64,000 bases of DNA from Pantoea eucalypti. GTDB taxonomy: Bacteria; Pseudomonadota; Gammaproteobacteria; Enterobacterales; Enterobacteriaceae. This document shows positions 1-64,000 of this stretch, piece after piece. The position numbers and the translations under genes were made by a program. The stretch's first letter is position 1; every line of letters starts with the position of its first letter. The notes beneath the pieces were generated by a model. That model was not told the DNA's origin. It searched no databases and saw only the letters and a list, made by a program, of their open reading frames with translations. The stretch spans positions 3,720,001 to 3,784,000 of the forward strand of contig NZ_CP045720.1 of the NCBI RefSeq assembly GCF_009646115.1, written 5' to 3'.

Positions 1-489
1 CGGCTCCCCAACGCGGATATCGATATCCATGTGCGCATCAAGAAAATTAAGCGGCTGGCTGCTGAGTTGTAACGACAGTGAGAGCTGCGGATGCAGCGCG
101 GCAAAAGCCGAGACGCAGGGCGCGATATGGCGACGGCCAAAACCAAAGGAGGCGTTGATGTTGAGGGTGCCGCGCAGCTGGGCTGTTTCACCGCTGACCG
201 CCTCTTCCAGCGCCGCAAGCTGATCCAGCAGCGGACGCGCGCCCGCCAGATAACGGCGGCCTTCCGGCGTCAGTTCCAGCCGGCGTGTGGTGCGGCGCAG
301 CAATTGCACACCAAGGCGCTGCTCCAGCTGGCTCAGACGTTTGCTTACCGCTGCCAGTGACAGGCCCAGTTCGCGCGCCGCCGCAGTCAGACTATCCAGC
401 GCGGCCAGGCGAACAAAGAAGGCTAAGTCATCAGTGGAGGTGCGGGATTCTCTACTTTGATTCAACAATGGATTGCCTTTCAGGCTCAT
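1..489 (-). CDS. LysR-family regulator, 3' part cut off by window edge (DmlR-like)
   Basis: A LysR-type transcriptional regulator reading off the left edge; the first 163 residues are visible. The N-terminal winged helix-turn-helix is clear (about residues 19-80, including SLAAVSKRLSQLEQRLG and LLRRTTRRLELTPEG), followed by the linker helix and the start of the effector-binding domain. The ATG at 489 lies 64 bp from the divergent dehydrogenase start at 554, the usual arrangement of a LysR activator and its target. E. coli dmlR/dmlA has the same layout, so a D-malate or tartrate-responsive activator is the best inference. The effector-binding half is mostly missing from view. Confidence 0.85.
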   Translation of the reverse strand, partial: MSLKGNPLLNQSRESRTSTDDLAFFVRLAALDSLTAAARELGLSLAAVSKRLSQLEQRLGVQLLRRTTRRLELTPEGRRYLAGARPLLDQLAALEEAVSGETAQLRGTLNINASFGFGRRHIAPCVSAFAALHPQLSLSLQLSSQPLNFLDAHMDIDIRVGEP

Positions 490-553
490 TATTTCCCCGG
501 AATCGACAGTTATACTGCGTACACAATTCGAACATCAACCGGAAAGGTGCCCT

Positions 554-1624
554 GTGACTGATAAAATCTACTCTATTGCTGTGATCCCTGGCGATGGCAT
601 CGGCAAAGAAGTGATGCCGGAAGGCGTCCGTGTAATGAATGCGGCTGCTGAGAAATTTAACATTCCGCTGCGCTGGGAGTGGTTCGATTACGCCAGCGCT
701 GACTACTGGCAGCAGCATGGCAAAATGCTGCCTGACGACTGGTTTCCGCAGCTGAAAGCCTTTGACGCGATTTATTTTGGCGCGGTCGGCTGGCCCGATG
801 TGGTGCCCGACCATGTTTCACTGTGGGGCTCGCTGCTACAGTTCCGCCGTGAGTTCGACCAGTACGTCAATCTGCGTCCGGTGCGACTGATGCCAGGGGT
901 GAAAGCGCCGCTGGCAAACCGTCAGCCTGGCGACATCGACTTCTATGTGGTGCGTGAAAACACCGAAGGTGAATACTCCAGCGTGGGTGGCACCATGTTT
1001 CCTGGCACCGACCGTGAAGTGGTGATTCAGGAGACGGTGATGACGCGCACTGGTGTTGACCGCATCCTGAAGTTTGCTTATCAGCTGGCGCAGAGCCGGC
1101 CGAAGAAGCACATGACCTCCGCCACCAAATCCAACGGCATCGCTATCACCATGCCTTACTGGGACAGCCGCGTCGAAGCGATGTCCGGCCAGTTCCCCGA
1201 GGTTCGCGTCGACAAGTATCATATTGATATTCTTACCGCCAACTTCGTGCTGCACCCGGACTGGTTTGATGTAGTGGTGGCCAGCAACCTGTTTGGGGAT
1301 ATCCTCTCCGATCTCGGCCCGGCCTGTACCGGCACCATTGGCATTGCGCCCTCCGCCAATATTAACCCGGAAGGCCTGTTTCCCAGCCTGTTTGAGCCGG
1401 TTCACGGTTCTGCGCCGGATATCGCAGGCAAAGGCATCGCCAATCCTATCGGGCAGATCTGGTGTGGGGCGATGATGCTGGAGCATCTCGGCTACAAAGC
1501 GGCGGGTGATGCGGTGTTAAATGCAATTGAACGTACGCTGGCGGCGGGAGAGCATCTGACGCGCGACCTCGGCGGCAACGCCAGCACCGAAGAGCTCGGC
1601 GCGGCCATCGCCGCCGCGCTGTAA
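554..1624 (+). CDS. dmlA: D-malate / tartrate dehydrogenase (decarboxylating)
   Basis: NAD-dependent beta-decarboxylating dehydrogenase of the isocitrate/isopropylmalate family, 356 residues against about 361 for E. coli DmlA. It oxidises D-malate to pyruvate and CO2; family members also accept tartrate. Visible family features are the N-terminal AVIPGDGIGKEV, the VRENTEGEYS substrate segment, and the metal/cofactor region SNLFGDILSDLGP followed by FEPVHGSAPDIAGKGIANP. I chose the GTG at 554 because it follows a GGAAAGG ribosome-binding site; the longer reading from 473 would run into the divergent regulator. The gene converges with the hydrolase gene with one base between their ends. Confidence 0.88.
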   Translation: MTDKIYSIAVIPGDGIGKEVMPEGVRVMNAAAEKFNIPLRWEWFDYASADYWQQHGKMLPDDWFPQLKAFDAIYFGAVGWPDVVPDHVSLWGSLLQFRREFDQYVNLRPVRLMPGVKAPLANRQPGDIDFYVVRENTEGEYSSVGGTMFPGTDREVVIQETVMTRTGVDRILKFAYQLAQSRPKKHMTSATKSNGIAITMPYWDSRVEAMSGQFPEVRVDKYHIDILTANFVLHPDWFDVVVASNLFGDILSDLGPACTGTIGIAPSANINPEGLFPSLFEPVHGSAPDIAGKGIANPIGQIWCGAMMLEHLGYKAAGDAVLNAIERTLAAGEHLTRDLGGNASTEELGAAIAAAL

Positions 1625-1625
1625 A

Positions 1626-2960
1626 TCAGTCCGGCAACTGCACCACGCATTCAGCATGCCAGCCTGGCGGTAACGGCGCGGGCCTGTTGATCACCAGGTT
1701 GTGCAGTTGCAGGTTCTCTACCCCGCGCGCAAACAGGCCCGGCAAACCGCCGGGATAGCGCTCTACGCCAAAGGCTTCACCGGTTTTCGGGTCAAGTTTG
1801 TAGGCGTTATCCAGCCCCATGCCGGTCGGTGAGTCGGGGTTACAGGGTGGTCGCACGTCATAGTGTCCCTGCGTCATCGGCGACACGGTCTGCCGCATCT
1901 GAAGCTGGCTGATAACCACATCGCGTATCCAGCCCGGTTCTGCCGCATGCAGGTTAACCGCCCCTTCTGCTACACCTGTCATGTTGCTGAACTGCACCTG
2001 CTCAACGATGCCAGGCGTGATGGCAGGATCGCGGCGGCGCACCGAAATATGCAGCGGATCGGCTTTGCCCCAGTGACAGGGCGGCGCGTGGTGACAGGCA
2101 AAAGTCAGGTTACTGAACAGCAGACGGCGTATCGCACCGCCGTCACGCGACAGAATGCCGATGCCCCGGTTGGAATCAAAAATAGTGCAGCCGGTTACCG
2201 TGACATCTTCCACATCATCCCAGGTTTCGGTGCCGATTTTAAAGGCGCAGCTGTAACTGCGCAGCAGACAGTTGGTGATCATAATCTGCCGCGCCGGACG
2301 CCGCAGCGCGGCCGGTTTGTGGGTGGTTTTAATGCAGATAGCGTCATCGGCGGCACTGAGGTAGCTGTTGCTGACAAATACCGCCTCGCATCCGTCAATA
2401 TCCAGCGCATCGGTATTCGGCATGGTCATGGCGTTGTCGATAGTGAGATGGTCGATATGCACATGGCGACAGCTCACCAGATGCACCGTCCACATCGGCG
2501 CCTGCACGATGGTAAAGGCGGTCAGCGTCACCTGCTCGCAATCTTCAAACACGATAATGCGCGGCCGGTCAGGACGCGGCAGGCGATAACCCTGCTCATC
2601 CCGCTCAGCGGCGAACCAGGCTTCACCCTCGCCATCGATGCGGCCAGTGCCGCTGATAGTGATATTGCGCTGGCCCAGCGCATAGAGCAGCACGTTATGG
2701 GACTTCTCAGCACAGCTGAGTGCCTGCACCGCCTGGTAGTCAGCCAGCCGCGGACTGGCGATCAGCACCGCACCCGCTTCCAGGTGCAGTTCAAAATCAG
2801 ATGGCAGATTCAGGCAGCCGCTGCGATAACGCCCGGCAGGCAAGGTAAGACGCCCCCCGCCGGCCGCCGCAATCTGATCCATGGCGCGCTGCAGCACGGC
2901 CGTGTCCGGGGTTTCGCCATCGGCGACAGGATGAAAATCAGCAAGGGAAAGGTGCATCAT
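1626..2960 (-). CDS. glycoside hydrolase family 28 (polygalacturonase-like), cytoplasmic
   Basis: Right-handed parallel beta-helix glycosidase of family GH28, 444 residues. Catalytic-region motifs are visible: NTDALDID near residue 182, AADDAICIK near 203, and KIGTETWDD near 241. A later GKADPLHIS segment is, as I recall, typical of one bacterial GH28 subgroup. The usual HG and RIK motifs of classical endopolygalacturonases are not evident. There is no signal peptide, so it should act in the cytoplasm on imported oligosaccharides. It is the last gene of the binding-protein / permease operon, 100 bp downstream of the second permease. Start ATG follows GGGAGACGC; the next codon is also ATG. The exact bond cleaved cannot be read from the sequence. 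Confidence 0.8.
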   Translation of the reverse strand: MMHLSLADFHPVADGETPDTAVLQRAMDQIAAAGGGRLTLPAGRYRSGCLNLPSDFELHLEAGAVLIASPRLADYQAVQALSCAEKSHNVLLYALGQRNITISGTGRIDGEGEAWFAAERDEQGYRLPRPDRPRIIVFEDCEQVTLTAFTIVQAPMWTVHLVSCRHVHIDHLTIDNAMTMPNTDALDIDGCEAVFVSNSYLSAADDAICIKTTHKPAALRRPARQIMITNCLLRSYSCAFKIGTETWDDVEDVTVTGCTIFDSNRGIGILSRDGGAIRRLLFSNLTFACHHAPPCHWGKADPLHISVRRRDPAITPGIVEQVQFSNMTGVAEGAVNLHAAEPGWIRDVVISQLQMRQTVSPMTQGHYDVRPPCNPDSPTGMGLDNAYKLDPKTGEAFGVERYPGGLPGLFARGVENLQLHNLVINRPAPLPPGWHAECVVQLPD

Positions 2961-3060
2961 GCGTCTCCCGCAGGATTGAGGAAGAGAAATTCCAGCACGA
3001 CACGGCGCGGGAAACCTTTGTCTGGTCGCCAGTACGCCGTTTCGTGCGGGATATCACAAA

Positions 3061-3876
3061 TTACTTCACGGCCCCTTCAGTGACGCCGCTGATAAACTTG
3101 CGCTGGAAAATCAGGAACACCACGATCAGCGGCATAATCACAATCATTGCGCCCGCCATCAGCACCGGAATGTCGATGGTGTTTTTGTTCTGGAAAAACA
3201 TCATGCCAATCGGCAGCGTGCGCAGCTCATCCTTGTTGACCAGAATCAGTGGGATCAGAAACTCGTTCCAGGTCCAGATAAACAGCAGCAGCCCCAGCGT
3301 CGACAGCGTTGGCCAGATTGCCGGCACCAGAATGCCCCACAGAATTTTGACCCGCGACGCCCCATCCATCACCGCCGCTTCTACCAGCTCTTTCGGCACC
3401 TGCTGAAACGCGCTGGCGATCATCAGCGTGGTAAAGGGCAGCGACAGGGCGATTTGCGGCAGGATCAGCGCCAGATAGGTGTTGGTGAGCCCCATCCAGC
3501 GCAGCTCGTGATAGAGCGGAATGATAAAGGCTTCACTCGGCAGCACCATCCCCAGGGCCAGCATCGCCCCAATCACTTTTTTACCAGGGATCTTCAGCCA
3601 GGCGAAACCAAAACCAGCCAGAATACCCAGCAGCACGCTGAACAGTACGACCGGAATCACCACCAGCACCGAGTTGAGGAAGTAGACGTTAAAATGCCCC
3701 TGCTGCCACGCGGTCACGTAGTTTTTGAAATTCAGCGAGGCTGGCAGCGTGAAGATGCCCTGAAACAGCTCCATCTGGGTTTTAAACGAGGTCATCAGCG
3801 CCATCAGAAACGGCAGAATCGTCATCAGCGCTACGATCCAGATCAGCGCGCGTGAAATCACCGGCGTGCTTCGCAT
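3061..3876 (-). CDS. ABC sugar transporter inner-membrane permease (MalG type)
   Basis: Second permease of a carbohydrate ABC importer, 271 residues with about six membrane helices. The cytoplasmic EAA loop that docks on the ATPase is visible (ELVEAAVMDGASRVKILWGI, about residues 163-182). The sequence ends in KFISGVTEGAVK, as usual for MalG/UgpE-like permeases. The start codon overlaps the stop of the upstream permease by one base (TGATG), so the two are translationally coupled. The partners are the permease at 3876-4748, the binding protein at 4806-6137 and, on the other strand, the ATPase at 7300-8391. Confidence 0.9.
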   Translation of the reverse strand: MRSTPVISRALIWIVALMTILPFLMALMTSFKTQMELFQGIFTLPASLNFKNYVTAWQQGHFNVYFLNSVLVVIPVVLFSVLLGILAGFGFAWLKIPGKKVIGAMLALGMVLPSEAFIIPLYHELRWMGLTNTYLALILPQIALSLPFTTLMIASAFQQVPKELVEAAVMDGASRVKILWGILVPAIWPTLSTLGLLLFIWTWNEFLIPLILVNKDELRTLPIGMMFFQNKNTIDIPVLMAGAMIVIMPLIVVFLIFQRKFISGVTEGAVK

Positions 3877-4748
3877 CAGTAACGCTCCTTTAAGGCCAGA
3901 TGAATCAGATAGTTGATCCCTAAAACAATAATCATGCTGAACACCGCCACCGACGAGGCGTAGCCAAAGTAGTGCAGGTCAAAGCCCTGCTTATACATAA
4001 AGATGTTGGTGACCATGGTGGAGGTGCCTGGGCCGCCCTGCGTCATCACATAGACCAGGTCAAAGGCTTTCAGGCTGGCGATCACCGTCAGCAGCAGCGC
4101 AATCCGCAGCTCGGGCCGCAGGCCGGGCAGCGTAATACGCATAAATTTCTGACGGCGCGATGAGCCATCCAGATCGGCGGCTTCCAGCAGTGAGGGATCC
4201 ATACGCTGCAGGCCTGCCATAAACAGCACCAGACAGAAGCCGAAGAAGTACCAGGTCGCGACCAGACCGACAGCGGGCAGCGCCCAGGTAAAATCACCCA
4301 GCCAGGAGAGCGCCAGCTGGGGCAATCCGATCGCGCGTAATATCTGGTCGATGGGGCCAAACGCCGGGTTATAGAGCCAGCGCCATACTACACCCAGCAC
4401 CGCCATTGGCATGATATAGGGCAGGAAGAAGAGAATGCGCAGCACGCTACGTTCGTTATTGTTGCGCGTGTCATACAGAAAGCTGCAGAGCAGCAGGCCG
4501 ACGCCAATCGGCAACAGGGTATAGAACAGCATCAGGATGGCGTTATTGCCCAGCGCAATCCAGAACACCGGATCGCTGAACATCCGCATGTAGTTGCTGA
4601 TGCCACTAAACACCGGCAGTGAGGTGCCGTCCCATTCGGTAAAACTGATGCCCAGCGAGGCCAGCAGCGGGAAGAGCAGAAACACCGCATAGACCAGCAC
4701 CGCAGGCAGAACATAGAGGAAATTACGCCAGCTGCTTAAATTCAACAT
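3876..4748 (-). CDS. ABC sugar transporter inner-membrane permease (MalF/UgpA type)
   Basis: First permease of the carbohydrate importer, 290 residues with six predicted membrane segments. The EAA-type loop is visible (SLLEAADLDGSSRRQKFMRI, about residues 186-205), followed by a conserved FDLVYVMTQGGPG segment typical of MalF/UgpA-like permeases. It lies 57 bp downstream of the binding-protein gene, and a strong stem-loop (4778-4800) fills that gap. It heterodimerises with the next permease by family analogy. Confidence 0.9.
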   Translation of the reverse strand: MLNLSSWRNFLYVLPAVLVYAVFLLFPLLASLGISFTEWDGTSLPVFSGISNYMRMFSDPVFWIALGNNAILMLFYTLLPIGVGLLLCSFLYDTRNNNERSVLRILFFLPYIMPMAVLGVVWRWLYNPAFGPIDQILRAIGLPQLALSWLGDFTWALPAVGLVATWYFFGFCLVLFMAGLQRMDPSLLEAADLDGSSRRQKFMRITLPGLRPELRIALLLTVIASLKAFDLVYVMTQGGPGTSTMVTNIFMYKQGFDLHYFGYASSVAVFSMIIVLGINYLIHLALKERY

Positions 4749-4777
4749 AACCCTACTCGTGGTTCAGAACGATGCTC

Positions 4778-4800
4778 AGGCCCGGCTGTTCGCCGGGCCT
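4778..4800 (-). terminator. intercistronic stem-loop behind the binding-protein gene
   Basis: A perfect 9-bp stem (AGGCCCGGC / GCCGGGCCT) with a 5-nt loop and no T-tract lies between the binding-protein and first permease genes. Such hairpins, known from malE-malF, stabilise the upstream mRNA or partly stop transcription, giving more binding protein than permease. That role is inferred here; the hairpin itself is visible. Confidence 0.7.
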
Positions 4801-4805
4801 CCGGC

Positions 4806-6137
4806 TTAATGCTTCAGGGTTTTCAGGTAACGCTGATAGTTGTTATCAAAATTCACCACCATCTGATCGGGGGTCTGACGACCCGCCAGCAGCAGCTGGA
4901 CGTTCTGATTCAGCTCGGCGTTCATGGTCGGTGTTGCCCAGTCCACGTAGTGGCCTAAACCGTCGTAGTCGTTGAGCGTCAGCCAGACCTGATACGCTTC
5001 CGCCAGCAGCGGATTATCCGCTGGCATTTTGGCCGCTTTGTTCGTGCTGGCCGGCAGGAAGCCCACTTTCAGCCAGCGGTTCGCCATGGCATCAGAGACC
5101 ATATAGTTGATGAACTTCGCTGCACCTTCCTGCTGATCTTTGCCTTTGGCGGTGCTGGTAATTGAGAACGCCAGATCGGTCCCGCCCACCATCAGCGGCT
5201 GTTTCACGCCTTCACCGGCAGGCATCGCGGCGAAGTGAATATCTTTGTTGTCTTTAAACTGGCCGAGATACCACGTGCCGCTGACCAGGAACGCAGCCTG
5301 ACCGTTCTGGAACAGCGTCGCCGCATCGTCGTGACCAATGCCCTGGAAGCCAGGGAAGAAGTAGCCTTTGTCGGTCCAGCTCTTCATCATCGTGGCGGCA
5401 TTGACCAGCTTGCTGTCTTTGAAGGTGCCGCCCACATCGTAAATCAGATTATCCAGCGTCTTGCGGTCATGGCTTTCAATCTGCGCCTGCCACAGCGTGC
5501 TAAGCAGTTGCTGGCCCATGTTGCCATCCAGCAGGCCGAGCATCATCGGCGCGGTGCCCTGCTGTTTCAGCTTCGCCATGGCACTCTCCAGCTCAGCCAG
5601 CGTTTTCGGCACCGCAATGCCCGCTTTGTCCAGCACCGCTTTGTTGTAATAGAGCCCGACCATTTCGCCCAGGCTGGCGATGCCATACAGCTTGCCGCTA
5701 CCAAACTCGCCGCTGTCTGACCAGCGGTTACGTTTCAGAATCGAGTCCGGGAAGCGGGTAGTCCAGCCGTCGCTGGCGGCATAGCTATCGAGCGGCAGCA
5801 ACAGCTTATCTTTAACCAGCGAACCCATATCGCCGCCGCCCTGGTTGACCTGGGCGATCTGCGGGCCATCACCGGCAGTCAGTGCCAGCTTCAGCGGAAT
5901 ACGGGTATCTTCAAAGGAGTGAACCGAGCGGTTAATCACGATGCCGGGATTCTGCTGTGAGAACTCTTTAATCCCTTCATCCACCGCAGCGGTCTGCTCA
6001 GGGTAGTTGTAGATATCCCACTCATTCAGAGTGACAGCAGCGTGGGCGGCATGAGAGACGCTGCCCGCCAGCAGGCCCGCTACCAGCAGCCGACCCACAT
6101 TGCGAATTCGGAACGAACGAACGGAAGAAACAGACAT
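4806..6137 (-). CDS. ABC transporter periplasmic sugar-binding protein
   Basis: Family-1 extracellular solute-binding protein, 443 residues, first gene of the operon. The N-terminus has a typical Sec signal (basic start, hydrophobic [14 protein letters not shown] core, cleavage near AHA-A). The mature protein has the bilobal binding-protein pattern, with [24 protein letters not shown] and a later [13 protein letters not shown] segment. I chose the ATG at 6137, which has an AGAAGGTGAG site at good spacing; a GTG three codons upstream is the alternative. It delivers an oligosaccharide to the two permeases. The bound sugar is unknown; neighbours suggest a uronate- or amino-sugar-containing oligomer. 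Confidence 0.9.
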
Positions 6138-6687
6138 TATGCTCACCTTCTTCAGACCAGGGTCGGCATCCTTTCATCTCACCGCCTGACATCCTGCAGG
6201 CTGCAGCCGCACACAAACGCACTCACTCATACTTACTTTAATAGAAAAATAAAGTCAAACAGCCTGCCGACCGAATTGTCAGGCTGTGAGCACGCGCAAA
6301 TAAACAGTGACATGGCGTGAAAATCAGCACGCCGCGCTGGCATTTACACCATTAACCGTGGCGGCACGTCGCCAGCCACTTTTTCTGCAGCAGGAGATGC
6401 CAGAGGAATAATCGCAAAATAACGTCCTGATAAAACATATGAAAATCCTATCACGCTCACACTTTTCTCTTTTGACCGGCCGTGAATCTGCCGCCAGCCG
6501 CCCTGTTCCGGGCGTGTTGGCGATCACAGTTGTGCATCCCGATGCCGGTAAACATTGCCGAACCGCCTGCGTTAGTGCGATAAGGTAATTATTCTATCTT
6601 GAAAACTAAGTCCACTTTCATTAACGTAACTTTTACCTGCGGAGCTGTTCAATCCCTGACCGGTTCCCTCACTCACGAGAACTCACC
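6138..6687. promoter_or_regulatory. divergent control region of the oligosaccharide locus
   Basis: This 550-bp gap separates the leftward binding-protein operon from the rightward acetyltransferase-ATPase unit and must hold both promoters. It contains a 6-bp inverted repeat (ACTTTA at 6235-6240, TAAAGT at 6250-6255) in an AT-rich patch, a plausible operator for the locus's ROK regulator. It also has a half-matching CRP-like site around 6450-6470 on the minus strand. I see no convincing gene in it. The operator assignments are inference. Confidence 0.35.
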
Positions 6688-7287
6688 ATGGCGAATCAAG
6701 GTGTCATTCGTCCGGCCACACCGGCGGACTACCCGGCGCTCTACCGCATCTGCCTGGAAACAGCCGATGCGGGCGGCGATGCCCGCGCGCTCTACTCCGA
6801 TCCTGACTATCCCGGCCAGCGTTTTGCCGTGCCCTATGCGCATTTTGCGCCGGACTTTGCTTTTGTACTGGAGCAGGACGGTGAGGTACAGGGTTACGTG
6901 GTCGCCGCGCCGGATACCCGCGCGTTTGAAGCGCAGCTTCAGGCCGAATGGTGGCCGCAGTTGCAGGAGAAATATCGCGATCGCAGCGCCAGTGCCCCGC
7001 TCGACAGCAAAGTGCTCGATTCGATACGCCATCCCGAGCAGGCCGCTGAGATCCTGGTGACGCAGTGGCCTGCTCATCTGCATATCAACCTGCTGCCGGC
7101 GGCACAGAAAGGCGGCTGGGGTCGCCGGATGATTGAGCATGAACTGGCGGCGCTCCGCGCTGCTGGCGTCAGTGGTGTTCATCTTGGCGTCAGCCTGCAG
7201 AACGAGCAGGTTTGTGCCTTCTATGCGCGCATGGGGTTTACCCCAATCATGCGCAGCAATGCCATCTACATGGGCCAGTTACTCTGA
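6688..7287 (+). CDS. GNAT-family N-acetyltransferase
   Basis: GCN5-related acetyltransferase of 199 residues. The acetyl-CoA binding segment is visible in the C-terminal half (LPAAQKGGWGRRMIEHEL, about residues 135-152, matching the family Q/R-x-x-G-x-G/A signature). The final strand-turn has a NEQVCAFYARMGF motif typical of GNAT proteins. The N-terminus IRPATPADYPALYRIC is also characteristic. It lies 12 bp ahead of the transporter ATPase and is clearly co-transcribed. The link to a sugar importer and a glucosamine-kinase-like protein suggests it may acetylate an amino sugar. That is inference; protein or small-molecule substrates remain possible. Confidence 0.8.
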   Translation: MANQGVIRPATPADYPALYRICLETADAGGDARALYSDPDYPGQRFAVPYAHFAPDFAFVLEQDGEVQGYVVAAPDTRAFEAQLQAEWWPQLQEKYRDRSASAPLDSKVLDSIRHPEQAAEILVTQWPAHLHINLLPAAQKGGWGRRMIEHELAALRAAGVSGVHLGVSLQNEQVCAFYARMGFTPIMRSNAIYMGQLL

Positions 7288-7299
7288 GTGAGGTAGCCG

Positions 7300-8391
7300 A
7301 TGACCAGCCTGCGCTTGCAGAATGTGAAGAAGTCGTATGAACACGTCAATGTCATTCATGGCATCGATCTGACGATAAACAGTGGCGAATTTGTCGTGTT
7401 TGTTGGGCCATCTGGCTGCGGCAAGTCGACGCTGCTGCGGATGATCGCCGGGCTGGAGGAGATCAGCAGCGGGCAGTTGCTGATTGAGGAGCAGGACATG
7501 ACACAGCAGCCCGCCACTGAGCGCGGCATTGCTATGGTGTTTCAGTCTTATGCGCTCTACCCCAACATGACGGTGCGCGGCAACCTGGCGTATCCGCTGG
7601 AGGTAATGAAAAAGTCCAAAGCGGAGATTAACGAGGCGATAGCCCAGACGGCCGCCCGCCTGCATCTCACCGAACTGCTCGACCGCCTGCCGCGTGCGCT
7701 CTCTGGCGGACAGCGACAGCGCGTGGCAATTGGCCGGGCGATTATCCGTCATCCGCGCATCTTCCTGTTTGATGAGCCACTCTCTAACCTTGATGCAGAG
7801 CTGCGCCTGCAGATGCGCATTGAGATTGCCCGGCTGCACGCCTCGCTTGGCAACACCATGATTTATGTCACCCACGATCAGCTGGAGGCAATGACGCTGG
7901 CTGACCGCATCGTGGTGCTGCGTCAGGGCCGCATTGAGCAGGTCGGTGCACCGCTGACGCTTTATCACGACCCGGATAATCTGTTTGTCGCCGGTTTTAT
8001 CGGCTCACCAAAAATGAACTTTCTGCGGGCGGAAATCAGCGCCACGGGCGCGGGGGAAGTGCAACTGCGGGTGCCGGAACTGAAGATTGAGGGGCTGGTG
8101 CTGAAAATCGCCGCCGACTGCCGCGAGGGACAAACCGTCACGCTGGGCATTCGTCCTGAACATTTCCAGCCTGCCGCGCAGACGCCGGACGCATTGCGCT
8201 TTCACGGCGAGCTGGCTTATGGCGAGATGCTGGGTCATACCAACTATCTCTACCTGGATATCGGGCGTGAACAGATGCTGGTCGTGGAAGAGCGCGAGGC
8301 GACGACGCGCGAGCTCGGAACCCAGGTTGAACTGGGCTTTTCTGCCGCGCACTGCCTGCTGTTTGATGAGCAGGGACTGCGCCTGCGCTAA
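7300..8391 (+). CDS. ABC sugar transporter ATP-binding protein (MalK/UgpC type)
   Basis: The ATPase that energises the importer, 363 residues. Walker A (GPSGCGKST, about residue 37), the ABC signature ([15 protein letters not shown], about 134), Walker B ([12 protein letters not shown]) and the switch histidine (YVTHDQ) are all intact. A C-terminal TOBE-type domain from about residue 240 marks it as a MalK-like CUT1 ATPase. It is encoded away from its permeases, in a divergent unit behind the acetyltransferase. An overlapping 9-bp-stem terminator follows it. Confidence 0.92.
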
Positions 8392-8408
8392 GAACGCGTG
8401 GAAACAAA

Positions 8409-8435
8409 AACGGGCGCCGCAGCGCCCGTTTTTTT
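8409..8435 (+). terminator. rho-independent terminator, shared by convergent genes
   Basis: A 9-bp perfect stem (AACGGGCGC / GCGCCCGTT) with a CGCA loop is followed by a run of T. It ends the acetyltransferase-ATPase unit. An A-run lies on its left side, so it may also serve the leftward ROK gene. Confidence 0.9.
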
Positions 8436-8449
8436 ATTTGAGAGATCAC

Positions 8450-9568
8450 TCAGGTGACCGGCTCTTCATCGGCCTGCGCCGCCAGCAGATCAAGCAGCCG
8501 GTTGACGGCAAAACCCGCCGCACCCAGCGCCCACATCCGGTTCGATTCCGTCAGGAACTGCAGCGGCGTCATCTGTGGCGTCAGTTTAAGCCGGTAGGCC
8601 TGGAAGCTCTGAGTGATGTGATCGAGCAGAATGCGCGACGCCATGTGCGGCTCCATCGCCAGATAAACCACATCCGGATCGTAGGCCACTGACAGGTTCG
8701 CCAGCGAAATGCCCAGCTCACGTCCTGCTTCTTCCAGCACCGCCAGTACCTCAGGCGCAGGACGCTGATCCAGCGCCTGCAACGTGAGGCCTTCCACCGG
8801 TTCCTGCGCTGCAAGCCGCTGCAGAATGGCACGCGATGAGGCGACATCCTCCAGCAGACGCAGCGAGCCGTCCCCCACCAGCCCATTGCCAATCTCGCCC
8901 GCTTTGCCGTGACGACCACGGTAGAGTTGACGATTCAGGATGATGCCCGCACCAATCCCTTTGCCATAGGTGGCGATCACCGCCGACTGTGCATTGCCAA
9001 GCTGACCAAACACCAGCGCCGCCATTGCCATCGCGTTGGCGTCGTTCTCGATAAATACCGGCAGTGAGAAACGTTCTTCCAGCAGACGCGCAATCGGGAC
9101 GTTGTCCCAGTCGAGCACTTTAGAGCGAATGCAGTAGCCATTTTCAGCATCCACCAGACCCGACAGTGCCAGACCAATCGCACCCACCCGCTTCTCCTCC
9201 ACGCCGCGCAGGAATTTCGCCAGCGCATCGCCAAGCTGGCGGGGTGTCAGCGTGCCTGTGGGCATCTGCTGTTCGCCCAGCAGATTGCCGCTGAGATCGG
9301 TCATGACGATAAGATTACGTTCTGCATTGAGCTGAATGCCAATCACGCTGGCGCGATCGGGATTGAGGCCCAGCAGGGTTTTTGGCCGCCCCATTGATAC
9401 GCGACGCAGCCCCAGCTCCTGCACAATCTCCTGCGCCAGCAGGCGATTAGTGGCCTGCGACACGGTCGACATGCTGAGTCCGCTTCGGACTTTCAGGTCT
9501 GACTGGCTGATCGGCGCATTTTCAACAATCAACCGCAGAATGCGCGCGGTTACGTTGGGAGCGGTCAT
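8450..9568 (-). CDS. ROK-family transcriptional regulator lacking the zinc motif
   Basis: NagC/Mlc-like ROK repressor of 372 residues. An N-terminal MarR-like winged helix (ISQSDLKVRSGLSMSTVSQATNRLL, about 19-43) precedes the sugar-kinase fold with the phosphate-binding KGIGAGIILN loop (about 205-214). Where typical ROK proteins have GAGEIGH and a C-x-C-G-x-x-G-C-x-E zinc site, this one reads KAGEIGNGLVGDGSLRLLED, with no cysteines and His replaced by Asn. It therefore probably does not bind zinc. It lies behind the sugar kinase and is the likely regulator of the whole locus. Confidence 0.85.
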   Translation of the reverse strand: MTAPNVTARILRLIVENAPISQSDLKVRSGLSMSTVSQATNRLLAQEIVQELGLRRVSMGRPKTLLGLNPDRASVIGIQLNAERNLIVMTDLSGNLLGEQQMPTGTLTPRQLGDALAKFLRGVEEKRVGAIGLALSGLVDAENGYCIRSKVLDWDNVPIARLLEERFSLPVFIENDANAMAMAALVFGQLGNAQSAVIATYGKGIGAGIILNRQLYRGRHGKAGEIGNGLVGDGSLRLLEDVASSRAILQRLAAQEPVEGLTLQALDQRPAPEVLAVLEEAGRELGISLANLSVAYDPDVVYLAMEPHMASRILLDHITQSFQAYRLKLTPQMTPLQFLTESNRMWALGAAGFAVNRLLDLLAAQADEEPVT

Positions 9569-9584
9569 AAGTTCCTCGGGTTAT

Positions 9585-9606
9585 CTGGCGGAAGAAGCTC
9601 CGCCAG
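9585..9606 (-). terminator. intercistronic stem-loop between kinase and ROK genes
   Basis: A perfect 8-bp stem (CTGGCGGA / TCCGCCAG) with a 6-nt loop fills most of the 40-bp gap between the kinase stop and the regulator start. It has no T-tract, so it more likely tunes relative expression than fully stops transcription. Confidence 0.6.
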
Positions 9607-9608
9607 CG

Positions 9609-10493
9609 TCAGATCGGTAATCGGACAGGCGCCAGCTGCTGCACCAGTATCAGCGCGCCGCTCAGGGCATCGCCCTGCGGCGTCACCAGCCGGGCCTGAA
9701 TATCGTCGTCCAGCCAGCGCTGAATCGGCGTGGCCAGGCCACCCATCAGCGCCACCCGCCCGCTGCTCAGCGCAATCAGACGGCGCACCATCAGGCCGAT
9801 ATCGGCGGCAGTCTGATGCAGCAGATCCTGAGCGTGACGATCGCCTGCGTCGGCGGCTGCAAAAATTCGCGGCACTACGCGGGCCCAGTCTGCAGGCGTC
9901 GCTGAGCGCGTCCAGAGCAGCATGGTTTCCGGGCTGTCGTCAAACTGCGTCATCAGCTGCTGTGTAAAGGCGCTCTGTGGAATGATCGCCTCATGGGCCA
10001 GCAGCGCCAGACGCAGTGCACGACGACCCAGCTCAGCACCCGATCCCTGATCAGAGAGGGCAAAGCCCCAGCCACCCAGCAATGTAAACTGCTCGCCATC
10101 CCACGCGGCTCCCTGACTGCCGGTGCCGATAATAAAGACAGCGCCCGGTGCGCCGGAATGTGCGCCCGCACAGGCGATTTCCACATCGCTGACCACCTGT
10201 AACGCCGCACAGGCAGGCTGCCAGCTGGCAAGCCTTGCCTGCACCGAGGCGACATTGGCCCCCGCTAATCCGGCAACCAGCGCGGTCTGCGCCAGAGCCT
10301 CCGGGGCTAATCCCGCGTGTGACAATATCCGGTCAATCAGTTGCCCGACGCAGGTCAGCGCCGCGTCGTAATCTGACCAGACGTTAGCTGGACCGCCAGT
10401 GGCTTCCGCCAGCACACGGCCCTGCAGGTCGGTTAACCGCGCACGACACTGTGTACCGCCGCCATCAATGCCAAGGAGATAGTGTGGTTGCAC
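9609..10493 (-). CDS. BadF/BcrA-type sugar kinase (glucosamine / N-acetylglucosamine kinase-like)
   Basis: ASKHA-fold kinase of the BadF/BadG/BcrA/BcrD ATPase family, 294 residues from the GTG start. The phosphate-1 loop LGIDGGGTQCRARL is near the N-terminus, phosphate-2 GTGSQG lies mid-protein, and GGWGFALSDQGSGAELGRRA follows, as in bacterial glucosamine and N-acetylglucosamine kinases. I prefer the GTG at 10493 because GGAAGGA sits 5 nt upstream; an ATG 11 codons earlier has no clear site. It should phosphorylate the monosaccharide released from the imported oligomer. An amino sugar is the family-based guess. Confidence 0.82.
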   Translation of the reverse strand: MQPHYLLGIDGGGTQCRARLTDLQGRVLAEATGGPANVWSDYDAALTCVGQLIDRILSHAGLAPEALAQTALVAGLAGANVASVQARLASWQPACAALQVVSDVEIACAGAHSGAPGAVFIIGTGSQGAAWDGEQFTLLGGWGFALSDQGSGAELGRRALRLALLAHEAIIPQSAFTQQLMTQFDDSPETMLLWTRSATPADWARVVPRIFAAADAGDRHAQDLLHQTAADIGLMVRRLIALSSGRVALMGGLATPIQRWLDDDIQARLVTPQGDALSGALILVQQLAPVRLPI

Positions 10494-10764
10494 GCGCTTC
10501 CTTCCCTGATTAAGGGTTATAGCCATAATGAGCGAACGATAGGATAAAAAAACTTAAATCGCAATAACAAATAAATATGGCAAAAACATATCGACACTTT
10601 TCCCTTAATTTACATGGTTATAACAAAAATCACCCTCGCAAAATGCGCAGCACGTTATTGACATTAGTTTTTCTGTCGTAATAAGTTGGTGGTCAGATTA
10701 TCAACAGGCGCGTCCGGACACAGGCGGGCTATGCATCATCCGATTTCAGGAGCAGGGGTTTAAC
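10494..10764. promoter_or_regulatory. divergent promoter region with candidate ROK operator
   Basis: The region separates the leftward kinase-regulator pair from the rightward oxidoreductase gene and is AT-rich. An imperfect inverted repeat lies at 10655-10684 (TTATTGACA, then TGTCGTAATAA), resembling TTATT/AATAA-flanked sites of NagC/Mlc-type ROK repressors. The repeat is visible; its role is inferred. Confidence 0.4.
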
Positions 10765-11922
10765 ATGAAAGTAGGCATTATCGGTCTCGGCTTTCGTCTG
10801 TCCCACGTGATCAAAGAGTTCAGCAAAGCCGACGACGCCTTCTCGGTAGTGGGTTATTACGATCCGGCGCCCGCCGGACTGCCTAATCTGCACAGCTTTG
10901 GTATCGCGCCCGGCCAGTCCTTTGCGTCCATCGACGCGCTGCTTGAACACGGCGGAATGGATGTGGTGCTGGTTGGCTCACCCAACTTCCTGCATCTGGA
11001 ACATGTGGGTCAGGCGCTGGCGGCGGGCTACACCGTGTTTACCGAAAAGCCGGTGGTGATTAATGAAGAGCAGACCATGGAGATGGCGAAACTGGTGCGC
11101 CAGTATGGCGAGGCACGCATTCTGGTTGGTCTGGTGCTGCGTTACTCCCCGCTCTATCACGATCTGCTGGCGGCACGCGATGCCGGACAGTTGGGTGAGA
11201 TCACCTCGATCGAGGCGACAGAACATATCAAGCCTTACCACGGCGCATTCTTCCAGCGCGACTGGCGACGTCTGGAGAAGTACGCCGGTCCCTATATTCT
11301 GGAAAAATGTTGCCACGACATCGACCTCTACCAGGGGCTGTTACAGGAGCGTCCGATCCGCGTCGCCAGCTTTGGTGGCCGGAAATCCTTTACCCCCGCG
11401 CATGCGCCGCAGGGTGCGATCACCGCGGAGTCAGAGCTCTACCACGTGAAACCCAGCGGCTGGTCGAGCACCGACGCCGTCTTCGACAGCGACGCTGATA
11501 TCGTCGACTACCAGACTGCCCTGATTGAGTACGAAGGCGGCGCAACACTCGCCTTCCACGCCAACCTGAACGTGCCGGATGAGTTCCGCCGTTTCTGTGT
11601 CATGGGCACTGACGGCATGGCGGAAGGCGACTTCGTACGAAACTACTTCCGTGTACATAACGCGCGCAGCGGTGAGAAAGAGGTCGACACCGCCTACAGC
11701 GGCAACGCTTATGATGGCCACTACGGCGCAGATGCGCTGATGGCCGAAGAGATCGTTAAACATATTAAACAGGGAACACCGCTGAAAGTTTCAGTCGTGG
11801 ACGCGCTGGAAGCGGGCCTCACCGCCATAAAAATCGATGAGGCGCGCAAAACCCGCAGCGTAGTGGATATGCGTGAAAGCTGGCAAACATTTGACGCCAA
11901 CCTGGGAAAAACCGGGGCCTGA
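10765..11922 (+). CDS. Gfo/Idh/MocA-family NAD(P)-dependent oxidoreductase
   Basis: Sugar dehydrogenase-type protein of 385 residues. An N-terminal Rossmann fold opens with VGIIGLGFRLS. The family's substrate-binding lysine motif reads TEKPVV near residue 95, and EKCCHDIDLYQGL (about 177-189) holds the usual catalytic D-x-x-H region in a variant form. The start has an AGGGG ribosome-binding site. It is divergent from the kinase and regulator and most likely oxidises or isomerises the released sugar. The substrate cannot be named from sequence. Confidence 0.85.
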   Translation: MKVGIIGLGFRLSHVIKEFSKADDAFSVVGYYDPAPAGLPNLHSFGIAPGQSFASIDALLEHGGMDVVLVGSPNFLHLEHVGQALAAGYTVFTEKPVVINEEQTMEMAKLVRQYGEARILVGLVLRYSPLYHDLLAARDAGQLGEITSIEATEHIKPYHGAFFQRDWRRLEKYAGPYILEKCCHDIDLYQGLLQERPIRVASFGGRKSFTPAHAPQGAITAESELYHVKPSGWSSTDAVFDSDADIVDYQTALIEYEGGATLAFHANLNVPDEFRRFCVMGTDGMAEGDFVRNYFRVHNARSGEKEVDTAYSGNAYDGHYGADALMAEEIVKHIKQGTPLKVSVVDALEAGLTAIKIDEARKTRSVVDMRESWQTFDANLGKTGA

Positions 11923-11996
11923 TAGCCCCATCCTGCGGGTCAGCCTCCCCCTCTGATCCCGGGATTTGAATGGCAGTATGACTGGTAACTTCCTGT

Positions 11997-12014
11997 ACTG
12001 GCCTTCGGGCCAGT
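11997..12014 (+). terminator. UUCG-capped stem-loop
   Basis: A 7-bp perfect stem (ACTGGCC / GGCCAGT) is closed by TTCG, a very stable tetraloop, 75 bp after the oxidoreductase stop. No T-tract follows, so it is either a 3'-end stabiliser or a weak terminator. Confidence 0.5.
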
Positions 12015-12140
12015 TACAACCTCTGTACTGAGCCAGCTAATAAAACCTGCGCCTGCGACCACGCACTCACCGCACAAATCCCCACAACCAGCCAAACAAA
12101 CCGCTCCTCAGCCCGAGGAAACTTACGCACTTATAGTGAT

Positions 12141-12319
12141 GGGAGCATACGCCTGTAGAAAAGCATCGCGCCGCCCGGATAAAAACGCCGGGAGCGTTTT
12201 TGAACAACGCAACGCGTTGGACCGGCAACGGGCGCACCTCAGGGATGAGGTGCGTAATCGCCCTCGCTGAGCCTGCAAGGGATGGCGCTTTTGCGTCTGT
12301 GCGAAAGGCGTATGTTCCC
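12141..12319. repeat. palindromic intergenic repeat element, about 179 bp
   Basis: The ends are a 15-bp imperfect inverted repeat (GGGAGCATACGCCTG at 12141-12155, AAGGCGTATGTTCCC at 12305-12319; 13 of 15 pair). Inside are two strong hairpins: AAAAACGC / GCGTTTTT around 12180-12200, and GCACCTCA / TGAGGTGC around 12234-12253. Open frames across it give arginine- and serine-rich low-complexity translations and are not believable genes. The rest of the 11923-12381 gap shows nothing else. It looks like a non-autonomous repeat of a type scattered in Pantoea and Erwinia genomes; that recollection needs a genome search. Confidence 0.65.
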
Positions 12320-12381
12320 TGAGCGTGCACCGCAGACCATAACCGCACACATCTCCTCAGCCAACCCAACCCGCTACAACG

Positions 12382-13629
12382 CTAGTCCTGAACCGGATCC
12401 ACCTCATTCTCAAGCTTCTGACGCCGCCGCAGATGCGGAAACAACTTCATCCACAACGCCACCACAATCAGCGTACCGATGCCGCCAATTGCTGCCGCAG
12501 GTGCTGCGCCCACCCAGGCGGCCAGCAACCCCGACTCAAATTCACCCAGCTGATTCGAGGTATTAATAAATATCGCGTTAACCGCATTCACCCGCCCGCG
12601 CATGGTATCCGGCGTATCCAGCTGCACCAGCGCACCGCGAATCACCATACTCACCATATCAAAGCCGCCGAGCGCGCAAAGCGCCAGCAGTGACAGCCAG
12701 AGTTGCGTGGAAAGCGCGAATAGCAGGGTCGCAACGCCAAAGCCCGCGACGGAGCCAAACATAATCATCCCGACATGTTTTTCCAGTTTATGACGGCTCA
12801 GCCAGATACCCACCAGCAACGCCCCCACCGATGGCGCACCGCGCAACATCCCCAGCCCCCAGGGCCCGGTGTGCAGAATATCTTTGGCAAAAATCGGCAG
12901 CAGCGCCGTCGCGCCGCCCAGTAACACCGCGAACAGATCGAGTGAAATCACCCCAAGCACATCTTTACGGTCACGGATAAAGTGAATACCGGCAAACAGA
13001 TTCTTTAAATTCATTGGCAAACGGGCCTGCACCGGGCGCTCATAGCGCAGCAGACTCACCAGCGTCAGCGAAATCAGATAAAAGAGTCCGGAAACGCCAT
13101 ACACCACATGCGGGCCAGCAACATAAAGCAGCCCGCCAAGCGTTGGCCCGACAATCACTGCCGCCTGCCCGCCAACTGAATTCATCGCCATGGCACGTGC
13201 CAGAATCGAAGGAGGCACCAGTGAGGGCAACATCGAAGACATCGCCGGCCACTCCAGCGCTTTTGCCACCGCAATCATAAAGACCAGCCCCCAAAGCGCG
13301 GTCTTATCGGCAGTATGAAATAAGGTAAGTACCACTAATGCCAGCAGTGCGACAAATTCCACCAGTTGGCCGAACAGGACGATGCGCCGCCGGTCATACT
13401 GATCCGCCAGATGACCCGCTGGCAGCGCCAGCAACACCGACGGCAGAAACTGCATCAGGCCAATCATCCCTAACGCCATTGCGCTGTTGGTCAGCGCATA
13501 GATCTGCCAGCTGATCGCCACCGAGAACATCTGAAAACCAAATGATGAGCAGGTGCGCGCCAGCCAGAAGGCGACAAAAGTCCGATGTCGCCACAGCGAC
13601 TCTTCCGCTGCGGATGCCATAAATCCCAT
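12382..13629 (-). CDS. MFS exporter of the EntS type
   Basis: Major facilitator transporter of 415 residues with about 12 membrane helices. The loop 2-3 signature reads GHLADQYDRRRIVL (about 73-86), and the arrangement matches the MFS_3/EntS group of enterobactin and drug exporters. The central loop after helix 6 is charged (RYERPVQARLPMNLKNL). ATG at 13629 has a GGGAT site; ATG three codons later is also possible. No siderophore gene is nearby, so the substrate is unknown. Confidence 0.8.
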   Translation of the reverse strand: MGFMASAAEESLWRHRTFVAFWLARTCSSFGFQMFSVAISWQIYALTNSAMALGMIGLMQFLPSVLLALPAGHLADQYDRRRIVLFGQLVEFVALLALVVLTLFHTADKTALWGLVFMIAVAKALEWPAMSSMLPSLVPPSILARAMAMNSVGGQAAVIVGPTLGGLLYVAGPHVVYGVSGLFYLISLTLVSLLRYERPVQARLPMNLKNLFAGIHFIRDRKDVLGVISLDLFAVLLGGATALLPIFAKDILHTGPWGLGMLRGAPSVGALLVGIWLSRHKLEKHVGMIMFGSVAGFGVATLLFALSTQLWLSLLALCALGGFDMVSMVIRGALVQLDTPDTMRGRVNAVNAIFINTSNQLGEFESGLLAAWVGAAPAAAIGGIGTLIVVALWMKLFPHLRRRQKLENEVDPVQD

Positions 13630-14030
13630 GTCTTATCCCAAATCAGGTGAGAAAACCCGCGTCGTTGCGCGGTGTTATTGGTGTAAATGTTGACGATACC
13701 CGGTTAACAGACCCGGATGAGAGCGCAGGGCCTGCGGCTCCAGCCATGTCTTACTGCGCAATACACTGCATTACTTTGCAGTAACGGTGTGTCAGCCCCA
13801 TCCTGATTATTAACAACCTATTGATACCGACCATTGAATATATTCCAGCACATCATCAGATACCAAAGGAATTATCATCTCACTGTTAATAGGTATATTT
13901 ACTTTCTAATCCAACAAAAGGGTGATTTGGATTATGCAGTTGATCTATATTTATTCACGCGTTTAAAAAAATGCGATTTTTTATATGCTTAATTATCAAT
14001 AAATCCTTTTTATTGCATTTCGTAGAGATA
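13630..14030. promoter_or_regulatory. AT-rich upstream region of the EAL-like gene
   Basis: A 400-bp gap, clearly richer in A and T than its surroundings from about 13800 onward. It contains a perfect 8-bp inverted repeat (TAATCCAA at 13907-13914, TTGGATTA at 13927-13934) with half-sites 20 bp apart, a plausible dimer operator roughly 100 bp ahead of the start. No gene is seen. The operator role is inference. Confidence 0.4.
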
Positions 14031-14630
14031 ATGAAAAACAGTTTATATAACCCTTATGTTACTGAACCTATTCATCACGTTAAGCGTAATGTCACAGGCA
14101 TTTGCTATAGCGTGCCTTATCTTGAGCAAAACCAGGACCGCGGAAATATACTTAATACAAACAACATTGTTTCATTGCACAACAAAATTGCAAGTGAAGA
14201 AGCATTAATGATTGTTCCGGTTGGCGATATTCGTTTGCAGGAAATGATCGCGATTCCGGACGCCTATGCACATTTACAAAATGAGCGCGTCCGGATTGGA
14301 ATAAATTATTCCAGCTTAGCTGCGAACAGTGCGTCACTGCTTGAATTAACAACGAAATTTGATTTCTGGCTTTATGATTTTGCACCGCCGGGAGCAGACT
14401 GGCGACTACTTGAATCCTTTCCTTTTTCAGGTATTGTTTTAACTGAATCGTTCTTCAGTGATAATTACGAAAAATTTACCTTTCCCTTTTTTATGGCGAC
14501 ATTCCGTGAAAAAGGTGCAGAGGTCATCGTGCGATGTCATACGCCACCTTTAACCGCTGAACAGTTTACTGAGATAAACATCAGCGGCTGGCAACAGCAA
14601 CGCTCGGATGGCGATCTTATTAGCGGCTGA
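14031..14630 (+). CDS. degenerate EAL-domain protein, probably catalytically dead
   Basis: A 199-residue protein that aligns by eye along a whole EAL domain. EPIHHVKRNVTG matches the opening QPI-x(n)-G strand, but the E-A-L positions read YSV. FWLYDFAPPGADWRLLESFPFSGIVLTESF matches the DDFG-to-IKID segment, with the metal-binding acidic pair and the lysine lost. GAEVIVRCHTPPLTAEQF matches the VVAEGVET segment without its glutamates. It should not hydrolyse c-di-GMP. By analogy with E. coli YdiV it may act by binding a protein partner such as a flagellar regulator; that is inference. It is AT-rich unlike its neighbours, suggesting transfer or H-NS silencing. The start at 14031 gives the family register; a start 20 codons upstream is possible. 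Confidence 0.6.
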   Translation: MKNSLYNPYVTEPIHHVKRNVTGICYSVPYLEQNQDRGNILNTNNIVSLHNKIASEEALMIVPVGDIRLQEMIAIPDAYAHLQNERVRIGINYSSLAANSASLLELTTKFDFWLYDFAPPGADWRLLESFPFSGIVLTESFFSDNYEKFTFPFFMATFREKGAEVIVRCHTPPLTAEQFTEINISGWQQQRSDGDLISG

Positions 14631-14651
14631 TTCACAAATCCTGCCTTCCGG

Positions 14652-14681
14652 CGTTAAGGGCACATGGCGGTGCGCTTAACG
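14652..14681 (+). terminator. stem-loop behind the EAL-like gene
   Basis: CGTTAAG (14652-14658) pairs with CTTAACG (14675-14681), and GCAC / GTGC extends the stem inside with one mismatch. It lies 22 bp after the stop codon. The T-tract is weak, so it may be a stabiliser rather than a full terminator. Confidence 0.55.
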
Positions 14682-14762
14682 TCCTTTAATCCCTCATAAA
14701 ATGTCGTATTACTCCAATTGTTAAGCGCTTTAAGCTAAAAAAATCAAACCTCGATCTAATTT

Positions 14763-14771
14763 TGCTATAAC
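14763..14771 (+). promoter_or_regulatory. candidate extended -10 promoter for gcd
   Basis: TGCTATAAC fits an extended -10 element (TG-n-TATAAT with one change), 136 bp before the gcd start. The -35 region is poor, as is common for extended -10 promoters. It is a candidate only. Confidence 0.35.
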
Positions 14772-14906
14772 ATTTAACACAAAGGGACCGTCTGTCTTAT
14801 CGGAAGAGATACTCAAGAACACCTTTAATCATTTGTACTTGATAACTGGAAACAGCCTATCTGGTTGTTTTCGTGTGTTTTATGGCAACGAAACGAGGTC
14901 GATATT

Positions 14907-17297
14907 ATGGGGAAAAACTCCTCATCTTTTGGCGTAATTCGTTTCCTGACAGTACTGTTCGCAGTGCTGACGGGCGCGTTTATGCTGATTGGCGGTGGCT
15001 GGTTAGCCGCCATTGGTGGTTCCTGGTATTACGTTTTCGGCGGTGTGATTATGCTTATCACCGCTTATCTGCTTTCCCGTCGCAAAAGCACCGCGCTGGT
15101 TCTTTATGCGCTGCTGCTGATCGGCACCCTGATTTGGGGCGTGTGGGAAGTGGGTACCGACTTCTGGGCACTGGCACCACGCACTGATGTGCTGGTGATC
15201 TTCGGTGTCTGGCTGATCCTGCCGTTTGTTTATCGCAGCTTCAATGCCGGCAGCAAAGCGGCACTGGGTTCGATGGCTGTCGCGCTGATTGCCAGTGCCA
15301 TCGTGCTGGCTTATGCGGTATTCAACGATCCGCAGGTTATCAACGGGTCTGTACCAGAAACCGCTGACAACGCTCCGCAGGCTACGCCGCTGAGCAACAT
15401 CCCGGATGCTGACTGGCCCGCGTATGCGCGCGATCAGCAGGGAACCCGTTTCTCGCCGCTGAAGCAGATTAATCACCAGAATGTGAAAGAGTTGCAGGTT
15501 GCCTGGCAGTTCCAGACAGGCGACATGAAAACCCCTAACGATCCGGGTGAAATCACCGACGAAGTGACCCCGATTAAAATCCGCGACACGCTTTATCTCT
15601 GTTCGCCACACCAGATTCTGTTTGCGCTGGATGCGGCAACCGGTAAGCAGAAGTGGAAGTTCGATCCGGGCATGAAGGTGAACCCAACCTTCCAGCACGT
15701 GACCTGTCGCGGTGTTTCTTACCACGAATTGCCGGCAGCAGCCGATGCCGCGAACACTCAGCCTGCTATCTGCTCACGTCGTATTTATCTGCCTGTGAAC
15801 GATGGCCGTCTGTTTGCGCTGGACGCAGAGACTGGCGAACGCTGCCCGTCCTTTGGTGTCAACGGCGAGCTGGATCTCCAGCATAAACAGCCTGTCACCA
15901 CAGCGGGTATGTACGAGCCAACTTCTCCGCCGGTGATTACCAATACCACCATCGTGATGGCGGGTGCGGTTACCGATAACTTCTCGACTCGCGAGCCATC
16001 AGGCGTGATTCGTGGCTTTGATGTGAATACCGGCAAACTGCTGTGGGTATTTGATCCCGGCGCGAAAGACCCGAATGCTATTCCGGCTGATGAACACACC
16101 TTCACCATGAACTCTCCGAACTCATGGGCCCCGGCAGTTTACGATCCCAAACTGGATACCGTTTACCTGCCGATGGGTGTGACCACGCCGGATATCTGGG
16201 GCGGCAACCGCACGCCAGAGCAGGAACGTTATGCGAGCAGCGTATTGGCCCTGAACGCCACGACCGGTAAGCTGGTCTGGTCTTATCAGACCGTGCATCA
16301 CGACCTGTGGGATATGGATCTGCCGTCTCAGCCGACACTGGCTGATATCACCGATAAAGATGGCAACACCGTACCGGTTGTTTACGCGCCAGCCAAAACC
16401 GGCAATATCTTTGTGCTGGATCGTCGCACCGGCAAGCCAGTAGTTCCCGCGCCAGAAACGCCAGTGCCACAGGGTGCCGCTAAAGGCGACCATGTTGCTG
16501 CCACTCAGCCCTACTCTGAGCTGACCTTCCGTCCGAAACAGAACCTGACGGACAAGGACATGTGGGGCGCGACGATGTTCGACCAGCTGGTGTGCCGCGT
16601 GATCTTCAAGCGTCTGCGCTATGAAGGTCCGTTCACGCCGCCATCTGAGCAGGGCACGCTGGTCTTCCCGGGTAACCTCGGTATGTTCGAATGGGGCGGC
16701 ATCGCAGTCGATCCTAATCGTCAGATCGCGATTGCTAACCCAATGGCGCTGCCGTTTGTCTCTAAGCTGGTTCCACGTGGCCCGGGCAACCCGATTGAGC
16801 CGCCGAAAGGTGCTGAGGGTGGTTCAGGTACGGAAACCGGTATTCAGCCACAGTATGGCGTGCCGTATGGCGTCGAGCTGAACCCGTTCCTGTCACCGTT
16901 TGGTCTGCCTTGCAAACAGCCTGCCTGGGGTTATGTCTCCGCGGTGGATCTAAAAACCAACAACGTTGTCTGGAAACAGCGTATCGGTACCGTTCGCGAC
17001 AGCGCACCGGTTCCGCTGCCGTTCAAAATGGGTATGCCAATGTTGGGTGGTCCTGTCACCACCGCGGGCAAGGTATTCTTCATTGGAGCGACCGCAGATA
17101 ACTACCTGCGTGCTTTCAGCACCGATACCGGCGAACTGCTCTGGGAAGCACGTCTGCCAGCAGGCGGCCAGGCGACGCCGATGACCTATGAAGTGAATGG
17201 CAAGCAGTACGTTGTCATCGCGGCGGGTGGTCATGGCTCATTTGGTACCAAGCTGGGTGACTATGTGATTGCCTATGCATTACCTGATCAGAAGTAA
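14907..17297 (+). CDS. gcd: quinoprotein glucose dehydrogenase, membrane-bound
   Basis: PQQ-dependent glucose dehydrogenase. It oxidises glucose to gluconolactone at the periplasmic face and passes electrons to ubiquinone. From the ATG at 14907 (GAGG site upstream) the protein has 796 residues, the length of E. coli Gcd. The N-terminal 140 residues hold about five membrane helices, including LIGGGWLAAIGGSWYY and IWGVWEVGTDFWAL. The rest is an eight-bladed beta-propeller with repeated tryptophan-docking motifs and the active-site VHHDLWDMDLPSQPTL segment. No PQQ synthesis genes are in the window. It should feed the gluconate dehydrogenase at 31952-35794. Confidence 0.96.
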   Translation: MGKNSSSFGVIRFLTVLFAVLTGAFMLIGGGWLAAIGGSWYYVFGGVIMLITAYLLSRRKSTALVLYALLLIGTLIWGVWEVGTDFWALAPRTDVLVIFGVWLILPFVYRSFNAGSKAALGSMAVALIASAIVLAYAVFNDPQVINGSVPETADNAPQATPLSNIPDADWPAYARDQQGTRFSPLKQINHQNVKELQVAWQFQTGDMKTPNDPGEITDEVTPIKIRDTLYLCSPHQILFALDAATGKQKWKFDPGMKVNPTFQHVTCRGVSYHELPAAADAANTQPAICSRRIYLPVNDGRLFALDAETGERCPSFGVNGELDLQHKQPVTTAGMYEPTSPPVITNTTIVMAGAVTDNFSTREPSGVIRGFDVNTGKLLWVFDPGAKDPNAIPADEHTFTMNSPNSWAPAVYDPKLDTVYLPMGVTTPDIWGGNRTPEQERYASSVLALNATTGKLVWSYQTVHHDLWDMDLPSQPTLADITDKDGNTVPVVYAPAKTGNIFVLDRRTGKPVVPAPETPVPQGAAKGDHVAATQPYSELTFRPKQNLTDKDMWGATMFDQLVCRVIFKRLRYEGPFTPPSEQGTLVFPGNLGMFEWGGIAVDPNRQIAIANPMALPFVSKLVPRGPGNPIEPPKGAEGGSGTETGIQPQYGVPYGVELNPFLSPFGLPCKQPAWGYVSAVDLKTNNVVWKQRIGTVRDSAPVPLPFKMGMPMLGGPVTTAGKVFFIGATADNYLRAFSTDTGELLWEARLPAGGQATPMTYEVNGKQYVVIAAGGHGSFGTKLGDYVIAYALPDQK

Positions 17298-17320
17298 TTC
17301 ACTGGAAAGTGAATAACAAA

Positions 17321-17345
17321 AGGCGGACTCCGGTCCGCCTTTTTT
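17321..17345 (+). terminator. rho-independent terminator of gcd
   Basis: An 8-bp stem (AGGCGGAC / GTCCGCCT) with a TCCG loop and a following T-run, 23 bp after the gcd stop. The left A-run could let it serve the convergent transporter gene too. Confidence 0.9.
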
Positions 17346-17352
17346 GATCGCG

Positions 17353-18558
17353 CTATTTCTGCATTCCGCGCCAGTTAAGCCACGCGCAAAATAACATTAC
17401 TCCGCAGGTTGCCAGAAAAACGGGTCGCATCCCAAACGCACCGCCGATCACCCCACCAAACAACGGGCCGCTCACCTGGCCGATATATTGCGCCGAGGTC
17501 GAATACCCCAGCATCCGCCCCACCTGTGAAGCCGGCACGTTATGGCGGATAATCGCCGTGATGCACGGCATCAATCCGCCCAGGGCCATCCCCATCAGAA
17601 AACGTAATAACACCAGTTGCCAGGCTGCCGTGATAAATGCCTGTGGAATCAGCAGCAGCCCGCTGATTACCAGACCGCCGGTCAGTACCCGCCAGTGCCC
17701 CACCCGATCGGCCAGACGACCCAGTCGGGGTGCCGCCAGGATCGTGCCCAGCGCCGCAGCAGACATCACCAGTCCGGCTACCACTGTGACCTGATGGTCA
17801 CCCCGCACAAACTCGCCCACATAGAGCGTGATAATCGGCTCAATCGACATGCTGGCGAAAATCAGCAACATGCCCGAGAGCCACATCAGCCGCACCAGAT
17901 TGTGGTTAACCGGCTGCTCTGCAGGCAGCTGTTGCGGATTGCCGCGCGACGTCGCCGCAGCACGCGGCAACTCCCTGAGTAAAAATGTGGTGGCGAGGAA
18001 AGCGAGAAAAATCACCGCGCCCGTCAACCAGAAAGTCTGACGGATGCCAATCAGCGGCGGCAAGACGCCCCCTAGCAGCGGCCCGACCACGTTGCCCGCC
18101 ATAATGCCCGAGGAGAGGATGCCCAGCGCCCAGCCGGTCTGCGCTTTTGGGGTTTGCGCTGCCACCAGAATGGTCGATCCCGAGGCGTAGCCGCCCAGCA
18201 GCCCCGCCAGCAGGCGCAGCGCCACCAGTTGCCACGGCGCCGTCGCCATGCCAATCAGCGACATCGCAATCGCCATTCCGAGACTGGCCCGAATCAGCAT
18301 CAGTTTACGACCATAACGATCAGCCAGCCGGCCCCACAGCGGTGCCGTCAGCGCGGCGCTGAAAAAGGTTGCGCCATAGGCCAGCCCGGACCAGCGGGCA
18401 ATAGCCGCAGGCTGCTCAACACCCAGTTGCTGAATATAGAGCGGCAGAAACGGCAGCAGCAGCGTCATCGCCACGATAGTGGTAAAAGAGCCAGCGACGC
18501 AGACTGCTAAATTCCGTTTCCAGTGTTGAAACTCTGCCGTTTCGGGTAACTGTTGCAT
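17353..18558 (-). CDS. MFS multidrug exporter, MdtG-like
   Basis: Major facilitator family drug:H+ antiporter of 401 residues with 12 membrane helices. The conserved loop GRLADRYGRKLMLIR and the motif C region (GILSSGIMAGNVVGPLLGG) are intact, as in DHA1 exporters. The opening HWKRNLAVCVAGSF and several central segments resemble E. coli MdtG. I chose the ATG at 18558, which aligns with family N-termini; an upstream GTG lacks a ribosome-binding site. It follows a LysR gene on the same strand by 110 bp, which may regulate it. Confidence 0.82.
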   Translation of the reverse strand: MQQLPETAEFQHWKRNLAVCVAGSFTTIVAMTLLLPFLPLYIQQLGVEQPAAIARWSGLAYGATFFSAALTAPLWGRLADRYGRKLMLIRASLGMAIAMSLIGMATAPWQLVALRLLAGLLGGYASGSTILVAAQTPKAQTGWALGILSSGIMAGNVVGPLLGGVLPPLIGIRQTFWLTGAVIFLAFLATTFLLRELPRAAATSRGNPQQLPAEQPVNHNLVRLMWLSGMLLIFASMSIEPIITLYVGEFVRGDHQVTVVAGLVMSAAALGTILAAPRLGRLADRVGHWRVLTGGLVISGLLLIPQAFITAAWQLVLLRFLMGMALGGLMPCITAIIRHNVPASQVGRMLGYSTSAQYIGQVSGPLFGGVIGGAFGMRPVFLATCGVMLFCAWLNWRGMQK

Positions 18559-18646
18559 GGTGATATCCGTTGAATGATCAGGGATACAGGCTAACCGGAG
18601 TCGCACAGCAACAACAGTCCTGGCAGAATAGTTACTCTGTGGCGCT

Positions 18647-18670
18647 GATTGTTGTCAGCAGGCAACAATC
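18647..18670 (-). terminator. inverted repeat at the end of the LysR gene
   Basis: GATTGTTG and CAACAATC form a perfect 8-bp stem that includes the LysR stop codon. There is no T-run. It may be a weak terminator, or an operator for the downstream exporter, which starts about 90 bp further on. Confidence 0.4.
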
Positions 18671-19565
18671 AACCTGGATTTAGGGCCTCAACCAGTGCAT
18701 CACACAGTAGCGTCACCGGTGACACCGGGTCGGGATGGTCGTGAAGCAGGAGATAGCTTTGCAGGCGATCCATCTGCCACTCCGGCAGCAGCTGCTGGAT
18801 ATCCCCACGCGCCATCGCCTCCTGCGCCATGTAGGAAGGCAAATAGGCGATGCCACTGCCCGCCAGCGCGGCATTAAGCAGCGCCATGCTGTTGTTGGCG
18901 CGAAAACGACTGCGCACGTCCAGCGCCAGTCGCTGTTTATCCCGGCGGAACGGCAGCGCGGCGGTGTGTGCCGGACCATGGAACATCAGCAGGTCGTGGC
19001 GCGGCAGCATTTCGGGGTGGGTGATGGCGGGCCGCTGCGCCAGATAAGCGGGCGCGGCATAGAGTCCCCAGTCGATATCGCTCAATACCCGGAAATTGCC
19101 CTGCTGCGGGGATCGGGATCGGATCACAATCGCCAGATCCGTCTGATCGTCCAGCCGATCATGATTGCGATCGGTCAGATCAAGATCAACGTTGATATGC
19201 AGATGACGACGCAGAAAAAGGTTCAGAACAGGAACGACACACTGGCAGCCGAAGGTGACGGGTGCCTGAAGTCGGATATGGCCGGCGGACTGCTGATGCA
19301 ACTGCTGCACAAAAGCTTCGGCACGCTGCACTTCAGCCAGCATTCGCACACAGTAGGGATAGTATGCCTGGCCCATCTCGGTGAGTGCCAGCCGCCGCGT
19401 AGTGCGCTGCATTAACCGGATACCGAGCCGCAACTCCAGCCGGGCGATCTCCCGACTGACATGGGATTTGGACCAGCCCAGTGCGCGGGCCGCTTCACTG
19501 AAACTCTGTAACTCTACTACCCGAGCAAATACCAGCATGGCGGTTAAATTCGCGCCGTTTTCCAT
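18669..19565 (-). CDS. LysR-family transcriptional regulator
   Basis: Full-length LysR regulator of 298 residues. The helix-turn-helix lies at about 20-65 (FSEAARALGWSKSHVSREIARLELRLG), followed by QRTTRRLALTEMG. The effector domain starts near residue 92 and has the usual two-lobe pattern (LRLQAPVTFG, SGIAYLPSYMAQ). It belongs to the DmlR/AaeR-like group by its short linker. The tandem MdtG-like exporter downstream is the most likely target; the inducer is unknown. Confidence 0.85.
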   Translation of the reverse strand: MENGANLTAMLVFARVVELQSFSEAARALGWSKSHVSREIARLELRLGIRLMQRTTRRLALTEMGQAYYPYCVRMLAEVQRAEAFVQQLHQQSAGHIRLQAPVTFGCQCVVPVLNLFLRRHLHINVDLDLTDRNHDRLDDQTDLAIVIRSRSPQQGNFRVLSDIDWGLYAAPAYLAQRPAITHPEMLPRHDLLMFHGPAHTAALPFRRDKQRLALDVRSRFRANNSMALLNAALAGSGIAYLPSYMAQEAMARGDIQQLLPEWQMDRLQSYLLLHDHPDPVSPVTLLCDALVEALNPG

Positions 19566-19691
19566 GTTTCCCGACTCCGAAAATAAAGGGATGCTGGCAA
19601 CAAACTAACACGTTCAGGCTGGGACGCTGTGGCGGGCGGGAAAAAAAGCGAGGCAGAGGCAGGAGGAGAATGGTGCAGAGCGCGGGCCGAC

Positions 19692-19719
19692 CTTCCCGTC
19701 TGCTGGCTGTGACGGGAAG
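19692..19719 (-). terminator. stem-loop after the AraC-type gene
   Basis: CTTCCCGTC and GACGGGAAG form a perfect 9-bp stem with a 10-nt loop, 13 bp past the AraC-type stop and ahead of the LysR gene on the same strand. No T-run is present. Confidence 0.5.
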
Positions 19720-19732
19720 ATCTTATCAGGCA

Positions 19733-20101
19733 TCAGCTGGCCATCGCCAGGGGGAACAGCAGCCGATCCGGCTCGACGCGACGCTGACGGCGCAACTGGC
19801 CCGGCGTCATCATGAAATAGTTTTTAAAGGTGCGGGTGTAGGCCTGCTGGGTATCGAAGCCGTAGTTCATCGCCACCTGCAGTATCGCTTCGTTGCTGCT
19901 CAGCAACGTGAGCGCAGACTCGGTCAGGCGGCGCTGACGGATATATTCTGCCAGTGAAAAACCAGTATGCTGTCGAAACAGGCGTTGCAGATGCCAGCGC
20001 GAATAGCCTGAGCGGCGCGCCACTTCATCCAGGTGCAGATCGTGTCCTAAGTTATTCTCAATCCAGTCCAGCAAACTCCGAATAAACTCGCGCTGATTCA
20101 T
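19733..20101 (-). CDS. small AraC/XylS-type regulator (MarA/SoxS/Rob class)
   Basis: A 122-residue protein made almost entirely of one AraC DNA-binding domain. The first helix-turn-helix is HLDEVARRSGYSRWHLQRLFRQHTG (about 23-47), the second is EAILQVAMNYGFDTQQAYTRTFKNYFMMTPGQLRR split over about 70-105. It has no effector domain, as in MarA, SoxS and RamA, which act through their own abundance. It is distinct from the SoxS at 59525. A role in stress or drug-efflux control is the class-based inference. Confidence 0.85.
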   Translation of the reverse strand: MNQREFIRSLLDWIENNLGHDLHLDEVARRSGYSRWHLQRLFRQHTGFSLAEYIRQRRLTESALTLLSSNEAILQVAMNYGFDTQQAYTRTFKNYFMMTPGQLRRQRRVEPDRLLFPLAMAS

Positions 20102-20260
20102 GGTTCCTCCTGTCGATTCTGATGTGCAGTGGAACCACTTTACTTGTTTAAATTTATCCCTTAATTAGCAGAAAATTAGCGCAGAATTAGCAAGGACGGA
20201 AACGGGTGCCGCATTGCGCGGCCAGACGCGACTCCAGCAAAACGTTAAGGCCGGCAGACT

Positions 20261-20617
20261 GCCAAAATAATTTGTGCTGAGGCAAGGGCGAATCCCCAAG
20301 AGCTGACATCAGTCAGTGAATGGGGTGAGCAAAAGCAGCCAGTGCCGCTACAGTGCGAAGTAAGAGAACAGCGGTCCGCCAAAATAATTCGTGCTGTGGC
20401 AAGGCGGCAAATGCGCGAATCCCCGGGAGCTGACATCAGTCAGTGACTGGGGTGAGCAAAAGCAGCCAACGCCGCCACAGTGCGAAGTATGACAGCGGTC
20501 CGCCAAAATAATTCGTGCTGTGGCAAGGCGGCAAATGCGCGAATCCCCGGGAGCTGACATCAGTCAGTGACTGGGGTGAGCAAAAGCAGCCAACGCCGCC
20601 ACAGTGCGAAGTATGAC
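20261..20617 (+). repeat. three tandem structured repeats, about 117-124 bp each (rtT-like)
   Basis: Three copies start at 20261, 20378 and 20502, each opening with GCCAAAATAATT. Copies 2 and 3 are identical over at least 120 bases; copy 1 has diverged and is shorter in one segment. Each contains AATCCCC and TGGGGT arms enclosing a CTGAC-ATCA-GTCAG hairpin, then TGAGCAAAAGCAGCCAA and a GTGCGAAGTATGAC end. I recall very similar intergenic RNA-like repeats in other enterobacteria (the rtT group); a covariance search should decide. Frames read across them on the minus strand are artefacts. The 20102-20687 gap holds nothing else evident except the two-component promoter. Confidence 0.75.
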
Positions 20618-20687
20618 GGCGGAAGGATAATTCTGGCCTAACAATTAGTGAGTAAACTCTCTCTTATCTTTATGAAGGAGATCAGCC

Positions 20688-21347
20688 ATGCGCGTGTTAC
20701 TGGTTGAAGATGATGAAATGATCGGCGCTAACCTGCAGCAGGCACTGCAGGGCGCGGGCTGGTCGGTGGATTGGGTGCGCGATGGCGTCTATGCCCAGAA
20801 CGCCTGGAGCGAAGGCGGCTACAGCTGCGTGCTGCTCGATCTCGGCTTACCACGGGATGATGGCCTGCAGGTCCTGCGCCGCGCGCGCGGGCGCGGCGAC
20901 GCGACGCCAGTACTCATTCTTACCGCACGCGACACGGTGGCGCAGCGGATTCAGGGACTCGACAGCGGTGCTGACGACTACCTGCTTAAACCGTTCGATT
21001 TACAGGAAGTCATGGCCCGGATGCGCGCCATTACCCGACGCAGCCACGGCGCGGCAGATTCCGTATTGGGCAGCGGCGATGTGCAGCTGGATATGATGAC
21101 CCGCGAAGTGCTCTACAAAGGCCAGCGTGAGCAGCTTACGGCGCGCGAATATGCCCTGCTCTACGCCCTGCTGGAGCGGCCGGGCGCTATTCTGTCACGC
21201 GAGCAGCTGGAAAACCGTATCTATGGCTGGGGCGATGAAGTCAGCAGCAACGCGGTGGATGTGTTGATCCACGGGATGCGCCGCAAGCTGGATAACGACG
21301 TGATCCGCAACGTGCGCGGTCTGGGCTGGCGGGTGCCGGCAATATGA
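20688..21347 (+). CDS. OmpR-family response regulator (QseB/TctD-like)
   Basis: Two-component response regulator of 219 residues. The receiver has the acidic pocket (VEDDE, residues 6-10), phospho-acceptor D51 (LLDLGLP), T79 and K101 (LLKPFD). The C-terminal winged helix has the OmpR-type SREQLENRIYGW and SSNAVDVLIHGMRRKL segments. A strong AAGGAG site precedes the ATG. The partner kinase overlaps its stop codon. The signal is unknown. Confidence 0.92.
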   Translation: MRVLLVEDDEMIGANLQQALQGAGWSVDWVRDGVYAQNAWSEGGYSCVLLDLGLPRDDGLQVLRRARGRGDATPVLILTARDTVAQRIQGLDSGADDYLLKPFDLQEVMARMRAITRRSHGAADSVLGSGDVQLDMMTREVLYKGQREQLTAREYALLYALLERPGAILSREQLENRIYGWGDEVSSNAVDVLIHGMRRKLDNDVIRNVRGLGWRVPAI

Positions 21348-22699
21348 AACCTTTTCGCTTTATGCGCTCACTGCGCAACAAATTACTCTCTACGCTGCTG
21401 ATTATTCATCTGCTGATGATCGGTGGCGTCACCTGGTATTTCTTCAGCTGCTACGGCGATATGGTCGGCACCATGAAGGACGATCAGCTGGCGAAAATCG
21501 CGGATGCCTGGTCCACCAATAAACAGATGCCCGCCCTGATGCCGATGCTTATTGCGCCTGACAAGGCGAAAAGCGCCTTTGTGGTGCAGCTATGGGACGA
21601 TCAGGGTCAGTTGCGCGCCAGCTCATGGCCGGAGCTGCAGGCCCCGCTGCAAAACCAGCGTGGCTATCGCGACGTCCATATCGGTCAGTGCGACGACTGT
21701 GAATGGCGCATCTATACCCGGCCCGGCTTGCCTGGCAGTGAGATTAAAACCATTCAGGTGATGCACAACCTCAGCTACATGAAGGCATTGATGGTCAAGC
21801 GGGCGCTGTCGGCGATCATTCCGATGATCCTGATGATGCCGCTGTCGCTGCTGGTGATCTGGCTGGTCGTACGCAAGATCACCCGGGATCTGCAGGTCGC
21901 TTCGCGTCAGATTGCGGCGCAGGAGACGCATCATCCGCACAACGTCTCACCCGAAGGCTTGCCGGATGAGATCCTGCCGCTGGTGGCCGCCTATAACTCG
22001 CTGCTGAGTAAACTGCGTGAGGCCTGGTCGTCACAGCGTCAGTTTTTGGAAGATGCCGCTCATGAACTGCGCACGCCGGTAACGGCCGTGACGTTACAGC
22101 TGGAAAACCTGCGTCAGCATATTCAGCCAGGTGAAGCGAGCCGGCAGTTCAGCCAGCTGGAAGCGGGCGTGACACGTACCCGTCACCTGGTCACGCAATT
22201 ACTCAATGTCTCACGCCAGGATGACCAGAGCGTGGTCGCCAGCGTTGAGCATATCGAACTGGAAGATCTGCTGAAAGAGAGCATTGAGCAGCTGATGGTC
22301 GTGGCGGATAAACGCGGCATCGATATCGGCTTTAATGGCTCCACGCAGTACCGTCTGCAGGCCAGCCGTTCCGAGCTGCGCAGCCTGTTTGACAACCTGA
22401 TTGGTAACGCCATGCTACACACCCCGGAAGGCAGTCTGGTCGATGTACTGCTGCATCGGGTTGCCGGAAAGACCGTGGTCGATATTGTGGATAACGGGCC
22501 GGGCATGCCGGAATCCTTTATCGAGCGCGCATTTGATCGCTTTACCCGTTCGCCTGACGTTAAAGCTCAGGGTAGCGGCCTGGGATTATCCATTGTGCGC
22601 AATGTCGCTCAAAAGCATCAGATTCACGTCGCCCTTTCCAATTGCCTCTCGCCACAGGGTGCAATTTGTGGTTTGCAGGTTCGCGTTACACTTCCCTGA
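21344..22699 (+). CDS. sensor histidine kinase (QseC-like)
   Basis: Membrane sensor kinase of 451 residues, overlapping the response regulator by 4 bp. Two membrane helices (about 15-35 and 155-177) flank a periplasmic sensor region with a C-x-x-C pair (CDDC, about 116-119). A HAMP-like linker leads to the H-box EDAAHELRTP with H240 as phospho-acceptor. The N-box (DNLIGNAMLHTPEG) and G-boxes (DNGPGMP, GSGLGLSIV) are intact. It should phosphorylate D51 of its partner. Confidence 0.92.
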   Translation: MKPFRFMRSLRNKLLSTLLIIHLLMIGGVTWYFFSCYGDMVGTMKDDQLAKIADAWSTNKQMPALMPMLIAPDKAKSAFVVQLWDDQGQLRASSWPELQAPLQNQRGYRDVHIGQCDDCEWRIYTRPGLPGSEIKTIQVMHNLSYMKALMVKRALSAIIPMILMMPLSLLVIWLVVRKITRDLQVASRQIAAQETHHPHNVSPEGLPDEILPLVAAYNSLLSKLREAWSSQRQFLEDAAHELRTPVTAVTLQLENLRQHIQPGEASRQFSQLEAGVTRTRHLVTQLLNVSRQDDQSVVASVEHIELEDLLKESIEQLMVVADKRGIDIGFNGSTQYRLQASRSELRSLFDNLIGNAMLHTPEGSLVDVLLHRVAGKTVVDIVDNGPGMPESFIERAFDRFTRSPDVKAQGSGLGLSIVRNVAQKHQIHVALSNCLSPQGAICGLQVRVTLP

Positions 22700-22768
22700 T
22701 TCCCGCTGTTTGATCACGAACCAGACAACGTAAACGGTTGCCTGGTTCCGTTCGATCCACGCCGTTAT

Positions 22769-22784
22769 TGTGAAGCTCATCACA
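22769..22784 (+). promoter_or_regulatory. CRP site upstream of tsx
   Basis: TGTGA-AGCTCA-TCACA is an exact match to the CRP consensus TGTGA-N6-TCACA. It lies about 70 bp upstream of the likely tsx transcription start. E. coli tsx has a CRP/CytR-controlled promoter, so cyclic-AMP activation is expected here. Confidence 0.88.
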
Positions 22785-22799
22785 TTTTAGCTGAATTGT

Positions 22800-22807
22800 A
22801 ATGCAAC
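22800..22807 (+). promoter_or_regulatory. CytR half-site upstream of tsx
   Basis: AATGCAAC is the exact complement of the CytR octamer GTTGCATT and lies 15 bp after the CRP site. CytR binds cooperatively with CRP at nucleoside genes; one octamer is visible, so the assignment is moderate. Confidence 0.55.
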
Positions 22808-22812
22808 ACTTT

Positions 22813-22839
22813 TTGACAAACGTGAGCAAAATCTATTTT
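22813..22839 (+). promoter_or_regulatory. candidate tsx promoter
   Basis: A perfect TTGACA (22813-22818) is followed by a TATTTT / TTCTAT region (22834-22843) as the -10. Spacing is 15 or 19 bp depending on which hexamer is used. It fits an activator-dependent promoter below the CRP and CytR sites. Confidence 0.5.
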
Positions 22840-22978
22840 CTATCGATCTGTTACAGGCACGCTACGCGGGCTGAAGAACTGGCTGTTATTTGCTGTGAAA
22901 CCCTCATTCCCATCAAGGGACCGATTTTTCTCTGACTGCGTCTGCTGTGCGGCGGTCAAAAGCATGTGGCTGATAATA

Positions 22979-23845
22979 ATGAAATATAAAACGTTGATAG
23001 CAGGTGCCGTGCTGGCATGTTCATTGAGTGGTACTGCGCAGGCAGCGGAAAGCGATCCGCAGTATGTCTCCGACTGGTGGCATCAGAGCGTAAACGTGGT
23101 CGGTAGTTACCACACGCGTTTCGGACCGCAGTTTAACAACGACGTTTATCTGGAATATGAAGCGTTTGCCAGGAAAGACTGGTTTGATTTCTACGGCTAT
23201 CTCGACGTGCCTAACTTCTTCGGCGTGGGCAACAGCAATGCCAATGGCGTGTTCGACCACGGTTCACCGATGTTTATGGAGATTGAACCACGCTTCTCTA
23301 TCGACAAGCTGACCGGCACCAGCCTGGCCTTTGGCCCGTTCAAAGAGTGGTATTTCGCCAACAACTACATTTACGACATGGGCCGTAACAGCGATAACCG
23401 CCAGAACACCTGGTACATGGGTCTGGGCACCGATATCGATACGCACAGCGATGTCGGCCTGTCGCTGAACGTCTATGCCAAATATCAGTGGGAAAACTAC
23501 GGCGCGGCGAACGAAAACAGCTGGGATGGCTATCGCTTTAAGGTGAAATACTTCGTGCCAATCACCACGCTGTGGGGTGGTAACCTGGGCTATGTGGGCT
23601 TCACCAACTTCGACTGGGGTTCCGATCTCAATGAGAAAGGCGGTTCATCACGCACCAGCAACTCTATTGCCTCCAGCCACATTCTGTCCCTGGGTTACGA
23701 TCACTGGCACTTCTCTGCGGTGGCGCGTTACTTCCATAACGGCGGACAGTGGGCGGATGGCCAGGAGCTGAACTTCGGCAAGGGTCCGTTTGAAGTGAAA
23801 TCGACCGGCTGGGGTTACTACCTGGTGGCGGGTTATAACTTCTGA
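22979..23845 (+). CDS. tsx: outer-membrane nucleoside channel Tsx
   Basis: Nucleoside-specific outer-membrane beta-barrel of 288 residues. The N-terminal signal peptide ends near AQA-A. The mature part matches E. coli Tsx closely: [53 protein letters not shown] and the terminal GYNF expected for barrel assembly. I chose the ATG at 22979 because the signal peptide begins there. It lets nucleosides and deoxynucleosides cross the outer membrane. Confidence 0.96.
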
Positions 23846-23851
23846 TAATAG

Positions 23852-23922
23852 CGGGCGGTTGCAACAACCGCCCGTTTAGTCGGTGAGCTGGCCCAGGACA
23901 TCACGCATCAGGGCCAGCTTTT
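23852..23922 (+). terminator. double terminator region after tsx
   Basis: Two stem-loops follow the tsx stop: a 10-bp stem (CGGGCGGTTG / CAACCGCCCG, 23852-23874) with a short TTT, and a 9-bp stem (AGCTGGCCC / GGGCCAGCT, 23886-23919) with a 16-nt loop and TTTT. Confidence 0.75.
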
Positions 23923-23964
23923 CAGCTGCAGGCTAATCTGATAAGCACTGCATCTGCTCTGCAT

Positions 23965-24402
23965 TTAATTCTGCGGCTTTTCAACATTGATGCGCCATGG
24001 AATGTTGAATTTATCAATGAACATCGCGAATCCGTTCGACCAGAACGTCTCCTGCCACGGCGTCGTCACTTTGCCGCCTGCCGATAATTTCTCAAACCAG
24101 GCTTTGCCCTTTTCAACATCATGGGTAGAGAGGCTGACCGCGTAACCCGCATGCTCTGACGCTGGCGGCTGTTCGGTATTGCCATCGCTGAGCATTAGCT
24201 CACCGTCACCAATGCGTAATTGCGCATGCATGATCTTTTCTGGCGGCTGTGGCGCTGCGGACTCATCGCCGACCTGCTCACCCTGATCCGGCATATCACC
24301 GAATTTCATTTTAGAGAGTAACTCTCCACCGGTTGCCTGCAGGTAAAAGTCGATAGCCTCTTCACAACGGCCATAGAGAAACAGATAAGGACTAACTTGC
24401 AT
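23965..24402 (-). CDS. VOC-fold (glyoxalase/PhnB-like) protein
   Basis: A 145-residue protein of the PhnB/YjdN branch of the vicinal-oxygen-chelate superfamily. It begins QVSPYLFLYGRCEEAIDFYLQA and has the paired beta-alpha-beta-beta-beta units of the fold, ending FNIPWRINVEKP. Members of this branch have no agreed function and often lack glyoxalase metal ligands. It stands alone between tsx and abgR. Confidence 0.8.
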   Translation of the reverse strand: MQVSPYLFLYGRCEEAIDFYLQATGGELLSKMKFGDMPDQGEQVGDESAAPQPPEKIMHAQLRIGDGELMLSDGNTEQPPASEHAGYAVSLSTHDVEKGKAWFEKLSAGGKVTTPWQETFWSNGFAMFIDKFNIPWRINVEKPQN

Positions 24403-24474
24403 CGTAACCTCTATTTGTCGGTTGGATTTTTTCAGTACCTTAACAGTGTAGACGATCGACTTTGCGTATTGATT

Positions 24475-25371
24475 TTACTGACAATAACGGCGAAAGAGTT
24501 GTGCCATATAACTGCTCATTGGGGTCAGCGTCGTGTCTTTGCGCTGAATCAGATAGAAGATCGCTTTCGGCAAAGGGTCGTCGAGCGACAGTGCCACCAG
24601 CGAACGGCCCAGAATGGGATCGTCAATCACGTCGACCGACAGAATACTGATGAAATCACTTTGTGCCACCAGGCTGGTGCAGGCCATAAAGGTTTCACAG
24701 GTCACCACGATTTTAGGTGCCATGCCGCGCTCGCCAAACAGATCGTGCAGCAAGCGATAGTAACTGCCTTTCGGGGTTGGCATCGTCCAGTCTGCCTGCT
24801 GTAATTCTGCCAGAGAACGGGCTTTCTCCAGCGGATGGCCTTTGCGCACCACCACTTTGTACTCGCGTTCCATTACCCGCTCATACATCAGCTCCTGATC
24901 GAGATGGCTCTGGTCATACGTATTGATAGTGAAATCAAGCGCTCCCTGACGCAGCTCATGCACCATTGAGACCAGCTGGCCTTCAACAATGCGCACCTTC
25001 ACGAGTGGGTATTCGCGATGAAACTGGTTTATCACCTGCGGCATGATGGTGCGGGCCACGCTGCCACCCACGCCGATATTCACCTGACCGCCACCCAGCC
25101 CCAGTCGCTGCTGGATATCCTCTTCGGCGACCCGCAGCTCTGCCAGTACCAGGCTGGCATGACGAAAAAAGTTATCACCGATATCGGTCAGCACGACACC
25201 CTGCTGACGGCGGATAAACAGCTTTGCCCCCAACTCGCGCTCCAGCTCCTGAATCGCTTTGGTTAACGCCGGTTGCGACAGCCCGGAAAGTCGGCTTGCC
25301 GCCCGGATACTGCCCTGTCGCGCCACGTCAGTGAAAGCGCGCAGCTGATGAAGTTTGAGATTGGCAGACAT
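24475..25371 (-). CDS. abgR: LysR-type regulator of p-aminobenzoyl-glutamate use
   Basis: LysR regulator of 298 residues, divergent from abgABT. The helix-turn-helix (GSIRAASRLSGLSQPALTKAIQELERELG, about 20-48) and the effector domain are complete. The 114-bp gap to abgA holds both promoters. Assignment rests on the overall match to AbgR and on the conserved divergent position beside abgA. It should control the operon in response to p-aminobenzoyl-glutamate or a related molecule. Confidence 0.88.
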   Translation of the reverse strand: MSANLKLHQLRAFTDVARQGSIRAASRLSGLSQPALTKAIQELERELGAKLFIRRQQGVVLTDIGDNFFRHASLVLAELRVAEEDIQQRLGLGGGQVNIGVGGSVARTIMPQVINQFHREYPLVKVRIVEGQLVSMVHELRQGALDFTINTYDQSHLDQELMYERVMEREYKVVVRKGHPLEKARSLAELQQADWTMPTPKGSYYRLLHDLFGERGMAPKIVVTCETFMACTSLVAQSDFISILSVDVIDDPILGRSLVALSLDDPLPKAIFYLIQRKDTTLTPMSSYMAQLFRRYCQ

Positions 25372-25485
25372 AGTTTTTCGATAACCGTTGTTTATCAGTC
25401 ACAAGATATTCGCATCTTATGCCGCCCAACTCCATTGTGTAGATTCGATGCAGTGCATAAAAAATCAACAACGAGGAGAGAGCCG

Positions 25486-26799
25486 ATGAGACCCCTTTCA
25501 GAGCATGTCTGCGCCCTGCTGCCAAAGCTGCAACAGTGGCGTCGCGACTTCCATCACTACGCCGAATCGGGCTGGCTTGAGTTCCGCACCGCGACGTTAG
25601 TCGCAGAAGAACTGCATAAGCTCGGTTATCAACTGGAGCTGGGCCGTGAAGTGATCGACGCCGATGCGCGGATGGGCTTACCTGACGAAGCCGTACTGAA
25701 GCAGCAGGAGGCGCGCGCGTTACAGCAGGGCGCGCTACCGCAGTGGATCAGCCACTTCTCCGGCGGATTCTGCGGCATTGTGGCGACACTTGAGACCGGT
25801 CGCCCCGGTCCGGTGATGGGCTTTCGCGTCGATATGGATGCACTGGATCTCAATGAAAGCCAGGCCGGCGATCATCTGCCACAGCGTGAAGGGTTCGCCT
25901 CCTGCAACGCCGGCATGATGCACGCCTGCGCCCATGACGGTCACACCACCATTGGTCTGGGCCTCGCTTCCGTGCTGATGGCGATGAAAGATGAACTCAG
26001 CGGCACAATTAAACTGATCTTCCAGCCCGCCGAAGAGGGTGTGCGTGGTGCCAAAGCGATGGTCGCGGCAGGCGCAGTCGATGACGTTGATCGTTTTACT
26101 GCGATTCATATCGGTACCGGCGTGCCGGCAGGCGAAGTGGTATGCGGCAGCGACAGCTTCCTGGCTACTACCAAACTGGATGTTCACTTCACCGGCGTCG
26201 GTGCTCATGCGGGCGGTCGCCCGGAAGAGGGGCGCAACGCCCTGCTGGCTGCCGCACAGGCGACGCTGGCGCTGCATGGCTTAACCCAGCACAGCGGCGG
26301 CGTGGCGCGGGTTAACGTTGGCGTGCTACAGGCAGGAACCGGCCGCAATGTGGTGGCCGACTGCGCCCTGCTGAAAGTCGAAACCCGTGGCGTCACTAAT
26401 CAGGTTAATGACGATATTTATCAGCAGGCGCTGCGGGTGATTGCCGGTGCAGCCGCGATGTATGGCGTTGAGCAGCAGGTTTCATTAATGGGTGCTGCAC
26501 GCAGCTGTACCCCGACGCAGCCGTGGGTCGATTTTATCCATCAGCAGGCAGATGCACTCGGCATATTCGACTCTGTGGTCGATCGTAAAGCGCAGGCGGC
26601 AGGTTCGGAAGATGCCACTTACATGATGGAGCGCGTAAAGCAGCGTGGCGGCCAGGCCTCTTACGTCATTTTTGGCTGTGACCTGGCGGCGGGTCACCAC
26701 AATGCGAAATTCGACTTTGATGAGCGGGTCATGCCAGACGCCATCACGTTGCTGGCAACACTGGCGCTGAATCAGGCACAGTTCGGAGGATCACGATGA
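25486..26799 (+). CDS. abgA: p-aminobenzoyl-glutamate hydrolase subunit A
   Basis: M20-family metallohydrolase subunit of 437 residues (436 in E. coli AbgA). It works with AbgB to split p-aminobenzoyl-glutamate, a folate breakdown product, into p-aminobenzoate and glutamate. The metal-binding segments MGFRVDMDAL and NAGMMHACAHDGHTT and the catalytic IFQPAEEGVRGAK are intact. I chose the ATG at 25486 after GAGGAGAGAGCCG; the longer frame overlaps the divergent regulator. Its stop overlaps abgB by 4 bp. Confidence 0.94.
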   Translation: MRPLSEHVCALLPKLQQWRRDFHHYAESGWLEFRTATLVAEELHKLGYQLELGREVIDADARMGLPDEAVLKQQEARALQQGALPQWISHFSGGFCGIVATLETGRPGPVMGFRVDMDALDLNESQAGDHLPQREGFASCNAGMMHACAHDGHTTIGLGLASVLMAMKDELSGTIKLIFQPAEEGVRGAKAMVAAGAVDDVDRFTAIHIGTGVPAGEVVCGSDSFLATTKLDVHFTGVGAHAGGRPEEGRNALLAAAQATLALHGLTQHSGGVARVNVGVLQAGTGRNVVADCALLKVETRGVTNQVNDDIYQQALRVIAGAAAMYGVEQQVSLMGAARSCTPTQPWVDFIHQQADALGIFDSVVDRKAQAAGSEDATYMMERVKQRGGQASYVIFGCDLAAGHHNAKFDFDERVMPDAITLLATLALNQAQFGGSR

Positions 26800-28238
26800 T
26801 AGAAGCATTTATTGCCGGGTATATCAATCGCCATCAGCTCCGCTTCAGCACGCTCAGTGACGCCATCTGGGACACGCCGGAAACCCGTTTTGCCGAAACC
26901 CGATCCTCTGCTCTGCTGGCTGACGCGCTGGAAAAAGAAGGATTCACTGTGGAACGCGGTGTGGGTGGCATCGACACCGCCTTTATCGCCAGCGTGGGCA
27001 GCGGCAAGCCGGTGCTCGCTATCCTCGGCGAGTTCGATGCGCTGGCTGGTCTGAGCCAGCAGTCGGGCTGTGCACGGCCGCAGCCGCTGGAGGCTAACGG
27101 CAACGGACACGGCTGCGGCCACAACCTGCTCGGTACAGCAGGTGTAGCCGCGGTGTGCGCCGTAAAAGCCTGGATGGAACAGCATCACACGGGCGGCACG
27201 GTTCGCTTTTACGGTTGCCCTGGCGAAGAAGGCGGATCGGGCAAAACTTTTATGGTGCGCGAAGGGCTGTTTGACGACGTTGATGCCGCGGTGACCTGGC
27301 ATCCTGAAGGCTTCAGCGGCATGTTCAATTTGCGCACGCTCGCCAATATCCAGGCGGCGTTCAGCTTTAAAGGCATCGCGGCGCACGCGGCCAACTCTCC
27401 CCACCTGGGCCGCAGCGCGCTGGATGCCGTCACGCTGATGAATACCGGTGCCAACTTTCTGCGCGAGCATATCGTGCAGGAAGCGCGTCTGCACTACGCC
27501 ATCACCAATAGCGGTGGCGTTTCACCGAATGTGGTGCAGGCTGATGCAGAGGTGCTTTACCTGATTCGCGCCCCGGAACTGCCGCAGGCGCAGGCGATCT
27601 ACGAACGGGTGATTAACATCGCCAGGGGCGCTGCACTGATGACCGACACCACGCTGACCGTGCGTTTTGACAAAGCCTGTTCAGACTACGTGCCTAATCG
27701 TGCACTTGAAGCGGTCATGGAGCGCTATTTGCATCAGTTTGGTTTGCCCGACTACAGCGACGAAGAGCGCGCGTTTGCGGCGGAACTGCGTGCCACTCTG
27801 ACCGATGACGATCTGCGCAACGCCCGGCTCAATGCCGCCCGTACGGGTGGCGAAGCCGGTCATGCCTGGGCTGCGCAACTGGGCAATAAGCTGTTCATGG
27901 ATGAGGTCGCGCCCTATGCGGTTACGCGTGAGCTGCTGTATGGCTCCACCGATGTCGGCGATGTCAGCTGGGTGACGCCGACCGCACAGTGCTTTGCGCC
28001 CTGTTTTACCTTCGGCACGCCGCTGCACACCTGGCAACTGGTGGCGCAGGGCCGCACCACTATCGGGCATAAGGGGATGTTTCTGGCAGGCAAAGTGATG
28101 GCGGCCACGGTGTTAACACTGCTAACGGATCCGCAGGCGCTGGCTGGCTGCCGGGCCGAGTTTGAACGGGTGCGCGCCGCGCAGCCTTATATCTGTCCGA
28201 TCCCGGCGGGGATCACACCAACAAAACTGGCCGAATGA
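26796..28238 (+). CDS. abgB: p-aminobenzoyl-glutamate hydrolase subunit B
   Basis: Second subunit of the hydrolase, 480 residues, also M20 family. Metal-site segments are LGEFDALAGLSQ, GHGCGHNLLGT and YGCPGEEGGSGK. A dimerisation domain sits in the middle (FKGIAAHAANSPHLGRSALD). It is translationally coupled to abgA through an ATGA overlap and forms a heterodimer with it by family knowledge. Confidence 0.94.
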   Translation: MIEAFIAGYINRHQLRFSTLSDAIWDTPETRFAETRSSALLADALEKEGFTVERGVGGIDTAFIASVGSGKPVLAILGEFDALAGLSQQSGCARPQPLEANGNGHGCGHNLLGTAGVAAVCAVKAWMEQHHTGGTVRFYGCPGEEGGSGKTFMVREGLFDDVDAAVTWHPEGFSGMFNLRTLANIQAAFSFKGIAAHAANSPHLGRSALDAVTLMNTGANFLREHIVQEARLHYAITNSGGVSPNVVQADAEVLYLIRAPELPQAQAIYERVINIARGAALMTDTTLTVRFDKACSDYVPNRALEAVMERYLHQFGLPDYSDEERAFAAELRATLTDDDLRNARLNAARTGGEAGHAWAAQLGNKLFMDEVAPYAVTRELLYGSTDVGDVSWVTPTAQCFAPCFTFGTPLHTWQLVAQGRTTIGHKGMFLAGKVMAATVLTLLTDPQALAGCRAEFERVRAAQPYICPIPAGITPTKLAE

Positions 28239-28322
28239 GCCACCGGCCGTGTCTCTGACACGGACCACTATAAAAATAGTGCAAACACATCCCTGCTTCA
28301 GCGGAGCCGACTCTGAACTCAC

Positions 28323-28347
28323 CGTCGGTCATATACCATGACCGACG
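28323..28347 (+). repeat. 10-bp hairpin between abgB and abgT
   Basis: CGTCGGTCAT and ATGACCGACG form a perfect 10-bp stem with a 5-nt loop, in the 159-bp gap ahead of abgT. It has no T-run. It may attenuate or stabilise the operon mRNA, or be an operator. Confidence 0.6.
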
Positions 28348-28397
28348 CCAGACCGGGCCTGCGCCGATAAGGGAAACACAAGACGAGAACCCATACC

Positions 28398-29915
28398 ATG
28401 GAAGCAACATCCGAGAACCGAAGCCCCGGCAGGCTCTTCAGCTGGATCGAGCGTGTGGGCAATAAAGTGCCCAACCCGTTTTTACTGTTTGTTTATTTGA
28501 TCGTGGTGCTGATGGTGGCAACCGCCATTATCAGCGCACTGGATCTGGCGGTAAAAAACCCCAGTAACGGTGAAATGGTGCGGGTGAACAACCTGCTGAG
28601 CGTCGCAGGCATTCAGTGGATCCTGCCCAATATCATCAAAAACTTCAGCAGCTTCACCCCGCTGGGATCGATTCTGGCGCTGGTGATTGGTGCCGGTCTG
28701 GCGGAAAAAGTCGGCCTGCTACAGTCACTGATGGTGAAGATGGCGTCGCGCGTCAGCCGTCGTTACGCCAGCTATATGGTGCTGTTTATCGCCTTCTTCA
28801 GCCATATTTCCTCGGATGCTGCGCTGGTGGTGATGCCGCCACTCGGTGCGCTGATCTTCCTGGCAGTGGGCCGTCATCCGGTTGCAGGCCTGCTGGCGGC
28901 CATTGCCGGCGTCGCCTCTGGCTTTACCGCCAATCTGCTGATTGTCACCACCGATGTGCTGCTCTCGGGCATCAGCACCGAAGCGGCTAAAGCCGTCAGC
29001 GATACGGTGCATGTCAGCGTCATCGACAACTGGTTCTTTATGGCGACCTCGGTGATTGTGCTGACGATAGTGGGCGCGCTGCTCACTGATAAATTCGTCG
29101 AGCCGCGCCTGCCGCAGTGGCAGGGCAACGGTGAGAAGCTGGCGGCACTGACGCCTCTGGAGAACCGCGGTTTGCGGGCCGCCGGGATCGCCGCGCTGCT
29201 GTTTATCGCCCTGATGGCGCTGCTGGTGGTCCCCGAAAATGCACCGCTACGCAATCCCACCACCGGCGCCATCATTCCTTCGCCTTTTATTCAGGGCATT
29301 GTGCCCATCATCATTCTGTTCTTCTTTGTGGTGGCGATCGCTTACGGCGTGGTGACACGGCAGATCCGCCGTCCGGATGATATCCCGCAGCTGCTGGTCG
29401 ATCCGATGAAGGGCATGGCGGGCTTTATTGTGATGGTGTTTCCGCTGTCGCAGTTCGTGGCGTTCTTCAACTGGAGCAACATGGGAAAATTTATGGCAAT
29501 CGGGCTGACCGATGTGCTGGAAAGCGCAGGCGTCAGCGGCGCGCCCGCCTTTCTGGGCCTGATGTTCCTGTCGGCGTTTCTCTGTATGTTTATCGCCAGC
29601 GGCTCAGCAATCTGGTCAATTCTGGCGCCGGTCTTTGTGCCGATGTTTATGCTGCTCGGCTTTCATCCCGCCTTCGCTCAGATGATTTTCCGCATCGCTG
29701 ACTCCGCCGTACTGCCGCTGGCACCCATGTCGCCCTTCCTGCCGCTGTTCCTGGCCTTTTTGCAGCGTTATCAGAAAGATGCGCAGCTCGGCACCTATTA
29801 CGTGCTGATTTTCCCCTATCCGCTGGTGTTCTTTATCAGCTGGATAGCGCTGCTGATGGTGTGGTATCTGCTGGGTCTGCCAATTGGGCCGGGTGTCTGG
29901 CCGAAACTGCCTTAA
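28398..29915 (+). CDS. abgT: p-aminobenzoyl-glutamate transporter
   Basis: Inner-membrane importer of 505 residues (508 in E. coli AbgT) with many hydrophobic helices. Family-typical segments include the opening GRLFSWIERVGNKVPNP, FSHISSDAALVVMPPLGA and the late SGSAIWSILAPVFVPMFMLLGFHPAF. It brings p-aminobenzoyl-glutamate to AbgAB and completes the operon. Confidence 0.94.
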   Translation: MEATSENRSPGRLFSWIERVGNKVPNPFLLFVYLIVVLMVATAIISALDLAVKNPSNGEMVRVNNLLSVAGIQWILPNIIKNFSSFTPLGSILALVIGAGLAEKVGLLQSLMVKMASRVSRRYASYMVLFIAFFSHISSDAALVVMPPLGALIFLAVGRHPVAGLLAAIAGVASGFTANLLIVTTDVLLSGISTEAAKAVSDTVHVSVIDNWFFMATSVIVLTIVGALLTDKFVEPRLPQWQGNGEKLAALTPLENRGLRAAGIAALLFIALMALLVVPENAPLRNPTTGAIIPSPFIQGIVPIIILFFFVVAIAYGVVTRQIRRPDDIPQLLVDPMKGMAGFIVMVFPLSQFVAFFNWSNMGKFMAIGLTDVLESAGVSGAPAFLGLMFLSAFLCMFIASGSAIWSILAPVFVPMFMLLGFHPAFAQMIFRIADSAVLPLAPMSPFLPLFLAFLQRYQKDAQLGTYYVLIFPYPLVFFISWIALLMVWYLLGLPIGPGVWPKLP

Positions 29916-30115
29916 GTCTCAGTGCCACCGATGCAGGCATTATCGGTGGCGCTTTCTCTCTTTTCCGGCTGGGGGATATCGGGGCATGGGTTGAGTGCCC
30001 GAATAGCCTTCACATCGGCCACCGTATAGCGCGTAACACGACCAGGCACCCGGACGCCGTTTTTGATCTCAACAGCTTCTTCCAGCGATGCTTTCAGCTC
30101 GTCAAAAAAACTCAC
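29912..30115 (-). pseudogene. truncated XRE/NadS-type antitoxin with a toxin tail remnant upstream
   Basis: From the GTG at 30115 (GAGG site upstream) the frame reads SFFDELKASLEEAVEIKNG then RVPGRVTRYTVADVKAIRALN. This is the N-terminal arm that precedes the helix-turn-helix in HigA/NadS-like antitoxins. The helix-turn-helix itself is missing; after residue 46 the frame runs 20 unrelated residues to a stop inside the abgT stop codon. Just upstream in the same frame, TDAEKAELKKQTQLRKDEV resembles the C-terminus of a HigB/RelE-type toxin. It is a decayed toxin-antitoxin module. The rest of the 30116-30496 gap shows nothing recognisable. Confidence 0.6.
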
Positions 30116-30496
30116 GTTAACCTCATCTTTCCGTAATTGGGTCTGCTTCTTCAGCTCAGCTTTTTCCGCGTCCGTGAAGAAAGTGTCACAAAGCGGGACT
30201 ATGCTAGCGCAAGGACGCCATTTGCATCCATGCGGACCTGCCCTCACGTGACCGGGCTGAGAGACAGACCGGTATTTGCGGCATGCAGATGCTGCTCCAG
30301 TCGTCGCTGCCGGAGTACGTGCGCCACAGATGGCAAAACCTGCAACGTACATTGCTAAATCATCAGCAACACCCCGCTCGGCAACGGCGGATGAATTGAT
30401 TATTCTGCTATTTCTTCGCTTGCTAACGGTTAACTCTGTTAGTCCTTATCTGACCGGCTGCGAGTCGTCTCCACACTGCCTGAGGTTCATGCTGAA

Positions 30497-31906
30497 ATGA
30501 CCACTACCTCCACCAGCCTGCCGCCACTGCACGCTTCATCGGCGGCCCGCAACAGCTTAGCCGCACGGGTTGATGCGCTGCCCTCCTCCACCGGTTTGTG
30601 GCGCTTTATTACGCTGCTGGCGCTGGGCGGTTTTTTTGAGCTTTATGACCTGTTTGAAACCGGCTATATCAGCACCGGCCTGCTATCCGCAGGCGTCTTT
30701 CACACCGGCGCGGCAGGCGTGCTGGGCTTCTCCGATCAGGCGGCATTCGCCTCGGCCACTTTTCTCGGCCTGTTTTTCGGTGCCAGCCTGCTGGCGCCCT
30801 ACGCTGACCGCTTTGGTCGCCGTCTGACCTTTATGTGTGCGCTGCTGTGGTATGGGCTGTTTTCACTGCTGATGGCGTTCCAGCAAAGTGCGGAGATGAT
30901 TATTCTGTTCCGCTTCCTGGTGGGGATCGGGCTGGGCGTCGAGCTGGTGACCATTGACACCTATCTGTCGGAGTGGGTGCCGACCCATCTGCGCAGCCGC
31001 GCCTTTGCCTTCTCTTTTTTCGTGCAGTTTTTGTCGGTACCCGCCGTGGCGCTGATGTCCTGGTGGCTGATTCCGCAAACGCTGCTCAGTCTTGAAGGCT
31101 GGCGCTGGGTGGTGATCGCAGGCGCGGTCTGTTCACTGGTGATCTGGCTGGTGCGCAGAAATCTGCCGGAGTCGGCACGCTGGCTGGCGCAGCAGGGCCG
31201 TCATCAGGAGGCGCATCAGGTATTGTCCACGATGGAGCAGCGCTGTGGTATCCCGGCTGGCCCCGCTGTTCAGCCCGATGACGCCGCAGGGCAGCTGCCA
31301 AAACGAGGACGTTTCAGCGAGATATGGTCACCCGCTTACCGCAAGCGCACCCTGATGCTGGTGGTGATGAACTTTTTCCAGGCGATCGGCTTTTTCGGCT
31401 TTGGTAACTGGCTGCCTGCGCTGCTGTCAGGCAACGGTGCCACGGTGACGCACAGTTTGCTTTATGCCTTCTTCATCACGCTGGCCTATCCGCTCGGTTC
31501 GCTGATCTGCAGCCGCTACGCTGACAAGCTGGAGAATAAGTGGCAGATCGTCCTGTCGTCGCTGATGACGGTGGTGTTCGGCACGCTGTTCGCCTTCCAG
31601 ACGCAGCCAGTATTGCTGATTCTCTGCGGCTTCCTGATCACCTGGTCCAACGCCTGGCTGACCTTCAGCTTCCACGCCTATCAGACCGAGATCTTCCCGA
31701 CCCATATCCGCGCGCGGGCAGTCGGCTTCTGCTACTCCTTCAGTCGCCTTTCTACGGTCTTCAGCAGTATTCTGATTGGGGTGATATTGCAGTATGCCGG
31801 CACGCCAGGCGTAATCACCTTTATCGTGCTGAGCATGGTGATGGTGATGCTGTCGGTAGGGATTTACGGGCCGAAAACACGCGGAATCGATCTGGAGAAT
31901 ATTTAA
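30497..31906 (+). CDS. MFS metabolite transporter (sugar-porter / YdjE-like)
   Basis: Twelve-helix major facilitator protein of 469 residues. It has the loop PYADRFGRRLTFM (about 96-108), the family R-x-G-x-G-x-E element (FRFLVGIGLGVELV), and NLPESARWLAQQGR, which is the sugar-porter P-E-S-P-R-like motif. The second half repeats the pattern (SRYADKLENKWQ). It resembles the E. coli YdjE/YaaU group, whose substrates are mostly undefined acids or sugars. It ends convergently with the dehydrogenase operon. Confidence 0.82.
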   Translation: MTTTSTSLPPLHASSAARNSLAARVDALPSSTGLWRFITLLALGGFFELYDLFETGYISTGLLSAGVFHTGAAGVLGFSDQAAFASATFLGLFFGASLLAPYADRFGRRLTFMCALLWYGLFSLLMAFQQSAEMIILFRFLVGIGLGVELVTIDTYLSEWVPTHLRSRAFAFSFFVQFLSVPAVALMSWWLIPQTLLSLEGWRWVVIAGAVCSLVIWLVRRNLPESARWLAQQGRHQEAHQVLSTMEQRCGIPAGPAVQPDDAAGQLPKRGRFSEIWSPAYRKRTLMLVVMNFFQAIGFFGFGNWLPALLSGNGATVTHSLLYAFFITLAYPLGSLICSRYADKLENKWQIVLSSLMTVVFGTLFAFQTQPVLLILCGFLITWSNAWLTFSFHAYQTEIFPTHIRARAVGFCYSFSRLSTVFSSILIGVILQYAGTPGVITFIVLSMVMVMLSVGIYGPKTRGIDLENI

Positions 31907-31938
31907 AAAAAAGGCCGTCATCCTATTGATGACGGCCT
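31905..31938 (-). terminator. terminator of the gluconate dehydrogenase operon
   Basis: A perfect 11-bp stem (AGGCCGTCATC / GATGACGGCCT) with a CTATT loop. On the minus strand it is followed by eight T residues, so it ends the leftward operon; it can also stop the convergent transporter transcript. Confidence 0.92.
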
Positions 31939-31951
31939 CTGTTACTGTCGG

Positions 31952-33262
31952 TTATTTACCTTCCAGTACGCTGATATCCGCACTGCCCAGCCGATCTTTC
32001 TCATCTTTACGCAGCTCAGCGACCTGTTTCGCGCTGACCTGTTTCGACGCCGTGTTGCCCCAGCTGTTGCGCACGAAGTTCACCACGTCCGCCACCTGCT
32101 GATCGTTCAGACGCCAGCCAAATGCTGGCATAGTAATGGTCGACGGCGCGCCATTCACGCCAGGCAACTGCCCGCCCACCAGCACGATATGGATCAGGGA
32201 GGTGGGATCGTCCGCCAGAACGACCGGATTACCGCGCAGCGCTGGATAGAAGCGTTTATAGCCACTGCCATCGGTTTTATGACATGCCGCGCAGCTGTCA
32301 ACGTAGGTTGCAGCACCCGTCTGGCTATCATCACCACGCCACAGCGCTTTTGCCGTGGCATCATCCACGCTGAACGCTGCCTGATGGGGATCTTTCGCAC
32401 CCAGTGACTTCAGATAGCGCGCAATTGCCGTGATATCAGACTCGCTCAGGTGCTGCAGACTGTGTTCCACCACATCGGTCATGCCACCGAACGCGGCAGT
32501 CTGGTCGTTGCGGCCATAACGCAGGAACTGACGCAGATCGTCTTCGCTCCAGCGCCCCAGCCCATCGCGGTTATCGCCGCGCAGGTTGCTGGCGGTCCAG
32601 CCATCAATAGGAGCACTGCTGCCCGCCAGATAGTCGCTGCCCTCTTCGTTAGTCAGCGCCTTCTCCTGCATGGTGATGCTACGCGGTGTATGACAGGCCC
32701 CGCAGTGGCCCAGTCCTTCAACCAGATAGCGACCGCGTGCCAGCACCGGATCTTCCTCTGCTGCAGGCTGGAATGCTTTTACGTCGGGCGCAAAAATCCC
32801 GCGCCAGACCGCCAGCGGCCAGCGCATCGATAGCGGCCAGGGAATGTCGCTCTCCCGATTTGGCTGCTTAACCGCCGCAACGCCATGCATGAAGTAAGCG
32901 TAAAGCGCCTTCATGTCTTCATCGCTGACCACGGCGTAGGAGGGATAGGGCATCGCCGGATAGAGCGTATCGCCGTTTTTCGCTACGCCGTGACGCACCG
33001 CTTTCTGGAAGTCGTCGTAGCTGTATTCACCAATGCCGGTGTCGCGATCGGGCGTAATGTTGGTGGAGTAGATGGTACCAATGGGTGTCGCCATCGGCAG
33101 ACCACCGGCAAACGCCGCGCCGCCTTTGCTGGTGTGGCAGGCAACACAGTCCCCGGCACGCGCCAGATACTCACCCCGTTTAACCAGATCGTCCTGGTTG
33201 CTCTCCGCCAGTGCGGCAAACGTCAGGGAGCCAAGAATCAGAGCCAGAATGCTATTTTTCAT
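31952..33262 (-). CDS. gluconate 2-dehydrogenase-type cytochrome c subunit
   Basis: Triheme cytochrome c of 436 residues, the membrane-linked electron-transfer subunit of a flavin dehydrogenase complex. Three heme sites are visible: CVACH, CGACH and CAACH near residues 39, 187 and 324. The N-terminus has a Sec signal (KNSILALILGSLTFAALA). I chose the ATG at 33262, which has AAGGA at 7 nt; the ATG two codons earlier is too close to that site. It passes electrons from the flavoprotein to ubiquinone. It is the third gene of the operon, 10 bp after the flavoprotein. Confidence 0.93.
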   Translation of the reverse strand: MKNSILALILGSLTFAALAESNQDDLVKRGEYLARAGDCVACHTSKGGAAFAGGLPMATPIGTIYSTNITPDRDTGIGEYSYDDFQKAVRHGVAKNGDTLYPAMPYPSYAVVSDEDMKALYAYFMHGVAAVKQPNRESDIPWPLSMRWPLAVWRGIFAPDVKAFQPAAEEDPVLARGRYLVEGLGHCGACHTPRSITMQEKALTNEEGSDYLAGSSAPIDGWTASNLRGDNRDGLGRWSEDDLRQFLRYGRNDQTAAFGGMTDVVEHSLQHLSESDITAIARYLKSLGAKDPHQAAFSVDDATAKALWRGDDSQTGAATYVDSCAACHKTDGSGYKRFYPALRGNPVVLADDPTSLIHIVLVGGQLPGVNGAPSTITMPAFGWRLNDQQVADVVNFVRNSWGNTASKQVSAKQVAELRKDEKDRLGSADISVLEGK

Positions 33263-33272
33263 CGCCATATCC

Positions 33273-35057
33273 TTATGCCTGCACCAGTGGGCCGGGGTTT
33301 TTCAGGTAATGTTCGCGAATTGCTTTGGCTGACCAGTAAGTCAGCGCCGCCACCATGCCGGTCGGGTTGTAACCCAGTCCCTGCGGGAAGGCAGATGCGC
33401 CTGGAACAAAGACATTCGGCACATCCCAGCTTTGCAGATAACGGTTAACCGCACTGGTTTTGGGATCGTCGCCCATGATCGCCCCGCCGCTGATATGGGT
33501 GGTCTGATACACCGTGGAGTCAAAATGGGTGCCCGGCTTTTTCGCGCCGCCGATGATCATCTTTGGATTCATCGCTTCAGCAATATTGCGCATCTTACCG
33601 ACCATAAACTGCGCCATTTTGATGTCGTTATCCTGCCAGTCAAAGGTCATGCGCAGCAGCGGCTGCCCATAGGCATCCTTGTAGTTAGGATCGAGATCGA
33701 GGTAATTGGCGCGATAGGACTGGTGAGCGCCATGCGCATCCATCGACAGGTGATGCGTGTAGGTGTCCGCTACCGCCGCTTTCCATTTGCTGCCCCAGTT
33801 AGGCGTACCCGCAGGCACTGGCAGGCCAGAGATCGGTTTGGTGCCCGCCTGGTTGACCCAGAATGGCGAACCGCCGACAAAGCCCAGTGGCCCATGGTCG
33901 AAGTTATCCGCGTTGAAATCATCCACCGCGACGCCTGCACCACCCGCACCGATAAACGGATTGGTGGTGGTGTTTTTATCAAACAGCGCCTTGAGCGTAG
34001 AGAGGTTCTGATAGGCGAAGTTACGGCCCACAGTGCCTTCGTTGGTCATCGGATTGTACGGTTTGCCAATGCCCGACAGCAGCATCAGATGCACATTGTG
34101 GAACTGGAAGGCGGAAAGAATGACCAGATCTGCGGGCTGAACCTGCTCACGGCCCTGTCCATCCACATAGGTCACGCCAGTGGCACGCGTTTTGTCATCG
34201 CTGAGATTGACCCGCAGTACATAGGAGTTGTTGCGCAGCTCAAACTTCGGCTCCTGACGCAGCGCGGGCAGGATATTGACGTTCGGCGACGCTTTGGAAT
34301 ACATGTAGCAGGCGTAGCCGCTGCAGTAACCGCAGAAGTTGCACGGCCCCATCTGCGCGCCATAGGTATTGGTGTACGGGCCTGACGTATTGGCGGAGGG
34401 CAGATCATAAGGATGATAACCCACTGACTCTGCCGCCTGAGCAAACAACTGCGCCGAGTAAGTACGCTTCTGCGCGGGCAGCGGGAAGTTATCTGAGCGG
34501 TCGGGCGCAAACGGGTTACCACCTTTATCTTTGCCGACCACTTTACCTTTGATACTCCAGGCGCTGCCTGAGGTGCCAAAGACTTTTTCCGCCTTGTCGA
34601 AGAACGGCTCCAGTTCATCGTAGCTGACGCCAAAATCCTGAATCGTCATGCCTTCCGGAATGAAGTTTTTACCGTAGCGCTCTTCGTAATGGCTGCGCAT
34701 CCGCAGCTCAACGGGATCAACACGGAAATGGACGCCTGACCAGTGCAGGCCTGCGCCACCGGTACCGGTGCCGGGCAAAAATGCCGCCAGCTGGCGATAA
34801 GGTACCGCCGTCTGAGAAGCGTCATGACGAATCGTCACGGTGCTTTTGGAGAGGTCCTGGAAGAGCTTTTTGCGGACGTTATAGGTCAGCTCATCAATGG
34901 ACTGCGGATAGGATCCATCGGGATAGGTATCACGATGCGGCCCGCGCTCCAGCGCCAGTACGTTAAGGCCCGCTTCAGTCAGCTCTTTCGCCATAATCGC
35001 GCCTGCCCAGCCGAAGCCGACAATGACCGCATCCACTTTTTTCATTTCGTTTGCCAT
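33273..35057 (-). CDS. gluconate 2-dehydrogenase-type flavoprotein (GMC oxidoreductase)
   Basis: Large FAD subunit of 594 residues. The FAD-binding dinucleotide fold begins at once (DAVIVGFGWAGAIMAKELTEAG), and GMC-type segments follow, including TGTGGAGLHWSGVHFR and the C-terminal TTHISGGAIMGDDPKTSAVN with the active-site histidine. It oxidises gluconate or 2-ketogluconate in the periplasm; the two cannot be separated by eye. ATG at 35057 has a GAGAGAAG site and lies 2 bp past the small-subunit gene. A cysteine-rich C-x-x-C-x-x-x-x-C stretch lies at CNFCGYCSGYAC. Confidence 0.92.
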   Translation of the reverse strand: MANEMKKVDAVIVGFGWAGAIMAKELTEAGLNVLALERGPHRDTYPDGSYPQSIDELTYNVRKKLFQDLSKSTVTIRHDASQTAVPYRQLAAFLPGTGTGGAGLHWSGVHFRVDPVELRMRSHYEERYGKNFIPEGMTIQDFGVSYDELEPFFDKAEKVFGTSGSAWSIKGKVVGKDKGGNPFAPDRSDNFPLPAQKRTYSAQLFAQAAESVGYHPYDLPSANTSGPYTNTYGAQMGPCNFCGYCSGYACYMYSKASPNVNILPALRQEPKFELRNNSYVLRVNLSDDKTRATGVTYVDGQGREQVQPADLVILSAFQFHNVHLMLLSGIGKPYNPMTNEGTVGRNFAYQNLSTLKALFDKNTTTNPFIGAGGAGVAVDDFNADNFDHGPLGFVGGSPFWVNQAGTKPISGLPVPAGTPNWGSKWKAAVADTYTHHLSMDAHGAHQSYRANYLDLDPNYKDAYGQPLLRMTFDWQDNDIKMAQFMVGKMRNIAEAMNPKMIIGGAKKPGTHFDSTVYQTTHISGGAIMGDDPKTSAVNRYLQSWDVPNVFVPGASAFPQGLGYNPTGMVAALTYWSAKAIREHYLKNPGPLVQA

Positions 35058-35059
35058 GC

Positions 35060-35794
35060 TTAGCTTCTCTCTCCGCGAATCGACACTGACGGGAACGGAT
35101 ACCGTTCGCCGCGCTCTACCCAATCCATAAAGTCGGCGCGGGCGCCAGGGAAGTTGATCAGCTTCCAGCCGACCATGCCCTGATTCCCGCCGTGGATAGG
35201 ATCGCTAAAGAAGCCTTCACGGGTGTTCTGCAGCAGGAAGCTGAAGAAGACTTTTGCCGGTAGCTGGCTGAATTCCGCGCTGCCACTCTCCATCGCCTGC
35301 AATAAGGCATCCTGCTGCTCACCGCTGAGCTGAGCAAAGACCTTGCCGTGCTGCTTTTTGCTGTAATTATCGGCATCGGCCAGACCAAGGCGGTAAATCT
35401 GCTGTGGCACCAGCGGCAGCTGATAGCCCAGCTCTTTCGGCAGGTCGGGATTAAACGGACCCTGCATATACCAGTTCGATCCCGTGGCATACGGCGTATT
35501 CATTTGACGATCGATAAATTCCGGCACGCCCGCTTCCAGCGCTCCCGGTCCGCGTTCATCGCTGGGAATCAGGCGTGCCACGGCGGCGGTAATAAAGGCA
35601 AACTCTTCGGCGGTAAACCAGTTCGGCTGGTAATCACGTGCCTGCTGCGGTGCGGCCGGGGTTTCAGCCGCCTGCGCGGCCAGCGGAAGGGAGAGCGCGC
35701 CCATTGCGGTGGAGCCTACCGCCATCGCAGGCGCCAGGGTAATTGTCTTCAGCAAAAAATCCCTGCGTGAATGACCCTTTTTTTGTTCTGACAT
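35060..35794 (-). CDS. gluconate 2-dehydrogenase-type small subunit (subunit 3)
   Basis: Small subunit of the membrane-bound dehydrogenase, 244 residues. It opens with a twin-arginine signal (SRRDFLLK) and a hydrophobic stretch ending AQA-A, so it exports folded, presumably carrying the flavoprotein, which has no signal of its own. The [31 protein letters not shown] segment is the domain hallmark. It is the first gene of the three-gene operon. Confidence 0.93.
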
Positions 35795-35887
35795 GACATT
35801 GCCTCATTCCCGCACTCACTGGCGGTATGAAAAAGTGGTGGTTGCGTTGTAATGGTTTTTATCAGCAGATACAGGCGTGGCGCCTGC

Positions 35888-35903
35888 TTGTTACCGGTAA
35901 CAA
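35888..35903 (-). promoter_or_regulatory. GntR-type (gluconate repressor) operator
   Basis: TTGTTACCGGTAACAA is a perfect 16-bp palindrome and matches the TGTTACC-GGTAACA pattern of GntR/IdnR operators of E. coli. It lies about 95 bp ahead of the dehydrogenase operon, directly after a candidate -10 box, so a bound repressor would block transcription. Gluconate would relieve it by family knowledge. Confidence 0.78.
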
Positions 35904-35911
35904 ACCTGCAT

Positions 35912-35920
35912 ATTGTATCA
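35912..35920 (-). promoter_or_regulatory. candidate extended -10 of the dehydrogenase operon
   Basis: On the minus strand TGATACAAT fits an extended -10 element. The transcription start would fall near 35905, placing the palindrome at roughly +3 to +18. No strong -35 is seen. Confidence 0.5.
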
Positions 35921-36069
35921 CTGCCATTCACAAAGATTTAGTTCAAAGAAACAAAATCGCACAATTTCATTAACATCTATCTTCTTCCTGTCATGAGCAG
36001 AAACAACAGACTACAGACAGCGACACGTCAAAAACGTTATAACAAGCAATACACAACAGCGGAGTACCT

Positions 36070-37311
36070 ATGTTTAAGTCTTTTTTTCCGCGGCCAGCGC
36101 TGTTTTTCAGCTCTGCGGCTGTCTGGAGCTTATTAGCAATTTTTGCCTGGTTCGGCTTTGCCGCCCATCTGCCAGGCATCTGGCCCACTTTTGAAACCAC
36201 AATGAAGCAGCCCCTCCCAACGACGGCGGCGCGTTTTATTGCCGCAAGTCAGCTCTGGTTTTATCTCTATTACTGGATAATGGTAGCTATTTTTGCCGGG
36301 GCCTGGCGGCTTATTGATCCGCATCCATGGCGGCGCTGGTCTGTGTGGGGTTCTGCGCTGATCATCTTTGTCACCTGGTTTGGCGTGCAGGTAGGTGTCG
36401 CCATTAATGCCTGGTATGGCCCGTTCTACGATCTGATTCAGAAAGCGCTGACCAAAGCGGGATCGGTGCAGATTGCAGAGTTTTACCATGAGGTTATCTC
36501 TTTTCTCGGCATCGCATTAATCGCGGTGGTGATTGGCGTACTCAACTCCTTCTTTATCAGCCACTGGGTTTTCCGCTGGCGTACGGCCATGAATAACTAC
36601 TACATGCACAACTGGCAGCGCCTGCGTCATGTCGAAGGTGCTGCACAGCGTGTGCAGGAAGACACCATGCGGTTTGCAACCACGCTGGAAAACTGGGGGG
36701 TGAGTTTTATTCAGGCGATTATGACGCTGGTCGCGTTTTTGCCGGTGCTGGTCGCGCTGTCACATCATGTGAAAGATATTCCGATCCTCGGCAATATTCC
36801 TTACGCGCTGGTGATAGCCGCTGTGCTCTGGTCCGTATTCGGCACCGGGTTGCTGGCGCTGGTTGGGATTAAGCTGCCGGGGCTGGAGTTCCGCAATCAG
36901 CGGGTTGAAGCCGCCTACCGTAAAGAGCTGGTTTACGGCGAAGACAATGCCGATCGCGCCGGGCCACAAACGGTGCAGGAGCTGTTCAGTCGGGTACGGG
37001 TTAACTACTTCCGACTCTATTTCCATTATCTCTATTTCAATATCACCCGCATTCTCTATCTGCAGGTCGATAATGTGTTTGGTCTTTTCCTGCTGTTCCC
37101 GTCGATTGTCGCGGGCACGATTACGCTGGGCTTACTCAACCAGATCACCAACGTGTTTGATCAGGTACGCGGCTCGTTCCAGTATCTGATCGCCTCCTGG
37201 TCAACGCTGATCGAACTGATGTCGATCTACAAGCGTCTGCGCAGCTTTGAGCAGATTCTGGATGATGTGCCGCACGATGAGATGATGCGCGAGGCATCGG
37301 AAGACGTGTAA
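36070..37311 (+). CDS. sbmA: peptide / antibiotic transporter SbmA
   Basis: Inner-membrane protein of the SbmA/BacA family, 413 residues (406 in E. coli). It imports proline-rich antimicrobial peptides, bleomycin and microcins using the proton gradient. Multiple membrane helices resemble the membrane domain of ABC exporters, but no ATP-binding domain is present. Family segments include [28 protein letters not shown] (split), [15 protein letters not shown] and the terminal [21 protein letters not shown] follows GGAGTACCT. Divergent from the dehydrogenase operon by 275 bp. Confidence 0.95.
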
Positions 37312-37340
37312 CGGGTGAGGATTGCCGTTTTTTGACATAA

Positions 37341-37366
37341 AAAAGCCACTCGTCAGAGTGGCTTTT
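37341..37366 (+). terminator. rho-independent terminator of sbmA
   Basis: An 11-bp stem (AAAAGCCACTC / GAGTGGCTTTT) with a GTCA loop and T-run, 30 bp after the sbmA stop. It is symmetric enough to work on both strands. Confidence 0.92.
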
Positions 37367-37417
37367 TCGTTTGCAAAATCTGGAAGTAAAATCTTTTACT
37401 TCAGCAGAAACGCCGCC

Positions 37418-37437
37418 AGGACGCCCGAAGGTGTCCT
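37418..37437 (-). terminator. UUCG-capped stem after the DUF1471 gene
   Basis: On the minus strand an 8-bp stem (AGGACACC / GGCGTCCT, one G-T pair) is closed by TTCG, 26 bp after the small gene's stop. No T-run follows; the sbmA terminator further on probably finishes the transcript. Confidence 0.45.
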
Positions 37438-37463
37438 GTCAGCATCAGAGGGTAAAGTGCAGC

Positions 37464-37673
37464 TTATTTCAGCAGCTCAGCAGTCATGTGAACGCCGTTG
37501 TTGTTGTAGGCTTCAGTGATTTTATATGAAGCACCAGCATCCTGAGCCTGCGCAGCGATTTTCGCTTCAGCACCGTCCAGCGTAGAGTCGACAGCGGTCA
37601 CAGATTGGGCGAAGCTGGCGAATGGCAGAACAGAAAGGGCGATAACAGCTGCAAAAGTTTTGATAGATTTCAT
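37464..37673 (-). CDS. small periplasmic DUF1471 (YhcN/BhsA-type) protein
   Basis: A 69-residue exported protein. A signal peptide (KSIKTFAAVIALSVLPFASFA) is followed by one DUF1471 domain with the hallmark STLDGAEAKIAAQA then KITEAYNNNGVHMTAEL ending. Relatives in E. coli (BhsA, McbA, YhcN, YjfN) respond to acid, peroxide, copper or biofilm conditions. I chose the ATG at 37673 with GAGGAA 6 nt upstream. It is monocistronic. Confidence 0.9.
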   Translation of the reverse strand: MKSIKTFAAVIALSVLPFASFAQSVTAVDSTLDGAEAKIAAQAQDAGASYKITEAYNNNGVHMTAELLK

Positions 37674-37885
37674 GGTCAATTCCTCGGTTAATTTTTATCA
37701 GGTAAGGCGTGCTGCCTTGTTGATAGATATATTAGCCCTGAAGTTGATCAGTAAAAAGCGGAGGGTTTTGCTTAACTCATTCAATAAAACTGATGATAAA
37801 AAGCACATTTCGCACAGTTATCACTCAAAAGGTTAATAATCCATATTCAATAAAAAAGGCAGCATAACGCGCTGCCTTCAGAGAA

Positions 37886-39073
37886 TTATCCGTGATGCCT
37901 TACCCGGCTGAAGATAGTTAGCGCAGCCAGCAGCATCAGTACGCCGCTGGCAACAAACACACCGCCTGCGCCGCGCAGGTCAAACATCCAGCCGCCTGCC
38001 GCCGCACCAACGGTAATCGCCAGCTGGATAGTGGCAACCAGTAAACCGCCGCCCGATTCCGCATCATCCGGCACCGCGCGTGAAATCCACGTAGACCAGC
38101 CGGTTGGCATCGAACCAAACGCCATCCCCCAGATCGCCACGCCCGCGCCGACCAGCCAGCTGACATCACCAAAGCTCACCAGCAGCAGCGCGGTGATACT
38201 CATTAACAGCGCCATGCCACTCAGCGTCAGCGACACACTACGGGTGACCAGATAACCGGCCAGCGAGGTGCCAAAAAAGTTCGCTACGCCAAAGGCCAGC
38301 AGCACCAGCGACAGCTGATTAAGGTTGAGCTGCGCGACACCTTCCAGAAACGGACGCAGGTAAGTAAAGAAAGCGAAGTGGCCGGTAAACATCATGATCA
38401 CGGCCAGCATGCCCCACCGCATCACACCGATACGCAGCAGTGCCAGCACCCCGCCGTTGCGGGCTTTGTTCTCTGCCGGCATGGCGGGCAGCGTAAAGAA
38501 TTGCCACAGCAGCGCCACCGCGCCCAGCCCGGCGGTCAGCATAAAGATGTTGCGCCAGCCGACCAGTCCACCGAGATAGCTGCCAAGCGGCGTAGCGATA
38601 ATTGTCGCCAGCGAGATACCACTAAACACAATAGAGAGTGCACGTGGCACCTGATCGCTGGGCACCAGACGCATAGTGATAGCGGTTGAAAGTGTCCAGA
38701 AGCCACCAATGGCCATACCCAGCAGCACCCGCGCCAGCAGGATTACCGTCAGGTCAGCCGCAAAGGCCACCATCAGCGCAGAGGCGATCAGCAACAGTGA
38801 AAAAACCAGCATCACAATACGGCGGTCAATTCGCCGCGTGACGCTGCCGGTCACCAGGCTGGTAAACAGCGCGACCAGTGCAGTAATAGTGACGGTCTGT
38901 CCCGCCTGCCCTTCGGATACACCGAGACTGTGCGCCATCGGCGTCAACAGACTCACAGGTAAAAATTCGGCGGTGATGAGGCTGAACACCCCAAATGCCA
39001 TGGCAAATACCGCACCCCACGCGGGACGGGTCGGCGAGGAAACCTCATCAGCCACTTCGGTTGTCAGACTCAT
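37886..39073 (-). CDS. MFS exporter, NepI-like (purine ribonucleoside efflux type)
   Basis: Twelve-helix DHA1-type exporter of 395 residues. The opening WGAVFAMAFGVFSLITAEFLPVSLLTPMA with LGVSEGQAGQTVTITALVAL closely parallels E. coli NepI, and FGTSLAGYLVTRSVSLTLSG and PTGWSTWISR match later parts. NepI exports inosine and related purine ribonucleosides; the substrate here is inferred. ATG at 39073 has a GGAGAAG site. It is divergent from an AraC-type regulator, which probably controls it. Confidence 0.82.
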   Translation of the reverse strand: MSLTTEVADEVSSPTRPAWGAVFAMAFGVFSLITAEFLPVSLLTPMAHSLGVSEGQAGQTVTITALVALFTSLVTGSVTRRIDRRIVMLVFSLLLIASALMVAFAADLTVILLARVLLGMAIGGFWTLSTAITMRLVPSDQVPRALSIVFSGISLATIIATPLGSYLGGLVGWRNIFMLTAGLGAVALLWQFFTLPAMPAENKARNGGVLALLRIGVMRWGMLAVIMMFTGHFAFFTYLRPFLEGVAQLNLNQLSLVLLAFGVANFFGTSLAGYLVTRSVSLTLSGMALLMSITALLLVSFGDVSWLVGAGVAIWGMAFGSMPTGWSTWISRAVPDDAESGGGLLVATIQLAITVGAAAGGWMFDLRGAGGVFVASGVLMLLAALTIFSRVRHHG

Positions 39074-39115
39074 GCTGCTTCTCCGGAAGATAAAAAAAGT
39101 GAGTGTGAGCATAGA

Positions 39116-39148
39116 GTGTCGCATCAGGACGATCTATGATGCTTACAC
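39116..39148. promoter_or_regulatory. candidate operator between exporter and AraC gene
   Basis: Interrupted inverted repeat: GTGT-c-GCATCA, a 10-nt gap, then TGATGC-tt-ACAC. Ten bases pair on each side. It sits between the two divergent starts, where a regulator could control both. AraC proteins often use direct repeats, so the identity of the binder is uncertain. Confidence 0.4.
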
Positions 39149-39178
39149 CTTCATTTTTGATAATTCGTCTGGAATCAT

Positions 39179-40144
39179 ATGAGCCACTATGGAGATCTGA
39201 CCAGTGAACTGCTGATGGGGATGCGCCTGTATGGCGTGAACTACCAGCGCATCGCGGTAAGCGCGCCATTCGGGTTGCGCTACGAGCACGCACCGGGCCG
39301 GGCGCAGTTCCACTTTGTCGGGCGTGGCTCACTGCTGGTGCGCAGCGCCTCCGGCGAGGTGTTTCAGCTCAACAGCGGCGATGCGCTGCTGGTGCCACAC
39401 GGTAAACCGCACAGCCTGATCTCCAGTGAGGAGGCGGACTGCCAGTGCATTAAAAACATGGCGAGCAAGCCGCTCTGCGACAGCGTCTGCGCCATCGCCG
39501 CCCCGGAAGATGCCGGTGAGGACGAGCACAGCGTACTGCTGTTCAGCGCCTGCATGGCGTTTGAGCTTGGCGGCATGCAGCCGCTGATCAATACCATGCC
39601 GGATGTGATGCTGGTGAGCACTCTGCTGTCGCAGTACCCGGAGATTCAGCCGATCCTGGCCGCAATGGAGCGGGAGTCACGCACGCGTCAGGCGGGGTTT
39701 GCCGGCATTCTGTCGCGTCTGGCGGATGTCGTTGCCGCGCTGATTGTGCGCGGCTGGGTAGAAAACGGCTGCGGCCAGAGTAGCGGGCTGGTGCAGGCAA
39801 TGCGCGACCCGCGTCTGAGTCAGGCGATTGCCGCGATGCATCGGGAGCCGGGCGAAAACTGGACGGTAGCGCGACTGGCCAGCGTGGCAGGCTGTTCGCG
39901 CTCGGTGTTTGCCGGACGTTTTCTCAATGCCACCGGTATGACGCCGCTGCGTTATCTTACGGAGTTGCGGATGCGGCTGGCGGTGCAGCGGATTGTGAAC
40001 AATGGGGAAGCGGTGGAAGCCGTGGCCTATCATCTCGGCTACGGCTCGATTGCGGCGTTCAGTCGCGCGTTTAAGCGGATCGTTGGTCAGTCGCCTGGCG
40101 CGCTGCGTGCCGGACGCGAAAGCACGCAGGCGCTGGCTTCTTAG
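39179..40144 (+). CDS. AraC-family regulator with cupin sensor domain
   Basis: Regulator of 321 residues. The N-terminal half is a cupin ([17 protein letters not shown] and [15 protein letters not shown], about 38-77). The C-terminal half has two AraC helix-turn-helices: [21 protein letters not shown], then [25 protein letters not shown]-x-C pair lies at about 88-90. Its last codons overlap the end of the convergent aer gene. The divergent exporter is the likely target. Confidence 0.88.
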
Positions 40145-41685
40145 CGAAAGACGCTGATCGCTTCCACCAGACGGTTAGCCTGATGGGTCATGCGACCAGA
40201 CGCCTCGGCGCTTTCTGTCACGCGGGCAGCGTTCTGATGGGTGATATCATCGAGATCTTCTACTGCTGAGCTGACCTCGCTGAGCGCCGTCGCCTGTTCG
40301 GCCGTGGCGGCACTGATCTGGGCGATTAGCGCAGTGACATTCTGCACCTGCGACACGATATCCTGCATCGTCCGGCCCGCCGCGCTGGCATGCTCATTGC
40401 CCGATTTGACCCGGCTGCTGCTGGTTTCAACCAGCATTTTAATCTCGCTGGCGGCTTTAGCGCTGCGTTGCGCCAGGCTGCGAACTTCACCCGCGACCAC
40501 TGCAAAGCCTTTACCCTGCTCACCTGCCCGCGCCGCTTCCACCGCAGCATTCAACGCCAGAATATTAGTCTGGAAGGCAATGCCGTCGATCACGCTGGTT
40601 ATATTGGCGATACGCGTTGAGCTGTCGGCAATTTCGCCCATCATGCCCATCATATCCGTCATCACATCGCCGCCTTTGCTGGCGGCGTGACTGGTGCTGG
40701 CTGAGAGGCTATTCGCCTCATGTGCAGTTTCGGTGTTGCTCTTCACCGTCGCGGTCATTTCGTTCATGGTCGCCGCGGTTTGCTGCACGTTAGCCGCCGC
40801 CTGTTCAGTACGGCGACTCAGTTCGTTGTTACTGCGGGCGATGGCATCACTGGCACTCAGCACATTGATCGCCTGGCCGCTGACATCATCCACCAGCCAG
40901 CGGAACATCAATCCGAGCTGGCCAATGGCACGTAGCGTGACGCCGACCTCATCCACACGATCCATCTGTTCAACCTGATGGCTGGCACCGGTCGCTACGC
41001 GGAGCGCCTGTTTGCACATCCGCTCAATAGGACGTGAAATCTGCTGCTCCAGCCACACACTGCAGAGCAGAAGCAGCGCAGCCATTCCCGCAGCAAAGCC
41101 TGCCAGTGCAGTGTGGGTCATGCCCAGTGCCCAGACGCCCGCCACCGAGAGAGGCAGTAACGCCATCAGCGTGCTGCGAATCCGCCAGCGCAGGGGCAGC
41201 GTCTTCAGGATTGAGGCGGGACGACGCCAGCCGCTGCGCACCAGCAGGCCTTTGTGAAAACGTCGCCCTCTGGCGCGGCCTTCACGAAAATCCTGATAGA
41301 GCACTTCTGTCTGACGCACCTCTTCAGCCGTAGGTTTGGTGCGCACGGACATATAACCCTGCACTTTACCGTCGCGTACGACCGGAATGGCATTGGCACG
41401 CACCCAGTAGTGGTCGCCGTTTTTCCGGCGGTTTTTGACCAGCGCAGTCCAGGGTTCGCCCTGCTTCAGCGTCGCCCACATATCGGCAAAGGCTTCTGGC
41501 GGCATATCGGGGTGACGCACCATGTTATGCGGCTGCCCGTTGATCTCGTCAGCAGTGAATCCGCTTGCTTCGATAAACGCGTCGTTGGCGTAGGTAATGT
41601 GGCTGTTGAGATCGGTGGTCGACATCAGTGTCGCATGATCATCGAACAGATATTCACGCTGAGAGACAGGCTGGTTGTTACGCAT
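40141..41685 (-). CDS. aer: aerotaxis receptor
   Basis: Energy-sensing chemoreceptor of 514 residues (506 in E. coli). The N-terminal PAS domain (about 10-120) shows the FAD-binding NMVRHPDMP loop and [14 protein letters not shown], nearly as in E. coli Aer. One hydrophobic anchor region (about 170-210), a HAMP segment and the methyl-accepting signalling tip ([25 protein letters not shown]) follow. There is no large periplasmic loop and no terminal NWETF. I chose the ATG at 41685 with AAGGA 6 nt upstream. It couples redox state to the flagellar motor through CheW and CheA. Confidence 0.9.
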
Positions 41686-41832
41686 CAAAAATCCTTGGAG
41701 ACCCGACGTCCTGCACGCAACAGTCTGAGGCGCAGCGTGAAAACGGCGGGCTGAGAAATAACGATTACCCTTTTTTATGTTTTCGGCATGCCCGCGCCGA
41801 CTCTTTAGTAATACGCTTTAATTTCTGCCGCG

Positions 41833-41857
41833 AAAAAAGCCACTTTGCAGCGGCTTT
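41833..41857 (-). terminator. terminator of murQP
   Basis: On the minus strand AAAGCCGCT-GCAA-AGTGGCTTT forms a 9-bp stem (one G-T pair) with a GNRA-type loop, followed by three more T. It lies 56 bp past the murP stop and isolates the operon from aer. Confidence 0.82.
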
Positions 41858-41912
41858 CACACTTTTGATCTGTTTTTATCCGTTAGCCAGACTGGAGAAT
41901 TCCGGCAGTGGC

Positions 41913-43367
41913 TTAACTGAGGTCAACATTACGGGTGCCAAACCAGCAGGTGAGCAGAAAACCGCCGGTCCATGCGACGATCAGCCCGGCCAGGTAAACT
42001 GCCATCCCGGCGAAGATGCCCTGGCTGGAGGTCATCAGTGGCAGAGTGACCAGCCCGGACGGCCCGAATACCGTGTTCATCCCCACTGGCAAACCCAGCC
42101 ACGCGACCAATCCAATAAAAAAGCCGCCCAGTGCTCCGCCGCCACAGGCGGTGATAAAGGGCTTGAGGCGGGGCAGCGTGACACCATAGATCAGCGGCTC
42201 GCCCACCCCAAGCAGGCCGGGGACAATTGCACCTTTGATCTGCGCCCGCAGCAGCGCGCCTTTTTCTGCTTTGCACCAGAGTGCCAGTGATGCGCCGACC
42301 TGGCCTGCGCCCGCCATTGCCAGAATCGGAAACAGCGAGTTAAATCCCTGGGTTTCCATCAGCGCAAAATAGACAGGAATAAAGCCCTGATGAATACCGA
42401 ACATCACCGCAATCAGGAACAGTCCAGCCAGCAGCGCGCAGCCAAAGGGATTGCTATTGAGGTGGATAAACAGCCACGACATTCCCTTAAACAGTTCGCC
42501 GCCCAGCGGCATAATCAGCAGATAGGTGATGGCGCCCGTGATCACCAGCGTAAACAGCGAGGTGAGGATCATATCCAGGTTGTCAGGAATGATTTTGCGC
42601 AGCTGTTTCTCTATCCACGCCCCGATAATCGCCGCCATCAGCACACCGATAATGTTGCCGCGCGGATCGATCGTCAGACCAAAGAAGCTCTCCATACCGC
42701 TGTAGTAGCCGGTGGTGGCCGTGGGCACATAGCCGAGCACAAACAGCGAGGCGATGATGGCGCCGTTTACGCCGCTGCCGCCAAAGGCTTTCTGTGCGTT
42801 ATAGCCGATCAGAATACTGAGAAAGGTGAACAGCCCTTTGCCGAACACCTTCATGTACGCCACGGTGTGCAGCAGCCAGGGCGCGTGATCGCCGGGCGCA
42901 TTAAGATGGAGACTCTGTTCAATCAGCGTGGCAAATCCCAGCAGCAGTCCCGCGCCGATAAAGCCTGGGATTAGCGGCGTGAAGATAGTGGCGAAGCGCG
43001 ACAGGAACTGATGCACCCCACTGGTCTGTTTCGCCTTTAGCTGCTGCTTCTGCTGCGCTGCCAGCTGGCTAAGCGCCGCCGTTTCGCCCTGCGAAGCCAT
43101 TGCAGTATCACCCTGCGACAGCAGGCTTTGCATTCCCTCGGCGGCGGTTTGCGCTTTTCCTGGCCCCACGACAATCTGTAACTGCGCATCGCTGTCGATG
43201 ACCCCCAGCACGCCCGGCAGGCTTTTTAACCTGGCCAGATCAGCCTGTTCTGGCTGATTCAGCGTCAGGCGGAGCCGTGTCATGCAGTGACCGCAGGCCG
43301 CGATATTCTGCGCACCACCGACCGCCTGCAGGATGTCGCGTAACAGTGCCTCGGTGATTTTCGCCAT
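41913..43367 (-). CDS. murP: N-acetylmuramic acid PTS permease, EIIBC
   Basis: Phosphotransferase permease of 484 residues that imports and phosphorylates N-acetylmuramic acid, giving MurNAc-6-phosphate. The EIIB domain is N-terminal with the phospho-cysteine in [10 protein letters not shown] (about 24-33). The EIIC domain with about ten helices follows, including [14 protein letters not shown]. There is no EIIA domain, so it depends on EIIA-Glc from elsewhere, as in E. coli. Start overlaps the murQ stop by one base. Confidence 0.93.
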
Positions 43368-44278
43368 CAGCGTGCCCCCGCTGCCTGTAGCGCCTGACGG
43401 ATAAAGCCCTGATGCTGACCGAGCAGCGCTTTGGCCTCATCGGCGTCCAGGTCAGCCAGTACCATCAGGATGGCGGTTTTGCAGTGTCCGCCACAGCTGG
43501 TCAGCGCCGCACGAGCAGTCGCGTCATCACAATCCGTAGCCTGCATGACGATGTTGACCTGGCGCTGCACCAGTTTCTGGTTAGTGGCTTCCACATCGAC
43601 CATCAGGTTGCCATAGACTTTTCCGCTGCGGATCATCGATCCGGTGGTGAGCATGTTGAGCACCAGTTTCTGCGCCGTGCCCGCTTTCATGCGGGAAGAG
43701 CCGGTGACCACTTCCGGACCGACCACGGGTGTGAGCGCAATGGCGGCAACCTGTGACATCGCGCTGCCCGGATTACAGCTAAGCGACACAGTGGTCGCGC
43801 CCAGTTCATTCGCGTAAGCCAGCGCACCCAGCACATAAGGTGTGCGACCACTGGCGGCGATACCGACCAGCACGTCATGGCGGCTAAAATGGATGTCTTT
43901 CAAATCCTGCGCGCCCTGTTCCCGGTTATCTTCGGCGTTTTCAACCGCCTGTAGTATTGCGGTGTGGCCGCCGGCAATCAGGCCAATCACCTGATCACGC
44001 GGCGTGCCAAAGGTAGGCGGGCATTCGCTGGCATCCAGGATGCCCAGCCGCCCGGAGGTGCCCGCGCCGCAATAGATCAGTCGTCCACCTGCCCGGAACG
44101 CGGCACTGATGGCGTCAACGGCGGTGGCGATTTGCGGCACGATGGCCTCAACTGCCAGCGCCACCTTTTTATCTTCGTCATTAATGACGCGCAGCATCGC
44201 TTCGGTGGAGAGTTCATCAATGTTCTGGCTGGCCGGGTTGCGGCCTTCAGTGAGCATCTGGCTGAGGTCGAGTTTCAT
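43367..44278 (-). CDS. murQ: N-acetylmuramic acid 6-phosphate etherase
   Basis: SIS-fold enzyme of 303 residues that removes lactate from MurNAc-6-phosphate to give GlcNAc-6-phosphate, part of cell-wall recycling. Visible are the opening [17 protein letters not shown], the sugar-phosphate loop [22 protein letters not shown] with the catalytic glutamate, and the [13 protein letters not shown] segment. It is the first gene of the operon. No murR regulator gene is adjacent, unlike E. coli. Confidence 0.95.
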
Positions 44279-44294
44279 GGCGGGCTCCGCTAAG

Positions 44295-44343
44295 GAATAA
44301 ATTATTCAAATTACCCACTATCATAACGAATGATTAATTCATT
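44295..44343 (-). promoter_or_regulatory. murQ upstream region with palindromes
   Basis: GAATAA-A-TTATTC (44295-44307) is a perfect odd palindrome 17 bp ahead of murQ, and AATGATTAATTCATT (44329-44343) is near-palindromic. Either could bind the regulator of murQP. Both are AT-rich and could also include the -10 element. The sites are visible; their use is inferred. Confidence 0.4.
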
Positions 44344-44467
44344 GGGTGAGATCTTTTTTCAATGGCTGTGGGGTGGGTTATGTTGCGGGGGATTGGGCTG
44401 GTTAGCGTTGAGCTTAAGCAGGGTGCCTGGCATTCGGGGCTTAATGGCTTTGTGATCAGAGCCAGTC

Positions 44468-44570
44468 AGAAAAGGTTCACCTGATCGTAAAGACGCATTC
44501 GTCATCCATGACGCTCGGCCCACGCCATCCCTGGCGGTGGGACGCTTTACTCTTCAGGTGAACCTTTTCT
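44468..44570. repeat. 103-bp palindromic repeat element, copy A
   Basis: The ends are a perfect 17-bp inverted repeat (AGAAAAGGTTCACCTGA and TCAGGTGAACCTTTTCT), and GTAAAG / CTTTAC pair further in. Inside are a CGTCAT-CC-ATGACG hairpin and a second one around CCATCCCTGG. There is no coding capacity. It is MITE-like and was not seen to have target duplications. It shares internal blocks with the element at 44711-44813. Confidence 0.75.
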
Positions 44571-44710
44571 TCCCTTAGGCTGTTTTATTGCTGTTTGTAA
44601 AGGGCTTGAGCTTGCCGATAAGATTTAAAAATCCGTGCTGTATCGCAAATAAATCCTTCGATACGATCTTTTGATTTTCTTAAAATACAGCGCATAGCTG
44701 GCATAAAGGC

Positions 44711-44813
44711 GGATACAAAGGGGGAGCGGAGTAAAGCGTCCGCCGCATGGATGCGGCGGCCAAGGCCCCAGGGATGGGTTTACGCCGACTTTACGTAGCC
44801 ACCCTTTGTGTCC
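44711..44813. repeat. 103-bp palindromic repeat element, copy B
   Basis: The ends are a 12-bp inverted repeat with one mismatch (GGATACAAAGGG and CCCTTTGTGTCC). GTAAAG and CTTTAC sit inside, and a perfect 9-bp hairpin CCGCCGCAT-GG-ATGCGGCGG follows. Read on the minus strand it shares CCATCCCTGG, CATCCATG and GACGCTTTACTC with copy A, and it has the same length. Frames across it are not credible genes. The remaining 44344-44850 sequence shows nothing more. Confidence 0.7.
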
Positions 44814-44850
44814 GACTGAAAGGCACAATGCGGTTTAAAAGCACGTTGAT

Positions 44851-45225
44851 TTAATCAATATAAAGTTGTGACGTTCTGCAGTCATATAAGGCTGCCAGCT
44901 TCTCAAGCGTTTGTTTTTGAGGTTTCTTTCTCGACTCTAACTTCGAAACGCCAGCCTGCGTGATGCCTAATTTGTTCGCGACCTCTTCCTGCGACATTTG
45001 CCGATGTAAACGCCAGGCAACATGCAAAGGAACAGATTGCCTCCGGCTGATTTTCATTACGTCATGGGGAATCGTTTCGTCATCATCCGGTCCCGCTTTA
45101 TAGGTGAGAGGCTCAAATACGTCGTCTAAGTGACGCCCGGCCATGAGCCGGTTAAACAACTCAATGGGGATGACGGCACCCGTGCGGTTCCCGCGCTCGT
45201 CTGTCAGAAACTGTATCGCATTCAT
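44851..45225 (-). CDS. XRE-type antitoxin
   Basis: A 124-residue protein. The N-terminus (AIQFLTDERGNRTGAVIPIELFNRL) resembles the start of Phd-like antitoxins, and the C-terminus is a clear XRE helix-turn-helix (MSQEEVANKLGITQAGVSKLESRKK, about 77-101). A strong AAGGAG site precedes the ATG. It lies 116 bp downstream of a RelE-type toxin gene that carries a frameshift, so it may now serve only as a repressor of its own operon. Confidence 0.85.
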   Translation of the reverse strand: MNAIQFLTDERGNRTGAVIPIELFNRLMAGRHLDDVFEPLTYKAGPDDDETIPHDVMKISRRQSVPLHVAWRLHRQMSQEEVANKLGITQAGVSKLESRKKPQKQTLEKLAALYDCRTSQLYID

Positions 45226-45341
45226 GGTTAATCACTCCTTACTGCCGCAACAGTCCAGACCTGATCATCTGCTGGCGCGACTTAGCTATGTTCTTATCTG
45301 CTCTTAACTCAGTGGTGACGCAGGCTAACCCCAACCGCTTG

Positions 45342-45616
45342 CTAACGCTTTTTATACGTGGTCGATGTTCTTCTTACGACTTCTAGAATAGCGATAACCA
45401 CTGGCTGACCTTTCTCTATCTTCCACAGCACGCGGTCGTGACCCACCACCAACTTCATTCGCTTCTCTTTATCATCCGTCAGCTTTTCGACCTTCAGATG
45501 GGAATATCAGGCCACTTAGCCAGCGCCTCTACAGCATCTTCGATGGCGTTACCTTCTTTCTGAGGCAGCCCATATAGCTGTTTCAATGCCCTTTTCGTCC
45601 AGTTAATTTCTGGCAT
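45342..45616 (-). pseudogene. RelE/HigB-type toxin gene with a one-base frameshift
   Basis: From the ATG at 45616 (AAGGAG site) the frame reads PEINWTKRALKQLYGLPQKEG and continues to KWPDIPI-stop. In the next frame the protein resumes as HLKVEKLTDDKEKRMKLVVG, then DRVLWKIEKGQPVVIAILEVVRRTSTTYKKR-stop. The span is 275 bases, one short of 92 codons. One extra base in the GGG run at 45500-45502 would restore PDIPHLKVEK without gaps. The toxin is therefore broken, or the run was miscalled. The pattern fits RelE/ParE-superfamily mRNA interferases; the partner antitoxin downstream is intact. Confidence 0.88.
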
Positions 45617-45785
45617 CCGTCAACACTCCTTGTTGTCAAAGCACGCTTTCAATCAACCTTTAAAAATAACCAAATTCAGTCATAAAAGCAAAGAAAAAGC
45701 TATCAAAAGCGTTATTTAGTTATTTTTATATAACTAATTTTTTGAATGCTCATCCTGCTAAGAACGATGACAAAGCCACACAAAC

Positions 45786-45812
45786 AAAAAGGGCCCAACT
45801 TTCGTTGAGCCC
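45786..45812 (-). terminator. rho-independent terminator of gltP
   Basis: On the minus strand GGGCTCAAC-GAAA-GTTGGGCCC forms a 9-bp stem (one T-G pair) with a GNRA loop, followed by five T. It lies 21 bp after the gltP stop. Confidence 0.92.
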
Positions 45813-45833
45813 CTCTTTACGTTAACGCTGTTC

Positions 45834-47135
45834 TCAGCTTGCGGTCTGCGTCCGCAACTGCAGCTCATACTCTTTTGCCTGTTCAGCGTCGAACTGGTTT
45901 TCCCAGCGGGCAATCACCAGCACCGCCAGCGCGTTACCGATCACGTTCAGCGCAGTACGCGCCATATCCATGATGCGGTCAACACCGGCGATAAACGCCA
46001 GACCTTCAAGAGGAATACCAACGCTGCCCAGCGTGGCCAGCAGCACCACGAACGACACGCCTGGCACACCCGCGATCCCTTTCGAGGTCACCATCAGCGT
46101 CAGGACCAGCACAATCTCATCGGTCAGCGACAGGTCAATGCCGTACAGCTGGGCAATAAAGATCGCCGCGATACTCTGATACAGCGTCGAACCATCCAGA
46201 TTGAACGAATAACCGGTCGGCACCACGAAGCTGGTTATCGCTTTTGGTGCGCCGTAGGCTTCCATCTTCTCCATGATGCGTGGCAACACGGTTTCTGAGC
46301 TGGAGGTAGAGTAAGAGAGAATCAGCTCATCCTTCAGGATACGCATCAGCGTAGTAATCCGCAGCTTACAGAAGCGCGCGACTCCGCCCAGCACCACAAA
46401 AGCGAAGAACAGAATTGCCGCGTAAACCAGCAGCACCAGCTTAGCCAGCGGCCACAGCGAGGCAAATCCGAAGTTAGCGATGGTCACCGCAATCAGCGCA
46501 AACACACCGACCGGCGCATAACGCATGATCATGTGCGTCACTTTAAACATCGTTTCAGAAATGCCACGGAACAGGTTTACCAGCGGATCGCGCTGTTCCG
46601 ACGGCAGTGACGACAGACCTAAGCCAAACAGCACCGAGAAAAAGATAATCGGCAGCATGTCGCCCTTCGCCATGGAAGCGAAGATATTCTGCGGGATCAG
46701 CGACAGAATGGTGGTGACCAGGCTGTGCGGACCGCCCTGTACCTCTGCCGTTGTCGCTTCATATTTAGAGATGTCCACCGTTGCCAGCGTTGACATATCA
46801 ATGCCGGTGCCGGGTTGAAATACGTTGGCCAGCGTAATACCGACCACAATGGCAAGGGTGGTGATCACTTCAAAGTAGAGAATCGTTTTGACGCCGATGC
46901 GTCCCAGCTTTTTTGCATCACCCACGCCAGCGATGCCGACAACCAGGGATGAAATCACAATCGGTACCACAATCATCTTGATAAGATGAATAAAGATATC
47001 GCCTGCAGGACTGAGAATGTTAGCGACTAACCATTCACGATTGTCTGGCTGATTATGCAATACAGCACCCACAACGATGCCAAGCACCAGGGCTGTCAGA
47101 ATCTGCCAGGCCAGGCTGATTTTAAAACCTTTCAT
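45834..47135 (-). CDS. gltP: glutamate/aspartate:proton symporter
   Basis: Dicarboxylate/amino-acid:cation symporter family, 433 residues (437 in E. coli GltP). Family landmarks are intact: IHLIKMIVVPIVISSLVVGIAG (early helices), SYSTSSSETVLPRIMEKMEAYG (serine-rich reentrant loop), SFVVPTGYSFNLDGSTLYQSI and GVPGVSFVVLLATLG. It imports L-glutamate and L-aspartate. It is divergent from acs, as in E. coli, where nrf genes lie between. Confidence 0.94.
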   Translation of the reverse strand: MKGFKISLAWQILTALVLGIVVGAVLHNQPDNREWLVANILSPAGDIFIHLIKMIVVPIVISSLVVGIAGVGDAKKLGRIGVKTILYFEVITTLAIVVGITLANVFQPGTGIDMSTLATVDISKYEATTAEVQGGPHSLVTTILSLIPQNIFASMAKGDMLPIIFFSVLFGLGLSSLPSEQRDPLVNLFRGISETMFKVTHMIMRYAPVGVFALIAVTIANFGFASLWPLAKLVLLVYAAILFFAFVVLGGVARFCKLRITTLMRILKDELILSYSTSSSETVLPRIMEKMEAYGAPKAITSFVVPTGYSFNLDGSTLYQSIAAIFIAQLYGIDLSLTDEIVLVLTLMVTSKGIAGVPGVSFVVLLATLGSVGIPLEGLAFIAGVDRIMDMARTALNVIGNALAVLVIARWENQFDAEQAKEYELQLRTQTAS

Positions 47136-47721
47136 AACGCGTAATTTCCTCAGTCAAAACCCGTTTCTCTCTACTGCGAAGGTGCAGAAGACAATACACA
47201 CAGGGAGTGAGCAAAAAGCCCGGTAAATTAGAGGGTGTTTAGAAACAGCGCCTCGTATGAAAATCTGATGATTCCCATACCCATTTTCAGACGCGGTCTG
47301 AGTTGATACCTGCAGAACAGGGGCGAGATAAGTACCATTTTCACTGTGGTAAATGCAACCCCTGGCAGATCCGATTAAAAGTTAGCCACCTAAGCAGCAT
47401 AAAGTGCTGCCGGAAGTAAAAATACCTAACCTGCTGTTATGAAAAGTAATACTTAGATGAATTTACGCATAGCTATTCACTACTGGTTAAAAAGGCTGCC
47501 GGCGCGTTTGCTTGCTTTTTATCCAGCCCATTCCCTTTTCATACCCCTTCTTATATTCCCCATCGCCGTCAGAGCGTTAAACGAAAGTAGCAATCCGGCT
47601 TCACGTTTTGCGGCGGAAGCACTATCACGTGATCTGTGGCGCAAAAAAGAAACAAAGACTCAGGGCAGGCTTTAATTAACCATTGATTGACATATCATTA
47701 ACATCTTCAAGGAGATCCGCC
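47136..47721. promoter_or_regulatory. gltP-acs divergent control region
   Basis: A 586-bp gap holding the promoters of gltP and acs. I see an inverted repeat with 10 of 11 bases paired (CGTATGAAAAT at 47254-47264, ATTTTCAGACG at 47283-47293) and a TCACGTGA palindrome near 47626. E. coli acs needs CRP sites here, but I found no good match. A 72-codon frame at 47457-47675 lacks a ribosome-binding site and I do not accept it. Confidence 0.35.
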
Positions 47722-49677
47722 ATGAGCCAAAATCACATTCATCCTGTTCCAGAGAATATTGCAGCAAACACCCTGATTACAGCAGAGCAGTATCAGGCGA
47801 TGTATCAGCAATCTGTCGACGATCCAGACAGCTTCTGGGGCGAACAGGGCAAAATCCTTGACTGGATTAAGCCTTACAGCAAAGTGAAAAACTGCTCGTT
47901 TGCGCCAGGTAACATTAACATTCGCTGGTACGAAGATGGCACGCTCAACCTGGCGGCAAACTGCCTTGACCGTCATCTCGCCACGCGCGGCGATCACCCG
48001 GCGATTATCTGGGAAGGCGACGACGCCAGCGAAAGCAAAACCCTGACCTTCCGCCAGCTGCATGCTGAAGTCTGTCGCTTCGCCAACGTGCTGGAGCTGC
48101 TGGACGTGAAAAAAGGCGACGTGGTGGCGATCTATATGCCGATGGTGCCGGAAGCCGCGGTGGCAATGCTGGCCTGTGCGCGTATTGGTGCCGTCCACTC
48201 GGTGATTTTTGGCGGCTTCTCACCGGAAGCGGTTGCTGGCCGTATCGTCGATTCCAGCGCTTCGCTGGTGATTACGGCCGATGAAGGGATCCGCGCCGGT
48301 CGCAGCATTCCGCTGAAGAAAAATGTCGATGATGCGTTAAAAAATCCCAACGTCACCAGCGTGAAAAACGTGGTGGTGTTCCAGCGCACCGGTAAAGATG
48401 TGGGCTGGGTTGAAGGCCGCGATCAGTGGTGGCATGACCTGATGCTCAACGCCAGCACCAACCATTCTGCAGCCGAAGTCGGCGCGGAAGATCCATTGTT
48501 TATCCTTTATACGTCGGGTTCAACCGGTAAACCCAAAGGTGTGCTGCATACCACTGGCGGGTATCTGGTCTATGCCGCCACCACCTTTAAGTTCGTCTTT
48601 GATTATCATCAGGATGATATCTACTGGTGCACCGCCGATGTCGGCTGGGTAACCGGTCACAGCTATCTGGTGTATGGTCCGCTGGCCTGTGGTGCCACCA
48701 CCCTGATGTTTGAAGGGGTGCCGAACTGGCCAACACCGAGCCGTATGGCGGAAGTGGTTGATAAACATAAAGTCACCCTGCTTTACACCGCGCCGACCGC
48801 CATCCGTGCGCTGATGGCGGAAGGGGACAAAGCGATTGCCGGCACCGACCGCAGCAGCCTGCGCATTATGGGCTCGGTCGGCGAGCCGATTAACCCGGAA
48901 GCCTGGGAGTGGTACTACAAGAAAATTGGTAACAGCCGCTGCCCGATTGTGGATACCTGGTGGCAGACCGAAACCGGCGGCTTTATGATCACGCCGCTGC
49001 CGGGTGCGACCGAACTGAAAGCCGGTTCCGCCACCCGACCGTTCTTTGGCGTGCAACCGGCGCTGGTGGACAACGAAGGTCAGCCACAGGAAGGTGCCTG
49101 TGAAGGCAATCTGGTGATCACCGAGTCGTGGCCGGGACAGGCGCGTACCCTCTTTGGCGATCATGACCGTTTTGAGCAGACTTACTTCTCTACCTTTAAA
49201 AATGTCTACTTCAGTGGAGACGGTGCCCGTCGCGATGAAGATGGCTACTACTGGATCACGGGACGCGTTGATGACGTGCTCAACGTCTCCGGTCACCGCC
49301 TGGGAACCGCTGAGATTGAATCGGCGCTGGTGTCGCACCCTAAAATTGCCGAAGCGGCCGTGGTGGGGATCCCTCACAGCATCAAAGGCCAGGCGATTTA
49401 TGCCTATATCACGCTGAATCACGGTGAAGAGCCGTCGCCAGAGCTGTACACCGAAGTGCGCCAGTGGGTCCGCAAAGAGATCGGCCCCATTGCCACGCCT
49501 GATGTGCTGCACTGGACAGACTCACTGCCGAAAACCCGCTCCGGCAAAATCATGCGCCGTATTCTGCGCAAAATTGCCACCGGTGATACCAGCAACCTGG
49601 GTGATACCTCTACCCTCGCCGATCCTGGCGTAGTTGAAAAACTGCTTGAGGAGAAACAGTCGATCAAAATGCCTTAA
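47722..49677 (+). CDS. acs: acetyl-CoA synthetase
   Basis: AMP-forming acetate:CoA ligase of 651 residues (652 in E. coli). It activates acetate to acetyl-AMP, then acetyl-CoA. Visible motifs are the ATP-binding [19 protein letters not shown], the [11 protein letters not shown] adenylation core, and the C-terminal [10 protein letters not shown], whose lysine is the target of regulatory acetylation. The ATG at 47722 has an AAGGAG site. It heads the acs-yjcH-actP operon. Confidence 0.96.
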
Positions 49678-49817
49678 GCGCACGCTGTCCGGCGGGAAGA
49701 TCGCTTCCCGCCACCCCCGCCCTACGCAGTCTGTTCCGGTAGTCACAAATATTATAACCAGCTGAATCCACGCCCTGTCGTGAGGTTCTTGCCTGCAAGC
49801 CCTCTGGAGAAAATGTG

Positions 49818-50147
49818 ATGAATGACGCCCTTTCGAATCAGGATGCAATCAATCAGCAGATTGAACGTAATCCGCTTTTTCATGAGTTAGTCCATAAGCG
49901 CCAGGCGTTCGCGACGCTGCTGTCGCTGATTATGCTGGTGCTCTATGTCGGTTTTATCCTGCTGATTGCGTTTGCGCCCGGCTGGCTCGGTACGCCGCTG
50001 CATGCCGGAACCAATGTGACGCGCGGCATCCCGATTGGCGTCGGGCTGATTGTGATGTCATTTGTGCTGACCGGTGTCTATGTCTGGCGCGCCAACGGGG
50101 AATTTGACCGTTTAACCAAAGCGATCCTCCGCGAGGTGAAATCATGA
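49818..50147 (+). CDS. yjcH: DUF485 inner-membrane protein YjcH
   Basis: A 109-residue protein with two membrane helices (about 35-57 and 72-93), closely resembling E. coli YjcH ([26 protein letters not shown] and [13 protein letters not shown]). It lies between acs and actP in the conserved order and overlaps actP by 4 bp. It is thought to help the acetate permease; no enzyme motif is visible. Confidence 0.9.
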
Positions 50148-51799
50148 CCCGTCTCACCTTATGGCTACTGGCCCTGATGTTGCCGTTTTCAGCGCTGGCC
50201 GCCGATGCGATTACCGGTGCGGTGCAGCGCCAGGCGACCAACTATCAGGCGATTATCATGTTTACGATTTTCGTCGGCGCCACGCTGGGGATTACTTACT
50301 GGGCGTCAAAACGCACCCGTTCGCGCAACGACTACTACACTGCGGGCGGCAATATCACCGGCTTTCAGAATGGCCTGGCGATGGCGGGTGACTTCATGTC
50401 AGCAGCCTCATTTCTGGGCATTTCGGCGCTGGTTTACACCTCCGGCTATGACGGACTGATCTACTCGCTCGGCTTCCTGGTCGGCTGGCCGATGATTCTG
50501 TTTTTAATTGCCGAGCGGCTGCGCAACCTGGGTCGTTATACCTTTGCTGACGTCGCCTCCTATCGTCTGAAGCAGATGCCGATTCGCACCCTGTCAGCCT
50601 GCGGTTCGCTGGTGGTGGTGGCGCTCTACCTGATCGCGCAGATGGTGGGTGCCGGTAAGCTTATCCAGCTGCTGTTTGGCCTGAACTATCATGTGGCGGT
50701 GGTTCTGGTGGGCATTCTGATGGTGATGTACGTGCTGTTTGGCGGCATGCTGGCAACCACCTGGGTGCAGATCATCAAGGCGGTGCTGCTGCTGTTTGGT
50801 GCCTCTTTTATGGCCATCATGGTAATGAAAGCAGCCAATTTCAGCTTTAATACGCTGTTCACCGAAGCGATGGCAGTCCATCCAAAAGGCATCGCGATTA
50901 TGCAGCCTGGCGGACTGGTGAAAGATCCTATCTCGGCGCTGTCGCTGGGGCTGGGCCTGATGTTTGGTACAGCCGGATTGCCGCACATTCTGATGCGCTT
51001 CTTCACCGTCGCGGATGCCAAAGAGGCCCGTAAAAGTGTCTTCTGGGCCACCGGCTTTATGGGTTACTTCTACTTCCTCACCTTTATTATCGGCTTCGGT
51101 GCCATCCTGCTGGTGGGCGCTAATCCGGCCTTTAAAGATGCCAGCGGCGCCTTGATTGGTGGGACCAATATGGCGGCGGTGCATCTGGCTAACGCCGTGG
51201 GCGGCAGCACCTTCCTGGGCTTTATCTCAGCGGTTGCCTTTGCCACCATTCTGGCCGTGGTCGCGGGCCTGACCCTGGCGGGTGCGTCGGCGGTTTCTCA
51301 CGACCTCTATGCCAGCGTGTACCGCAAAGGTCAGGCGAGCGAGAAAGATGAGCTGCGGGTTTCTAAAATCACCGTGCTGGCGCTGGGCGTGGTCGCTATT
51401 GCGCTGGGTATTCTGTTTGAGAAGCAGAACATCGCCTTTATGGTCGGGCTGGCCTTCTCAATTGCGGCCAGCTGTAACTTCCCGATCATTCTGCTGTCGA
51501 TGTACTGGTCAAAACTCACCACGCGCGGCGCGATGGTGGGCGGCTGGCTGGGTCTGCTGACTGCCGTCATTCTGATGATCCTTGGCCCAACCGTGTGGGT
51601 GCAGGTGCTGGGAAATGCGACACCGATTTTCCCGTATGAATATCCGGCGCTGTTCTCCATGGTAGTGGCATTTGTGGGCATCTGGCTCTTCTCTGTCACC
51701 GACCATTCGCAGCAGGGCGCAGAGGAACGTTCGCGCTTCCGCGCACAGTTTATTCGCTCGCAGACGGGCACCGGCATTGAACAGGGTAAGGCGCACTGA
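50144..51799 (+). CDS. actP: cation/acetate symporter
   Basis: Sodium:solute symporter family permease of 551 residues (549 in E. coli). It has a cleavable-looking N-terminus ([14 protein letters not shown]) and about 13 helices. Landmarks are [38 protein letters not shown] (split), [15 protein letters not shown] and [16 protein letters not shown]. It imports acetate and glycolate for Acs. Last gene of the operon. Confidence 0.95.
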
Positions 51800-51831
51800 T
51801 CGCCGTTTAACATTGATAACGAGCAGCCAAT

Positions 51832-51863
51832 AAAAAAGGGCGACTACAGAAGTAGTCGCCCTT
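51832..51863 (-). terminator. terminator shared by actP and yfaZ
   Basis: A perfect 12-bp stem (AAGGGCGACTAC / GTAGTCGCCCTT) with an AGAA loop. The A-run on the left gives a T-run on the minus strand, so it is strongest for yfaZ; a CTCTTTC tract makes it weaker for actP. Confidence 0.88.
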
Positions 51864-51881
51864 CTCTTTCACGCAACAGAA

Positions 51882-52427
51882 TCAGAAGCGCAGAGATGCA
51901 CCCACGTACGGGCCATCGACCAGCACGTTATCTTTGCGTCCATCTTTGTTGTTCAGTTCGATGTACTGATAACCCACACGCAGGTTAAGCAGTGAAACCG
52001 GCGTGAAGCTCAGGCCGCCAGCGGCTTCCTGATAGCTGTCGAGGTGATCGGTGAACGACTCTGGCGCGTAATAATACTCACCATACAGGCCCCACATGCT
52101 GTTGAAGCTGTAGTGTGCTGCACCACCCAGCGCCACCGCAAATCCATCTTTTCCATCTTCAGGATGGGTGAAAATCGCTTTTGCGGTCGGCGCCAGACGC
52201 AGCGGCCCGAAATCAACGTTGTAACCCAGACCGGCACCGTAGGTGCTGCCGTCATGGTCGCTACGCAGCCAGTTACCTTTCAGAAACAGACCGGGTGTTG
52301 TGGTGCCCAGACCCAGGTTCAGGTTGGTGTTGTGTTCGCTGACATCAACACTGCCTTCAATTGCCTGAGCGGCGCCGCTCAGTAAAACCAGCCCAAGGGC
52401 GCTCCCGGTAACAAGTTGCTTAAACAT
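51882..52427 (-). CDS. yfaZ: YfaZ-family outer-membrane protein
   Basis: Predicted outer-membrane barrel of 181 residues (E. coli YfaZ has 180). The signal peptide ends near AQA-I, and the protein ends in SLRF with terminal phenylalanine, as expected for barrel assembly. Alternating hydrophobic strands and FLKGNWLRSDHDGSTYGAGLGYNV match the family. Function is unknown. It is absent from this position in E. coli. Confidence 0.87.
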   Translation of the reverse strand: MFKQLVTGSALGLVLLSGAAQAIEGSVDVSEHNTNLNLGLGTTTPGLFLKGNWLRSDHDGSTYGAGLGYNVDFGPLRLAPTAKAIFTHPEDGKDGFAVALGGAAHYSFNSMWGLYGEYYYAPESFTDHLDSYQEAAGGLSFTPVSLLNLRVGYQYIELNNKDGRKDNVLVDGPYVGASLRF

Positions 52428-52567
52428 GATTCCACTCCGTGAAGGACAATTAATTCGGCCGCAAGGTTAACAGCCTGAAACGGAGAGACAACAAAATCCG
52501 GGAAACTTTACGTAAAAATACGTGTCGCGTTCAGAATTACCGCTGCCTCTGCGCTACGCAGTGTAGA

Positions 52568-53263
52568 CTATATTGTCCACATCAGGTGTCCAATCAGCGG
52601 AGCCAGCACCACGGTCACTACGCCCGAGAGCATCATAACCAGGCTGGCGACCACGCCCTCCTGCTGCCCAAGCTGATAAGCACGCGCCGTTCCGGCACCG
52701 TGCGACGCAGCCCCAAACCCGGCCCCTTTCGCCACACCCTGCTTGATTGCGAGGCGCAGAAACAGCACGTCACCTACCGCCATGCCAAACACGCCAGTGA
52801 TGACCACAAACAGCGCAACCAGATCGGGCTGACCGCCAATTGGTCCGGCTGCGGCCAGCGCAAACGGGGTAGTAATGGAGCGCACCGCCAGACTGCGCTG
52901 GATTGACTCTGGCAGCGTCAACAGCCGCGCCAGCCAGACCGAGCTGCAGACAGCGACCACCGTGGCGGTCAATACGCCCGCGCTCAGGGATAGCCAGTGC
53001 CGCTTAATAATCTCCACGTTCTCATAGACTGGCACTGCAAACGCCAGCGTAGCGGGTCCCAGCAACCAGAGCAGCCAGTGGTTTTCAGCAATGTAATCCT
53101 GCCAGCTGATGTGCGTCAGCAGCAGCAGTCCGACCAGCACCAGCGGCGTCATGACCAGTGGCATTAACAGCAGTGTCCGCCAGCGGCTATAAAGCCGTTT
53201 ATTCAGCGCATACACCAGCAGCGTAACCGCGACACACAAGAGACTGATGATAAAATCACGCAT
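52568..53263 (-). CDS. LrgB/CidB-family membrane protein
   Basis: A 231-residue inner-membrane protein with about seven helices. The family landmark FAVPVYENVEIIKRHW and the RSITTPFALAAAGPIGG segment are clear, as is FGAASHGAGTARAYQ. Relatives work with a LrgA/CidA partner and have been linked to murein-hydrolase control and, in Bacillus, to pyruvate transport. ATG at 53263 overlaps the partner gene by 8 bp. Confidence 0.88.
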   Translation of the reverse strand: MRDFIISLLCVAVTLLVYALNKRLYSRWRTLLLMPLVMTPLVLVGLLLLTHISWQDYIAENHWLLWLLGPATLAFAVPVYENVEIIKRHWLSLSAGVLTATVVAVCSSVWLARLLTLPESIQRSLAVRSITTPFALAAAGPIGGQPDLVALFVVITGVFGMAVGDVLFLRLAIKQGVAKGAGFGAASHGAGTARAYQLGQQEGVVASLVMMLSGVVTVVLAPLIGHLMWTI

Positions 53264-53681
53264 CTGGATTCTGCTTACGCGCGGCGCGCGCGACTTCATA
53301 CTGATAAAGCCGGTCCACGACCCAGGCGGTCGACGCCAGCACCAGCGTCGTACTGACACCAATCACCACACAGATGCGCCAGCCATCCACACGCAGCAGC
53401 GCGCCATAGTTCACGACCGCCACTACCGCCGGAATAAAAAACAGCAACATTTCGGCCAGCAGCCAGCGTGACCCGGCTTTTACCCAGTTCAGCGGCACAA
53501 TCCGCGTTACGATCAACGCCAGCAGCACCAGCATCCCGACGATATTGGCAGGCAGTGGCAGGTGCAGCCAGCTCACCAGCTGTTGACTGGCGACAAACAG
53601 GCCAATATATAACCCTACCTGCAGTGGCAGGCTAAGCCATTGCACTGCGCGGTTGCTGAGTGGAGTGAGTGCTAACGCCAT
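53256..53681 (-). CDS. LrgA/CidA-family membrane protein
   Basis: Holin-like partner of 141 residues with four hydrophobic helices (VGLYIGLFVASQQLVSWLHLPLPANIVGMLVLLALI split over the first two, then MLLFFIPAVVAVVNYG). The C-terminus is basic (ARAARKQNP). It is the first gene of the pair and is divergent from a LysR gene, the same layout as cidR-cidAB and ywbI-ywbHG in Gram-positives. Confidence 0.88.
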   Translation of the reverse strand: MALALTPLSNRAVQWLSLPLQVGLYIGLFVASQQLVSWLHLPLPANIVGMLVLLALIVTRIVPLNWVKAGSRWLLAEMLLFFIPAVVAVVNYGALLRVDGWRICVVIGVSTTLVLASTAWVVDRLYQYEVARAARKQNPDA

Positions 53682-53783
53682 CGCCTGTCTCCCCGATTAA
53701 ATTGATGTCGCCAGTATAAAACGCCAACAGAGTGTGAAAAAAATGAATTAAAATTATCGTAATCATGCCTGAAAGGAATAGTT

Positions 53784-54686
53784 ATGGACGTGCGCGCCCT
53801 GCGTTACTTTACTGAAGTGGTTCGCCAGCAGAGTTTTACCCGCGCGGCACAAAAGCTGTTTGTGACGCAGCCAACCATCAGCAAAATGCTGCGCCAGCTG
53901 GAGGAGGAGCTGGGCTGTACGCTGATCCTGCGCGATGGCCGTCGTCTTCATCTTACCGACAGCGGTCAGGCGGTCTATCAGCGTGGCCTGGCGATCCTGC
54001 AGGAGTTTCATCAGCTGGAAGCGGAGATTGGTGACATCAACCAGCTTAAAACCGGCGAGCTGCGACTCGGCATTCCGCCGATGGTCGGTATGCAGATAGC
54101 CGGATCGATTTCCGCCTTTCGCCGCCGCTATCCCGGCGTTCAGCTGAAAATCTCTGAGTTCGGCGGTCTGACCGTTCAGCAGGCGGTGCTGGCGGGCAGT
54201 CTGGATATCGCCCTGACCGCACTGCCGGTCGACGCTGAGCTGCCGCTGAACACCCTGCCCCTGATGCATCATCCGCTTTGCGTGCTGCTGCCGCGTCGCC
54301 CGGAGTGGCTCAGCCGCCAGCAGATTGGACTGGCAGAACTGGCCGCGCATCCGCTGCTGATTTTCAATGAGGAGTTTTCGCTGAATCGTCAGCTAATGCA
54401 GGCGTTTCAGCGGCTTAACCTGACGCCCACGGTGGCAGTGCGGAGCGGTCAGTGGGATTTTCTGGCGGCGATGGTGCAGGCGGAAATGGGGCTGGCGATT
54501 CTGCCAGAGCCTATCTGTCAGCGGCTGGATAAGCAGTCGCTCTTGTGGCTGCCGCTGGAATCGGAACTGAAGTGGAGTCTGGGTTTAATCTGGCGGGAAG
54601 GGAGTTATCTGTCGCGCAGTGCGCAGGCGTGGATCAACTGTTGCCGGGAGCACTGGCCGGATGAGCCGCCGCGCCTGTCGGTGTGA
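53784..54686 (+). CDS. LysR-family regulator (CidR-like)
   Basis: Full-length LysR regulator of 300 residues, with helix-turn-helix QSFTRAAQKLFVTQPTISKMLRQLEEELG (about 16-44) and a complete effector domain (GELRLGIPPMVG, MGLAILPEPIC). It is divergent from the LrgA/LrgB pair by 102 bp and is their probable activator. In Gram-positive relatives the inducer is acetate or a related overflow acid; whether this holds here is open, but the acetate operon is close by. Confidence 0.87.
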   Translation: MDVRALRYFTEVVRQQSFTRAAQKLFVTQPTISKMLRQLEEELGCTLILRDGRRLHLTDSGQAVYQRGLAILQEFHQLEAEIGDINQLKTGELRLGIPPMVGMQIAGSISAFRRRYPGVQLKISEFGGLTVQQAVLAGSLDIALTALPVDAELPLNTLPLMHHPLCVLLPRRPEWLSRQQIGLAELAAHPLLIFNEEFSLNRQLMQAFQRLNLTPTVAVRSGQWDFLAAMVQAEMGLAILPEPICQRLDKQSLLWLPLESELKWSLGLIWREGSYLSRSAQAWINCCREHWPDEPPRLSV

Positions 54687-54730
54687 AAGGCTGGCACGCC
54701 CGCATGAATGCGCAGGCGTGCCGGTCAGAC

Positions 54731-56380
54731 TTACTCTTCTTTTTCGATCAGCAGCGCTTCCAGTAGATCCAAATCGTGCAGTAACGTCTGCATCGTCTCA
54801 TTGGAAATTTGCTGGGTCGCGCGCAGATGATAGAGCTCCGCGCGCTCGGCACGCAATCCGGTCAGACGGAAGCGACGCTCAAGGTTCTCAGCATACAGCG
54901 CGTGTTCGAGGTCATTCTTTCCTTCGGCACGACGACGCAGGTTGCCAATCACTCGCAGACTCACCTCTTTGAGCAGTTCCGGATCGATGTTCTCTTCCGA
55001 TCCGTTATCCAGTCGCTCTTCCATCTTGTGAAGGCTTTCAATCGCGGCGCCTGCCATTACCGCACGGGCATTCTGCAGCTCACGGCGGTGCGCACCTTTA
55101 TCAATGGTATCCACGCCACGCAGGAGAATCGGCAGCAGCACTACGCCCACCAGCAATGAGAACAGAATCACACCGGTGGCGATAAACACCAGCTCATAAC
55201 GCGCCGGGAAAGGCTCGCCATTGGTCAGGAACAGCGGAATCGACAGCACACCGGCCAGCGTAATGGCACCGCGCACTCCAGCAAAAGAGGCGATCAACAG
55301 CTCACGTAGCGAGTAGTTAGAGAACTCCATCGGCTTCTTCTTCAGCAGCCGTTTGCTGAAACGCTGCATAATCCACAGCCAGCCAAAACGCACGATCATC
55401 AGCGCGGCGTAGACCAGCCCGATATCGGCAAACAGCATCCAGAGTTCGACGTTCGGATCGGCCTGTGCCTGGTCGATTGAGGTCTGCAGAATATCCGGCA
55501 GCTGCAGGCCCAGCATCAGGAAGACCATGCCGTTGAACACGAACTCCAGCATCTGCCAGACGCTGTTTGCACGAAGACGCATCGCCAGCGGGGCCTGACG
55601 AATAATACCGGAACGGGTGATGGTCATACCGGCCGCCACCGCCGCCAGGATGCCTGAAACACCCAGATGTTCAGCAATCAGATAAGAGGCGAAAGGCAAT
55701 AGCAGCAGCAGTACGGTCTGAGTGGCCGGATCGTCACCGCTCCAGCGGCTGAGCAGGCGCAACGACTTACCGTAGAGCCAGCAGATTGCCACACCCGCGA
55801 CCAGGCCACCCACGGCGACCTTCAGAAACTCAATGCTGGCACCGCCCCAGGTAAACACCATCGTGCCCATGGCAACGGCCACGGCAAATTTCAGTGAAAC
55901 CAGACCCGATGCATCATTCATCAGGGCTTCACCCTGCACAATCGACATAATCTTTTTGGGAATGCGGCCTTCACCCACAATGCCGGAAAGCGCCACGGCA
56001 TCGGTAGGCGACAACACGGCCGCCAGCGCCAGCGCCGGAATCAACGGGATACCCGGCACCAGCCAGTAGATCAGATAGCCAATGCCGAACACCGTAATCA
56101 GCACCAGCGCCAGCGCTAAGCCAATTATCTCGCGGCCATGATGCAGGAACTCACTGATGGGCGTCTTCCAGCCATCCGCAAACAGCAACGGCGGAATGAA
56201 CAGCACCAGAAACAGCTCTGGATCAAAGTCGACATGCAGACCAAACGTTGGCCAGGCCAGCATCGCACCCACGGCGATCTGAACGAGTGGCAAGGGGATC
56301 TGAAAAGGGAGAATACGAGCCGCGACGCCAGAGAGCGACACGACCAGCGTCATGATGAGAATTGTAAAAAAGATTTCCAT
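54731..56380 (-). CDS. yjcE: CPA1-family sodium/proton antiporter YjcE
   Basis: Cation:proton antiporter of 549 residues, exactly the E. coli YjcE length, with about 12 helices and a cytoplasmic tail from about 410. The conserved LALAAVLSPTDAVALSGI, GEALMNDASGLVSLKFAVAVA and FAGVRGAITLAGVLSIP segments hold the transport-site aspartates. I chose the ATG at 56380 with AAGGAAAGC; a start nine codons earlier is possible. It is one of the genes kept in order with E. coli. Confidence 0.92.
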   Translation of the reverse strand: MEIFFTILIMTLVVSLSGVAARILPFQIPLPLVQIAVGAMLAWPTFGLHVDFDPELFLVLFIPPLLFADGWKTPISEFLHHGREIIGLALALVLITVFGIGYLIYWLVPGIPLIPALALAAVLSPTDAVALSGIVGEGRIPKKIMSIVQGEALMNDASGLVSLKFAVAVAMGTMVFTWGGASIEFLKVAVGGLVAGVAICWLYGKSLRLLSRWSGDDPATQTVLLLLLPFASYLIAEHLGVSGILAAVAAGMTITRSGIIRQAPLAMRLRANSVWQMLEFVFNGMVFLMLGLQLPDILQTSIDQAQADPNVELWMLFADIGLVYAALMIVRFGWLWIMQRFSKRLLKKKPMEFSNYSLRELLIASFAGVRGAITLAGVLSIPLFLTNGEPFPARYELVFIATGVILFSLLVGVVLLPILLRGVDTIDKGAHRRELQNARAVMAGAAIESLHKMEERLDNGSEENIDPELLKEVSLRVIGNLRRRAEGKNDLEHALYAENLERRFRLTGLRAERAELYHLRATQQISNETMQTLLHDLDLLEALLIEKEE

Positions 56381-56525
56381 GCTTTCCTTAGGCGTCGTTT
56401 CTTTCAATCATTGGTTAAGCATTAAAGTGTAAAACAAACTGCGGTGAAGGGTGTCAGCTACGCGTGCGCCGGGCGGGAAAAAAGTGACAAATACCGGGCG
56501 CACAAGCGCACGCCCGGTTGTGCCG

Positions 56526-57875
56526 TCAGATAGCCCAGCCACCGGCGTAAAATGCCACCAGCGCGACAGCAATAATGACCGTACCGACGTTGAGCTTACG
56601 CCATTCACCGGCAAAGAGGCGGCCCACCACCAGGCTGGCAAAACCGATCATGATGCCGGTTACGATGTTGCAGGTGAGCACAATGATCACGGCCGTTAGC
56701 AGGCCCGACATCGCATCGACAAAATCATTGAAGTCGACTTTTGCCACGTTGCTGAGCATCAGCAGCCCCACATACATTAAGGCGGGTGCGGTCGCGTAAG
56801 CCGGCACCAGATAAGCCAGCGGTGACATAAACAGAATAGCGAGAAACAGCAGGCCAACCACAATCGCAGTAAGACCCGTTTTGCCGCCTGCTGCGGTGCC
56901 TGCCGCCGATTCGATATAGACCGCAGCCGGTGATGCGCCCACCAGTCCCGCGAACAGGCTGCTGACAGAATCACTGGTCAGCGCACGGCCACCATTAATA
57001 ATCTGCCCCTGTTTATCCAGCAGATTGGCCTGACCCGCGACCGCGCGAATCGTGCCGGTAGCGTCAAAGACCGCGGTCATCACGAGTGCCAGTACGCTGG
57101 GCAGCACCACCGGCTGCATCGCGCCCATAATGTCCAGGCTAAACAGCAGCGACTGACCGCTGGCATCACGCAGGCTTGGCAGTGCAAACAGTCCCTGCCA
57201 GGTCACCGCAGGGTCAAAGATCAGGCCCAGCAGTGAAATAGCGATAATCGTCAGCAGAATGCCGCCGGGCACCCGACGCTTCTCCAGTCCAATAATCGCG
57301 GCCAGTCCCAGCAGCGTCATCATCACCGGGAAACTGGTGAAGTGGCCCAGTGCCACCGGCAGGCCCGGTGCCGGATTTTTTACGACCAGCCCGACGCCGT
57401 CAGCCGCAATCAGCAGCAGAAAAAGGCCAATCCCGACGCCGGTTCCGTGCGCTACACCCATTGGCAGATTACGCAGGATCCAGGCGCGGATGCCGGTCAC
57501 CGAGATCAGGGTAAACAGCAGGCCCATCAGAAACACTGCACCCAGCGCCACCGGCACGCTGATGTGCTGACCCAGCACCAGGCTGAAAGCGGTAAAGGCG
57601 GTTAAAGAGATCGCACAGCCAATCGCCATCGGCAGATTGGCCCATAGCCCCATAAGGAGGGAGCCAAAGCTGGCGACCAGGCAGGTGGCGACAAACACGG
57701 CGGAGGGGGAGAAACCGGCTTTGCCCAGCATTCCCGGCACCACGATGACGGAGTAGACCATCGCCAGGAAGGTGGTGAGTCCGGCCAGAATTTCCTGCCG
57801 CACGCTGCTGCCGCGCGCCGAGATCGAGAACCAGGCGTCCAGTTTTCCACTGGCCGGGCGTGATTCAGTTGACAT
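56526..57875 (-). CDS. ghxP: guanine/hypoxanthine permease
   Basis: AzgA-like purine base:proton symporter of 449 residues with about 13 helices. Landmarks are [60 protein letters not shown] and [20 protein letters not shown]. Position between yjcE and soxR matches E. coli ghxP (yjcD). A PurR operator lies about 100 bp upstream. Confidence 0.93.
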
Positions 57876-57973
57876 AGTTGAGCCTCAAATTTCTTGTTGT
57901 GTGGATCGCTCTGCGACCATCGCTGTCCCTGGAATAAGCGGGTAGACGGCGTCACTGCCCGGTTTAACCTGGC

Positions 57974-57989
57974 AGGCAAACGTTTACCT
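57974..57989 (-). promoter_or_regulatory. PurR operator upstream of ghxP
   Basis: AGGCAAACGTTTACCT satisfies every fixed position of the PurR consensus ANGCAANCGNTTNCNT. It lies about 100 bp ahead of ghxP, so purine-dependent repression is expected, as for E. coli purine permease genes. The rest of the 57876-58233 gap holds the gst terminator and nothing else I recognise. Confidence 0.85.
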
Positions 57990-58178
57990 TGCCGCAGATA
58001 GTTAGCCGCTAAAATCGGCCAGATAAAAAGGCAGGGGATTATCGGGCGTTTAGCGGCATATTTTCAACAGCAACAGGGAGATTCATCAGCATAAAAATCA
58101 GAGATAAAGAGGGGATAGGCGTCCGGTACAAGCCATGATCACTCGCTGACATCCTGAAGTTAAAGCGATTTTCCGGAG

Positions 58179-58223
58179 AAAAAGCGCACCGGCGCAGGCA
58201 TGAGGAGATCCGACGCGCCGGTG
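58179..58223 (-). terminator. terminator of the soxR-gst unit
   Basis: CACCGGCGC (58187-58195) and GCGCCGGTG (58215-58223) form a perfect 9-bp stem with a 19-nt loop. On the minus strand CGC then five T follow. It lies just past the gst stop. Confidence 0.78.
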
Positions 58224-58233
58224 GAAAAGAGAA

Positions 58234-58899
58234 CTAACCTGGCAGTGAAAGCTCGCCGCCCTGATCAATCGCACGTTGCCAGGCAGCACGCTGCTGCACG
58301 GTCTGAAGCCATTTCTGCGTGGCAGGCATCTGATCGAGTCCGGCACGTTGCGCCAGCGCCAGCAGCGGAAAGCTCATCTGGATATCCGCAATCGAGAAAC
58401 GCTGGCCGGCAAACCAGGGATGCGTAGCCAGATGCTGTTCGATCATCTGTATGTGCGGCTTCAGCTGTTTATCCAGGAAAGCTTTCTGCACGCCTTTGCC
58501 GAATGCTGCCCCAACCGGACGCAGCAGCCAGGGCACCGGTGCTTTGCCCATCTGACCAAAGATTAGCTTCATGACCAGCAGTGGCATCAGCGAGCCTTCG
58601 GCATAATGCAGCCAGTAGCGGCACTGTAGCCGTGATTCCTCATCACTGACTTTCAGTCGGAACGCGTGGTCATGTTTCTCTTCAAGATATTCGAGAATGG
58701 CACCGGATTCTGCCACCACCCGATTGCCATCGGTAATGACGGGCGATTTCCCCAGCGGATGCACTTTTCTTAACGCCTCCGGAGCCAGCATGGTCGGTTC
58801 GCGTTGATAGCGTTTAATCTGGTACGGCACTTCAAGCTCTTCCAGCAGCCACAGCACCCGATGTGAGCGCGATTTCTCGAGATGGTGAACGGTGATCAT
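58234..58899 (-). CDS. glutathione S-transferase
   Basis: Cytosolic GST of 221 residues. The thioredoxin-like N-domain shows HHLEKSRSHRVLWLLEELEVPYQ, the cis-proline region LGKSPVITDG and glutathione-binding AESGAILEYLEE. An all-helical C-domain follows with FSIADIQMSFPL. The ATG at 58899 has AGGGA 6 nt upstream; ATG one codon earlier also exists. It starts 39 bp behind soxR on the same strand with no terminator between, so co-expression with soxR is likely. Confidence 0.88.
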   Translation of the reverse strand: MITVHHLEKSRSHRVLWLLEELEVPYQIKRYQREPTMLAPEALRKVHPLGKSPVITDGNRVVAESGAILEYLEEKHDHAFRLKVSDEESRLQCRYWLHYAEGSLMPLLVMKLIFGQMGKAPVPWLLRPVGAAFGKGVQKAFLDKQLKPHIQMIEQHLATHPWFAGQRFSIADIQMSFPLLALAQRAGLDQMPATQKWLQTVQQRAAWQRAIDQGGELSLPG

Positions 58900-58938
58900 C
58901 ATGATTCCCTGTGTTTTGACCTTCACCAAGTATAGACG

Positions 58939-59424
58939 TCACTCTGTATCGGTATGTTTATCATCCTGTTCCGGGTCGAGTAGCACGGCACCTGAGCCCT
59001 GCTGACCCAGCCGATCGCCGGGGTTGCGCAGCGGGCAGTCGCGCATCGACAGGCAGCCGCAGCCGATACAGCCATCGAGGTCATTGCGCAGGCGGGTCAG
59101 GGTTTCAATACGCTTATCCAGCTCTTCGCGCCAGTGCTGCGTCAGGGCATCCCACTCTGGTGTGGACATACGCTTGTTTGCGGGAATATGGTCCAGACTG
59201 TCACTCACGGTCGCCAGCGGAATACCGATGCGCTGCGCAATCTTGATAATCGCGACACGTCGCAGCACGTCACGGCTGTATCGCCGCTGATTGCCGCTAT
59301 TTCGCGTGCTGGAGATCAATCCTTTTGTCTCATAGAAGTGCAGCGCCGAGACCGCCACACCGCTACGGCGCGCCACTTCACCCGGTGTTAAAACCGGTTT
59401 TGGATAGTTGCGTTCTTTTTTCAT
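58939..59424 (-). CDS. soxR: redox-sensing activator SoxR
   Basis: MerR-family regulator of 161 residues (154 in E. coli). The N-terminal helix-turn-helix ([26 protein letters not shown]) and the long dimerisation helix are intact. The [2Fe-2S] cluster cysteines are C119, C122, C124 and C130 ([12 protein letters not shown]), at the same numbers as in E. coli. Oxidation by redox-cycling compounds activates transcription of soxS. It is divergent from soxS and starts 12 bp from the SoxR box. Confidence 0.96.
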
Positions 59425-59431
59425 CAGGCTC

Positions 59432-59462
59432 TTTACCTCAAGTTAACTTGAGGAATTATACT
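59432..59462 (+). promoter_or_regulatory. SoxR-controlled soxS promoter
   Basis: The -35 TTTACC (59432-59437) and -10 TATACT (59457-59462) are 19 bp apart, the overlong spacing typical of MerR-type promoters. The SoxR box CCTCAAGTTAACTTGAGG (59436-59453) is a perfect 18-bp palindrome between them. Together these make a textbook SoxR-activated promoter. Confidence 0.95.
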
Positions 59463-59524
59463 TGCTCTCCATCGAAACCCCTAAACTCCCATTAGCGTTT
59501 ATTAAACACCAGAAGGATGAGGCC

Positions 59525-59950
59525 ATGATGCAAGAAGAGATCATTCATTCCCTGACGCACTGGATTGACCAGAACCTGGATAAGAGCTTGTCGATTGATG
59601 AAGTTGCGGCCAAATCGGGCTATTCGAAATGGCATCTGCAGCGTATGTTCCGTTCCGTAACGAAACAAACGCTGGGTGGCTATATTCGTGAGCGCCGCCT
59701 GACGCTGGCAGCTGAAGCTTTGTCACAGACACAGCGACCGGTGTTTGATATTGCGATGCAGTATGGCTATGACTCGCAGCAGACCTTTTCCCGCGTGTTT
59801 CGTCGTCAGTTTGCACAGACGCCAACCGCTTATCGGCACACCATGCGTCGTCAGGCGATTCAGCGCCCTCGCCTGCCAGGTTTTGGCTATAACGATCCAA
59901 TCAATAGCTTTACCCAGCGCACCACCGGCGAGTGTTGCCCGGTTCGCTGA
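59525..59950 (+). CDS. soxS: oxidative-stress activator SoxS with C-terminal extension
   Basis: AraC-type activator of the superoxide response, 141 residues. Residues up to about 108 match E. coli SoxS (KSGYSKWHLQRMFRSVTKQTLGGYIRERR, then PVFDIAMQYGYDSQQTFSRVFRRQF, TPTAYRH). About 33 further residues follow (RRQAIQRPRLPGFGYNDP to the end), where E. coli SoxS, with 107 residues, stops. The ATG at 59525 has AAGGATGAGG upstream; a second ATG follows directly. The longer frame from 59462 overlaps the -10 box and cannot be translated from this promoter. Confidence 0.93.
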   Translation: MMQEEIIHSLTHWIDQNLDKSLSIDEVAAKSGYSKWHLQRMFRSVTKQTLGGYIRERRLTLAAEALSQTQRPVFDIAMQYGYDSQQTFSRVFRRQFAQTPTAYRHTMRRQAIQRPRLPGFGYNDPINSFTQRTTGECCPVR

Positions 59951-60203
59951 TTCTCCGTTGCGCCCGCCCTGGGCGCATCTGACTGATTTTTCCGCCGTTC
60001 TTCTTCTGCTGCTTACCCTTCCTTCGTGTCACTGCCACACTCGTGTAAATTTTGTTCAAAATTTAAAATCGGGTGATATAATGTGACCCAAGTCACACTT
60101 TAAACCTGGTTTGACGGCAAAAAAGTCTTCCCTGACACACTTTTTTGTCGCCGGTGATGTCCGCAGATTGTCAGGATTACCTGTTGATATTGAGGTCCGG
60201 CCA

Positions 60204-60485
60204 ATGGCTACGTTAACCACCAGTTTTCTTGTTATGCGTTGGGAATTGCTGAGCGCAGTCATGATGTTTTTTGCCAGCACCCTGAAAACCAAACTTCGTC
60301 AGGATAGCCGTCACGTAATGGCATTTATGTGTGGCGGGATTGGTTTAGGCATGACCTGCTGGTTTGTCACTGGTCTGATGGGCATTACCCTGAGTATGGA
60401 TAACGTGCATAACTTCGTGGAAATCTCAAAGCATGCCTTTATTGAAGCAATGAGCCAGGCGCCTGCTGACTGGCCGATGCCCTGA
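60204..60485 (+). CDS. yjcB: YjcB-family membrane protein
   Basis: A 93-residue protein of the same length as E. coli YjcB, with two hydrophobic helices (WELLSAVMMFFASTL and MCGGIGLGMTCWFVTGLMGI) and a closely similar end (AMSQAPADWPMP). Function is unknown. It follows soxS, as in E. coli. I chose the ATG at 60204 by this match; a longer frame from 60111 exists. Confidence 0.85.
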   Translation: MATLTTSFLVMRWELLSAVMMFFASTLKTKLRQDSRHVMAFMCGGIGLGMTCWFVTGLMGITLSMDNVHNFVEISKHAFIEAMSQAPADWPMP

Positions 60486-60513
60486 TTGATTGCCTGAATT
60501 TTGCGCATAAAAA

Positions 60514-60535
60514 ACCCCGCTAAGCGGGGTTTTTT
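60514..60535 (+). terminator. rho-independent terminator of yjcB
   Basis: A 7-bp stem (ACCCCGC / GCGGGGT) with a TAA loop and a T-run, 28 bp after the yjcB stop. Flanking A and T runs make it usable by the convergent ATP-grasp gene too. Confidence 0.92.
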
Positions 60536-60551
60536 ATATTGCTGTGTGTGC

Positions 60552-61502
60552 TTAAATTTTCTTCAACATGGCAGGAATATTAACATCCTGCACGGTAGCG
60601 CCCGGGCTCTGCGTTCCGCGGCGGTCCTGAATCCACATATCTCCCATCATCTGATTTAAACCACGATCTAAGCCGGTGACCAGTCCTGCACCTGGGGTGA
60701 AGGTCAGTTCGCCAAAGTAGATCCGTTCGTCATGGATATACCAGTCCACACGTACGTAGTCGAAATCACTGGCCAGTTTTTTACTCAGTTCGAGCGCATG
60801 TTCCAGTGACGGCATAATCGGTGACACATCCAGACCGGTATCGCGAATTTTGTGATAGGCCTCGTTGAGGTTGTTCACGTAGAAATTCATCGACAGCAGC
60901 GGCTGACAGCGGTTGTAGATCACCTGCAGCACATATTCGAACTTGCCATCCCGCTTGTTGAACATATGGAACTTGTAATCAATCGGCGCGCTCTTGCCAT
61001 CACCAATGTACTTCTCAACCAGGATACGTGGCTTGATGTAGCGATAGTGAATCTCACGCGCTTCGTTGGCAAAGTCAGTCTTCAGCCAGCGATAGCAGTC
61101 ATGAATGATCTGCTGCTTGCGCAGGGCATCCGGCTCTTCCAGCAAAATCTCAACCATGTTGGAGGCGTGGTTCGGCTTGATCACCGTCCCCTTCCAGCAG
61201 GGTAAGCTGTTCAGCGTTGTCGGGTCAGTGGTTTCGTGTACCAACGGAATCAGGTATTCATTACCGATTTTTTCAGCAATGAATTCGCGCACCGAGTACT
61301 TATCTGACAGACGACCGTAATTCTGGTAATCGCCGAAGATAAACTTACGGTACAGCACCTTCTCATTGAACACTTTTGGCTGACGCAGATTGGGCAGCTT
61401 TCTGAACTTGTGGAAGTAGTAAATGCGGTCCTGATAAGCCCAGGGCATCTTCTTAATAAAGTACTGCACACTTCTTCTGAGTTCTTCTTTCAACTTGAGC
61501 AT
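60552..61502 (-). CDS. TupA-like ATP-grasp protein (polysaccharide-associated)
   Basis: A 316-residue protein of the TupA-like ATP-grasp family, often annotated as polysaccharide biosynthesis or glycosyltransferase-like. Family landmarks are FNEKVLYRKFIFGD, LSDKYSVREFIAEKIG, WKGTVIKPNHASNMV (ATP-binding region), VEKYIGDGKSAPIDYKFHMFN and RVDWYIHDERIYFGELTFTPGAG with its metal-binding residues. Such proteins join amino acids or similar groups to polymers. I chose the ATG at 61502 with GAGG 6 nt upstream. It follows the flippase gene by 8 bp. Confidence 0.82.
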   Translation of the reverse strand: MLKLKEELRRSVQYFIKKMPWAYQDRIYYFHKFRKLPNLRQPKVFNEKVLYRKFIFGDYQNYGRLSDKYSVREFIAEKIGNEYLIPLVHETTDPTTLNSLPCWKGTVIKPNHASNMVEILLEEPDALRKQQIIHDCYRWLKTDFANEAREIHYRYIKPRILVEKYIGDGKSAPIDYKFHMFNKRDGKFEYVLQVIYNRCQPLLSMNFYVNNLNEAYHKIRDTGLDVSPIMPSLEHALELSKKLASDFDYVRVDWYIHDERIYFGELTFTPGAGLVTGLDRGLNQMMGDMWIQDRRGTQSPGATVQDVNIPAMLKKI

Positions 61503-61510
61503 ATCTGACC

Positions 61511-62767
61511 TCATTTGTATGTTTTGTAGTTGAGTGAGGAAACCTGAATCTTTTGAATGACGCCGTTTTTAAAGAAGTAATTCATTACGGTCAGGGACAA
61601 AAGTTCTGAAAGGAAAACGCTCCACGCGGCCCCCATGATGCCGTGACCCTGGATCAACCACCAGGAGAGCGGCAGACTGATGACCATCAGGCAGATGATT
61701 TTCCTCAGTAAGTAGTTAAATCCTCCCTCTTTGACCATGTAGCGATACGCTACGGTCCCCATTGCCGAAAAGCTGGTCGCTATCGACAGCAACGTAATGA
61801 GACTTCCTGACTGTGTGTATGCCGGTCCGTACAACGCAATGATGATCCGCTCGCCGTACAGCGAAATAACAAGCAGCATCAACAATGAAACACCCATAAC
61901 GTAACCATTGAGCCGCGCAGCCAGCTTAATGGCGACCTCACCGCGCTCCCTGAAGATCTCAGTGAAGCAGGAGGTGATGAGCGCTACCGGGATAAAAATC
62001 CAGGAAGCGGAAATGGTATTCGCCGCCGCAAACAGACCCAGATCGCGGGCGGGAGCCGTGCCTGCCAGAAACATCTGTGCGGCTTTGACCTGCACCGAAA
62101 TAAAGATGCTGGAGATGGCCAGCGGCAGTCCGGCATACATCAGATAGCGCAGATAAGCGGTACGCTTCTCGCGGGGCGGCATCTGATCCTGATGGTCCTG
62201 ATAAAAGTTGCGACGCTTGATCAGGTAAGGCACCAGCGTGACGGCGACAATCGACAGCGTCAGCCAGAGTGGATTGAGACGCAGCCAGGCGACGATAAAG
62301 CTGATGCTGAAACTCAGCAGCATGCCCACGGCGTTAGCAATGGTGTTAAGACGCGAAGCAAGACGCGCGTTGTTATAAACGCTGAAGGTGTCCTGGGTGA
62401 CAAAAACGGAGGCAACAAATGAGGCCAGTGCAAACGCCAGGAAATTTTCCTGCATGTTGTACCAGACCCAGATTAAGACTGGCACCGAAGTGACCAGCAA
62501 TAACACCATTCGCAGCGTACGGGCAATGGTCATCAGGCGCAGGCCTTTTGACGCATTTTTGCTGACGCGCTTAAACAGAATGGTTTCGGTGCCAAAAATC
62601 GCAACGGTTTGCACCATCGCAAATAGTGAGGTTGAAAACGCCATCTGACCAAACACCGTTGGGCCAAAAGACTTCGCCACGTAAGACGTCACAAAAATGA
62701 CGCCAAAAACGGAGATGATCTTCTCAGACATCATCCAGGCGGCATTAGACATTACGCTCAATTTCAT
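61511..62767 (-). CDS. polysaccharide flippase (Wzx/MATE-like superfamily)
   Basis: Oligosaccharide flippase-type membrane protein of 418 residues with about 12-14 helices. The opening NAAWMMSEKIISVFGVIFVTSYVAKSFGP (split over the first helix) is typical of Wzx/RfbX-like proteins, with repeated FGQMAFSTSLFAM and late GERIIIALYGPAYTQSG. It should flip a lipid-linked glycan across the inner membrane. ATG at 62767 has AAGGAAGAG. It forms a two-gene unit with the ATP-grasp gene; no glycosyltransferase or polymerase is in view. Confidence 0.85.
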   Translation of the reverse strand: MKLSVMSNAAWMMSEKIISVFGVIFVTSYVAKSFGPTVFGQMAFSTSLFAMVQTVAIFGTETILFKRVSKNASKGLRLMTIARTLRMVLLLVTSVPVLIWVWYNMQENFLAFALASFVASVFVTQDTFSVYNNARLASRLNTIANAVGMLLSFSISFIVAWLRLNPLWLTLSIVAVTLVPYLIKRRNFYQDHQDQMPPREKRTAYLRYLMYAGLPLAISSIFISVQVKAAQMFLAGTAPARDLGLFAAANTISASWIFIPVALITSCFTEIFRERGEVAIKLAARLNGYVMGVSLLMLLVISLYGERIIIALYGPAYTQSGSLITLLSIATSFSAMGTVAYRYMVKEGGFNYLLRKIICLMVISLPLSWWLIQGHGIMGAAWSVFLSELLSLTVMNYFFKNGVIQKIQVSSLNYKTYK

Positions 62768-63292
62768 CGACTCTTCCTTAGTATTACTCAACTACAACCG
62801 CTTCGGTACAACATCCCTGTAACGAATTAATAAGCGCTCAGTGGGCCTGGCGAAAATGTAAGACTTCAGACCAAACTGGTCCGAAAATTGAGATGCAAGT
62901 CATAATCCGGAGAGTGAATTCAGGATAATTCTTATTATAAATGGTGCGAATCACTTCAAATGGAAACGATTTCAGGCTGAAAATAAAACAACCCTAAAGC
63001 GCCTGACCGCCATATTAATCACATCGCTCAGGCTAAATATCCCGCATACGTTGTATTTATTTCGTATTTTGGATGCGATGAATTTATAACAAAAATGCCC
63101 CTCCAGGAAGGTACGCCCCCCCGATAAGAATAAAATAAGATTTATCCCATGATGATATTTCTTCTAAATATCTTAATTTAGGCTTCGCAATTCAATTCGC
63201 GCACTTTAATACTGCCTTAATAAAACCTTACAGTGCCAGAAATTATTAAAGTCATTCTCATCCATTAATCGATAAGAAAGGTAAGAGCATTT
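62768..63292. other. AT-rich intergenic region, no gene seen
   Basis: A 525-bp stretch between the divergent flippase and OrfA-like genes, richer in A and T than the window average. It includes a short GACCA-AAC-TGGTC hairpin near 62868 and a CCCCCCC run near 63116-63122. I see no reading frame with a ribosome-binding site and no clear JUMPstart sequence. It must hold both promoters. Confidence 0.5.
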
Positions 63293-63688
63293 ATGAGAAA
63301 GTCACGATACAGCGAAGATCAAATCACAAATGCCATTAAAGCTTCTGAATCGGGCGTGAAAGTCAGAGAGATCTGTGAAGAGTTAGGTATCTCTGAAGCC
63401 ACGTTCTATAGCTGGAAAAAGAAGTTTTCTGGGTTGTCTTCGGAAGAAGGCAGAAAAATCAAGGAGCTGGAAGAAAAACTGCAAAACATCACGCGTGAGT
63501 TGCAGACGCTCAACTCCGATAAAGAGATGCTGCAGAGCGTTCTGAAGCACTTCTTTACGACAAATGAAAAACGTCAGGCTGTGGATTTCCTGCAGGCCAC
63601 CTTCGACATCGGTACACGCCGTAGCTGCAGACTATTAGATATCAGTCGCAGTGTGTACCATTATCCGTCAGGCACGGAGAACCGCTAA
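63293..63688 (+). CDS. lone IS3-type OrfA-like protein with partial OrfB start
   Basis: A 131-residue protein. The first 88 residues are an IS3/IS407-type OrfA: helix-turn-helix (YSEDQITNAIKASESGVKVREI, then LGISEATFYSWKKKFSG) plus a leucine-zipper coiled coil (IKELEEKLQNITRELQTLN). It then runs in one frame into the N-terminus of OrfB (FFTTNEKRQAVDFLQATFDIGTRRSCRLLDISRSVYHYP) and stops before any DDE catalytic residue. AAGG precedes the ATG. No terminal inverted repeats or target duplication are visible. It may be an IS remnant or a domesticated DNA-binding protein. Confidence 0.75.
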   Translation: MRKSRYSEDQITNAIKASESGVKVREICEELGISEATFYSWKKKFSGLSSEEGRKIKELEEKLQNITRELQTLNSDKEMLQSVLKHFFTTNEKRQAVDFLQATFDIGTRRSCRLLDISRSVYHYPSGTENR

Positions 63689-64000
63689 ACCCAATGCTAC
63701 CGCGCTTTTTAGACTTAACGCTGAGATTTGTTCTTACCAGAAGAGATGAAGATCATTTAACAGGACAATTGCGGCACCCTTTTCCGCTCCATTTATAACT
63801 AATGAATGGCTTCACGGCTAAGCTTCTTTTTTTGCGGTAAAATTGATTCACAACAGCAAAAGTCTCGCATTCTACGCCTATTCTTCCCTTCCCAATCTCG
63901 TTGACACGGGATTGGGCCCTCTATTTCTTACGTAAGCCCAGCTAATCGTCGGAACTAATTCTGCTTAATACTATTAAGCTGCTTTAAACATCGTGCAAAA
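63689..64000. other. AT-rich end of window, no gene seen
   Basis: A 312-bp stretch with many stop codons in all frames and no believable reading frame. No continuation of an IS3 OrfB with its catalytic residues is present. Confidence 0.5.

Follow-up and report, generated by a model that had tools for sequence, protein, structure and literature searches.

A conserved importer locus of Pantoea eucalypti with a predicted role in the catabolism of a glucosamine-containing saccharide

Which sugar is handled by a Pantoea eucalypti locus that combines an ABC importer with a GH28 protein, a GNAT, a ROK regulator, a BadF-type kinase and a Gfo/Idh/MocA protein, and do these genes belong to one pathway? 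The locus was analyzed within a window of 64,000 nucleotides (contig NZ_CP045720.1), for which an earlier note had named the genes and their families; all of them were found as open frames and matched these families. The reverse strand carries the GH28 gene (1626..2960; Pfam GH28, NCBIfam PglB), two CUT1 permease genes of the MalG/UgpE type (3061..3876) and the MalF/UgpA type (3876..4748), both assigned to PF00528, and the gene of the solute-binding protein (4806..6146; SBP_bac_8/SBP_bac_1). By hydropathy, the latter has a signal peptide-like N-terminus, and its PDB relatives include the chitin-oligosaccharide binders 7ehp and 7eho. The GNAT (6688..7287) and the MalK/UgpC-type ATPase (7300..8391; UgpC subfamily, 447.5 bits, cut-off 432) are encoded on the forward strand, and this layout confirms that the CUT1 importer is divided between two divergent units. 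Only 12 bases separate the stop codon of the GNAT from the start codon of the ATPase, in agreement with the proposed common transcript. The ROK transcription regulator (8450..9568, reverse strand) contains ROK and winged helix domains and is NagC/Mlc-like, its best NCBIfam match being NagC with 109 bits against a cut-off of 650. The BadF-type protein (9609..10526, reverse strand; PF01869) is a predicted N-acetylglucosamine kinase. It matches NagK_SO3507 (NF046058) over residues 15-297 of 305 with 218.9 bits, below the curated cut-off of 370, and PDB entry 1zc6, a "probable N-acetylglucosamine kinase", with an E value of 1.3e-36. The Gfo/Idh/MocA protein (10765..11922, forward strand), here called Gfo, is a predicted NAD+-dependent glycosidase.

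Eight of these genes, i.e., those of the two permeases, the solute-binding protein, the GNAT, the ATPase, the ROK regulator, the BadF kinase and Gfo, lie within 20 kb of each other in all 43 loci with full flanks. These loci were picked via the GNAT, gene order was no criterion, and two rearranged members (L047 and L058) are included. Gene calls at the loci are partly derived from longest-frame and codon-position heuristics with antisense artefacts; the conclusions are based on tblastn and HMM matches. Among 36 genomes of the same genus, strong matches to the GNAT and to Gfo coincide in the same 25 (Fisher 1.7e-9). In addition, pattern matching revealed that the two divergent promoter regions share an operator-like sequence. 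One site overlaps the presumed promoter of the solute-binding protein (6231..6252, reverse strand), one is located upstream of the GNAT (6587..6609, reverse strand) and one overlaps the presumed Gfo promoter (10664..10686, forward strand). Three of the five matches in the whole genome are located in the locus, compared to one match of a control pattern, and the three sites are conserved across genera. A relaxed pattern was found in 28/30 and 29/29 homologous regions, the maxima among 20 shuffles being 1 and 2. The other two genomic matches were not considered further: around L094 there are only short frames, L098 is positioned 20 bases ahead of a frame which by eye resembles a chemoreceptor, and no sugar genes were seen within 3 kb of either. 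The eight-gene set is a single regulatory and evolutionary unit. Because the GNAT and the kinase share synteny and the two promoter regions have the operator-like motif in common, a chance neighborhood of the two genes was rejected; instead of assigning them to unrelated units, synteny is common to both and supports the earlier view of a shared pathway.

The locus probably, though with modest confidence, serves the ROK-controlled uptake and catabolism of a small glucosamine-containing saccharide. At the sequence level, this reading is based on a single CUT1 importer together with a single ROK regulator and the operator-like sequence common to the two divergent promoter regions. The CUT1 importer would take up the saccharide, and the cytosolic GNAT would use acetyl-CoA to acetylate the free amino group of glucosamine, either in the glycoside or in the free sugar. 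Gfo would then break the glycosidic bond via a transient NAD+-dependent oxidation, as in GH188 enzymes and GH109 N-acetylgalactosaminidases, and the BadF kinase would yield N-acetylglucosamine-6-phosphate. The route would be finished by the housekeeping enzymes NagA and NagB, whose genes neighbor each other elsewhere in the genome. The GH28 protein might act as an optional extra hydrolase where the substrate also bears a galacturonate-type residue. Among lineages, the glycosidase partner appears to be exchangeable: many Rhizobium loci have an (alpha/alpha)6-type enzyme and one genome has GH84 in place of the Gfo seen in the present locus. Plant-associated Erwiniaceae and Rhizobiaceae would thereby gain a nutrient route that is hidden under annotations like "ABC transporter, GNAT, oxidoreductase". 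Among the literature matches listed, judged by titles and abstract openings, no open-licence paper on this gene set was found.

The involvement of an amino sugar, already suspected in the earlier note, is backed by the nag and aga gene contexts of relatives. On a Falsirhodobacter plasmid, a single run comprises the importer, Gfo, the ATPase, BadF, ROK, a DMT gene and the GNAT, followed by nagB and a NagA-type gene. Identities to the window are 42% for the solute-binding protein, 56% and 59% for the permeases, 47-54% for Gfo, 50% for the ATPase and 46% for the GNAT, and low for BadF (30%) and ROK (28%). The two terminal genes fit the suggested order of acetylation before phosphorylation. Of 32 plasmid contexts of the GNAT, 10 were opened, and 4 of these are without such a contiguous set. 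A nagA gene was found within about 8 kb of Gfo homologues in 7/13 contexts vs. 0/20 for other Gfo proteins; a KbaY-like aldolase occurs in 4/20 control contexts, so that the comparison becomes 7/13 vs. 4/20 when any amino-sugar gene is counted, and 6 of the 13 Gfo contexts contain none. A Gfo paralogue (53%) is located inside a cluster of KbaY, AgaS, NagA, KbaZ, AgaR, ROK kinase and ABC genes. Homologues of Gfo in family f71, which we infer to be Rhodobacterales, are accompanied by AgaS and NagA in 6 contexts and by KbaZ in 5 of those. GH28, GNAT, Gfo and NagA occur together in a Jiella locus, and NagB is present in a Stappia locus. In Deinococcus gobiensis, BadF and an N-acetylmannosamine-6-phosphate epimerase lie within 4 kb of a GNAT relative, not contiguous with it. 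No sugar cluster of this kind was seen around the GNAT relatives of Streptomyces, Mesorhizobium and genome G047; around the last one (41%), no other gene of the set occurs in 19 kb except for a weak generic ATPase match.

The closest PDB relatives of Gfo are the GH188 structures 8qc2 and 8qc3, a kinship which was overlooked in the earlier note. GH188 enzymes are NAD+-dependent sulfoquinovosidases which are described as having the Gfo/Idh/MocA fold common to Gfo (PMC10755693, PMC11465081). In the alignments with both structures, Lys107 (EKP) as well as Glu189 and His193 (EKCCH) of GH188 are retained, and EKP and EKCCH are invariant among 18 aligned Gfo homologues. The alignments end at query residue 206-207, before the second catalytic histidine, His321, and residues 154-186 of the Gfo structure model, which surround the EKCCH loop, are predicted with low confidence. 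Gfo is nearest to the NAD+-dependent glycosidases and may itself be the core glycosidase of the locus. Alternatively, Gfo could be a common dehydrogenase of sugars or a reductase of keto-sugars, and the locus would then recover free glucosamine, or some rare amino sugar, released by cleavage outside the cell. We consider this unlikely, though worth weighing, since an aligned inositol dehydrogenase has LDMSIH where Gfo and GH188 share EKCCH, and no other glycosidase was recognized among the proteins scanned (part of the frames) in the opened aga-type clusters. The sulfonate in GH188 is reported to be bound by Arg166, the main chain of Leu170 and Lys172 (PMC11465081). The corresponding EHRFPFLHK is EHIKPYHGA in Gfo, with Ile for Arg166, His for Leu170 and Ala for Lys172, and Tyr136 is changed to Leu. 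A sulfoquinovoside substrate was rejected because these sulfonate-binding side chains are missing; no sulfosugar genes were recognized in the clusters opened. With Gfo as a glycosidase, its gene contexts would predict that N-acetylhexosamines are the substrates of a new NAD+-dependent glycosidase clade.

The GH28 gene is an accessory of the locus and not a core member. Its product passes the Pfam GH28 cut-off with 88 bits, and its first 45 residues are free of a hydrophobic signal-like stretch (maximum 12-residue hydropathy 0.79 vs. 2.07 for the binding protein), as expected from the earlier claim that no signal peptide is present. Canonical GH28 polygalacturonase motifs include His and RIK motifs. 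These are replaced by SCAFKIGTE and RGIGILSRDGG in the window copy, which retains the acidic motifs PNTD (NTD) and AADD (ADD/DD); all 11 aligned clade members have A[FL]KIG[TS]E and SRDGG. PglB of Agrobacterium is described as a GH28 protein like the window copy (PMC6683767), but the latter reaches only 426 bits in the PglB model (NF051861, cut-off 600), whereas the Jiella and Stappia copies pass with 681 and 697 bits. While the eight genes are present in every full-flank locus, the GH28 gene, counted as a member of the set in the earlier note, is only loosely attached: it adjoins the importer in 30/43 loci and is missing from 13/43. Within the genus it occurs in 22/25 genomes with the core, one of the copies being broken, vs. 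2/11 without. In two genomes (G007 and G009), GH28 and BadF remain, the importer, GNAT, ATPase, ROK and Gfo genes are gone from the locus, and the junction between GH28 and a tartrate dehydrogenase gene is retained.

This junction and the independent loss or retention of GH28 would suit a chance arrangement in which pectic galacturonide hydrolysis is encoded beside amino-sugar uptake. Such unrelated neighbors are rather doubtful, however, as GH28 is independently associated in alphaproteobacteria and also in Vibrio, Celerinatantimonas and Mangrovibacter, where the outer flanks differ, and as its co-occurrence with the core is significant within the genus. We regard it as improbable that GH28 is itself a core enzyme for a mixed uronate-hexosamine glycan, cutting a galacturonic-acid bond while the GNAT and Gfo handle the linked glucosamine. 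Two natural candidates for such a glycan are the alpha-GlcN-(1->4)-alpha-GalA unit in LPS cores of the Erwinia type and, in plants, the head group of inositol phosphorylceramides, which contains glucosamine and a uronate. Inositol phosphate glycans of plant GIPCs are of glucosamine-glucuronate composition. In favor of a mixed glycan are the position next to the importer, the GH28 genes inside the Jiella, Consotaella and Stappia clusters, the co-occurrence within the genus, the joint retention with BadF, the reported alpha-GlcN at O-4 of alpha-GalA in the Erwinia amylovora LPS core (PMC5372575) and the described release of inositol phosphate glycans from plant GIPCs during infection (PMC11496612); against it stand the loci without GH28 and a GH28 relative of Rhizobium NZLR1, which is located with GH88 and an ABC importer in a pectin-like setting. 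From the earlier proposal of a substrate with both a uronic acid and an amino sugar, the amino sugar is retained, but the uronic acid is less supported, given the loci in which GH28 is missing and its persistence in the two reduced ones.

The GNAT is a member of the O-GlcNAcase HAT-like family (OgpAT, SsAT), which the earlier note did not recognize, and it resembles these proteins over the whole length, the long insertion that separates strand 3 from strand 4 being part of the similarity. The consensus of the acetyl-CoA P-loop is Q/R-x-x-G-x-G/A (PMC3919268); this loop is intact (QKGGWG, residues 140-145), and Q140 and G145 are invariant across 18 sequences. The protein appears to be a functional relative of the inactive domain in human O-GlcNAcase and, from its gene context, is predicted to be a glucosamine (or glucosaminide) N-acetyltransferase (EC 2.3.1.3). 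We tentatively suggest that animal O-GlcNAcase may owe its non-catalytic HAT-like domain to a cytosolic glucosaminide N-acetyltransferase encoded in sugar-import operons of bacteria, an enzyme which would re-acetylate glucosamine glycosides for the N-acetylhexosaminidase of the operon, i.e., GH84 in one lineage and a new NAD+-dependent Gfo-type family here. Crystal structures of bacterial relatives of the HAT-like domain have been available since 2013, with no function assigned in the literature examined, and the conserved operon context would tie a live HAT-like enzyme to hexosamine catabolism, which allows a direct and cheap test.

Besides GH188 and PglB, three known systems are comparable. 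In the NagX route, glucosamine is described to be acetylated, then phosphorylated and finally deacetylated by NagA, as in our model (PMC9007349). However, the transacetylase NagX is membrane-bound, belongs to a different family and is proposed to work on periplasmic sugar (PMC9007349); it was rejected as a counterpart, the family of the GNAT being a separate, soluble one. The C-terminal region of RmNag is reported to be a GNAT whose acetylation of GlcN and its oligomers enables their cleavage by the linked N-acetylglucosaminidase (PMC4680927). RmNag is, unlike the locus GNAT, a tandem fungal GNAT fused to GH3 (PMC4680927). It was absent from the sequence matches of the GNAT (E up to 0.1) and from the best 50 matches of the fold comparison; without a sequence match, the likeness is a functional analogy only. 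The third system is the OgOGA-OgpAT pair of Oceanicola granulosus, reported by its authors to be of unassigned biological function (PMC3814719). A comparable pair was found in L158, where the genes of GH84 and a GNAT follow those of a binding protein and two permeases, in the sole GH84-bearing genome among 198 searched. OgpAT belongs to the same family as the locus GNAT and is described to bind acetyl-CoA, and its gene adjoins that of a GH84 N-acetylglucosaminidase (PMC3814719), whereas the locus GNAT is partnered by Gfo and GH28 instead.

The locus probably encodes a new form of amino-sugar uptake and catabolism, whose unusual components are an acetyltransferase (GNAT) of the O-GlcNAcase (OGA) family and a Gfo-type candidate glycosidase. 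In the open-licence literature, no publication recognisable as treating this gene set was found. The host genome has 4.8 Mb and the window covers positions 3720001-3784000 of contig 1. All nine genes named in an earlier note (1626..11922) were found, with families and strands as described there. The importer is indeed split over two divergent units, its membrane and binding subunits running opposite to the GNAT (6688..7287) and ATPase genes, which are separated by 12 bases. The ROK and BadF genes on one side and Gfo on the other form a second divergent pair.

For the analysis of conservation, the GNAT was searched against named bacterial genomes and the best 80 of 416 loci were retained. Close relatives of the GNAT come from named records of Pantoea and Erwinia. 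Of the retained loci, 48 (L014-L061) bear gammaproteobacterial titles, apart from one record labelled Martelella alba; 43 of the 48 have full flanks. Among these best 80 of 416 GNAT loci, both permeases, the binding protein, GNAT, ATPase, ROK regulator, BadF kinase and Gfo are present in all 43 full-flank loci and GH28 in 30 of them (at least 38% identity across half of the query, gene order free). The set was found in records of Pantoea, Erwinia, Kosakonia, Enterobacter, Klebsiella, Mangrovibacter, Ewingella, Celerinatantimonas and Vibrio. A tartrate dehydrogenase gene (TTC, above cut-off; 473-1624), convergent with GH28 at a 1-base gap, is a neighbour in 24 of the 43 loci, including records labelled Pantoea, Erwinia and Enterobacter. 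Because the loci had been picked via the GNAT, presence and absence were checked separately in 60 related genomes. Strong matches to GNAT (E <1e-80) and Gfo (E <1e-200) coincide in the same 25 of 36 same-genus genomes (Fisher 1.7e-9, uncorrected for descent). In the 11 remaining genomes, GNAT-family matches are weak where they exist at all (E >1e-5), and Gfo gives no match at E 1e-60. The core genes are co-inherited. On contig 4 of one genome (G003), GH28 is in two pieces and Gfo carries one stop codon (near 3462518-3463830 and 3471615-3472766), which suggests decay of the locus there.

Both divergent regions contain TTGAC(A/T)TTA-TTTT, which was derived from 10 and 9 selected sequences and then displayed on all 30 and 29. 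The pattern TTAKTTTTN{7,9}ANTAAKT has five matches genome-wide, three of them at this locus: two between the binding protein and GNAT genes (6231..6252 and 6587..6609) and one upstream of Gfo (10664..10686). A backwards control pattern matched once. In the homologous regions the strict pattern occurs in 24/30 and 21/29 sequences (at most 0 and 1 in 20 rounds of dinucleotide shuffling) and the relaxed pattern in 28/30 and 29/29 (at most 1 and 2). Operator-like sites are shared by both regions, and a common repressor site, to which the ROK protein would bind, is the natural reading. A promoter -35 element may account for part of the similarity. The promoter side of BadF carries a separate conserved block of its own.

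Evidence on the sugar came from gene contexts in relatives. A Falsirhodobacter algicola plasmid carries on one strand a run of genes for a binding protein (42% identical to the window protein), two permeases (56% and 59%), Gfo, ATPase (50%), BadF (30%), ROK (28%), a DMT transporter, GNAT (46%), nagB and a NagA-type amidohydrolase; its Gfo consists of two halves spanning the record start (47% and 54%). In another genome (G029), a Gfo paralogue (53%) is clustered with KbaY, AgaS, NagA, KbaZ and AgaR, all above curated cut-offs, together with an ABC importer and a NagK-like ROK kinase scoring under its cut-off. Gfo homologues (E 1e-90) occur in 15 of 398 genomes of the phylum. Within the 18 kb fetched, a NagA-type gene is present in 7 of 13 Gfo contexts outside the genus versus 0 of 20 contexts of other Gfo/Idh proteins, hand-picked from about 100 matches in six of the same genomes (Fisher 4e-4). 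A KbaY-like aldolase is found in 4 of the 20 control contexts. The seven NagA-bearing contexts represent six genera; the six that lack any such gene are made up of two distant members, a second copy and three contexts from a single genus. In Agrobacterium and Microvirga, ROK, Gfo and GNAT are consecutive and the Gfo and GNAT frames overlap. A Jiella cluster combines GNAT, GH28 and Gfo with NagA and one or more ROK kinases; NagB is found in a Stappia cluster. Across 198 genomes of one bacterial family (f71), a single GH84 gene was found. It is located in locus L158 (7754-12787), where binding protein and two permease genes are followed by this O-GlcNAcase homologue directly before a GNAT of the window family, with ATPase and SIS-domain genes divergent. 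The window's own genome has adjacent nagA and nagB outside this locus. Taken together, these contexts place the predicted pathway on N-acetylhexosamine-6-phosphate. BadF and the neighbouring nagB point to glucosamine as the hexosamine, and in the clusters of Gfo homologues the AgaS and KbaZ neighbours favour galactosamine.

In Agrobacterium (L111, 2474-7304), an ABC importer unit whose last gene belongs to the inositol-monophosphatase family runs divergently from the ROK-Gfo-GNAT unit. The cluster around the G029 Gfo paralogue (L106, 1041-15232) is of GalNAc type, with KbaY, AgaS, NagA, KbaZ, AgaR, a ROK kinase and an ABC importer. Its Gfo paralogue, the sole enzyme without an assigned step among ten proteins scanned, is a candidate NAD+-dependent N-acetylgalactosaminidase. 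In many Rhizobium loci, a protein of 570-595 residues adjoins the GNAT (L074, 10639-12420; L068, 13332-15047). One copy has weak GH116/GDE similarity, the other has no Pfam match and neither has an NCBIfam match; it is possibly an undescribed glycosidase family.

The solved structures closest to Gfo are the GH188 NAD+-dependent sulfoquinovosidases 8qc2 and 8qc3, with inositol dehydrogenase behind. Together with 8zn9, by title another sulfoquinovosidase, they top the fold table with a lead of just one to two Z units. Like GH188, Gfo keeps Lys107 (EKP) and the EKCCH motif holding Glu189 and His193; the alignment stops short of His321. Gfo lacks Tyr136 and the side chains that bind the sulfonate, and is therefore no sulfoquinovosidase by the residues tested. 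Its mode of action may still be that of an NAD+-dependent glycosidase.

GH28 is kin to Agrobacterium PglB but scores under that family's cut-off, which is exceeded by two copies from alphaproteobacterial loci of the same type. In all 11 aligned members of the clade, the acidic motifs are kept and the usual histidine motif is replaced. Among genomes with the core, 22 of 25 carry GH28, in one case as a split copy with a stop; among those without the core, 2 of 11 do. In these two genomes, G007 and G009, all that is left of the locus between the flanking MFS and tartrate dehydrogenase genes is BadF, as an open frame, with GH28 behind it (L104, 7549-9844; L105, 6693-8988). No match to importer, GNAT, ATPase, ROK or Gfo occurs within the fetched stretch. 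GH28 is so associated with the core yet separable, and together with BadF it may have an additional role.

Candidate substrates are partly deacetylated chitin fragments and plant GIPC head groups, which contain an amino sugar. Release of GIPC glycans in infected plant tissue has been described (PMC11496612). A further candidate is the alpha-GlcN-(1->4)-alpha-GalA unit of the Erwinia-type LPS core (PMC5372575); as substrate, it would provide a role for GH28.

Read from the family assignments and neighbour genes observed in relatives, the GNAT would probably acetylate an imported glucosamine glycoside, and Gfo could then, more tentatively, perform NAD+-dependent cleavage. BadF would, with good likelihood, act as the GlcNAc kinase. 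This scheme follows the same logic as RmNag, which first acetylates GlcN dimers and then cleaves them (PMC4680927). It also agrees with the NagX route, in which glucosamine is used in acetylated form (PMC9007349).
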